DNA of 32,619 nt, taken from the IMG/VR virus record IMGVR_UViG_3300031673_000298, positions 1-32,619 of that record. One strand, 5' to 3'. Positions within the stretch are counted from its first letter, which is position 1, and each line of letters opens with the position of its first letter. Shown here piece by piece: positions 1 to 32,619 of the stretch. Source of the DNA: a virus. Below the pieces are notes generated by a model. The model was not told the origin of the DNA, ran no database searches, and saw only the letters and a program-made list of their open reading frames with translations. The position numbers were made by a program, and so were the translations under genes.

Positions 1-136
1 GTGACGTGAATTGCGGAAGCCGTGCCGTCTTGCGCGCGCGTGATCCCTGTAAAAGATGTAGCTGTGACGCCCGTATATGAAATAACTTCGGCGTCAATTA
101 GAATAAGTCCTTGCGTCGGAAAACCAGCCGTTGCAA
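1..136. repeat. Terminal direct repeat, left copy (circular overlap)
   Basis: Bases 1-136 are repeated at 32484-32619 with a single difference (G at 127, A at 32610). A coding sequence reads in frame through the join, so this is the overlap of a circular assembly. The unique circle is 32,483 bp. A genuine short terminal redundancy is possible but less likely, because the repeat lies inside a tail gene rather than beside the terminase genes. Confidence 0.95.
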
Positions 137-287
137 CAACGTCAATGATTGTCGGCTGTCCGTTGTTTCCATTTGCGTCGGCGGCAAGCGCGCCGTTTAA
201 TTGCGTTTCCTTGCTATTTACTGCCGTTAATAAAGTTAAAATTGTATCAAGACTTACAGGAAAATCGGGCGTTAATTTAAGTGGCAT
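1..287 (-). CDS. Tail adhesin / receptor-binding protein, 5' part (gene split by window ends)
   Basis: The ATG at 287 follows a strong AAAAAGGGGGAT ribosome binding site. The frame is open to base 1 (95 full codons) and continues without a stop at 32483 down to 31685, giving 361 residues in the circle. This N-terminal part (MPLKLTPDFPVSL...) contains a segment of the type GLILIDAEVISYTG...TGITRAQDGT, a small beta-structured motif common in tail and baseplate proteins that bind to the tail tip. It sits between Dit and the Gp37-like baseplate protein, where siphoviruses carry tail-tip and adhesin genes. The single difference between the repeat copies changes Ala to Val in this part. Confidence 0.85.
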   Translation of the reverse strand, partial: MPLKLTPDFPVSLDTILTLLTAVNSKETQLNGALAADANGNNGQPTIIDVVATAGFPTQGLILIDAEVISYTGVTATSFTGITRAQDGTASAIHV

Positions 288-303
288 TTTTTTATCCCCC
301 TTT

Positions 304-1047
304 TTATAATTCTAAATCATAATAATCGATTTTTAATGAACAACCCAATCCAGTATATACGATTGTATTTACTCCGGGCAAAAGCCGCAACCACGATCCA
401 GAATAATATTGAATACTATTTATTCCGTTTATTCTTACGGTCCCGGCCTTGTTATCTACGGTCAAGACTTTCAATGCAACAAAACCGGGATCAGTATATT
501 TGAAATATTTTCCGACGTCCGTTGCATTTTCAACATTCAAATCAAAATTATCGACAGCATTTGTGATTACAAAAACGGGCAGGACATCGAACAGCGACGA
601 ATTTGTTATATTGAAAACGTAAGGACTTACTGCTATTACTTTTGTTGTCGTGACCACTGCGTCGGTATAAAAAAACGGATCGGGACAAATACAATTGAAT
701 TTTAGTTTTGAAAGCCTAAAAAATCCGCCTTCATAAAAGGTATTATTGACGTCCGAAATACTTTTGACGTTTATATGTTTGCCGGCCGTGATCGACAATT
801 TTAAATTTGTCTTATAAAGCCAAGAATTTATTGTCGCCATTGTGGCCGCGTAAGTCGCATTGTCGCTGATTATTCCTTCAATAGAAAGGACGCGCGTATC
901 CAATTTTTTGTCGCCAATTTCGTCGCCACCGTCCCTGAATGCGATCGGGACTTGCCGGATTTTCTTTTTCCAATTGAAACCGGTTACCTTAAACGTGGCA
1001 GGGAAAGTATAAACATTTAATAATTCGTCTGTTAAAGTTAAGCTCAT
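304..1047 (-). CDS. Distal tail protein (Dit-like)
   Basis: This 247-residue protein follows the tape-measure gene directly, with its ATG overlapping that gene's stop (TAATG). The position and length are those of siphovirus distal tail proteins (Siphovirus_tail family), which form the hexameric hub between tail tube and baseplate. Residues about 1-130 have the Dit N-terminal pattern: an early beta strand, then a segment reading RVLSIEGIISDNATYAATM, then a long stretch leading to FNCICPDPFFY near residues 115-125. The remaining 120 residues look like the C-terminal galectin-like beta-sandwich. The assignment rests on order and pattern, since no catalytic residues exist to test. Confidence 0.82.
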   Translation of the reverse strand: MSLTLTDELLNVYTFPATFKVTGFNWKKKIRQVPIAFRDGGDEIGDKKLDTRVLSIEGIISDNATYAATMATINSWLYKTNLKLSITAGKHINVKSISDVNNTFYEGGFFRLSKLKFNCICPDPFFYTDAVVTTTKVIAVSPYVFNITNSSLFDVLPVFVITNAVDNFDLNVENATDVGKYFKYTDPGFVALKVLTVDNKAGTVRINGINSIQYYSGSWLRLLPGVNTIVYTGLGCSLKIDYYDLEL

Positions 1048-2981
1048 TACATTGATCCCCTTGATCCTTCTTTGATTTTTTCAGCCAGCCTGTCGCCTAT
1101 TGCGTCGACATCGACATCGCTGGCGATATCGCCATAAAAATAATTATTTAAAACTATTCCGCCGATCCCGGCCGCCGCCAATGTTGCTGGCGTGCCTATG
1201 GCTTCGCCTGCGTGCGCGACGACAAGCGCCGGTGCGCCTGCGCCGTTGCTTGCAAACGAAGGCAAAGGTAATTTCGATCCGCCCGGTCCCACTATTCCGC
1301 CGCCTGCAAAGCCTGCGACGCTGTGAATAATGGCCTTTGCTGCCGTTGCTGCCGCCGCAATCAACGGGATCAATAGCAAGGTCATCCCGAACGAAAGGGG
1401 GCCCGCAGCGGCCGCCTTGCCGCTTTCCAGCGCGGCTGTGACGCCTATTTCTTTGACTGCATAATCGACAGCCATATCCAACATTTGACTTAAAGACCCC
1501 TTGAATGCGTCTTCAAGCGCGGCCATAGAATTCTTTTTATCTTTTAAAACCAGATCCGACTGCGTTTTTGAAACCGATGTTATCGTTGAATACATTTGAG
1601 TATATAATCCGGTAATTCCACTTAATCTTTTCGCTTCTTCGCTATTTACTTTTTTTCCTGCTGTTAAAAGCCAATTGTTATATTCTGTTTGTGTTATTTC
1701 ATTGTTTGCAAGCAATTCCTTCATTGCTGTTTGTCGGGTATTAAATTCGCCCAATTGTATTTCAGTATATCCGCGCGCAATGTCAATTGATTCCATAATA
1801 TATTCTGTATTTTTTACCGTATTATCTGCTTGTTCTTTTGTCGAATCGGCAATTGAATCTGTCAATGACTTATAAGCCGCAGAAGCACTTTGAACGCCTT
1901 GTGACATTTCTGTTACACCGTCTATTATTCCAGTAAAAAATCCAAGCCTTTTTTGTGCAGCTTTATTTTCTTCCTGAATTTGTTCTATCGTCGCCATTTT
2001 CATATCTTCAAGGCTTTTTACCCATTCTTTCGCTGGCGCATAAAATAAAGCCATTCCTTTTACAATAACTTGAATTCCTGTCAACATTCCGCCCATTATA
2101 TAAGAAAATACATTCCCGACATCAGTCCAAGTTTGCGATAAAAACGCAATGGCTTTGACAAGCCAGCCGACAGCATTTATTACGAAAACAATTCCTTCTT
2201 TGACTAAAATTCCCAATTCTTCCCTGTGGGTTATAACCCATTTTGAAGATTCAATTATTGATTTTTTCAAAAGATCGAATATGCTTCCCAGTCCTTCGCT
2301 ATTAATAATAACAAGACCAATTTCCTCATAAAGATCCCCGAACATATTTTTTAATTGTGTGATTTGTCCACTAAAAGATTTTGCTGCGGCTTGTGCTTGT
2401 CCGCCATAAAGTCGAGTTATACCGTCAACGACTTCTTTTGCGCGCGTTGTTCTTTCCGTGCCGGCAGTTACTTCAATCCCATACCGGGCCAATGCGTTCG
2501 TTGTTGATCCCACCGATTTTGCGACAAGATCGCCGGCGGCTCTCAAATTCATTCCCGTTGCTGTTGAAAGATCCAGCGTTGCCCTTGTTACATCTCTTAA
2601 TGCTTGTCCCTGCAATCCAAAAGCAATTAAAGATTTCTGAACTGTCAGGATTTCTTCATCGCCGAATGTTGTTATTTGCTGAAGGCTGGCTGCATATTCA
2701 AGATTTGCTTTAAATGCTTCTTTTGTGAAAGTATTCGCTGTTTGCATTGATTGTGCCAATGCGATTTCGTTTTTCTGCTGGATTGAAGCCGCGTCAACGG
2801 CCTTTAACATTTCACCAGTTAATGCTTTCATGCTTTTTACTAAAACATCGACGGCCATTGTTGCCATTTGCGCCATGATATTCCCAAGCGCAACCGTTCC
2901 AGCGCTAACGCCGCCTAAAGCTTTTTGTGCACCCTTGCCGTCGCCGTCGATTTCTATTGTGATTTTTTGTTTAGCTGCCAT
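1047..2981 (-). CDS. Tail tape measure protein
   Basis: This is a 644-residue, mostly helical, Ala-, Lys- and Glu-rich protein. Hydrophobic stretches lie near residues 255-275 and 530-560, followed by a Gly/Ala-rich tail containing GFAGGGIVGPGG and HAGEAIGTP, which are typical tape-measure endings. Tape measures set tail length at roughly 0.15 nm per residue, predicting a tail near 95-100 nm. The gene comes after the tail assembly chaperones, and its first 11 bases overlap the end of the frameshifted chaperone reading frame, as in lambda-type tail modules. No lytic transglycosylase or peptidase motif was recognised. Confidence 0.93.
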   Translation of the reverse strand: MAAKQKITIEIDGDGKGAQKALGGVSAGTVALGNIMAQMATMAVDVLVKSMKALTGEMLKAVDAASIQQKNEIALAQSMQTANTFTKEAFKANLEYAASLQQITTFGDEEILTVQKSLIAFGLQGQALRDVTRATLDLSTATGMNLRAAGDLVAKSVGSTTNALARYGIEVTAGTERTTRAKEVVDGITRLYGGQAQAAAKSFSGQITQLKNMFGDLYEEIGLVIINSEGLGSIFDLLKKSIIESSKWVITHREELGILVKEGIVFVINAVGWLVKAIAFLSQTWTDVGNVFSYIMGGMLTGIQVIVKGMALFYAPAKEWVKSLEDMKMATIEQIQEENKAAQKRLGFFTGIIDGVTEMSQGVQSASAAYKSLTDSIADSTKEQADNTVKNTEYIMESIDIARGYTEIQLGEFNTRQTAMKELLANNEITQTEYNNWLLTAGKKVNSEEAKRLSGITGLYTQMYSTITSVSKTQSDLVLKDKKNSMAALEDAFKGSLSQMLDMAVDYAVKEIGVTAALESGKAAAAGPLSFGMTLLLIPLIAAAATAAKAIIHSVAGFAGGGIVGPGGSKLPLPSFASNGAGAPALVVAHAGEAIGTPATLAAAGIGGIVLNNYFYGDIASDVDVDAIGDRLAEKIKEGSRGSM

Positions 2982-3542
2982 TTCGACTTTTCCTTCTCCA
3001 TGTTTCAGCGTTCTTGCGCCATTCAGCCATTTCGTCGGCGTCTTTTAATCCGTCCGCAATCCGCTGAATCTGTTCTTGATACATTATAAAAGTTTGAAAA
3101 GGCATATCCAAAATTTCGGCATGACTGAAATTGAATTTTAAAATCAGTGCCGAAAAAATATCAGCCAGCCGAATATTTATTACTTCGACTGGCTCTTTTC
3201 GTTTTTTCCTTCTTCACCTTCTTCATCTTCTTCAACTTCTTTAAATTTTTTATTATATAAAAACGAAAGAAGTCGTGGCAATTGCCTGTTGCCGATTTCA
3301 ATTAAAATTTCTTTAGTTATTGGCGTTTTAAAATATCCCTTTATGCTTTCAAACAAGGCGTCCATTGATTCGTCGCTTTCCGGCTTTTCCTCCCATACCT
3401 TTACATTTTTCATCAGCGCAAGCGTCATTTTTACTGTTGCGTCACCGCGAACGATATATTTCTTTTTTCCGATGACGACTTCCTTGTCAGGCGGAATGAA
3501 CGCATCCAAATCCAATATTTTACTTTCTTTCTCTTCGGCCAT
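2971..3542 (-). CDS. Tail assembly chaperone, -1 frameshift fusion (gpGT-like)
   Basis: Translation starts at 3542 in the gpG-like frame, slips -1 on the heptamer at 3207-3201 (A AAA AAC) after 114 codons, and continues for 76 codons to a TAA at 2973-2971, giving about 190 residues. After the slip the product reads RKEPVEVINIRLADIFSALI and then AEILDMPFQTFIMYQEQIQR, the short helical T domain that binds the tape measure in lambda-type systems. The extension has no start codon of its own with a ribosome binding site and ends 11 bases inside the tape-measure gene. The frame change, slippery site and hairpin are read directly; function follows from the conserved arrangement. Confidence 0.88.
3163..3207 (-). 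promoter_or_regulatory. Programmed -1 ribosomal frameshift signal
   Basis: The minus strand carries the slippery heptamer A AAA AAC (3207-3201) in the correct phase, a 6-base spacer (3200-3195), then an 11-bp stem: AGCCAGTCGAA (3194-3184) pairs with TTCGGCTGGCT (3173-3163) with one G-U pair and a 10-base loop. The zero-frame stop lies inside the loop. Heptamer, spacing and stem match well-studied bacterial and phage frameshift sites. Confidence 0.9.
3180..3542 (-). CDS. Tail assembly chaperone, unshifted product (gpG-like)
   Basis: This 120-residue acidic protein starts at an ATG preceded by AAAAAGGGGGATAAAAAA. It ends in a highly charged Glu/Lys tail (EVEEDEEGEEGKNEKSQSK) in which the frameshift site is encoded. 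It lies between the major tail protein and the tape measure, the position of lambda gpG. In that family the unshifted protein coats the tape measure during tail tube polymerisation and is absent from the finished virion. The stop is at 3182-3180; most ribosomes should end here and a minority make the longer product. Confidence 0.88.
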   Translation of the reverse strand: MAEEKESKILDLDAFIPPDKEVVIGKKKYIVRGDATVKMTLALMKNVKVWEEKPESDESMDALFESIKGYFKTPITKEILIEIGNRQLPRLLSFLYNKKFKEVEEDEEGEEGKNEKSQSK

Positions 3543-3562
3543 TTTTTTATCCCCCTTTTTGA

Positions 3563-4561
3563 TTATGTATCATAATCAGTATCATAAGAATTCTTGACTA
3601 CGATATCAGTTAAATTATCAGCGCCGACTTTCACGGCATATCCGACGCATTCCTGAAATATCGGTGCAGCTGCGCCGTCAAGATTAACTGGCGCGGGATT
3701 CCTTTTAAGGTGCTTGATGTTTATGTCAAGCGATCTTTTCAGATCCAATAATCCGTATTCGAAAGAAGCCTGAAACGATCCGTCCGCGATTGTGTCAGTA
3801 ATCGTAAGGCCACCAGCAGCGCCATAATAAACTTTTACATAATCCGCTGATGTTAAAAATTTCAGCGTATAGTTTACGTCGATTGTGAAAAGCTTTTCAA
3901 TCATTTCCTTCGGCGTCATTCCGGGACCAAACCAAACATCAAAGTTATTGCTCATTTTAATGCTGAATTTTGAAATTTCGACCGTCACGCCGATATCCGT
4001 CGTAAAAATTGGCGTGTCAAAATACATAAGTGGATCATTGTCTTCATAGGTTGGCGTGTCTGCTGCCGCTTGCTTAACGCCCTTTGTCCCGATAATCGAA
4101 GCCGTGCATTTTAACGGCTGGCTACTTTCGCCTTCGATCGTCAAAGATTCGACAACGCAATCTTGAAACCGTTCAATAAGCGTTGGCGTCGCAGCGTCAA
4201 CACCGCGCGCGATCGTAAAAAAATGCGGAATTACTGGCACGCCAAAAACGTGATTTGACGGCGTAACCCCGACGGCCTTCGCAGTGAAAGTATCGCCGCC
4301 CATAAACATTCCGATTAAAAATCCTAATACGTCCGGGCGCGCGTAAAACGAAACATCTCCCGTGACTTTGTGCGTCGATTTGTAAGATTCGATCATATAA
4401 CGGCCTGATCCGCCTTCGACGCCTTTTATATCTTCTTGTTCGTTGACTAAACTTTCACTTAAATATTTAATGTAAAGTCCAGCAACGGGCGCTACGGGTC
4501 CGTCAATAGCAGCCTGTTTTGCAAGTCCAATATATCCGTCTGTTGTTAATTTCGGTGGCAT
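3563..4561 (-). CDS. Major tail (tube) protein
   Basis: This 332-residue protein immediately precedes the tail chaperone pair, where the tube subunit is encoded in siphoviruses. Its sequence is beta-rich with recurring segments such as HKVTGDVSFYARPDVLGFLIG, VESLTIEGESSQPLKCTASI and FSIKMSNNFD, the alternating pattern of tail tube and phage_tail_2-type proteins. At 332 residues it is longer than a minimal tube protein (about 150-200), so it may be a two-domain tube subunit. A GGAGAGTAA-type ribosome binding site precedes the ATG. No Ig-like decoration domain was recognised. Confidence 0.85.
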   Translation of the reverse strand: MPPKLTTDGYIGLAKQAAIDGPVAPVAGLYIKYLSESLVNEQEDIKGVEGGSGRYMIESYKSTHKVTGDVSFYARPDVLGFLIGMFMGGDTFTAKAVGVTPSNHVFGVPVIPHFFTIARGVDAATPTLIERFQDCVVESLTIEGESSQPLKCTASIIGTKGVKQAAADTPTYEDNDPLMYFDTPIFTTDIGVTVEISKFSIKMSNNFDVWFGPGMTPKEMIEKLFTIDVNYTLKFLTSADYVKVYYGAAGGLTITDTIADGSFQASFEYGLLDLKRSLDINIKHLKRNPAPVNLDGAAAPIFQECVGYAVKVGADNLTDIVVKNSYDTDYDT

Positions 4562-4590
4562 AATTTACTCTCCTTTATTACAGAATTTTT

Positions 4591-4812
4591 TTATTCTTTA
4601 TAAACTGGTTTAAATCCGCTGTTCGGTGTGGCCCGTTCTTCTTTCAGCGGATATATTTTTCCTTTTTTCAGCTTTCCGAATTCTGGCGTCATGCTATCGC
4701 CGCCAGTCCATTCAGCGCCAATATATTTCCCAGATGTTTCGGAATTAATTTCTTTTGGTTTTATATGCGATATATCATAACCGACAGTTTTCCCCCCTTT
4801 TTTATCTTTCAT
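4591..4812 (-). CDS. Small structural-region protein of unknown function
   Basis: A 73-residue basic protein lies between the tail-terminator fusion and the major tail protein. It has a good ribosome binding site (AAAAGGGGGGA before the ATG). No transmembrane segment, cysteine motif or recognisable family was seen. Lys/Gly-rich ends flank a more ordered middle (GKYIGAEWTGG). Its place in the neck/tail block suggests a minor virion or assembly protein, but nothing in the sequence shows which. Confidence 0.75.
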   Translation of the reverse strand: MKDKKGGKTVGYDISHIKPKEINSETSGKYIGAEWTGGDSMTPEFGKLKKGKIYPLKEERATPNSGFKPVYKE

Positions 4813-4824
4813 AAGTCCCCCCTT

Positions 4825-6279
4825 TTAATCTTCTTCTTTTGTGGCTTCAATATCAAATTCGACAATAATTACTGGATTGTTTTTATCCAATACAGCACCA
4901 ACACTGGCCGATGGCGATATCGCAAATAAAACAGCACCATTTAATTTAAGATGTTGCTTGAATTTATACAGTATTAATTGCGTAAATGCTTTTAAATCGT
5001 CCTGCGCTTTTTCGTCATCATGTAATCGGACAATAAGTCGCATGATCCATTTATAAATTACAGTAAAGCTGACGGCTTCTGTTTGTGATTGAGTAAAGCC
5101 ATTAAAGAATAAAGTTACGGCCGGCAATTGCGGTATTATTCTCGGCTCATAATCAATGACGGTTTTTAAATCCGTTATCGTTGATAAAATGTTTATAATT
5201 TCAGTTTCGATTGCCGCTATATTGTAACTTATAGAATATTCGTGAATCCCGATATCACATGCGGTCGATCGTTCCATTCCCCAGTAATCAATACCAAAAA
5301 TAGCTATCAAACTTATTCCTTTTTTAATGCATGGCGAAGCCGGTGTAAGCCTGTAATCGATTGCCGCTGTTCCGCCGGGATTAACAAACAAAGGATTTGC
5401 GCTGATCGAATTTGCGTCCTGTCCGCTTGCGGTTTGCCAATTCAAAAGCGTTAATCTTGCGACAGTCCAATATCCGGCCTTTCCGGTCCCAGTCGGATAC
5501 AAATCATTATAATCCGAAACAAACCCGGCTTGACTATTATCTGATATATACAAACAATTTCCGGTAGCACTCCAAATCGCATTATTTTTACAAATCCCGT
5601 TAGTCGAATTCGAATTGAAAGTTATTCCTATTGCGCTGAAATAAGAAGTATTATTGTATGTGCCACACCCCGTGCTTTCATTGATATATATTCCTGACGA
5701 AGTATTAAGCGGACAGTTATTATTATAAATTATTGTATTTGCGCTTTGATCTACCGCTATCCCATAAAGATTCGAATAGCAATTATTGTTATATATTTTT
5801 CCTGTCGCACTTAACTTAAAATTTATTCCGGTATTTGTATTCGAATAGCAATTATTTTCGTAAGCTTCGCCGGATGTGCTTGACAAAAACCATATTCCAG
5901 CGCTGCCGATTCCATAACATTTATTTTTTTGCGTAACACAATTTGTGCTTAATTCTATTTTTATTCCTGCCGTAGTGTATTTTGTAACCGAAAATCCCTT
6001 TATCGTTACATAATTAATCTGAAAAACATAAAATCCAAGTGCAGCGACATTGTTGCCGTCTAATATTGGATAATATCCGGTAGCAGCTTCAATCACTAAT
6101 CTATATGTTGCCGTTGGATTAAGTAAGGTATTCGGGACCGGCGTTTCGTTATATGTTCCGCCGTAAACTCTTATTGTTTGTGTTTCAATAAAAGCATTCG
6201 CGCCTTCTATTGCGAATAAATTATCAAGCGCTGCTTGAATTGTTGCGTATGGTTTTCCCGTTCCGACTTCTCGTATCAT
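4825..6279 (-). CDS. Right-handed beta-helix domain fused to a tail-terminator-like domain
   Basis: This 484-residue protein has two clear parts. Residues about 5-345 open with VGTGKPYATIQAALDNL and contain coils of 22-23 residues (ENNCYSN at 141, NNNCYSN at 164, NNNCP at 186), ending in ACDIGIHEYS: a parallel beta-helix of the NosD/pectin-lyase type, common in tailspikes. Residues 351-484 (IAAIETEIINILSTITDL...LPAVTLFFNGF...WIMRLIVRLHDDEKAQDDL) have the size and pattern of a stand-alone tail terminator, which caps the tail tube at the neck. No other terminator candidate occurs between the gp10-like gene and the major tail gene, so this domain probably fills that role. No in-frame ATG near the junction would allow separate production. 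The helix could be a collar or neck spike. Confidence 0.75.
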   Translation of the reverse strand: MIREVGTGKPYATIQAALDNLFAIEGANAFIETQTIRVYGGTYNETPVPNTLLNPTATYRLVIEAATGYYPILDGNNVAALGFYVFQINYVTIKGFSVTKYTTAGIKIELSTNCVTQKNKCYGIGSAGIWFLSSTSGEAYENNCYSNTNTGINFKLSATGKIYNNNCYSNLYGIAVDQSANTIIYNNNCPLNTSSGIYINESTGCGTYNNTSYFSAIGITFNSNSTNGICKNNAIWSATGNCLYISDNSQAGFVSDYNDLYPTGTGKAGYWTVARLTLLNWQTASGQDANSISANPLFVNPGGTAAIDYRLTPASPCIKKGISLIAIFGIDYWGMERSTACDIGIHEYSISYNIAAIETEIINILSTITDLKTVIDYEPRIIPQLPAVTLFFNGFTQSQTEAVSFTVIYKWIMRLIVRLHDDEKAQDDLKAFTQLILYKFKQHLKLNGAVLFAISPSASVGAVLDKNNPVIIVEFDIEATKEED

Positions 6280-6288
6280 TTTTTATCC

Positions 6289-6522
6289 TTATCTTTGATA
6301 TTCTGCTGGCGTAACAATAATCGCTGTTTCGCCTGCATTTACACAATATTTATTTGTATTTTGCCAGTCCAATATTTGAACATCAGTCATTGCGATTGTT
6401 AATACGCCAAAATTTATTACATTTAATTCTTCTGACCCCCACACAAAACCCACATCTTTTATCGCGCTTATTTTTCGATAACCAAATAGTCCAGTATCTT
6501 TTATATATAAAATTTCTTTCAT
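6289..6522 (-). CDS. Small neck-region protein of unknown function
   Basis: A 77-residue protein whose ATG overlaps the preceding stop (ATGA at 6522-6519), with AAAGGAAG upstream, implying translational coupling to the gp10-like gene. The sequence is beta-rich (GYRKISAIKDVGFVWGSEELNVINFG) and without cysteine clusters or membrane segments. It lies in the connector/neck block, so a minor virion or assembly role is plausible. No family recognised. Confidence 0.75.
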   Translation of the reverse strand: MKEILYIKDTGLFGYRKISAIKDVGFVWGSEELNVINFGVLTIAMTDVQILDWQNTNKYCVNAGETAIIVTPAEYQR

Positions 6523-7052
6523 TTAAAACCTGCTTCCTTTGAAATTAGATTCACTACATTATCTAAAATCTTTTGTATTCTTGCAAGTGACGATTCAACT
6601 CCACGCGCTATATATTTTTTCGGCTTGATCGTAACTTCTTGCATGAAAATAAAATCTTTAAGATAAACAAGGCTGCTGCCGCCGCGCTGTGGTCCTACCC
6701 TGCGCCCACGCGCGCTCGTAGGCACGAATAAAGCCTTCGCAGTTCTGGGCCTGATAGTGCCGCCTTCTTCTTGAATAGGCCCGTAATCCTTCATGTTGCC
6801 GCCGATGACGGCTTTTAAATTACCCATAACATAATTAATTGATCTGTTCAAGCCGCCCGTAAAATAGGCTTGTGGTTTCGTTTTGTGACCCATTCCCCAG
6901 CCCGGAACGATATTCCTTTTTATTTCGCCCTGAACCAGTATTGCTGATTTTTCAATTCCGCCTTGAAATATTTTATTTACCGTTGTCTTCGGATCTTTAA
7001 TTGCCGCTTGAAGCTTCGGCGGTATTTTTAATCTGATCGCAGTTATCGGCAT
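6519..7052 (-). CDS. Tail completion / neck protein (HK97 gp10-like)
   Basis: A 177-residue basic protein with the features of HK97 gp10-type proteins: an N-terminal helix region with GIEKSAILVQGEIKRNIVP, a central section reading YFTGGLNRSINYVMG and YGPIQEEGGTIRPRTAKALFVPT, and a C-terminal helix after KPKKYIARGVESSLARI. The 'tGgLrrSI' and 'yg.iqE.Ggt' elements are characteristic of the family. Such proteins join head and tail at the neck. The gene lies between the gp6-like connector and the terminator fusion, as expected. Confidence 0.82.
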   Translation of the reverse strand: MPITAIRLKIPPKLQAAIKDPKTTVNKIFQGGIEKSAILVQGEIKRNIVPGWGMGHKTKPQAYFTGGLNRSINYVMGNLKAVIGGNMKDYGPIQEEGGTIRPRTAKALFVPTSARGRRVGPQRGGSSLVYLKDFIFMQEVTIKPKKYIARGVESSLARIQKILDNVVNLISKEAGFK

Positions 7053-7628
7053 TTAAAACCTCGCATGGTAATATGGGGATAGCATTCCCAACACAACCGG
7101 TGACAGTAATTCTGCCGGCGATTTTATAAGCATTCCTTCTTCGAATGTCGCCGAAAAATCAGCGGCGTCGCGCTTATAATAAAATTCGCATTGCTTCATT
7201 GCTGCCAATTTTAAATCGTCAGGTAGTGCGGCAATGTTTGCGCCATATCCAGCCGTGTATATTATTTGAATATTTTGCCAGCCTTCCGGAAATCCGCCAG
7301 TTTTACCCTTGATCATTCCGGCTGGTCCATCGAAAATAAAATCAGTTATTGTTTGAATGACTGGCGTCGCCGTATCAAAATAGAATTTTATTTCGGTAAG
7401 CGCAGTTATAGGACAATATTCGACAATTTGGATTTGTGTTCCCGATCCGTCAACGACTTCGGTTATTGCAAGATTAATGAATTTCGATCCGCAATATTTT
7501 TCGAAAAGACTTGAAACTCCATTTATAATATTTTGAATGATATCGTCGTCAGCCGTGCTTTCATATTTAATATATCCTTTAGCATCAACCAATTCAACGA
7601 TAGCATTTGTTGCTGCGACTACTGGCAT
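7053..7628 (-). CDS. Head-tail connector protein (HK97 gp6-like)
   Basis: This 191-residue protein resembles phage gp6-like connector proteins: an early helical segment (DDDIIQNIINGVSSLFEKYCG), a beta section with a valine- and tyrosine-rich middle (IQIVEYCPITALTEIKFYF), the typical IQIIYTAGYG, then PDDLKLAAMKQCEFYYKRD near residues 140-160. These proteins form the ring under the portal. AAAAGGGGGTAACC precedes the ATG, and the stop is adjacent to the start of the next gene. The C-terminal tail (SPVVLGMLSPYYHARF) is also usual for the family. Confidence 0.87.
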   Translation of the reverse strand: MPVVAATNAIVELVDAKGYIKYESTADDDIIQNIINGVSSLFEKYCGSKFINLAITEVVDGSGTQIQIVEYCPITALTEIKFYFDTATPVIQTITDFIFDGPAGMIKGKTGGFPEGWQNIQIIYTAGYGANIAALPDDLKLAAMKQCEFYYKRDAADFSATFEEGMLIKSPAELLSPVVLGMLSPYYHARF

Positions 7629-7641
7629 AGGTTACCCCCTT

Positions 7642-8067
7642 TTATTTTTTCTTGTTTTTCAAAAGGTTTGCACCCTTGCCTGTAATGTCCTTTTTCTTTG
7701 TGTTGTCGCCGGTTTCCATTTTGTTTTCCGGGACGTCCGCAACTTTTTCTTCTGCTTTTTTGTCTTCGCCTTCTTTAACTTCTTCAATATATCCTGCGTT
7801 GATCAAATTCTTTGCGCGTATTTCATCAATCGGAACAATAAGGACCTGTCCCTTCATGTGGACCGCGCCTTTTTCGACAAGTTTATCTATTAAAGATCTA
7901 TATTTTTTTTCGGTATCCATTTTATTTACTCCTTCGACGTCGGCTATTCTTTCAAAGCCTTCGTCAATTGTTTGCCATTTGAATTTATTAGACAAAGGCC
8001 CAGCGTTACCAGCCGGACCTTCGCCTTTTTTCGCTAAACCGAATGTATTTTTGCTATTTAAAACCAT
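7642..8067 (-). CDS. Head-region protein of unknown function
   Basis: The start is placed at the ATG at 8067, which overlaps the preceding stop (TAATG), giving 141 residues. A longer open frame to 8241 only shadows the upstream gene. The first half carries a compact segment (TFGLAKKGEGPAGNAGPLSNKFKWQ); the middle has helix-rich sequence (KYRSLIDKLVEKGAVHMKG and IRAKNLINAGYIEEVKEG); the last 45 residues are a charged Lys/Glu tail. The NAGYIEEV element resembles short domains seen in head proteins between capsid and connector genes, but no family is assigned. Confidence 0.72.
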   Translation of the reverse strand: MVLNSKNTFGLAKKGEGPAGNAGPLSNKFKWQTIDEGFERIADVEGVNKMDTEKKYRSLIDKLVEKGAVHMKGQVLIVPIDEIRAKNLINAGYIEEVKEGEDKKAEEKVADVPENKMETGDNTKKKDITGKGANLLKNKKK

Positions 8068-8615
8068 TACGATCTTTGGAAGCCTGAAACAATAAATGCG
8101 TTCGTTGCCGTGCAAGTCGTCACAACGTAGCAGGCCTGTTGCCTTTTTAAAACCAAAAGCGGATATCCAGCAAGCTGGACCGTTGCCGCGCCGACTGGCA
8201 TTGCGTATTCTGGGGCCGTTGTGCCGCCCGTAATCGCGCAACCGTAAACATAAGCGCCAGCGCTGTAAGCATACGCCAAATTATTTACCAGCGTATAAGA
8301 TACGTTTGCCGCAACCGCGCCCATTACATTTACTTCGCATAAAAGCGGATCAACGACGTCCTGAATAACCACAAGATCATTCAAAACAATTCCAGCAGTC
8401 AAAGCGCATAACATAACTTTCTGTGCAGCTGCGCCGCCTGCTGTTGCCCTTCGAAGTTTCGAAAAGTGGAAAGTTAAAAGTGTTGCAGCCAAATCGTTCG
8501 TCGCCTGAATAAAGGTAATTATCCTTTGCATATTTTCCGAAGCACCCAAAACTTGTCCGGGTGCCAAAACCAGTCCTGCGCCTGCCGGCTTTGAAGCAGA
8601 AAAATAAGTCTTCAT
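8067..8615 (-). CDS. Putative capsid-associated (decoration-like) protein
   Basis: The start chosen is the ATG at 8615 behind AAAAGGGGGATTAAATTT, giving 182 residues; the longer frame from 8669 lacks such a site. The protein is neutral, Ala/Val/Gly-rich and beta-structured, for example PGQVLGASENMQRIITF, GIVLNDLVVIQDVVDP and VQLAGYPLLVLK, and has no membrane topology despite its hydrophobicity. It directly follows the major capsid gene. Position and composition suggest a virion head protein, perhaps decoration or head completion; this is inference. Confidence 0.65.
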   Translation of the reverse strand: MKTYFSASKPAGAGLVLAPGQVLGASENMQRIITFIQATNDLAATLLTFHFSKLRRATAGGAAAQKVMLCALTAGIVLNDLVVIQDVVDPLLCEVNVMGAVAANVSYTLVNNLAYAYSAGAYVYGCAITGGTTAPEYAMPVGAATVQLAGYPLLVLKRQQACYVVTTCTATNAFIVSGFQRS

Positions 8616-8726
8616 AAATTTAATCCCCCTTTTAAAAATCCTGCCGGACCCGGTCGAATAGTTTCGCATAGACAGGCCCGGTCAGGTTTATCGCTTAAAC
8701 TCTAACCGAAGAGATCAGCGAATAAT

Positions 8727-9947
8727 TTATAACAAGATCCCCGTGATTCTTGTAAATTTTGAAGCGTCCGATAACCTGAATGCAACCCTTCTTACTGCCC
8801 TGAAAAAAGTCGCATCGTAATCAAATTTCCACTCATTCGAAGACGCTATTTCGACTTGCGCCCTATCGCCTATATGCGCGAAGTTAAAGTCGCCTACTAT
8901 TGAGTAACTTTCGTTTGCACCAATACCCAGATTATGCGGTATATATTTGTTGCCGATTGCGTCAGCGTCCCAGACTGTGGCTGGCGTGTTTTTGTCAGCC
9001 GGCTTCTGGTAAATATATTGGCCATCATCGTCTTTCATTTTGCGCATTTTCCTTTTTTCTCGTAGCGCGTGTAAAATCGTTACTTCTTCGCCGTCATCTT
9101 CTTCGACCGTTCCAATCCCGTCAGCATAATCATCCATTAAATCGCCGCTGTAAGGCAATGTGGTTATCCCGGCAAAATTATAAATACCGGTTATCGGGTC
9201 CGCAGGTGCAACGCCCGTTCCCTGCACGAATGCAGTTTCTTCGCCGCGTATCATTGCCATTGCAAATAACCTGTAAAGAATTTGGTCGACGCGTGGATCG
9301 CTATCCGCAAGTAATTCGTCCGATACGCCCGTAAGGCAACATAATTTATATGCTGTTAAAACCATTTGCTCGAAAGTCGGGTCGCTCTCGGTTTTTGGCG
9401 CATGTTCTCCAATCCAATACGCTGTCAAATTAGCCGATACCACTGGGACTGTTTGTGTCATCGAAGACATAGGCCACACGTTGCCCAATCTTGTTAGTAT
9501 CTGCCTAATTATAGATTTTTCAGTTATCAAATCTATAAGTGTTTTCGATTGTTCTACCGGCACTAAAAATCCGCCGGCCGCTGGCGTTCCTTCTACCAAC
9601 ACTTTTTCGTCGGCGTCCGTAAATACTTTGCTTGCACGGACAAGTTTATATTTGTCAATCAATCGCGGATGTTGTGTTTTGATACCGATTAAAACTTCGC
9701 GAAAAGATTGTTTGCTTCCCGGATCTTGCACGAAACCGGGTGCTTTCTTTGCGTCGATTATTCCCTGAATTCCCGAAAAAGCGCCCTTCATTCCTTTTTC
9801 GATTGCGTCCGCGACAGCCTTATTTATGGCGTCGCTTACTTCTTTTAGCGTCACCGTATTTTCAAGTAACGCCAGTTCTTTCTTTTCCGCGTCCGTAATT
9901 GTCCCGGCCGCTTCTTTCTCTTTTAATGCTGTTTTTTTTGGGTCCAT
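8727..9947 (-). CDS. Major capsid protein (HK97 fold)
   Basis: This 406-residue protein shows the order of HK97-type capsid proteins: a charged helical N-terminal region (residues about 1-90) that could act as a cleavable scaffold (delta) domain, then EGTPAAGGFLVPVE near 119-132, and a core with VPVVSANLTAYWIGEHAPKTESDPTFEQMVLTA cut into family-typical elements, LLADSDPRVDQILYRLFA and RGEETAFVQGTG. The C-terminal part has VGDFNFAHIGDR and FRAVRRVAFRLSDASKF. The gene follows the prohead protease and is served by a consensus promoter inside that gene. A Lys/Asp-rich insertion lies near residues 285-320. Confidence 0.95.
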   Translation of the reverse strand: MDPKKTALKEKEAAGTITDAEKKELALLENTVTLKEVSDAINKAVADAIEKGMKGAFSGIQGIIDAKKAPGFVQDPGSKQSFREVLIGIKTQHPRLIDKYKLVRASKVFTDADEKVLVEGTPAAGGFLVPVEQSKTLIDLITEKSIIRQILTRLGNVWPMSSMTQTVPVVSANLTAYWIGEHAPKTESDPTFEQMVLTAYKLCCLTGVSDELLADSDPRVDQILYRLFAMAMIRGEETAFVQGTGVAPADPITGIYNFAGITTLPYSGDLMDDYADGIGTVEEDDGEEVTILHALREKRKMRKMKDDDGQYIYQKPADKNTPATVWDADAIGNKYIPHNLGIGANESYSIVGDFNFAHIGDRAQVEIASSNEWKFDYDATFFRAVRRVAFRLSDASKFTRITGILL

Positions 9948-9971
9948 TTTTACCGTCCTTTTTAAATTAAA

Positions 9972-11123
9972 TTAGACTTTTCCTTGCGCATGATCGATTT
10001 TCTTGCTGATCATTCCGGGAATGTCTGCTGCTTTTATGGCATTCCCTATGATCTCCGCCAGTGGGTCGACCTTCGCTTCGGTTCTGTCTTTTATTATTAT
10101 AACATTTTTTTCGCGTTTGTCAATAGTTTTGCCTTTATCGGGTTCAGTTGCGACAAGTAATTCCTGTAAATTTTTCACAACGCATTGAATTAATTCTCTA
10201 TTTTTTGCCGACAGCACGCGTCCGGATTTCAATTCATTTAAAGCCTTTTCAAGATTTTCTTTATCCGCGATGGCTTCGTCAAGTTCTTTTAAAATGTCCT
10301 GATCAAGAATCGTCTTATTTTTTTTGTCGGGAACAATTTCAAATTGTTCGAATTTATTTACATCGTTTATATCCGCGTCATATCCTTTGCCATGTTCTTT
10401 TACCCACTCCACAGCTTTTGGAATCGTCCAGCCTTTCGCTTTATCAAATACATATTTTTGGATTGTTGTCGCGGTTTCGCCTTTTAATTTTCCGATGACG
10501 CCCGAAATTCCTTCCTTCGCACTGATTACAATTGTCCTGAAACTTCCTTCTGTGAATAACTTCGGATCGCGCACGCGAACGTGAATCTTGTCTTCGGTTT
10601 CTTCGGGTTCGGGTTTATTTATTTCTTCTTCTTTTTCGATTATTGATTTAATCATCGCGATTGCTTCTGGACTTTTTAAAACACCGGTAAGCATTCTTTG
10701 TGCTAATGCTTCTTGATTACATCCAACATCGCAACAGGATACTTCGAGCAATTCGCAGTTCGTCAAAATACTTTCATCTTCGGTATCACGCTTACAACGA
10801 AATCCGACACTAAACATATTTAAAAATCCGTCCTTGTATAAATTGAAAATGTCTTCGGCAAATGCAGTCTTTGCAAATTGAATTTTTTGCATTAATCCAA
10901 TTTGATCGATCTTCGTCCAAAGCGCTTTTCCAACGGGCGGCTGTCGATAATCGTGCGACCAAAGTATAACAGGATTTTTATTATAATTATCCAGTTTCCA
11001 TTCATCGGGCGGAATTGTTTCACCGACCCTGTCCTTGTCGCCCGTGCTGACATAGGCCGTGATCGTCCGTTCTTCTTCATTGCTTTCTTTTATTTTCCCT
11101 ATATAATCTTTAACTATTTTCAT
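9972..11123 (-). CDS. Prohead maturation protease with extra middle and coiled-coil C-terminal regions
   Basis: A 383-residue protein. Residues 1-140 form an HK97-type (U35) prohead protease: His57 in WSHDY and Ser105 in FSVGF match the catalytic His and Ser contexts, and LEVSCCDVGCNQEAL matches the usual 'ElSvvpvganpeA' element. Residues about 180-248 (VRDPKLFTEGSFRTIVI...GKLKGETATTIQKYVFDKAKGWT) form a second small domain often appended to phage proteases. Residues 265-310 are a coiled coil, perhaps a scaffold-like part removed in maturation. It precedes the capsid gene, and its 3' part contains a promoter. The three-part reading is inference from pattern. Confidence 0.88.
   Translation of the reverse strand: MKIVKDYIGKIKESNEEERTITAYVSTGDKDRVGETIPPDEWKLDNYNKNPVILWSHDYRQPPVGKALWTKIDQIGLMQKIQFAKTAFAEDIFNLYKDGFLNMFSVGFRCKRDTEDESILTNCELLEVSCCDVGCNQEALAQRMLTGVLKSPEAIAMIKSIIEKEEEINKPEPEETEDKIHVRVRDPKLFTEGSFRTIVISAKEGISGVIGKLKGETATTIQKYVFDKAKGWTIPKAVEWVKEHGKGYDADINDVNKFEQFEIVPDKKNKTILDQDILKELDEAIADKENLEKALNELKSGRVLSAKNRELIQCVVKNLQELLVATEPDKGKTIDKREKNVIIIKDRTEAKVDPLAEIIGNAIKAADIPGMISKKIDHAQGKV
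10096..10123 (-). promoter_or_regulatory. Consensus promoter inside the protease gene, upstream of the capsid gene
   Basis: The minus strand has TTGACA at 10123-10118, a 16-bp spacer, and TATAAT at 10101-10096. Both hexamers are perfect. Start of transcription would be near 10089, about 140 bases before the capsid ATG at 9947 and still inside the protease coding sequence. It would raise capsid expression above that of portal and protease. Confidence 0.72.
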
Positions 11124-11150
11124 TTCCTTATCCCCCTTTGAAAATTTTAT

Positions 11151-13211
11151 TTATTCTTTTAATTCAAATACTGGTAAGATCGTGCATGTGCAGTCTATTA
11201 TTTCGCTCGGTCCGCCTGCCGGATCACCGGGATATGAAAGTCCATTCGAAAATCTTTCGCCGACCTTGACACGTTCACCCGACATTGCGACGTGTTCGGG
11301 TCGCGGTTCGAAGCCGCCGCCGCCATGCAGCCATTCTTTGCCTTCGACGCGTTCACTTTGCGACCACTGGTCAAGTATGGCGTGGTTTTCGACGTCCGCG
11401 ACTTCCGTCCTTGCGATTCTCATTGCGCGATATCGTTCGCCAAATTCAAAAACCTTTTCAACGCGGTCTGCCAATTGCGCATGGGTTTCGCCAGCTTTTA
11501 GTCCGGCATTAATTTCGTCTTTTAGTTGATTCGATGTTGTTTCATTTACATCAAAACTGAATTGTAATGTTTTTTCTTTTATGAAGGCCTGCGCGACTGG
11601 GTTATCTATATTGAAGGCCGTTCCCAGTCCTGCAATTCTGTTGCCGTGTCTTGCGCCGCCTTCGTAAGCGTTCGCGATTGCTGGGCCGCCCTGCTTCGCA
11701 AATTCGTCTTCCCATTCGGCCATTATAAAGATGATACTGTCGACGTCAGCCTTGATCGATTTTGTGAATTGATTTGCCAGCCTATCAAGGACGTCCTTCT
11801 TCTGCTTTCTGAATAGTCGTCGCATAATATTTCGCATATAATAAGTTTCGCTATCAAAGCGCGCCTTGTAAATCGTCCACACGCGCGCGCGCGTAAAGTA
11901 TTTTTGCGCCCATTTTCTTTTTTCGTCCTGCGTTCGGATCGCGTCTTCTTCTTGCGTAGTTTCGGATCTGGGCGCTGGCATTGCTGGTTCTGATCCCAGT
12001 GGCGCAATCGCAATTGGCATCAAAGGCACGTTACCCCATTCAACATCTTCCAGTCCCAGCTTTTCACGTTCTTCGTTGATCGTCGTCACTCCATTAACAA
12101 GCCTTGCAGTTCTTTCCGTTGTGTCCGTGATCCTATCGGCAGGCACGGGATCGACATATTGCACGAAAATTTTCGTGCTTCCGTTCTGCTTATACATCGG
12201 CATTATTTTTTCGTTTATTTTTTCTTGTTTCCTTATAAGTTTTGGCTTGATAACGCGCGAGCTAAAAATATAATCTGTGGCTTCTGCATTCGCCCTGTTT
12301 ACGTCGTCGACTAATCCCAAAATTGATTTAGGCACGCGGAAGATCGCAAGGATCTTGTCTCGGTTTGTGTTTCGGCTTTGAACGAACGCCATTTCGACGG
12401 CAGTCATTTGTATCGGTTGAAACTTCATTCCCTTACCTAATACGGCAATTTTTCCAGCCCTATCAACGCCGCCATAATTTTGTTTCCATTGTTCTTTAAT
12501 CCTTTTAGCTTCTGGATCATGTATTACCTGATCGCTTGACAAAAGCGCCTGTGGCAATCCACCATGTTTGAATTGCGCTGACTGAAAGCGATCCATATAT
12601 TCTTCGTTATCAACCGAATAGGCCGCAGCGAATAGCGGTGACATACCATAAAAAATATTATTCGGATTTGCATATTTAAAATGGACTATCTCTTCCGGCC
12701 CGAATGCGATCTGACTACCGCCGGGCGGCGCATAAAGATATCCGCTGATAAATTTTCTTTTATCGGGAATGATTGTCATATATTGCGCAGCTACGGGCCA
12801 TATTTCCTGCGGCACGCCCAGCCCGTTTAATCCTAACCACCAGTAAGCATTGCCACAAAGCAATTGATAGAATTCCGTTAGTTCTTGCAGATCAAAATTA
12901 TTCATGAATGGATTTACGTTTTGCCATACGTCCAAAAATATATGATCCGTAATTGCTTCGACTTTGTCGCCACGTTTTGCGTGTAGTGTTAATTTAGCCA
13001 TTGCGCAACTTTCAGCGATCGCGGCCACGCACGCGTAAACCCAACCTTCATTAGACGCGACTTGCTTGACGTAATCCGTTGGTTGCATTTTGCCGCTGAC
13101 CATATCCCATAAATTGACGAAGCCGGCAGAAAAACCCGTTGCCTTTGATTCCGGCGAAATCATTCCAGCGATCTCTTGTCTAACGCCTTTTACTAAATCA
13201 GCTATTTTCAT
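11151..13211 (-). CDS. Portal protein fused to a MuF-type minor head domain
   Basis: This 686-residue protein begins with an HK97-family portal (residues about 1-430). Recognisable elements are NEGWVYACVAAIAESCA, GNAYWWLGLNG, IVHFKYANPNNIFYGMSPL, FKHGGLPQALL and KILAIFRVPKSILGLVDD. Residues about 520-686 form a phage Mu gpF-like domain: AMRIARTEVADVENHAILDQW, then RPEHVAMSGERV, GDPAGG and EIIDCTC near the end, the conserved 'IARTE...H...Dg...GDP...E.inCrC' series. Portal and MuF are usually neighbouring separate genes; here one frame covers both. AAGGGGAG precedes the ATG. The portal forms the DNA channel at one capsid vertex. Confidence 0.93.
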   Translation of the reverse strand: MKIADLVKGVRQEIAGMISPESKATGFSAGFVNLWDMVSGKMQPTDYVKQVASNEGWVYACVAAIAESCAMAKLTLHAKRGDKVEAITDHIFLDVWQNVNPFMNNFDLQELTEFYQLLCGNAYWWLGLNGLGVPQEIWPVAAQYMTIIPDKRKFISGYLYAPPGGSQIAFGPEEIVHFKYANPNNIFYGMSPLFAAAYSVDNEEYMDRFQSAQFKHGGLPQALLSSDQVIHDPEAKRIKEQWKQNYGGVDRAGKIAVLGKGMKFQPIQMTAVEMAFVQSRNTNRDKILAIFRVPKSILGLVDDVNRANAEATDYIFSSRVIKPKLIRKQEKINEKIMPMYKQNGSTKIFVQYVDPVPADRITDTTERTARLVNGVTTINEEREKLGLEDVEWGNVPLMPIAIAPLGSEPAMPAPRSETTQEEDAIRTQDEKRKWAQKYFTRARVWTIYKARFDSETYYMRNIMRRLFRKQKKDVLDRLANQFTKSIKADVDSIIFIMAEWEDEFAKQGGPAIANAYEGGARHGNRIAGLGTAFNIDNPVAQAFIKEKTLQFSFDVNETTSNQLKDEINAGLKAGETHAQLADRVEKVFEFGERYRAMRIARTEVADVENHAILDQWSQSERVEGKEWLHGGGGFEPRPEHVAMSGERVKVGERFSNGLSYPGDPAGGPSEIIDCTCTILPVFELKE

Positions 13212-13231
13212 TTTGTTTTTCTCCCCTTAAA

Positions 13232-14686
13232 TCAATGGAACTGCTTCATTGAATTTTTCAAATAAGCCTGTATCGCCAGCCCAACGGACCAGAACGCGTC
13301 GCCGTGTCCGTCTATGCTTTCGGCTGCCTTTAAGTTTCCGTCGACTGCAAGAATCGACCGCGTCTGCCGAATGTCGTCCAAAAGAATTATTGTCTTGCGT
13401 CCGACTTGCTTGTCGAAGTCTGCCGCGATCTGATCGTTGCCGCCGGCCGTCATTGTGACAGGAAACATTTCGTCAGGCAGTTCGCCACGTTCCGCAAAGC
13501 CGTCAAATTCGTGACGCGTGTTATCCCATAATAAGGCCGTCATATTAAAACGCTTAATTGCTTCCGCGTAAATTTTCAGCTGATCATTATAATCCATGTT
13601 GTCAAGGAATAAACTGCAAAGCTGAATTAAATATATTACATCTTCTTCTTCAACAATATCCAGAACGCATAAATGCGACGGGTGTCTTTTCTTTCCTATG
13701 TCTGCGCCACCAACAGTTTCGCCAAAGTCTTCGTCCTTGCTTATTTTATAAATATCCTTATAGTTTTTTAATTCCCTATCAATTAGCCCTTCGATTTCGC
13801 CACGCGTAAAATATCCTTCTGACGACCTAACGGGAAGCATTTGATATTCCCTTTGAAAATTCTTTTTTCCTGTTTCGTTCAATTCGATATCGATTAGTCT
13901 TTCGAACGGATATTTTTCGGGCCATAATACTATTTTCTTTTTCCTGTCAATGATCGCCGGCCTGCATTCCCAGTTCCAGCCCGGAAGTTTTTCGAGCTTA
14001 TACATGATATCGGTTTCGTCCTGACTGGTCCCGACTACATGAGTAAATCCACCTTCAATTGCAAGCGATGTTATTTCGGCTTCGAAGGCCTGCGTTACTT
14101 TTTCGATCTGAATTAAATCCAGCTTCTTTTGCGGATCGCGAAGGATATCGTCGCAGATCACACCGTCCGTATGCTTGCCACGTTTGAAAGTGAAAACGCC
14201 GGCCGCCTGCACGTTTACAATATGTCCGTTGTTTTCGTATTCAAGAACGGTTTCGGCCGTAGGTTTCATATCGCGTATATGCGCAAAGAAAGGATTGATT
14301 GAAATATATTGTTTTAGTCTTTTTACTTTTTCGCAGGCAAGGTCATCGGAATACATAATATATAAATATTCGCTTACCATTTTTGCTTTGATATCGGCCC
14401 GGAAGATCAGCCATGCCAAAAATCCTAAAATTACTGTCGTCTTGCTGTGTTTCCTTGCGGCCAATGTGCAGGTCTTTAAATGTTTTCTCAGTCGCGTGCA
14501 AAATTCGTCGGGCCATTGTCCCGGAACGAATTCGCCTTCGACGATTGCTACGCTGATCGAAAAAATAGTATTATAAAAAAATACAAAATCATTACGCGCC
14601 CGTTTTGCTATTTCCCGATCCAGCTGAAAGTCGTCTTCTTTTAAATTCTGCTTGTAATCGATTGTCGTTCCATTCTGGGTTTGCAT
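13232..14686 (-). CDS. terL: Terminase large subunit
   Basis: The ATG at 14686 is preferred because GGGAG lies 11 bases before it; an in-frame GTG at 14698 has no spacing for a ribosome binding site. The protein has 484 residues. The ATPase half has a variant Walker A, AARKHSKTT (76-84), and Walker B VICDD (176-180). The nuclease half has the RNase-H-like acidic residues in GGADIGKK (Asp 329), LLWDNTRHE (Asp 388) and DGHGDAFWS (Asp near 459-463). It packages DNA through the portal. It overlaps TerS by 95 bases. Walker A lacks the usual glycine before Lys-Thr (HSKTT), as in some terminase families. Confidence 0.93.
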   Translation of the reverse strand: MQTQNGTTIDYKQNLKEDDFQLDREIAKRARNDFVFFYNTIFSISVAIVEGEFVPGQWPDEFCTRLRKHLKTCTLAARKHSKTTVILGFLAWLIFRADIKAKMVSEYLYIMYSDDLACEKVKRLKQYISINPFFAHIRDMKPTAETVLEYENNGHIVNVQAAGVFTFKRGKHTDGVICDDILRDPQKKLDLIQIEKVTQAFEAEITSLAIEGGFTHVVGTSQDETDIMYKLEKLPGWNWECRPAIIDRKKKIVLWPEKYPFERLIDIELNETGKKNFQREYQMLPVRSSEGYFTRGEIEGLIDRELKNYKDIYKISKDEDFGETVGGADIGKKRHPSHLCVLDIVEEEDVIYLIQLCSLFLDNMDYNDQLKIYAEAIKRFNMTALLWDNTRHEFDGFAERGELPDEMFPVTMTAGGNDQIAADFDKQVGRKTIILLDDIRQTRSILAVDGNLKAAESIDGHGDAFWSVGLAIQAYLKNSMKQFH

Positions 14687-15113
14687 ATTTGTTTTCACTC
14701 CCGGCCTGGATTAAGGTTTGATTAAGATTGAAAATATTATCCGGCTTTTCTAATCCGTGAATTTTTGCAAGGCGTAAAGCTGCTTCATTTATTTCGTGAA
14801 TATATCCGACCTTCGGACCGTCCGCGATATCTTTATCGTTTACTTTTTCAAAACAGGTTCGTATAACTTCTTTTAGGTTTGCGTCGATTTTTTCCTTGAT
14901 CTTTTCGATAGGCTCTAATGCAGCTATTGCCCGGATATCATCGGCTGCCACTGACGGCACAATATTAAATTCAGCCGCTATTTCCGAAAAACTTACACCC
15001 ATTGACCATAACCGATATTCCCTAATCCGGCGCGCCGCCAATTCGGCGTTGCTTTTGCTGATCCGGCCGCTGTTCACGTGCGATTTATTTGGTTTATTCC
15101 CTTTCTTTTTCAC
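14592..15113 (-). CDS. terS: Terminase small subunit
   Basis: A 173-residue protein starting at GTG 15113, with AAAAGGCG about 9 bases upstream. After a basic leader, residues 28-62 (RRIREYRLWSMGVSFSEIAAEF... then VAADDIRAI) form a helix-turn-helix of the type that recognises packaging DNA. A helical middle follows (KIKEKIDANLKEVIRTCFEK), which would form the oligomer core. The C-terminus overlaps the start of the large subunit by 95 bases. Assignment rests on the helix-turn-helix, size and position directly before terL. Confidence 0.82.
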   Translation of the reverse strand: MKKKGNKPNKSHVNSGRISKSNAELAARRIREYRLWSMGVSFSEIAAEFNIVPSVAADDIRAIAALEPIEKIKEKIDANLKEVIRTCFEKVNDKDIADGPKVGYIHEINEAALRLAKIHGLEKPDNIFNLNQTLIQAGSENKYANPEWNDNRLQAEFKRRRLSAGSGNSKTGA

Positions 15114-15181
15114 GTTTCGCCTTTTAATAAATATTCCCGTAATGTCAATTCTATCCTTGCTTTCGGCTTTGCGGGATCTTG

Positions 15182-15466
15182 TTATTTGCCCTTTAGGTTT
15201 GGCTTTCCGCTTTTCTGATCCTTCATTGCCTTTTTTGTTTTCGATCTGACATACTGCCTGACGTGCCTTTTTGTTTGTTTTATCTTTCGATCTGTTTCAA
15301 GATTTATGTTTGCGATCCGCTTATATATATGGTCGCAATCAGCTTTTGCCTTTTCGTTCAGTTCTTTTATTTTTTTCTTTTCGTCTTTTACCCATAGAAC
15401 CGCGAACGTCAAGCCGGCGACTATAATTGCCAGCCCGATAATCATTAAAATTATTGTCCAGTTCAT
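15182..15466 (-). CDS. Small membrane protein with basic coiled-coil tail, first gene of late operon
   Basis: A 94-residue protein with one transmembrane segment at residues 4-26 (IILMIIGLAIIVAGLTFAVL), followed by a strongly basic helical region with many Lys/Arg (KKKIKELNEKAKADCDHI). GGAAGGGAAAA precedes the ATG. It is the first gene after the late promoter and lies before the terminase genes. The topology (short N-terminus out, charged tail in the cytoplasm) resembles small phage membrane anchors; neither holin nor spanin function can be supported. No family recognised. Confidence 0.75.
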   Translation of the reverse strand: MNWTIILMIIGLAIIVAGLTFAVLWVKDEKKKIKELNEKAKADCDHIYKRIANINLETDRKIKQTKRHVRQYVRSKTKKAMKDQKSGKPNLKGK

Positions 15467-15504
15467 TTTTCCCTTCCTTTTTTAAAAGCTTTTTTAATAG
15501 CTAC

Positions 15505-15541
15505 GCGGATCAGGCCTGCTTTGCTTTTCAGGCGTGTCCGC
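15505..15541 (-). promoter_or_regulatory. Possible stem-loop in the late mRNA leader
   Basis: On the minus strand GCGGA (15541-15537) pairs with TCCGC (15509-15505), and GCCTG (15533-15529) with CAGGC (15518-15514), separated by a 3/4-base internal loop with a 10-base terminal loop. It falls in the predicted untranslated leader. No U-run follows, so it is not a simple terminator; a stabilising or regulatory leader structure is possible. Confidence 0.4.
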
Positions 15542-15543
15542 AA

Positions 15544-15558
15544 TTAGAATTATTCTAA
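15544..15558. promoter_or_regulatory. Palindrome over the predicted late transcription start (candidate operator)
   Basis: TTAGAATTATTCTAA is a perfect 15-base odd palindrome. It begins 3 bases downstream of the -10 element of the late promoter and covers the expected transcription start near 15555. That placement is typical of repressor operators. The binding protein is unknown; the ribbon-helix-helix protein at 24781-24948 is one candidate. Confidence 0.5.
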
Positions 15559-15561
15559 ATC

Positions 15562-15590
15562 ATTATATCTTTTTTATTCTGTTTTGTCAA
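15562..15590 (-). promoter_or_regulatory. Late promoter (perfect consensus)
   Basis: The minus strand has TTGACA at 15590-15585, exactly 17 bp, then TATAAT at 15567-15562. Both hexamers are perfect sigma-70/sigma-A consensus. The -35 element is encoded inside the last codons of the upstream 51-residue gene. Transcription would run into the 94-residue membrane protein gene, terS, terL and the rest of the structural block. Confidence 0.85.
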
Positions 15591-15729
15591 TACCGCGTTG
15601 CTTTTCTTCCGTGTATAAATGCACGCATTTGTCCTTATCGGCAGGACTTATAAGCCGTTCAGAACATTTCAGACAACGCTTTTTGTTTGTCTTTTCTCCC
15701 GTTTTAACGCATTTTGCAATTGTTATCAT
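15574..15729 (-). CDS. 51-residue Cys-containing protein, last early gene
   Basis: The ATG at 15729 overlaps the stop of the KTSC gene (ATGA), and GGAAGGGAAGA precedes it. The product (MITIAKCVKTGEKTNKKRCL...) has Cys at 7, 19, 22 and 35, including a CLKC pair, so it may hold a small zinc site. It is basic and soluble. Its last codons carry the -35 box of the late promoter. No family recognised, and the short length leaves some doubt. Confidence 0.65.
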   Translation of the reverse strand: MITIAKCVKTGEKTNKKRCLKCSERLISPADKDKCVHLYTEEKQRGIDKTE

Positions 15730-15974
15730 TCTTCCCTTCCTTCACCGGCCAATAGTTCGCCTTTCGTCACCGGACTTCCCATTTTCATTGTGTAATATTT
15801 GTTTTTAATATTCGCGGCAAAATATTTTCCTTTCGACTTCGCAATCAATAAATCTTTATATACTTTTTCCGGCACGTCATTATAACCATAAGCCGTCCCA
15901 TTCTTGAATTTTATGGTCAATGTCCCTAACCCATATCCGACTTCCGCGATCGTGCTTGAAATTACCTTTTGCAT
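15726..15974 (-). CDS. KTSC domain protein
   Basis: The ATG at 15974 is chosen because AAAGGGGG lies just upstream and because the KTSC domain begins here, giving 82 residues. An in-frame ATG at 16040, overlapping the previous stop, would add 22 residues. The product shows the KTSC pattern: VISSTIAEVGYG, LTIKFKNGTAYGYNDVPEKV, then LLIAKSKGKYFAANIKNKY. KTSC domains are small beta proteins found alone in phages and bacteria, or fused to lysyl-tRNA synthetase; their role is unclear. It belongs to the run of small early genes. Confidence 0.82.
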   Translation of the reverse strand: MQKVISSTIAEVGYGLGTLTIKFKNGTAYGYNDVPEKVYKDLLIAKSKGKYFAANIKNKYYTMKMGSPVTKGELLAGEGREE

Positions 15975-16036
15975 AAATTCCCCCTTTAGTTTTTCGATCA
16001 TTGTAAATTTTCCATTTTTAATCGTAGAATATGTTG

Positions 16037-16267
16037 TCATTGATTATACGCTTCTTCAAATTTCCATTCGTGCGCCGGATCAGGGACGAACGTCATCGCC
16101 AGCATTCCATTAACCGGCATAGCTGTTTCAGATCCGATTATCTTGCCTTGCTGCATTTTTATCATGAAATTTTCGTTTCGCTTTACAAGCCAACCTCCAA
16201 AGACCTTTAATCTTTGTATTCCCAGTTCTTCGCTTACTTCCCATACTGTTTGCTTTTTTATTTCCAT
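16037..16267 (-). CDS. Small early protein of unknown function
   Basis: The start is the ATG at 16267 preceded by GGAGAAAAAAGACA; the longer frame to 16321 has no such site and overlaps the upstream gene. The 76-residue product is mixed alpha/beta (TVWEVSEELGIQRLKVFGGW then a beta section LVKRNENFMIKM). It overlaps the upstream gene by 10 bases and is followed by the KTSC gene. No cysteine motif, membrane segment or family recognised. Confidence 0.72.
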   Translation of the reverse strand: MEIKKQTVWEVSEELGIQRLKVFGGWLVKRNENFMIKMQQGKIIGSETAMPVNGMLAMTFVPDPAHEWKFEEAYNQ

Positions 16268-16470
16268 TGTCTTTTTTCTCCTTTTTCTATCAATTTCGCG
16301 ATTCGTCGCGATCGAAGCCATGAAACTATTTTAAATAATATTTTATTTATAAAAGCAATTACTGGCGTCAATGCGTTCATGATTGCCACGATAAAATCAT
16401 CCCACGCCTTTTCAAATTCCTGACAATTCTGTCTGTATTCTTCGTATTTATCTTTTTTTTCTTCTTTCAT
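16258..16470 (-). CDS. Small helical, possibly membrane-associated protein
   Basis: A 70-residue protein with a charged N-terminal helix (KEEKKDKYEEYRQNCQEFEK), a hydrophobic middle (residues about 26-50, FIVAIMNALTPVIAFINKIL) and a basic C-terminus with several Arg and Lys. AGAGGTAAC precedes the ATG, which overlaps the previous stop (ATGA). The middle could be a membrane segment or amphipathic helix. Function unknown. Confidence 0.72.
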   Translation of the reverse strand: MKEEKKDKYEEYRQNCQEFEKAWDDFIVAIMNALTPVIAFINKILFKIVSWLRSRRIAKLIEKGEKRQWK

Positions 16471-16655
16471 GTTACCTCTTTTATTATAATATAAATATCC
16501 TGTGCGTCGTCGTATTCTATTTTAAATTTGCCTTCGCATAAATTACATACGTTCCGCCCGATTTTGAAGTTTTGACTATCCTCATCACAATAGGGACAAA
16601 GCATAACATCACTGTATCTCTCGCTTCCGTTATCAAGTAAATCACTTTTTACCAT
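16467..16655 (-). CDS. Small zinc-ribbon protein
   Basis: The ATG at 16655 has GGAGG 8 bases upstream; an in-frame TTG at 16667 lies inside that ribosome binding site and is rejected. The 62-residue product has CPYC near residue 20 and CNLC near 37, a two-knuckle zinc ribbon, followed by a beta strand-rich end (KFKIEYDDAQDIYIIIKEVT). It may bind nucleic acid or a protein partner. It is one of several Cys-pair proteins in this early block. Confidence 0.75.
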   Translation of the reverse strand: MVKSDLLDNGSERYSDVMLCPYCDEDSQNFKIGRNVCNLCEGKFKIEYDDAQDIYIIIKEVT

Positions 16656-16656
16656 T

Positions 16657-16797
16657 TTATCCTCCAATTAAATTCCAGCCGAACATAAATATATTTATAA
16701 ACATTTTCAGGATTAGTCCAGCCATAAAAACCGAAACGATAATCATCAAAGCGATAACAACCATTCCGATTTGCTTCATTAGTTTTGTCTTATTCAT
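16657..16797 (-). CDS. 46-residue membrane peptide
   Basis: The ATG at 16797 overlaps the end of the methyltransferase gene and has AAGGAAGG 6 bases upstream. The product is almost entirely one hydrophobic helix (residues 11-40, including GMVVIALMIIVSVFMAGLIL) with a short basic N-terminus (MNKTKLMKQ). It ends at 16657, right before the next gene's ATG; its last codons GGA GGA carry the downstream ribosome binding site. It would sit in the inner membrane. The coupling on both sides supports a real gene; function unknown. Confidence 0.68.
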   Translation of the reverse strand: MNKTKLMKQIGMVVIALMIIVSVFMAGLILKMFINIFMFGWNLIGG

Positions 16798-18001
16798 TTT
16801 TACCTTCCTTTAAATTTAATTTTTTCGCTTTTTTATTTGTAAACTTTTCCCATCTGTCTATTATAACCTGACAATATACAGGGTCAATTTCCATTCCGTA
16901 ACATATCCTTCCTGTCTTTTCACAAGCTATTAACGTGCTTCCGCTTCCTAAAAATATATCTACAACGGTATCGCCTTTCTCAATAAATTCCATTAAAAAA
17001 AATTCACAAAGTTTAGTGGGTTTTTGTGTTGGGTGTAATCTTTTTTTTGAATCTTCTTTACTTAACCCAAATATTCCTTTCCATAAACATCTCACAATCT
17101 GTCTTTTATGTTTTGCTTTACTCCAACATAATTCAAAGTTACTGCCAAACATTTTGTCATAAGTGGAATTAGGACTAATTCCACCCTCTGTTTTATCCCA
17201 AACAAAAAAACAACCTTCGTTTCTTTTTGGTATTTCCTGTGCATAATAATCAGCTCCCCATAAAAATATCTCTTTGCAATAATCAAAGTCCCTAAATACA
17301 TGTTCCGGTTTGTAGTCTTTTTCATCATTCATAACCTGTTTATATTTATTACCTTTTGCAATTCCCTTCATGTCCGTAAAATCACAATCCAATTTCATTC
17401 CGTATGGCGGGTCAGTAAACACCATATCCGCCTTTTTACCGCCCATTAACCGCTTCACGTTCGCTTCTACCGTGCAATCCCCACAAAGAAGGTAATGCTT
17501 TCCCAACTGAAACATATCACCAATTTTAATATTTGTTTTTCTTGTTTCAGGGATTTCATCGTCAGCTTCCGTCGACTTAATATTCCTGTCTAAAATATCC
17601 TGCAAATCCATATCCGGCATTTTAATATCTAATTTATACATAGACAAATCAACCTTCCCTAATTTTTTTATTTGTTCTGCCAAAATATTCTCTACATAAT
17701 AACCAGCCCGGTCATTATCGGAAATGCTGATCTTTATTCGTTCCGCTTCGTCTTTTGTTTCAATAACCGTTATCCAAACTTTTTCATGCTTCAATTCCTT
17801 TAATGCCTTTAATCTCATGTTTCCGCCGATAGTAATATATTTATTTCCTTCCTTTTCGCAGATTAAAGGTTTGTATAATCCCAAAGTTTGAATTTGCTTT
17901 TTAAGTCGTTCAAGATCCGGCTTCTTAATATCGCGCGGATTATCCTTCCAGTTTTCTATTTCATCGATTTCGACTTCTTTTGATTTATTTATTATTTTCA
18001 T
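16790..18001 (-). CDS. ParB-like domain fused to a DNA methyltransferase
   Basis: A 403-residue protein. Residues 1-100 form a ParB/Srx-like domain (NPRDIKKPDLERLKKQIQTL, then ITIGGNMRLKAL at about 57-67). Residues 158-395 are a DNA methyltransferase with the catalytic DPPYG at 197-201 and the S-adenosylmethionine site FLGSGST at 350-356 followed by GRICYGMEIDPVYC. The order, catalytic motif before cofactor motif, marks the beta class, and DPPY usually means N6-adenine methylation. No restriction nuclease is nearby, so it is probably an orphan protecting phage DNA or marking its own sites. ParB-methyltransferase fusions are common in phages and mobile elements. AAGGGAAGG precedes the ATG. Confidence 0.92.
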   Translation of the reverse strand: MKIINKSKEVEIDEIENWKDNPRDIKKPDLERLKKQIQTLGLYKPLICEKEGNKYITIGGNMRLKALKELKHEKVWITVIETKDEAERIKISISDNDRAGYYVENILAEQIKKLGKVDLSMYKLDIKMPDMDLQDILDRNIKSTEADDEIPETRKTNIKIGDMFQLGKHYLLCGDCTVEANVKRLMGGKKADMVFTDPPYGMKLDCDFTDMKGIAKGNKYKQVMNDEKDYKPEHVFRDFDYCKEIFLWGADYYAQEIPKRNEGCFFVWDKTEGGISPNSTYDKMFGSNFELCWSKAKHKRQIVRCLWKGIFGLSKEDSKKRLHPTQKPTKLCEFFLMEFIEKGDTVVDIFLGSGSTLIACEKTGRICYGMEIDPVYCQVIIDRWEKFTNKKAKKLNLKEGKNE

Positions 18002-18013
18002 TTTTTCCTTCCC

Positions 18014-18307
18014 TTAAAACGGCGGCTTTTCGTCGTCCGTTTCTTCTGGCGGCGCTTCTTCTTTCTTTTTGTTTCTGAATTCATCAGCGTTTGGACACGT
18101 CGAAAAATGCGACGTTAAGATCCTTCGGCTTTCGTAAATGTATTGTCCCTTTTCATTTTTTTCGCCGGTCCATACGATTTGATAAACTTTGTCGACTTCG
18201 ACCGGATGCGCCTTGATTTCGCCTTTAAAGTTTCGTAACTGAACGAAATCAATTTCCTTTCCGCAACCCCTGCATTTTGGCTTTTCCCATTCCGTTTGTT
18301 CTGCCAT
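18014..18307 (-). CDS. Small zinc-ribbon-like protein with acidic tail
   Basis: The ATG at 18307 follows AAAAAGGGGGATAAAAAA; the longer frame to 18406 only overlaps the upstream gene. The 97-residue product has CRGCGKEIDF at residues 12-21, a later Cys near 72 in HFSTCPNADEF, and a Pro/Glu-rich end (EEAPPEETDDEKPPF). The acidic Pro-rich tail ending in Pro-Pro-Phe recalls the tail of SSB proteins that recruit partners; no OB fold was recognised, so this is only a suggestion. Confidence 0.75.
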   Translation of the reverse strand: MAEQTEWEKPKCRGCGKEIDFVQLRNFKGEIKAHPVEVDKVYQIVWTGEKNEKGQYIYESRRILTSHFSTCPNADEFRNKKKEEAPPEETDDEKPPF

Positions 18308-18323
18308 TTTTTTATCCCCCTTT

Positions 18324-18590
18324 TTAAAGTATTGTAAATCCGCAACCTTCAATATAATCGCCCGGATCAACCGGGAAGGCTCGGCAGAAGTCAGGCCGCC
18401 CTTCATAATTTTTGCAATAGGCCTTGCCGTCCTTGAATTCTAAAAATCCGCATTTATCGGTTTTTCTTGCCCGACGTCCTTTCAGTAAAGTTATTATATA
18501 CAATAATATCCGTGTCGTCAATTTCATTCCCTTTAAAAGAAATTTCGTTTGACAGCATTTTCCGCATTGTAAACATTTTCCCAATCTCAT
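18324..18590 (-). CDS. YkgJ-like zinc/iron-chelating cysteine cluster protein
   Basis: An 88-residue protein with eight cysteines: CLQCGKCC (Cys 6, 9, 12, 13) followed by Cys 47, 59, 69 and 83 (KCGFLEFKDGKAYC, FCRAFPVDP, GCGF). The opening C-x2-C-x2-CC and the later 'C.fl....g.C.iy..RP..Cr.fp' series match the YkgJ (UPF0153) family, thought to bind zinc or an iron centre. A hydrophobic patch lies at 25-37. The ATG overlaps the preceding stop (ATGA). Its substrate or role in infection is not evident. Compared with bacterial homologues it is short. Confidence 0.8.
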   Translation of the reverse strand: MRLGKCLQCGKCCQTKFLLKGMKLTTRILLYIITLLKGRRARKTDKCGFLEFKDGKAYCKNYEGRPDFCRAFPVDPGDYIEGCGFTIL

Positions 18591-18934
18591 ATCAGTTTTT
18601 CCTTATGGGATTTTTCCATTGTCACTTTCGCAATAAAACCTTCCCATTGTGGCATTGCGCAAATTTCGCACGTCTTGAATATTCGTTTTTTGCAGCAGCA
18701 ACCCTTGACATAATTTTCCAAAACCATTTTTTCGACCGGCTTTAACATTCGACGCGTCGCGTTGACCCATTTGTAATCGTTTTCGTGTCCGGGTTTCCCT
18801 GCGACGAACAAAGCAGGACAGCAAAGCCGGACGCCGACCTTTCGGTAGCCGTGATGAAGTTCGCCCAGATGATCGGCGTGCCATAAAACTTTATTGATGT
18901 TGTAGATTTTTATTTCGAAGTCGCGCGTGTTCAT
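18587..18934 (-). CDS. Cys-rich early protein of unknown function
   Basis: A 115-residue protein with nine or so Cys and several His. The N-terminal half has KVLWHADHLGELHHGYRKVG and RLCCPALFVAG; the C-terminal half has GCCCKKRIFKTCEICAMP, a tight cluster likely to bind metal. GGTGGAAAA precedes the ATG. It ends in an ATGA overlap with the YkgJ-like gene, so the two metal-binding candidates are translationally coupled and may work together. No family recognised. Confidence 0.75.
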   Translation of the reverse strand: MNTRDFEIKIYNINKVLWHADHLGELHHGYRKVGVRLCCPALFVAGKPGHENDYKWVNATRRMLKPVEKMVLENYVKGCCCKKRIFKTCEICAMPQWEGFIAKVTMEKSHKEKLI

Positions 18935-18945
18935 TTTTCCACCTT

Positions 18946-19158
18946 CTATTCAGCCTGTCTTACGCAAAAATATAATAATTCCGGGACCGTTAAAGCCGGT
19001 ATTGTTTTCGCGTCCTTGATCCATACCCAAGTTTCAAAATTTCCAGCGTCATTTCGAAAAGTTTCGACGAAATTAACGTCGAATGTAGTCCCCTTCGGCA
19101 TTGTCTCATTTTTTTCAGTTGTCCTGTATCTGATTTCGACTATCGTTTTAAATTTCAT
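18946..19158 (-). CDS. Small early protein of unknown function
   Basis: A 70-residue beta-rich protein (TIVEIRYRTTEKNETMP, TFDVNFVETFRNDAGNFETW) whose ATG overlaps the preceding stop (ATGA). The C-terminus is TVPELLYFCVRQAE. There is no metal motif or membrane segment. It lies between two Cys-motif proteins in the same coupled string of genes. No family recognised. Confidence 0.72.
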   Translation of the reverse strand: MKFKTIVEIRYRTTEKNETMPKGTTFDVNFVETFRNDAGNFETWVWIKDAKTIPALTVPELLYFCVRQAE

Positions 19159-19733
19159 TTTTCACCTTCCTTTGACGCCTTCGCTATCGCGATCAATTCT
19201 GCGTCTATTTGTTCTTTTTCATAAATATTTGCCTTCCCGATTCTGTTATAAAAATCATCGCGACATTTTAAATGAATTTTTATCGTAGTATATTCGTCAG
19301 GCAATTTTATTTTTTCGTCGTTGCCGCAGGAAACACAGTCGTCCTTCGGCGCGCCGACGTTGATTGTCATTTGACAAAGAACGCCCAGATCGATTTTTTT
19401 GCCGCAAATTCCGCATAAAACCGTCGCCACATTGCGCTTGCTTGCGTTACTTGTGACCGGGTCGATAGCTGCAGGGCCTTTTTGCGGCCTGAATTCGATT
19501 GTAAAGTCGCTGTCGGCGTCGACGACGTCTCCGTCTAATACGTCAAGGCCGGATAAGATCAGCCCGGTAATATTTTCCGCGATGATCTTTTTCCACTTCG
19601 CAAAATTCCGAAAGCGTTCATATACGCAGGCCCGGTAAGATCGGCCACCCTTTTTGTCCTTAAAAAAAATATACCAAAAAAATCCGCCGTCCCTTGCTGC
19701 TTGCTTTTCGATTTTCAAAATTTCAGCTGTCAT
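19155..19733 (-). CDS. Early protein with C-terminal zinc-binding region
   Basis: The ATG at 19733 overlaps the preceding stop (ATGA) and is chosen over 19796, giving 192 residues. The N-terminal half is alpha/beta (MTAEILKIEKQAARDGGFFW then YIFFKDKKGGRSYRACVYER). The second half has LCGICGKKIDLG near residue 110, CVSCGNDEKI near 140 and a further Cys in IHLKCRDDF, a probable four-Cys zinc site. The C-terminus is helical and charged. It belongs to the string of small early genes. Function unknown. Confidence 0.75.
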   Translation of the reverse strand: MTAEILKIEKQAARDGGFFWYIFFKDKKGGRSYRACVYERFRNFAKWKKIIAENITGLILSGLDVLDGDVVDADSDFTIEFRPQKGPAAIDPVTSNASKRNVATVLCGICGKKIDLGVLCQMTINVGAPKDDCVSCGNDEKIKLPDEYTTIKIHLKCRDDFYNRIGKANIYEKEQIDAELIAIAKASKEGEK

Positions 19734-19951
19734 TCCCCACCTCCCGCCTTTCGGACTATAGATAAGATTTCTTGTTCTGGTAATAAATTCTTCCAACTCG
19801 GGTGTTTAATATTTTCTTTTAATTTCATTATCCCCTTCTCAATCTCATCAACAGCTTGTCGACGGCCTATTTTAATACCTTCATCAATCCACTCTTGAAC
19901 TATATCTTTTTTCTTTTTTGCATAAGTTTTATCCATTTCTTTGTAGTCCAT
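19730..19951 (-). CDS. Small helical early protein of unknown function
   Basis: A 73-residue charged protein, predicted largely helical (MDKTYAKKKKDIVQEWIDEG, VDEIEKGIMKLKENIKHPSW). GGAGACCTAAA precedes the ATG at 19951 and the stop overlaps the next start (ATGA). No motif, cysteine cluster or membrane segment is present. It is coupled to the zinc-binding gene downstream and follows the MazG-like gene. No family recognised. Confidence 0.72.
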   Translation of the reverse strand: MDYKEMDKTYAKKKKDIVQEWIDEGIKIGRRQAVDEIEKGIMKLKENIKHPSWKNLLPEQEILSIVRKAGGGE

Positions 19952-19963
19952 TTTAGGTCTCCT

Positions 19964-20236
19964 TTATTTCAATTTTTCACAAATCATCATACAAATATTT
20001 GCCACGTCTATAAGTTCTTTCTTTACATTTTCTTTTACTTTTTCGTCTATCTTCCAAATCCTAAATAATGGAATACAACTCGCATATTCTTTTACTTCTT
20101 CATTAAACTTTTGCGTTAAAAATTCTAACGAACAATCATCTTTTTCCCAACCTTTTTTCCCTTTCCTTGTGTCGTGCTTCCTCAAAATTCTTTCCATATC
20201 CTGTGCAAATCTTTTTACCGCTGGTCTTATTCTCAT
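19964..20236 (-). CDS. MazG-like nucleotide pyrophosphohydrolase
   Basis: A 90-residue all-helical protein with the two halves of the MazG-type active site: ExxE in FNEEVKEYA (near residue 47) and ExxD in KKELIDVANICMMICEKL (near residue 75), separated by about 23 residues, within the usual range. These acidic residues bind magnesium in enzymes that hydrolyse nucleoside triphosphates to monophosphates. Phage versions are thought to adjust nucleotide pools or blunt stress signals such as ppGpp. AAAGGAGAAATGAA precedes the ATG. It is near the minimum size for the fold, so it likely works as a dimer. Confidence 0.78.
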   Translation of the reverse strand: MRIRPAVKRFAQDMERILRKHDTRKGKKGWEKDDCSLEFLTQKFNEEVKEYASCIPLFRIWKIDEKVKENVKKELIDVANICMMICEKLK

Positions 20237-20237
20237 T

Positions 20238-20429
20238 TCATTTCTCCTTTGTCGCCTTCAAACAGGTGGAACATTTTAATAACCTTTGCTGATTACGATA
20301 TTCTTCATAGTCAAGTTTGATTTTAAAAGCAATACATTCAACAGCATCGCTATCAGGATGAATAAGTTCAACATATTTACATTGCTTATAATTTTTATTG
20401 TCGCAATACTTCCCTTTCGGTATGCTCAT
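20238..20429 (-). CDS. Small Cys-motif protein
   Basis: A 63-residue basic protein with Cys at about 9, 17, 32, 53 and 56: KYCDNKNYKQCKYVEL, VECIAFKIKL and LKCSTCLKATKEK. Spacing suggests a small zinc-bound fold. The ATG overlaps the previous stop (ATGA) and GGTGGAAAA precedes it. The sequence pattern (first Cys pair, then central beta strand, then CxxC) is like small phage zinc proteins, but no family is assigned. Confidence 0.72.
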   Translation of the reverse strand: MSIPKGKYCDNKNYKQCKYVELIHPDSDAVECIAFKIKLDYEEYRNQQRLLKCSTCLKATKEK

Positions 20430-20698
20430 TTTTCCACCTTTAACTTTTTTCTGATTTCATCACAAGCAAAATCATAACCTTGATTAAAGTCATTATCTTC
20501 ATGAGTGCAATCACATTCTACTTTGTCTATTATCCCTATCACCCTTTCCCGTTCATCGGCTCTTGCTTCATATTCTATTTCTTCAATCCCCTCTTTAACC
20601 GTATCCCAATTTGTATGTTCAAAATTTAATTCCAACAATCTATAATTTTCCTTTCTTCTCTTTTCAAACTCCCCTTTATCTGCTTCTTTATCGCTCAT
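20426..20698 (-). CDS. Small charged early protein of unknown function
   Basis: A 90-residue acidic protein, mainly helical (EFEKRRKENYRLLELNFEH, ADERERVIGIIDKVE), with a CDCTHED segment near residue 63 and a C-terminal FACDEIRKKLKVEK. AAGGGGGTGTAAG precedes the ATG. It lies in the coupled early block and its stop overlaps the next start. The 'RADERERVIGII' element is frequent in small phage proteins, without known function. Confidence 0.72.
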   Translation of the reverse strand: MSDKEADKGEFEKRRKENYRLLELNFEHTNWDTVKEGIEEIEYEARADERERVIGIIDKVECDCTHEDNDFNQGYDFACDEIRKKLKVEK

Positions 20699-20699
20699 C

Positions 20700-20885
20700 T
20701 TACACCCCCTTAACTATTTTTAGGATTTCTGCACCTTCTATTTGCCTACTTCCACAACCATAGTATCCCACTTGTTCAGTTAAATATTTTTCTATTTCTG
20801 GCAATTCCACATCAAAAGTTTTATAATCTTTACTTGATTTACCATCAGGGTCAAGATACATTCCTTTCACAATTATTCTTAACAT
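20700..20885 (-). CDS. Small early protein of unknown function
   Basis: A 61-residue protein (MLRIIVKGMYLDPDGKSS...). It opens with a beta strand, has a helix near KTFDVELPEIEKYLTEQVG and ends with EGAEILKIVKGV. An AAGGGAG ribosome binding site precedes the ATG. It follows a 97-base spacer after the 49-residue gene. No recognisable domain. Confidence 0.7.
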   Translation of the reverse strand: MLRIIVKGMYLDPDGKSSKDYKTFDVELPEIEKYLTEQVGYYGCGSRQIEGAEILKIVKGV

Positions 20886-20982
20886 TTTACACTCCCTTGT
20901 CCGCTATTTTCTTTCTCCAGCGTGGCGGACTATTTGTAAAACTGCTTTTACATAATCATACGCCTGTCAAGGGCTAATTTGC
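20886..20982 (-). other. Non-coding spacer with a GC-rich inverted repeat
   Basis: No open frame was supported here. GTCCGC at 20900-20905 and GCGGAC at 20925-20930 form a perfect 6-bp inverted repeat with a 19-base loop, just before the next gene's ribosome binding site. A TTGACA box lies at 20970-20965 (minus) but no -10 element is found at a proper distance, so a promoter is not called. It may be a weak attenuator or an mRNA processing site. Confidence 0.3.
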
Positions 20983-21132
20983 TTACTTCACTGTCTTTGT
21001 TGCGACTTGAACCTGTAAGACGTGTGCTAAATTTAATGCTGACTGTGTAAACCGCAATGCATCTTCTGACTTCACTTCCTTTGTAATCCTTCCTGCCAAC
21101 AGTTCTATTGCCTTTTCAATTGTCTGTTCCAT
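20983..21132 (-). CDS. 49-residue helical protein
   Basis: The ATG at 21132 has a near-perfect ribosome binding site, GGAGGT, 10 bases upstream, the best in this stretch. The product (MEQTIEKAIELLAGRITKEV, then SEDALRFTQSALNLAHVLQV) is two helices, amphipathic, without Cys. Such 'LLA.ri....S.dAl.fsqaALNlAh' peptides are common small phage proteins, role unknown. It lies downstream of the helicase loader gene. Between it and the loader (21133-21251) only a possible 10-codon frame and spacer are seen. Confidence 0.7.
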   Translation of the reverse strand: MEQTIEKAIELLAGRITKEVKSEDALRFTQSALNLAHVLQVQVATKTVK

Positions 21133-21251
21133 TTGGGTTTTACCTCCATTATTGGTATATCTATAGCCCTTGACCAGACGATAGTTATAGTTTTTGAATA
21201 TCTTTAATTACTTTCATTTCATTTACTCCCCTCGCCTATTCGGCTGATTGT
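21133..21251 (-). other. Spacer downstream of the helicase loader gene
   Basis: This stretch is AT-rich and has no gene of useful length. A GGGGAG site precedes ATGAAATGA, and the second ATG there opens only a 10-codon frame. No terminator hairpin with a U-run was found. It may be the remnant of a lost small gene. Confidence 0.3.
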
Positions 21252-21965
21252 TTACCCTTTTAGGTCAGGGAAAAAATCGCCCTGATCCTGTATGTGAATT
21301 AAACTGCATATCCTTTCGATCCGGCTTGCGATCGGCGCGCCGTAAATCCGGGCAACGGAAGGATCATCGCTTCCCGGAAGGGACGACAAAGCATAATTCG
21401 ATGAAACGACAAGCTGGATTTCCCTTTCGTAAGCCGTATTGTAAAAAGTGTAAAGCGCTTCGATCATCTTGTCTTCGACGTTGACCTTCGCTATATCGTC
21501 AATAAAAATTGCGTCAGCGTCCTTTAAAATATTTTTAACGGCTTCCTTTGGGTTTTCCTTCCAGCCGTAAGATCCGACGGCTGCGCCCTGCAATTCGAAT
21601 TTCAGCTGTGCTTCCTTGTAGGTTTTTATCCGTTTAAATCCTTTTTCGAATTGATATTCATAAAACGCCGAAAGCAAGTGCGTCTTGCCTAAATCGACGT
21701 TGCCGTAAATGAAAAAGGATTTATCCCTGTTTTTCAAAAGCGACTGCCGGGCGACCTTCATTGATTGATTTTTTTCCTGATAATTTTCCAGCGTGCAGTC
21801 CCGAAACTTTTCGCCGAAAACTTGCGCCTTGATATTCCTGCGGACGCATTTACAGGGTTCGCTATAATAATAATCGCCCTTTTTAAAAACCTTCCAGCCC
21901 GACCCGTCACAAAGATTGCACGTGTTCGGATTAAACTTCTTTAATAGGTTGTTTTTTTGCGACAT
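21252..21965 (-). CDS. DnaC-like helicase loader ATPase
   Basis: A 237-residue AAA+ ATPase. The N-terminus has two Cys pairs (CNLC at 16-19, CKC at 38-40), a zinc-ribbon leader common in phage DnaC/DnaI loaders. Walker A is GNVDLGKTH at 88-96, Walker B is DAIFIDDI at 151-158, and a sensor-like asparagine lies in LVVSSNY. Such proteins place the host DnaB helicase at the phage origin. It follows the initiator gene, overlapping it by 35 bases, with GGAAGGGAG upstream of its ATG. No phage replicative helicase or polymerase is present, so host enzymes are presumably recruited. Confidence 0.9.
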   Translation of the reverse strand: MSQKNNLLKKFNPNTCNLCDGSGWKVFKKGDYYYSEPCKCVRRNIKAQVFGEKFRDCTLENYQEKNQSMKVARQSLLKNRDKSFFIYGNVDLGKTHLLSAFYEYQFEKGFKRIKTYKEAQLKFELQGAAVGSYGWKENPKEAVKNILKDADAIFIDDIAKVNVEDKMIEALYTFYNTAYEREIQLVVSSNYALSSLPGSDDPSVARIYGAPIASRIERICSLIHIQDQGDFFPDLKG

Positions 21966-22713
21966 AGTTCAAACTCCCTTCCCGTTTTTGCAGGGAATTA
22001 TGACCCTTCGCTTCTATCTTTTTCTGGATTGTCAGGCACGTAAACTTTTCGCGTAAAGTTCCCATTGACAAAATATTCCCTTTCCAAAATTGATGTCGGC
22101 AGGCCCATAAGAGAAGCGCCCGGATTTCGTCCCTGCTACGCTTGTTGCGTTCGACCATAAGCCGGACAACGTCGGCCCATTGACGGACGTTCGCGTCGGT
22201 TATCGTTGCGCCGGGATCGTTTATTTTGATCTCCGTCCTTAATAATTCGGCCAATTCCAAATCGTCCGGGTTTATTATCTTTTCTTTTGTTATATTGTCT
22301 ATTGTAGGTTCAATTTTTGCACTGGTCCCGTGCAGATTTTGAACAGGAGACGGGTCTAAATTTTGGACTGGTAGCATTAAAAGATCGAAGCTTTGCGGCT
22401 GATCTATTTGTTCAATATTCAGCTTATAATAAATCTTTTCTTCGCCGGGATTGCCTTCAACCCTTTTAAAAATCATTTCCTTTTTAACAAGATTTTTTAA
22501 ACCTGAAATAATCGTCCCTTTCGATAATCCAGTCCCTTTAATGAATTGCGATATGCTGATCCAGTCTTCTTGTTTTCGGAATCCGATTGTTTTCCTTAAA
22601 ATAAAATTTAGCAAAACAGTTTCGGACGGACTGACTTCTTTCAGCCAGCCGTTAAAATATTCGTTCGGGACTGCGACAAAATTATTGCTGGGTCTTGATA
22701 ATGGTTTTCTCAT
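21931..22713 (-). CDS. Replication initiator (lambda O-like)
   Basis: A 260-residue protein. Residues about 10-100 (FVAVPNEYFNGWLKEVSPSE, then a winged helix with WISISQFIKGTGLSKGTIIS and LVKKEMIFKR) resemble the O/RepL-type N-terminal DNA-binding domain. A linker of about 50 residues follows, rich in repeated PVQNL elements, then a helical C-terminal domain (LAELLRTEIKINDPG, WADVVRLMVERNKRSRDEIR). This mirrors lambda O: DNA-binding domain, linker encoding the iterons, partner domain. It precedes the DnaC-like loader as O precedes P. The initiator would open the origin and recruit loader plus helicase. Confidence 0.85.
   Translation of the reverse strand: MRKPLSRPSNNFVAVPNEYFNGWLKEVSPSETVLLNFILRKTIGFRKQEDWISISQFIKGTGLSKGTIISGLKNLVKKEMIFKRVEGNPGEEKIYYKLNIEQIDQPQSFDLLMLPVQNLDPSPVQNLHGTSAKIEPTIDNITKEKIINPDDLELAELLRTEIKINDPGATITDANVRQWADVVRLMVERNKRSRDEIRALLLWACRHQFWKGNILSMGTLREKFTCLTIQKKIEAKGHNSLQKREGSLNYVAKKQPIKEV
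22265..22371 (-). other. Candidate replication origin: three iterons and an AT-rich stretch inside the initiator gene
   Basis: The minus strand carries three imperfect 19-base repeats at 22371-22353, 22347-22329 and 22325-22307, starting 24 and 22 bases apart. Their consensus is CCWGTNCAAAAWYTRNACS, with 12 of 19 positions invariant. An A-rich, AT-rich stretch follows (22306-22265). The layout, iterons then AT-rich DNA inside the initiator linker, matches the lambda origin. Confidence 0.6.
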
Positions 22714-22723
22714 GTTATCCCCT

Positions 22724-23836
22724 TTATTTTAGAATTCCTTTTCGTTTCGCTTTCGTCCGTATCTTTTTCAAGGCGTTCAAGGCGTCGCCCGATGTTATAT
22801 GATTTGAAATTCCCAGCTTCGTGTAGTCGTAGCCGTCGCGTGGTATTTTTTCTGCGTCCTTGTGCATATTTTCAACATAAATTATTTTGTTACCGACGAT
22901 CAGATCCTTCTTCAAGTTCGTGTCAAAGTGCTTTTTTAAAAGCGCCTTGAAAATTTCGTCCTTCTTCGCCAGTGCTGCGATCTGATTTTTCGTCGTAATG
23001 AATTGCTGTCCGATCTTGAAAATATCGTCAAGGTTTGCTTCGCCTGTGCGTTCGCGTAATAGATCGAAATAGGCCTTGCATTTTTCCGGGCAATAGGTGC
23101 AATGACCCGTCAAGTCGGGATTTGATTTGAATTCTTTTTCGGTCTGCATTTTTTCATAGATCATTTCAAGATAAGGGCCGACGTCGTCCATCTGGACAAG
23201 ATCCAGTTCAACCTTCTTTTTGTAGCCGCCTTTGACGGTCCCGGTCGCGGCGTCGATATCGCAGTCAAGCGACTGGCGCGCAATAAATACTTGTTTAAAA
23301 TCCGGGTGTTCGTGCGTATAGACAAAGGCGTAAATTTTTAATTGAAGATCGCGTTTTAATTCTTCATTCGACGGTATCAATGCGCCGCTTTTAAAATCAA
23401 TTATTTCGACCTGATCAGGACCCGGCACGTCGACGCGGTCGATCCGGCCTTCAATGATTGCGCCGCTTTTTAATTTATATCGGAAAGGATATTCGGCTTC
23501 CAGTATGATCGATTTTTCCGCGACGGTTTTCAGGGTATAAGCACGCATATTTTCCTTGCTTTTCTGATAGGCCGTAAGATCGAAGTGATACTTTTTGATT
23601 TCGGCTTCAAATATTTTTTCAACGTCTTCGAATGAAATGTCGTCCTTCGACTTCATTATTGCTTCGTTGATCCGGGCGACGGTCGCGTGCTGCATTGACC
23701 CGAATTGAAGCGGAAAACTGTCGGCTGATTTCATTTTTAAATGATATTTTTTCTTGTAATGATCGGCGCAGTTTATAAAATCTTTTACCTGCGTAAAGCT
23801 GATATGATCCTTCGGAAGTCCCGGCGCTGTTTTCAT
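22724..23836 (-). CDS. Cas4/RecB-like Fe-S PD-(D/E)XK exonuclease
   Basis: A 370-residue protein with the full motif set of RecB/Cas4-type nucleases: GSMQH (His50), GRID (Asp133), IIDFKSG (Asp147, Lys149) and QLKIY (Gln165, Tyr169). Four cysteines, Cys23 near the N-terminus and Cys246, 249 and 253 in HCTYCPEKC, match the iron-sulfur cluster of Cas4 and AddB. The enzyme would resect DNA ends, leaving single strands for the annealing protein encoded just upstream, whose stop overlaps this ATG (ATGA). No cas1 or CRISPR array is present, so a recombination role is preferred. Confidence 0.88.
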   Translation of the reverse strand: MKTAPGLPKDHISFTQVKDFINCADHYKKKYHLKMKSADSFPLQFGSMQHATVARINEAIMKSKDDISFEDVEKIFEAEIKKYHFDLTAYQKSKENMRAYTLKTVAEKSIILEAEYPFRYKLKSGAIIEGRIDRVDVPGPDQVEIIDFKSGALIPSNEELKRDLQLKIYAFVYTHEHPDFKQVFIARQSLDCDIDAATGTVKGGYKKKVELDLVQMDDVGPYLEMIYEKMQTEKEFKSNPDLTGHCTYCPEKCKAYFDLLRERTGEANLDDIFKIGQQFITTKNQIAALAKKDEIFKALLKKHFDTNLKKDLIVGNKIIYVENMHKDAEKIPRDGYDYTKLGISNHITSGDALNALKKIRTKAKRKGILK

Positions 23837-24768
23837 TTTTTCACCATTTCGCCCTTGTCGTCAAGTTCAATAGCGGCAATCATAGCGACAAAATCATCGC
23901 ACGTCATTATGTTTGCTTTCGGTTTCGCGCAGCGTCCGGGCGCGTTATTGTAAATATCCGAAAGTCCGTTCGCGATTTTCTTTTGTGTTTCAATGTCGAT
24001 ATCCTTCATTGACGCGACCTTATAGGATTTATGAAGCCACGCCCGGAATTTTTTCTGGTCGACGCCGATCTTATTCGCTACGGCCCATATTCGGGCCAGC
24101 CCTGCCGTCTTTTCCTTTCCAGCGTCGTTTGTAGCGTCTTTTTCGTCGGCCAGTGTAGTAATTGCCGTCTTGTTTTCGGGAAGCATAGGATCGACGTCAA
24201 CGCGTTTTAAATATCCCTTCTTGACGCAGTAGTTTATAAAAAGCAGTTTCATTTCGGCTGGCAATTGCTTTAACATTGAATTTCGTTCGGCGTTAGTGCT
24301 TGCGGTCCTGTCGCCGAAGCGGTCGCCGCGACGCCATTGACAGGTCGACCTTGTTATTTCGCCCGTCTTCGGATTAAGGCAGAAAACGACTTCTCTAAAC
24401 CAGCCTTCGCCCAGATCTTCCTTTTCGTAAGTAAATTTCGGAATGAAATTAAAAAGTTTTGCTTTCGTATATCGGATCGCTTCACGGACGCCAACGGCCC
24501 TTATTCCGCGAACGACAAGCGGATTTCCCTTGCTGTCTTTTTCGGTTTTGCTTTCATATTCATAGCAATATTTATTCGTCAATTCGCCGGCGATTTCGGC
24601 TTCGATCCCTTTCAGTTCGTCGTATTCCAAAATTTTACAGGTTATTTTCGCCAGATCCCTTGACGCGACGACAAGCGCTTTGTAAACCTTCCCGGTAAAT
24701 TTCCCGGACTTCCTTTGTGCCTTTCTTTTTGAAGCGACTTTCTTCCTTCGGTTAGATTTTTTATTCAC
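23833..24768 (-). CDS. Putative single-strand annealing-type recombination protein
   Basis: A 311-residue protein with a basic N-terminus. The core (residues about 70-200) reads VRGIRAVGVREAIRYTKAKL...GEGWFREVVFCLNP and ends with STNAERNSMLKQLPAEMK, the 'A..kA.RNa...liP' element of a phage family that accompanies Cas4-like nucleases. Residues about 222-270 (GLARIWAVANKIGVDQKKFR AWLHKSYKV) match the short C-terminal helical domain often found on annealing proteins. It is coupled to the nuclease gene. The assignment relies on context and pattern; a specific family (RecT, Erf or Rad52-like) cannot be fixed. Confidence 0.65.
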   Translation of the reverse strand: MNKKSNRRKKVASKRKAQRKSGKFTGKVYKALVVASRDLAKITCKILEYDELKGIEAEIAGELTNKYCYEYESKTEKDSKGNPLVVRGIRAVGVREAIRYTKAKLFNFIPKFTYEKEDLGEGWFREVVFCLNPKTGEITRSTCQWRRGDRFGDRTASTNAERNSMLKQLPAEMKLLFINYCVKKGYLKRVDVDPMLPENKTAITTLADEKDATNDAGKEKTAGLARIWAVANKIGVDQKKFRAWLHKSYKVASMKDIDIETQKKIANGLSDIYNNAPGRCAKPKANIMTCDDFVAMIAAIELDDKGEMVKK

Positions 24769-24780
24769 TTTTCCCTTCCT

Positions 24781-24948
24781 TTACTGCTGGATTTTGTTAT
24801 CCGCGATTAGGCGGCGAATTCCGTTCCTGACTAAATCCGCGATCGATAGTTTTGTCCTTGCTTTAATTTCAAGCAATTGTTTATATTCGAGCATATCGAT
24901 CACAGCAAAAATTTTCTTTTCCGTTTTTTCCTGCTTCTTTTTTGCCAT
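24781..24948 (-). CDS. Ribbon-helix-helix DNA-binding protein (55 residues)
   Basis: The ATG at 24948 is preceded by AAAGGGGGTAAAAAA. The product has a basic leader (MAKKKQEKTEKK), then a strand and two helices: KIFAVIDMLEYKQLLEIKAR and TKLSIADLVRNGIRRLIADN. This is the pattern of CopG/Arc-type repressors, where the strand enters the major groove and S-x-A-D-L-V-R-x-G-I forms helix B. It is the only candidate repressor in the genome. Its position near the early promoters suggests control of early or late transcription, perhaps at the palindrome at 15544-15558; that is inference. Confidence 0.78.
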   Translation of the reverse strand: MAKKKQEKTEKKIFAVIDMLEYKQLLEIKARTKLSIADLVRNGIRRLIADNKIQQ

Positions 24949-24972
24949 TTTTTTACCCCCTTTTTTTGAATT

Positions 24973-25740
24973 TTAAGACCTTGTCGATGGTATTTCCTTT
25001 TTGAATTCGTCCGGGATAGCCTTCGTGTCGACGATCTCGAAGTCCCATAATTTAATAACTTTAATGCCGGCAATTTCGATTTTTCCGTCGGCCTTGTCGA
25101 TAGCGGCCTGAATTTTGTCCCTGTCTGGTATCTTTTTAAAAGTCATTCCGCCGACGGTCTTGTCCTGTTCTTTTATTTCGGCGCTGTCTACGACGGCCGC
25201 AACCGCTGCCGATTGCTGCTGTTGCAAAAATGTCCTTTCTTCGCCACGCGTGCCTTTAATCGACTTGTCAAGCTTTTCTTCGACCTTCGCCGCTTCCTTC
25301 GCAATCCGAGCCATTTCGGCGGCGTTCTCTTTTGCGATCCGAGCCGCTTCCTTCGTGCGCCAGCCCGCGACGGCTTCGTCGACTTTTGCGATAGTGTCTT
25401 CGACGTAATCCTTAAATTTTTTAAATGCGGCGTCGGCAGCTTTTATTTCGTCCTTTACTGGCCCGATTATAATGTCGCGTTCGTCGGACTTTGCCTTGAA
25501 ATATTTTTTTATTGACGCCCGGATATCTCCGGCGATTTCAAGATCCTTTGCCGACTTGACAGTGATTGCGCCAAAATATTGGATCAGGGATTTATTTGTT
25601 TTCATTTCGACTCTGATTCCTTCGATAAAATCACTTGCGACTTTTGAAATAACTGCCATTGTTTGCCTTATTATTTTTTCTCCTTCGGCTGGATTTATTA
25701 AAGCGGTTTCGTTCTTCTCTTCGGTTTTAGTTTTATTCAT
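24973..25740 (-). CDS. Coiled-coil early protein of unknown function
   Basis: A 255-residue protein with a strongly helical middle (residues about 70-185), including KEAARIAKENAAEMARIAKE and a QQQQ run near residue 175, and a conserved-looking end, IKVIKLWDFEIVDTKAIPDE. Proteins of this layout often stand before annealing proteins in phage recombination clusters. A perfect promoter lies about 22 bases upstream of its ATG, with AAAGGAGAAC as ribosome binding site, so it should be strongly expressed very early. No enzymatic motif was seen. Confidence 0.75.
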   Translation of the reverse strand: MNKTKTEEKNETALINPAEGEKIIRQTMAVISKVASDFIEGIRVEMKTNKSLIQYFGAITVKSAKDLEIAGDIRASIKKYFKAKSDERDIIIGPVKDEIKAADAAFKKFKDYVEDTIAKVDEAVAGWRTKEAARIAKENAAEMARIAKEAAKVEEKLDKSIKGTRGEERTFLQQQQSAAVAAVVDSAEIKEQDKTVGGMTFKKIPDRDKIQAAIDKADGKIEIAGIKVIKLWDFEIVDTKAIPDEFKKEIPSTRS

Positions 25741-25761
25741 TTTGTTCTCCTTTTGGTTTAA

Positions 25762-25790
25762 ATTATACTTCTTTTTGGTATCTTTGTCAA
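25762..25790 (-). promoter_or_regulatory. Early promoter 2 (perfect consensus)
   Basis: TTGACA at 25790-25785, exactly 17 bp, then TATAAT at 25767-25762 on the minus strand. An AT-rich stretch (25791-25818) upstream of the -35 could act as an UP element. Predicted start near 25755 leaves a leader of about 15 bases before the ATG at 25740. Confidence 0.85.
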
Positions 25791-25807
25791 TAGCAAATAT
25801 ATTCTTT

Positions 25808-26020
25808 TTATATCTTTATGTCCCCGATCTTTACTTTCTGAACGCCGTCAATTCGGCTTCCAGCGGCAAGCAATTTCCTTTTTTCTTTATGCTGGGTTTC
25901 TTCAATTTTTTTCATTTCCTTTTCAAAGCATTCGTCGCAGTATCCGTGAGTTTCAGCCTTGTTTTCTAACGGCTCTTTTTCTCCGTAGCATTTTCCGCAT
26001 TTACAGCATATTCTTTTCAT
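25808..26020 (-). CDS. Small zinc-ribbon protein, first early gene
   Basis: The start is the ATG at 26020, about 37 bases after the predicted early transcription start and behind GGGAGAAAAAGAAA. A longer frame to 26092 would begin inside the promoter and is rejected. The 70-residue product has CCKCGKC at residues 5-11 and YCDEC at 27-31, a compact zinc ribbon, followed by a basic helix (KKIEETQHKEKRKLL) and a beta end (VQKVKIGDIKI). As the first product of the early promoter it may affect host or phage transcription; this is inference. Confidence 0.78.
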   Translation of the reverse strand: MKRICCKCGKCYGEKEPLENKAETHGYCDECFEKEMKKIEETQHKEKRKLLAAGSRIDGVQKVKIGDIKI

Positions 26021-26037
26021 TTTCTTTTTCTCCCGTC

Positions 26038-26049
26038 CGCCTTTTGGCG
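26038..26049 (-). promoter_or_regulatory. Small leader hairpin of the first early mRNA
   Basis: CGCC-AAAA-GGCG forms a 4-bp stem with a tetraloop between the predicted transcription start (about 26057) and the ribosome binding site. It may protect the 5' end or be incidental. It is too weak to terminate and has no U-run. Confidence 0.35.
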
Positions 26050-26063
26050 TCCTTCTATTGTTA

Positions 26064-26092
26064 AGTATATACGAAAAGGTGTCATTTGTCAA
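26064..26092 (-). promoter_or_regulatory. Early promoter 1
   Basis: TTGACA at 26092-26087, exactly 17 bp, then TATACT at 26069-26064 on the minus strand. It lies between the end of the lysis/tail block and the first early gene, the only wide non-coding gap (26021-26247). Three GCTACTTT repeats lie directly upstream. Confidence 0.82.
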
Positions 26093-26100
26093 GGGGTTTG

Positions 26101-26140
26101 GCTACTTTTTGTATGCTTAACAGCTACTTTCTGCTACTTT
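26101..26140. repeat. Three phased direct repeats upstream of early promoter 1
   Basis: GCTACTTT occurs at 26101-26108, 26123-26130 and 26133-26140, all in the same orientation. Starts are 22 and 10 bases apart, close to two and one turns of the helix, so a bound protein would line up on one face. The nearest repeat is 8 bases upstream of the -35 box, a typical activator position. An iteron role in replication is the alternative. Confidence 0.65.
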
Positions 26141-26247
26141 TTCGGTTTTTGGCTAAAAAAGACCCCTCTGGCATGCGTTGTGGTGCGTTATTCTTGACTG
26201 GGTGGTATGATTGGACGTCCCCTTGAATAGACGCCTTAAAATCGATT
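26141..26247 (-). other. Non-coding gap between late end and early promoter
   Basis: No gene was found. The 3' end of the spanin-candidate gene runs into a perfect 14-base palindrome, TAAAATCGATTTTA (26237-26250), and the stretch ends with an AGAGGGGTCTTTTTT element on the minus strand (26167-26153) that has a U-run but no clear stem. Late transcripts could end here, but an intrinsic terminator cannot be shown. Confidence 0.35.
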
Positions 26248-26700
26248 TTACCATGAAAATAATTTTATCTTTGCACCGACTTCGGCTTCCGGTGGATTAA
26301 ATTTATAACTTGCATCAAATAAATAGGGATCGGACATTACGGACGCACCTAATCCATAATTAAAACTTTTCAGATCCGTCGATCCGACTGGACCAGCAAA
26401 GATTGCACCATTTCGGTATTTTATAACTTCCTTTTCTTTTTCAACTATATTTGTCATTTCGTGAATTACGGGTTTTTCGACAATATGTTCTATCGTGACG
26501 ACGTGACCGCCTGTATCGACGTAAATCTTGCGATCTATTATGCGATCCTGATAAATTATTTTATTGACTGTGATCTTCTTTTCTTTTGTCATTGTTTCCT
26601 TTATTACCTTTGGCGTTTGAATTGAACAATACCACATAAAACCGAATATGATCGTCGCAATAAAAAATATAAGTAGCAAATAATTCTTTATTTTATTCAT
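26248..26700 (-). CDS. Membrane-anchored exported protein (possible spanin)
   Basis: A 150-residue protein with an N-terminal membrane anchor (residues 6-25, NYLLLIFFIATIIFGFMWYC), then an extracytoplasmic region with charged helical and beta segments (VIKETMTKEKKITVNKIIYQ, IEHIVEKPVIHEMTNIVEKE) and a glycine/aromatic end (FNYGLGASVMSDPYLFDASY, ending KIKLFSW). Inner-membrane spanins have this layout and lie after the endolysin gene, as here. No lipobox or separate outer-membrane spanin was recognised, so a unimolecular or unrelated protein is possible. The ATG overlaps the RusA stop (ATGA). Confidence 0.6.
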   Translation of the reverse strand: MNKIKNYLLLIFFIATIIFGFMWYCSIQTPKVIKETMTKEKKITVNKIIYQDRIIDRKIYVDTGGHVVTIEHIVEKPVIHEMTNIVEKEKEVIKYRNGAIFAGPVGSTDLKSFNYGLGASVMSDPYLFDASYKFNPPEAEVGAKIKLFSW

Positions 26701-27053
26701 AATTCGCCTTCCTTTGAAAAGATTTTTATTTCAGTTTTGTTTTTATTACTTTTGCCTCCAAATTCAAGGATAATCCGTTCTATATATTCGACGCTATCGT
26801 CTTGTATTAAGTATTTTTTTAATCCGTCTATTAGTCCTTTTATTACAAAATTATCAAGATCGCGCAAGGTGTGTTTGAAATAAAAGACTAATACTATGTT
26901 GACTTTTCCTTTTATCCTTTTTAACTTTTTATTTCTTACTTCCGCCATAATAAGATTTTCCCATAATTCTTTATATACCGCCTTTTTTGCCCAATGCCAA
27001 TTCGACCATACATTTAAACTTGCAGGTATTTCGGATATTTCCAGTTTTATCAT
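26697..27053 (-). CDS. RusA-like Holliday junction resolvase
   Basis: A 118-residue protein with the RusA signature: acidic residues in HTLRDLDNFVIKGLIDGLKK (Asp65, Asp67, Asn68 and Asp76) and YLIQDDSVEYIE (Asp85-86), with basic residues after them. RusA dimers cut four-way junctions, here probably trimming branched replication or recombination DNA before packaging. GGAGTGATTT precedes the ATG. It lies at the end of the lysis block, away from the replication genes, and its stop overlaps the next start. An 8-bp inverted repeat (27070-27099) lies just upstream; its role is unknown. Confidence 0.88.
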   Translation of the reverse strand: MIKLEISEIPASLNVWSNWHWAKKAVYKELWENLIMAEVRNKKLKRIKGKVNIVLVFYFKHTLRDLDNFVIKGLIDGLKKYLIQDDSVEYIERIILEFGGKSNKNKTEIKIFSKEGEL

Positions 27054-27154
27054 AAATCACTCCACGTTTGCGTTAAATCGATTATTTCCGTTTTAACGTC
27101 CTATCCCCTTATTTGTGATTTTGACCTTTGAAATAGATTATAAAATAAAGCGTT

Positions 27155-27310
27155 TTAAGGGACTTTTTTAATATCACGTCCGTTTTTTGCCTTTTCCTTC
27201 AGCGGTCGATTTTTTACGACTAAAAACTTTAACTTATCAAATGGTTTTGTTTTTAATTCATCGACAAGATAATCGCGTTGAACGAATTTTCTTTCTTTAT
27301 TTTTTTTCAT
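27155..27310 (-). CDS. Small basic protein overlapping the endolysin gene end
   Basis: The start is placed at the ATG at 27310, which overlaps the endolysin stop region; an in-frame ATG at 27355 would lie further inside the endolysin gene. The 51-residue product is highly basic (MKKNKERKFVQRDYLVDELK, LKEKAKNGRDIKKVP). No good ribosome binding site is visible at either start, so translation would depend on coupling. It may not be a real gene. Confidence 0.5.
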   Translation of the reverse strand: MKKNKERKFVQRDYLVDELKTKPFDKLKFLVVKNRPLKEKAKNGRDIKKVP

Positions 27311-27758
27311 CAAATTTATACAGCCACAAATCCATGCAACGATTGATCCAGCCATGTAAAAATACTTTTCTGGTTGAATTCATATTGCAGATATCAGCGT
27401 ATCTTTTTATACGTCTTAATAATAAAACTTCAAAATCAAATCCATTGCCAAGTTCTTCAAGCCAATGCCTGACTATTGTTGCACCCATATTTACGCCAGT
27501 ATCAAATATTATTAAGGCTCGCTTCTCCATGTAATTATCGCATTTAAGGGCAAGCCAATAATTTTTATAATATATTTCAGCTGCTATTTTTTGGGATTCT
27601 TCTGGCTTCATCTTGTCCATTTCCGCAACTTCTTTGGGATAGAAGGCAGAAGCGATTCCCCAGATCGTCAGGCCGCCGGGATCGTTAGCGTCTTCGCTTC
27701 GATATCCTTCGTGCTGGAATATGAAAGGCAAACATTTATTAAACTTTTCTTTATCCAT
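27297..27758 (-). CDS. Endolysin (GH108-type N-acetylmuramidase)
   Basis: A 153-residue protein with the GH108 signature near its N-terminus: FIFQHEGYRSEDANDPGGLT then IWGIA, where Glu17 is the catalytic acid. The second half (FDTGVNMGATIVRHWLEELG) matches the peptidoglycan-binding part of the same family. It cuts the glycan strands of murein at the end of infection. The ATG overlaps the end of the holin-like gene, with GGAGAAAATAAAA upstream. No signal peptide is present, so release through a holin is expected. Confidence 0.93.
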   Translation of the reverse strand: MDKEKFNKCLPFIFQHEGYRSEDANDPGGLTIWGIASAFYPKEVAEMDKMKPEESQKIAAEIYYKNYWLALKCDNYMEKRALIIFDTGVNMGATIVRHWLEELGNGFDFEVLLLRRIKRYADICNMNSTRKVFLHGWINRCMDLWLYKFDEKK

Positions 27759-27975
27759 TTTTATTTTCTCCTACGTCATCAAGCAAGACGCCAGTTTTTC
27801 TTGTATATATTCTTTTTTGATAAACATTCGCGCCATTATAAAATAAAAGTGCTGCACCTATTCCATAAACACAATCAGCCGAAGTCAGCCGGCCACATGC
27901 AGTTAATATGAATATTCCAGTCATTGCAAAAACCGTCGTGATCCATTTTTTAGATCCGTAATTATTGCTTTTCAT
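27751..27975 (-). CDS. Holin-like protein, two membrane segments
   Basis: A 74-residue protein with two hydrophobic segments (about 11-27, ITTVFAMTGIFILTACG, and 35-53, CVYGIGAALLFYNGANV) joined by a short polar turn and a charged C-terminus (RKTGVLLDDVGENKNG). Size, topology and place directly before the endolysin are those of a phage holin, which opens the inner membrane at the lysis time. It overlaps the endolysin start by 8 bases. Confidence 0.78.
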   Translation of the reverse strand: MKSNNYGSKKWITTVFAMTGIFILTACGRLTSADCVYGIGAALLFYNGANVYQKRIYTRKTGVLLDDVGENKNG

Positions 27976-28206
27976 TTAACCACCCATAATTGCCTTAAAA
28001 ACAAAAGGAATCACTTTCGTCCCCAGATCTGCGATCAACATAATCGCAACGACGATAAGCCAGCGCAAAAGCAATGACGTTCGGGCGCTTATATCCCCGA
28101 CGTCCTTTTCGTATTGCTTGAAGCGTATTTCGCGCGCGCGTCCTTGCTCGCAACCAGTTTCATTTAATTTATCCTTGAATTTTTGTAACGCTTTTCCGTT
28201 TCCCAT
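27976..28206 (-). CDS. Small membrane protein of the lysis block (holin or antiholin candidate)
   Basis: A 76-residue protein with a charged, helical N-terminal half (GKALQKFKDKLNETGCEQGR) and a hydrophobic C-terminal half (residues 43-72, TSLLLRWLIVVAIMLIADLG). GGAAGGTTAAAAA precedes the ATG and its stop abuts the next start. One or two membrane segments fit a second holin or an antiholin that times lysis. The charged N-terminus resembles XhlA-type proteins loosely. Confidence 0.7.
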   Translation of the reverse strand: MGNGKALQKFKDKLNETGCEQGRAREIRFKQYEKDVGDISARTSLLLRWLIVVAIMLIADLGTKVIPFVFKAIMGG

Positions 28207-28222
28207 TTTTAACCTTCCTTTC

Positions 28223-28720
28223 TTAATTGAAGTGCATTACTATTTTTGCAAGTCCTGCGCCGACGCGTGCCTGAATAACGTGTCCGATTTCGAGAAAATG
28301 TTTGTCAACCGAAAATGGACTTCCCGGAGTAGCTTCGCTCAATGCTTGTCCGGCTACGAAGCCGCCGTCAGCTGCTACAAATCCGCGTGCTATATGGCCC
28401 AGTGTCGTATTTCCGATAAAATAAGCTTCCGCAATTCCTTCGATCACGATCCACGCCGGCGATCCGTCCGGGATTCCGCTTTCATAAAAAACACCAATCG
28501 GATTAGGAATATTTTGAAGCAACAAAACAACTGCTTCGGCCGTGACAGTCGACGGCGTCACAAGATATCCTTTAACGCTGGCCGCGCCCGTTTTATTTAA
28601 TAATTGGATAGAAACGCCGCCTTCTGGCGTTATCCTGACCGGACTATTTTTTATGTTTGCTGCAACCAGCAATTCAAGTGTTTCAATTCTCTTTTGTAGT
28701 TTAAAAATAATATCTTTCAT
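28223..28720 (-). CDS. Virion protein with coiled-coil N-terminus and beta domain
   Basis: A 165-residue protein. Residues 1-18 (MKDIIFKLQKRIETLELL) are a short coiled coil likely to trimerise. The rest is beta-structured, Gly/Ala/Val-rich (IQLLNKTGAASVKGYLV, AVVLLLQNIPNPIGVFYESG, HIARGFVAADGGFVAGQALS), ending in a strand with GLAKIVMHFN. The pattern is like phage decoration or fibre-tip domains. The ATG overlaps the stop of the large tail protein. It is the last gene before the lysis cassette, so a tail or head fibre is plausible. Confidence 0.65.
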   Translation of the reverse strand: MKDIIFKLQKRIETLELLVAANIKNSPVRITPEGGVSIQLLNKTGAASVKGYLVTPSTVTAEAVVLLLQNIPNPIGVFYESGIPDGSPAWIVIEGIAEAYFIGNTTLGHIARGFVAADGGFVAGQALSEATPGSPFSVDKHFLEIGHVIQARVGAGLAKIVMHFN

Positions 28721-30660
28721 TTACTCGATAACCCCATATCGGCAATAATTCCGCCGCCACTGATTTTGTATTTTACTTTCTTGATATATAATTCATAAGC
28801 AATCCTATATTTCGCTTCAAGGTATGAAAGGACGCCGCTATCCATGCACGAATTTGATTCAAAGTTTATTTCGATTTTCATATAGCGAAAAATTTCTAAA
28901 AGCGTTCGTTCTGTAAGTTCTTCAATAGGTTCAAATGCGTCAATAGTCCAGCTGTCAAGTTCAGGCGTCCGGGCCGTATTAGTCGTTGTCAGTGTCACCC
29001 TTACGCGCCAATATCTATGTAATCCTTCCGCCGTTAAATCTGCCTTGCCTGCCGTCAAGACATAAGCGGCAAGTGCCGAATAAGCGATCCCATCATCGGA
29101 ATGCGAAACTTCAAATGTTATCGCTGTGCTTTCCGGCGTTTTATAGGTCGCCGAAAGCGTCACGGGATCAGTCGGGACTTGTCCCAGATCAATATCGTTT
29201 TGATTGTATCCAGTCACTTGATAAACGCCGCCGCCTGTATCTTCGAGTAAAACATATCCCGGCTTTGTTGCTGTGTCGATCTGAAAAGCAACCTGATTAT
29301 ATCCTTCGAAATCAACTTTACTTGTTAAAGTTTTCCAAGCAATCCAATCTACATATTGAATAAATCGTGTTATTAAAGACGAATTCAATAAATGAATTCC
29401 AAAAACCATATCATAATTGTCGGCAAATGCTGAATTACTCCATATTAATCCGTCCCAATTTCGAGGTTTTCCTTTCGGATAAGTTCCAGCCGCCATATAT
29501 CCAATATAAATTGTATTCACACCGTCAATAACATAATCACCAACCAAAACCAAATGATATTGAGTATTTTTATTTAAAATTTTTGACGTATTAAAATAAA
29601 AGACTAATTCTTTATTGATTAGTGCAGGAATATTATTCGCTTCTATTTTAATTGAAACATAGCTTTCAATTAAAGTCGAAGGATAACCACTTCCATTGTC
29701 TGTCCATATTTCCACCCATATTTTTTTACCCAAAGCAATCGTTCCTGCTTTTTGTGTTATTATTCTAACTTTATCAATTATTCCGTCTTTTGTTATTTGA
29801 AAACCTTGCGAAAATTTTTCCGAAATACCAAATTCACGCAATCCAAAAAGCGTATCTCTTTCATATTCTGGAATTGTTTCATCATATAAATGTTTTGTAT
29901 CTATTGCGTCAGAATAAACGCCCTTGTTTATTGGCGATTGTTCCAGATCGATTATATTTGTAAATCTTCCAATCGCTTTTTTATCGTTTACTACACCAGC
30001 AATCCAATAAATGTCCATATCAAATTCAGCTGATCCATTATTATTTCCAGTGCAAAAAATATCATTGTCAGCATAAACCAAAGCGATTGCAATTATCGCT
30101 TGCGTCAACTGTGTGCCAACATTATCGTAAGAAGTTATAATATATTGTGTTGCTGTTTTTTTTATTCTTAAATAACCGTCATCGTTTCCCGGACAGCCAA
30201 TAACCGCGACTTGCCAAGCAACGCCATTCCAGTAATATCTTGTTACGCCACCTACATCCATATATGTAATTCTAAAAACCCCCAAATGTATATGAATCCA
30301 AATCGGGTCAAGGTAAGCACCGGTCGGAAGTAATGATGAAAAGACAGTTACAACCAACGGGGGTATGGTAAATTTATACCGCATTAAAATATCATAAGTC
30401 GCAGGCAAATAAAAATCCGAATAAAGATTCGCGGTCGCTGCGACAGCGGTTCTATGAAGAGCAATTTTATCGTTGGCTTCCGTTATACTTCCTGATCCTG
30501 ATATAAGAGTAGCCCACGCCGGATTAATCGCAGCGTCATCAAATTCGTCCAGCCATTGATGAATATTTACGGGGACGCTGTCAATAAAAATATTATGCTG
30601 TATTGTTGCTGCGATGAATTCCGCGTATGTATCTATTTTCTTTTCCAAAAATTCAGCCAT
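28717..30660 (-). CDS. Large tail/baseplate protein with several beta domains
   Basis: A 647-residue protein. Residues about 35-225 (EFDDAAINPAWATLISGSGS, ITYMDVGGVTRYYWNGVAWQ) resemble a lectin-like jelly roll; about 265-425 (GFQITKDGIIDKVRI, YVLLVG-type strands, TIYIGYMAAGTYPKG) form a second beta domain of the kind seen in exported carbohydrate-binding proteins; about 470-570 (QVTGYNQNDIDLGQ, ITFEVSHSDDG, RYWRVRVTLTT) a third, F5/8-like sandwich. The C-terminal 80 residues are helical, then ISGGGIIADMG. It lies downstream of the Gp37-like baseplate gene, as adhesion or baseplate proteins do. No enzyme motif found. Confidence 0.75.
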   Translation of the reverse strand: MAEFLEKKIDTYAEFIAATIQHNIFIDSVPVNIHQWLDEFDDAAINPAWATLISGSGSITEANDKIALHRTAVAATANLYSDFYLPATYDILMRYKFTIPPLVVTVFSSLLPTGAYLDPIWIHIHLGVFRITYMDVGGVTRYYWNGVAWQVAVIGCPGNDDGYLRIKKTATQYIITSYDNVGTQLTQAIIAIALVYADNDIFCTGNNNGSAEFDMDIYWIAGVVNDKKAIGRFTNIIDLEQSPINKGVYSDAIDTKHLYDETIPEYERDTLFGLREFGISEKFSQGFQITKDGIIDKVRIITQKAGTIALGKKIWVEIWTDNGSGYPSTLIESYVSIKIEANNIPALINKELVFYFNTSKILNKNTQYHLVLVGDYVIDGVNTIYIGYMAAGTYPKGKPRNWDGLIWSNSAFADNYDMVFGIHLLNSSLITRFIQYVDWIAWKTLTSKVDFEGYNQVAFQIDTATKPGYVLLEDTGGGVYQVTGYNQNDIDLGQVPTDPVTLSATYKTPESTAITFEVSHSDDGIAYSALAAYVLTAGKADLTAEGLHRYWRVRVTLTTTNTARTPELDSWTIDAFEPIEELTERTLLEIFRYMKIEINFESNSCMDSGVLSYLEAKYRIAYELYIKKVKYKISGGGIIADMGLSSK

Positions 30661-30661
30661 T

Positions 30662-31672
30662 TTATTCCTTGATTAAAAGTATTCGCGCTTTGCCTTCCGC
30701 GCGTATGCGCTCGCGTAAAAACAATATATCTATGTTTGCAATCGACGCCGTTATTATCGGGTCTTTTTTTAGCGTTAATAGCTGGGCCGCCCACTGCGCA
30801 GCGTCGGCAGCGTTGTCGGTAGTCGGCAACGTTTCGACGCCTTCCCGGACGCCGTAGTCGTTTTGTGAAGGCAGATCTTCGACCGTATCAGCATAATTTG
30901 ATCCGTCCGTTATTTTTCCAGTCTTAATATAAATTTTATTTACGATTCCGCTATTATCCTGAACCGGCAAAAACGCAGTTAAATGTTTTGATATTGCTTT
31001 CACGGCCGCTGTTTGAATTGCCGTTGATCGTGCCTTGAAAAAGAATTCCTTCAATTCGTCGACGCCAGCGACATAATTTCCGGCTTCATTAGCAAGATCA
31101 AATATTGCCTTCTTTGCTTTCGTTAGCGAAAAATCAGCCATTGTAACCGTGTATGTCGTGACTTCGATCTTGCTATCCTTTTTTATTATCTCCGGCTTTT
31201 TCGGAATGATTTCGTCATCAAATAATGCTTTAATGATTACAGATACTTCCTGCAACGTATAGACTTCATCAATAACAATTTCATCAAGTTTTGCGATCAA
31301 GCCATAGCCAGTATATGTATAAATCAAATCCGTTTTTCCTTCTTCTGGAACGTGCTGAATATATCCGGTATAATACGGCGTGAATTCTCCCATTAAATAA
31401 ATTTCAACGATATCGCCAACGCGTAAATCCAATTCTTTTTGTGTTAAGGTTAAATTGAAAGCACCGCAACCAGTTTCGTTTAATTCAAAATCAAATTCGT
31501 TAATAATATTTTGTCCGGTTTGACTTGAAATTTCGCCGATCTTTTCGCCTTCGGGTGTGTAAAATATTATTTTATAATAATCGTTCGGACTTAAAGGCGG
31601 AAGCGGCCCGGCTTCTTCGCCACCCCAAGTTTCAGAACCCCATAAATATTTACCCCATAAATCAAAAGACAT
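30662..31672 (-). CDS. Baseplate / tail-tip protein (Gp37-like)
   Basis: A 336-residue protein with the layout of the siphovirus ReqiPepy6 Gp37-like family: an early TQKELDLRVGDIVEIYLMGE segment after NETGCGAFNLTL, then TYTGYGLIAKLDEIVI, a middle KAIFDLANEAGNYVAGVDEL and a C-terminal strand-rich end. These proteins resemble the N-terminal hub part of tail-associated lysozyme or gp27-type baseplate proteins and sit below Dit. A cluster of aromatics at the N-terminus (WGKYLWGSETWGG) may dock to the tail. Here it follows the adhesin gene, a less usual order. Confidence 0.8.
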   Translation of the reverse strand: MSFDLWGKYLWGSETWGGEEAGPLPPLSPNDYYKIIFYTPEGEKIGEISSQTGQNIINEFDFELNETGCGAFNLTLTQKELDLRVGDIVEIYLMGEFTPYYTGYIQHVPEEGKTDLIYTYTGYGLIAKLDEIVIDEVYTLQEVSVIIKALFDDEIIPKKPEIIKKDSKIEVTTYTVTMADFSLTKAKKAIFDLANEAGNYVAGVDELKEFFFKARSTAIQTAAVKAISKHLTAFLPVQDNSGIVNKIYIKTGKITDGSNYADTVEDLPSQNDYGVREGVETLPTTDNAADAAQWAAQLLTLKKDPIITASIANIDILFLRERIRAEGKARILLIKE

Positions 31673-31684
31673 TTTTTATTTTCC

Positions 31685-32619
31685 TTAATCATCTATCTTT
31701 TCTAAAAATAAACAAGCTTCATTGTAATTATATCCGGGAGCTGGACCCGCTGCAAAAGCTCCAATAATAGCGCCAAGAGCATTTGCCCAAGCATAAATTC
31801 CAACCGTATCACCAGCCGCTAATCTAAAAGGTGGGGGAGTATGAGAAAATCCATCTCCACTGTTCGCAGGAGTTGTTGATTGATGATAACTTCCTTCTAC
31901 TTCTCCTGCCGCATTTATCTCCAATTTACCACCAAATACTATTCCAACGCCTGCCGGTTTTCCCATAATATAATAAGTTGCTCTATACAACCCACCAACA
32001 GCAACAGTTAAAACGTCGGCCGCAAAAGACATATTTTTTAAATTAACCGAATTAGATAAATTAACAAGATACCATGTATTTATTACTGTTAAAGCAGTTG
32101 TTACATTTTGACTATATGCTCCCCCATATGCTTTTTCCGGAAATCCTTGCGGACTTTCTACTTTACTATAATATATTAAACTGGGATTTCCTACTAAAAT
32201 TGATGTCGCTAAAGTTATTGTTGTTACTCCAGCACCGAAAGTGGGAGTTATTAAAATACGAGCATATTTTACTGCTGTATCTGTTAATTTTATTTTATCG
32301 CCGGCTTGAACTCGAGAAGTCCAGTCGCCCGTAATTGTAAAAACCGTTCCGCTTATTCTTACGCCGGCCGCTGCTTGAAGCAATAACCAGTTTCCTGTAA
32401 TATGATATTTTTCAAGTTCAATACCCATTAAAGCCAAAATATTATGATATAAAGCAATCCCACCGTTTTTTACCAGCGTAAGCGTGACGTGAATTGCGGA
32501 AGCCGTGCCGTCTTGCGCGCGCGTGATCCCTGTAAAAGATGTAGCTGTGACGCCCGTATATGAAATAACTTCGGCGTCAATTAGAATAAGTCCTTGCGTC
32601 GGAAAACCAACCGTTGCAA
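31685..32619 (-). CDS. Tail adhesin / receptor-binding protein, 3' part (C1q-like tip)
   Basis: The frame is open from the window end at 32619 and runs to a stop at 31685; its start lies at 287 in the other window end, so the full protein has 361 residues. The last 140 residues (VAVGGLYRATYYIMGKP, AAGDTVGIYAWANALG) have the pattern of a C1q/TNF-like jelly roll, a trimeric fold used by phage receptor-binding tips. The middle region (residues about 125-200) is beta-rich (GDWTSRVQAGDKIKLTDTAV). A false TTG start at 32437 should not be used. Confidence 0.85.
   Translation of the reverse strand, partial: ATVGFPTQGLILIDAEVISYTGVTATSFTGITRAQDGTASAIHVTLTLVKNGGIALYHNILALMGIELEKYHITGNWLLLQAAAGVRISGTVFTITGDWTSRVQAGDKIKLTDTAVKYARILITPTFGAGVTTITLATSILVGNPSLIYYSKVESPQGFPEKAYGGAYSQNVTTALTVINTWYLVNLSNSVNLKNMSFAADVLTVAVGGLYRATYYIMGKPAGVGIVFGGKLEINAAGEVEGSYHQSTTPANSGDGFSHTPPPFRLAAGDTVGIYAWANALGAIIGAFAAGPAPGYNYNEACLFLEKIDD
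32484..32619. repeat. Terminal direct repeat, right copy (circular overlap)
   Basis: This matches bases 1-136 except at 32610 (A; G at 127). On the coding strand this turns a GCT (Ala) codon into GTT (Val) within the adhesin gene. Either the read population holds two alleles or the contig end carries an error. Confidence 0.95.

Follow-up and report, generated by a model that had tools for sequence, protein, structure and literature searches.

The window analysed here is the complete 32,619 nt of the IMG/VR record IMGVR_UViG_3300031673_000298. Its minus strand carries an uninterrupted open reading frame of 484 codons that joins a beta-helix to a tail-terminator-like domain (Table 1), and the other two minus-strand frames over the same region contain dozens of stops. 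Each half has its own homologue in a different viral genome: the beta-helix in IMGVR_UViG_3300032069_000067 (L002) and the terminator-like domain in IMGVR_UViG_3300024429_000025 (L007). The intact frame and these separate homologues bear out the fusion proposed in a first-pass annotation of this DNA. The annotation, which named no strand, had the order of the domains right and placed their border after residue 345; since the alignment with the beta-helix homologue ends at Y348 and that with the terminator homologue starts at S351, we set it at residue 348/349.

Table 1. Features of the fusion locus and its neighbourhood, in window coordinates.
Feature	Position	Strand	Basis or description
Fusion gene, 484 aa	4825..6279	-	Residues 1-348 beta-helix, residues 349-484 tail-terminator-like domain
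Beta-helix part, residues 1-348	5236..6279	-	Pfam Beta_helix; L002 homologue; fold matches
Tail-terminator-like domain, residues 349-484	4828..5235	-	L007 homology; weak profile matches
Fusion point	5229..5238	-	Coding strand GAA TAT TCT ATA AGT TAC
Candidate internal start, TTG at residue 324 (position 5310)	5310..5325	-	AAAAAAGGA six bases upstream; sequence only
17-base repeat TTCGAATAGCAATTATT	5771..5856	+	Two exact copies, at 5771 and 5840, 69 bases apart
77-aa companion gene, first of the putative inserted cassette	6289..6522	-	L002 homology; precedes the fusion gene
Neck1/tail-completion (HK97 gp10-like) gene	6519..7052	-	phrog_26, E 0.0035; 38% identity to L007 homologue
73-aa small gene in the terminator-tail tube gap	4591..4812	-	Kept in L007, 55% identity over 44 residues
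Tail tube (major tail) protein	3563..4561	-	PF18906 Phage_tube_2, 1.1e-24; 54% identity to L007

The N-terminal part has the properties of a right-handed beta-helix. Residues 83-210 match the Pfam Beta_helix family (PF13229; 7.8e-13, 48.8 bits against a curated cut-off of 25.9), and strands are predicted at residues 104, 127, 150, 172, 195 and 217, giving coils of about 22-23 residues. AlphaFold models built on alignments of two or three sequences had low confidence; the best one contains regular coils at approximately residues 81-250 with pLDDT values of 60-90, the remainder being of low confidence. This beta-helix model aligns with solved structures of AlgE epimerases, NosD, tailspikes and phi29 gp12 at Z scores of 19-22; the likeness to tailspikes is one of predicted fold. 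The helix ends in a C-cap motif (...SPCI...DIGIHEY) that resembles the choice-of-anchor Q motif. Residues 305-348 score 20 bits against the corresponding domain model (NF041518), which is under its 25-bit cut-off, and are therefore not assigned to this domain; the beta-helix relatives in L002 (27.2 bits) and in a further viral contig, L012 (29.9 bits), pass it.

The 17-base repeat reported earlier is exact and exceeds chance expectation: 0.04 occurrences were expected, and none of 100 shuffled sequences contained two copies. Its spacing had been read as three coils and as a hint that the helix grew by duplication. However, 69 bases correspond to 23 codons, which at a strand period of 22-23 residues is a single coil. 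This rules out growth by three-coil duplication, whereas duplication of a single coil fits the spacing and may possibly have given rise to the repeat.

For the C-terminal part, the closest match is a stand-alone 137-aa protein of L007 (L007:5378-5791), which shares 46% identity with residues 350-484 along their entire length (135 residues; E 4e-46). Profile matches are weak: the L007 protein matches phrog_4204, 'tail terminator', with E 0.027 over profile positions 8-131 of 147, and the window domain matches the profile of Mu gp37 (PF08873), a hexameric tail terminator (PMC11915804), with E 0.11, below cut-off. A search with phrog_4204 across the whole window genome gave no match. The predicted order of structural elements, helix-strand-strand-helix-hairpin-strand, taken from a low-confidence model (mean pLDDT 54), agrees with the published description of the T5 terminator (PMC11784142). 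Compared with the PDB and BFVD, this model returned no terminator, an absence that model quality makes little informative. cGAS, nucleotidyltransferases and MamM domains, which were among its Foldseek/VIA matches, had Z scores below 8 and were dismissed as common alpha/beta arrangements. Comparison by hhalign with terminator-slot proteins of Gordonia and Rhodococcus phages gave no match, both profiles being too shallow.

The position of the gene points to the same function. It follows Neck1 and has the tail tube gene close downstream, an order that is found, likewise with a small gene in between, in Gordonia phage GMA7 and Rhodococcus phage Mbo2, and that corresponds in lambda to gene U between Z and V. 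The slot between the gp10-like and major tail genes had thus been correctly assigned, but the fusion gene does not directly adjoin either of them, as two small genes of 77 and 73 aa flank it. Fold and profile evidence that is weak by itself leaves some room for a different neck protein, such as a stopper or an adaptor-like protein, in place of a terminator. We consider this very unlikely, as the adaptor and Neck1 are already assigned to separate genes and the domain combines a terminator-like size with the place between Neck1 and the tail tube that the terminator takes in the lambda order Z-U-V.

A separate terminator gene elsewhere in the genome had been named beforehand as a finding that would count against this identification. 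None was found when the whole record was searched with the protein, and almost all of the remaining longer genes could be assigned or were scanned. The record looks whole: its ends (1-136 and 32484-32619) differ at a single base, and a tail gene continues across the join when they are connected, so it probably represents a full genome of about 32.5 kb. Together with the L007 homologue in the same slot and the weak profile matches, this result makes the identification of the C-terminal domain as a tail terminator, the core of the earlier fusion reading, well supported.

Gene order in the window and in L007 is collinear, comprising portal, protease, capsid, adaptor, Neck1, terminator, 73-aa gene, tail tube, chaperone, tape measure and Dit. 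The L007 homologue of Neck1 matches phrog_5 with E 3e-8. The two genomes share a terminator that is homologous over its full domain within the same surrounding genes, but in L007 its own ATG follows immediately after the Neck1 stop, and neither the beta-helix nor the 77-aa gene has a counterpart in that record. In the window, the ATG of the 77-aa gene overlaps the Neck1 stop. Two further genes of the window deserve mention. The TTG start listed for 7642-8241 overlaps 8067-8669; as the part homologous to L007 does not start until residue 112, translation probably begins at an internal site. At 16790-18001, a ParB-like domain is fused to a DNA methyltransferase (phrog_498, 1.6e-78), which is ordinary for phages.

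The beta-helix homologue in L002 is a protein of 775 aa that ends 13 residues past the conserved cap; its C-terminal part shares 47% identity with residues 1-348 of the fusion, up to the C-cap. The gene directly before it in L002 encodes a 151-aa protein, whose N-terminal half and the 77-aa protein of the window share 47% identity. In contrast to the window, the L002 beta-helix is not fused; its protein has a further domain at the N-terminus (phrog_34853 match; BspA-like repeats by eye) and is encoded between capsid and connector genes, with a separate terminator-like gene downstream. The beta-helix and the 77-aa gene are the sole pieces that the two genomes share, the L002 capsid belonging to another family (Mu gpT-like). 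As L007 is collinear with the window and has neither gene, and as L002 has both in the same order but unfused, we infer that the two genes were probably inserted as one cassette between the Neck1 and terminator genes, and that in-frame fusion followed.

The L002 terminator-like protein is 230 aa long and has a C-terminal extension. By inspection, L002:7188-7850 (connector), 8627-9319 (terminator-like) and 9985-10593 (tail protein) seem to have in common an inserted stretch of about 60 residues (...TVDYTVGKITF...); the pattern resembles the spread of a single surface domain across several neck and tail proteins. Beta-helix proteins also lie near capsid or connector-like genes in two more viral contigs (L012:1500-3143 and L013:3388-6408). 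Environmental phages may recurrently carry beta-helices in their head-tail region.

At the fusion point the domain boundary has neither ATG nor GTG; ATA occupies the position expected for the terminator ATG, and a TAA in the +1 frame overlaps it. This looks like an earlier stop/start overlap that was put in one frame by a one-base insertion, with loss of the ATG, although a +1-frame stop at such a place commonly arises by chance. A similar insertion, for example TATC read as TATTC, could be an assembly or sequencing error that joined two adjacent genes. The source is a single metagenomic contig, and removal of one T after TAT creates a TAA stop (...EYL*) near the point where the L002 protein leaves the conserved domain. 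However, the junction is free of homopolymers, and the corrected terminator gene would still have ATA instead of ATG. Because the ATG is lost as well, one sequencing error cannot restore two normal genes, and an artefact of this kind appears highly improbable.

The statement in the first-pass annotation that no internal start allows separate terminator production was too strong. The TTG at residue 324 is preceded by a Shine-Dalgarno-like site with a predicted anti-Shine-Dalgarno pairing of -5.6 kcal/mol, close to that of accepted starts in the same genome (-6.0 for the fusion gene's own ATG and -5.4 for 28717-30660). Initiation there would produce an unfused terminator of 161 aa that includes a short leader. 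The fusion could then be mostly apparent, with the terminator made from TTG 324 (or ATA 350) and the long product being a minor or non-virion by-product. The strength of the site, which equals that of some accepted starts, and the resemblance of the junction to a former stop/start overlap would agree with this. Yet both codons are weak starts, ATA even more so than TTG. The TTG at 324 also falls within the beta-helix cap, by 25 codons, and the fusion retains the conserved C-cap through residue 348; given also how often a +1 stop occurs by chance, we regard a merely apparent fusion as quite unlikely.

A search for homologues with the same fusion, as had been proposed, found no close relative carrying it among 2.9 million viral contigs, so there is no sign of the fusion being maintained by selection. 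Searched against viral contigs, the terminator, tail tube, Neck1 and 77-aa proteins returned L007 or L002 alone. INPHARED phage records contained no convincing match to the whole fusion or to either half, and the bacterial genomes searched yielded distant beta-helix surface proteins alone. In the open-access literature we found no terminator fused to a beta-helix. The fusion is thus far known from one metagenomic genome.

Taken as a whole, the data are best explained by a tail-terminator subunit with an N-terminally grafted beta-helix adhesin, present in up to six copies at the neck, a reading that we hold to be fairly likely. According to this model, the cassette of the 77-aa gene and the beta-helix gene would have entered between the Neck1 and terminator genes, and loss of the gene boundary would have brought the beta-helix in frame with the terminator. 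Terminators form a hexameric ring atop the tail tube (PMC11784142, PMC11915804). As other terminators are hexameric and cap the tail tube below the head, it is reasonable to infer that the fused subunits would form such a ring and display up to six beta-helices at the neck. These would be tightly attached, since fewer than five residues separate the beta-helix cap from the first predicted terminator helix. A 348-residue N-terminal domain might, however, hinder ring assembly, because in T5 the N-terminus lies at the subunit interface and an N-terminal tag left the terminator monomeric (PMC11784142). The weak internal TTG could supply some unfused terminator, diluting the spikes.

The most likely role of the neck beta-helices would be accessory binding of host or matrix glycans, raising the chance of first contact, like the lactococcal neck passage structure (NPS). 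An adhesin role is suggested by fold matches to carbohydrate-active enzymes and tailspikes and by the neck beta-helices of 936 phages, Andhra and phi29; that the beta-helix binds glycans is guesswork based on the predicted fold. The extra N-terminal domain of the L002 protein is in keeping with an adhesin. Instead of binding a ligand, the beta-helix could serve as a structural brace of the head-tail joint. The tight join would hold it as a rigid domain close to the ring, and decoration proteins often act as cement, but the collinear L007 manages with the same terminator and no beta-helix, and the unfused L002 version has a further N-terminal domain, as adhesins do. On balance, a brace seems rather unlikely.

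It is also possible, though we would not call it probable, that a mobile adhesin cassette occupies varied head-tail sites of unrelated phages and has here been welded to the terminator, resulting in a six-fold crown of host-binding spikes. If the grafted-adhesin reading is true, the small, near-invariant terminator ring would be a display platform at the phage neck. The states before and after the graft are seen in three genomes, which would make the route, cassette entry followed by loss of the boundary, directly readable. The fusion offers a test of whether a neck adhesin can be added by one gene fusion, and a candidate six-fold display scaffold.

Known systems show that beta-helices at the neck are less rare than had been supposed, as they occur in the appendages of phi29 and Andhra (PMC9710869) and in two groups of 936 neck passage proteins (PMC6669499). 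In the lactococcal 936 phages, NPS groups D and E have predicted beta-helix domains, and one NPS was shown to bind host cells, weakly, via its binding domains (PMC6669499). The 936 structures resemble the arrangement proposed here in that a predicted beta-helix is displayed at a siphophage neck. They differ in that the beta-helix is C-terminal, is combined with a BppU-like domain and a coiled coil, forms trimers and is encoded by a separate accessory gene (PMC6669499). A Pfam scan of the fusion detected Beta_helix and NosD alone, and its N-terminus is beta-helix, so that it has no BppU-like N-terminal domain; judged by the N-terminal BppU-like domain and trimeric coiled coil that mark an NPS protein, it falls outside this class.

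The appendages formed by phi29 gp12 and Andhra gp15 are likewise beta-helix receptor-binding proteins arranged around the neck, but these phages are podophages, and the proteins are trimers, bound non-covalently at portal and collar, that serve as the main receptor-binding proteins (PMC9710869). Larger terminators with extra domains are known from myophages and tail-like machines; in contrast to the N-terminal addition in the window, these extra domains are C-terminal, either touch the sheath or are duplicates of the terminator fold, and include no beta-helix (PMC11784142, PMC11915804). Neck beta-helices and terminators with extra domains are thus both known, and what this metagenomic genome adds is a beta-helix on the N-terminus of a siphophage terminator.
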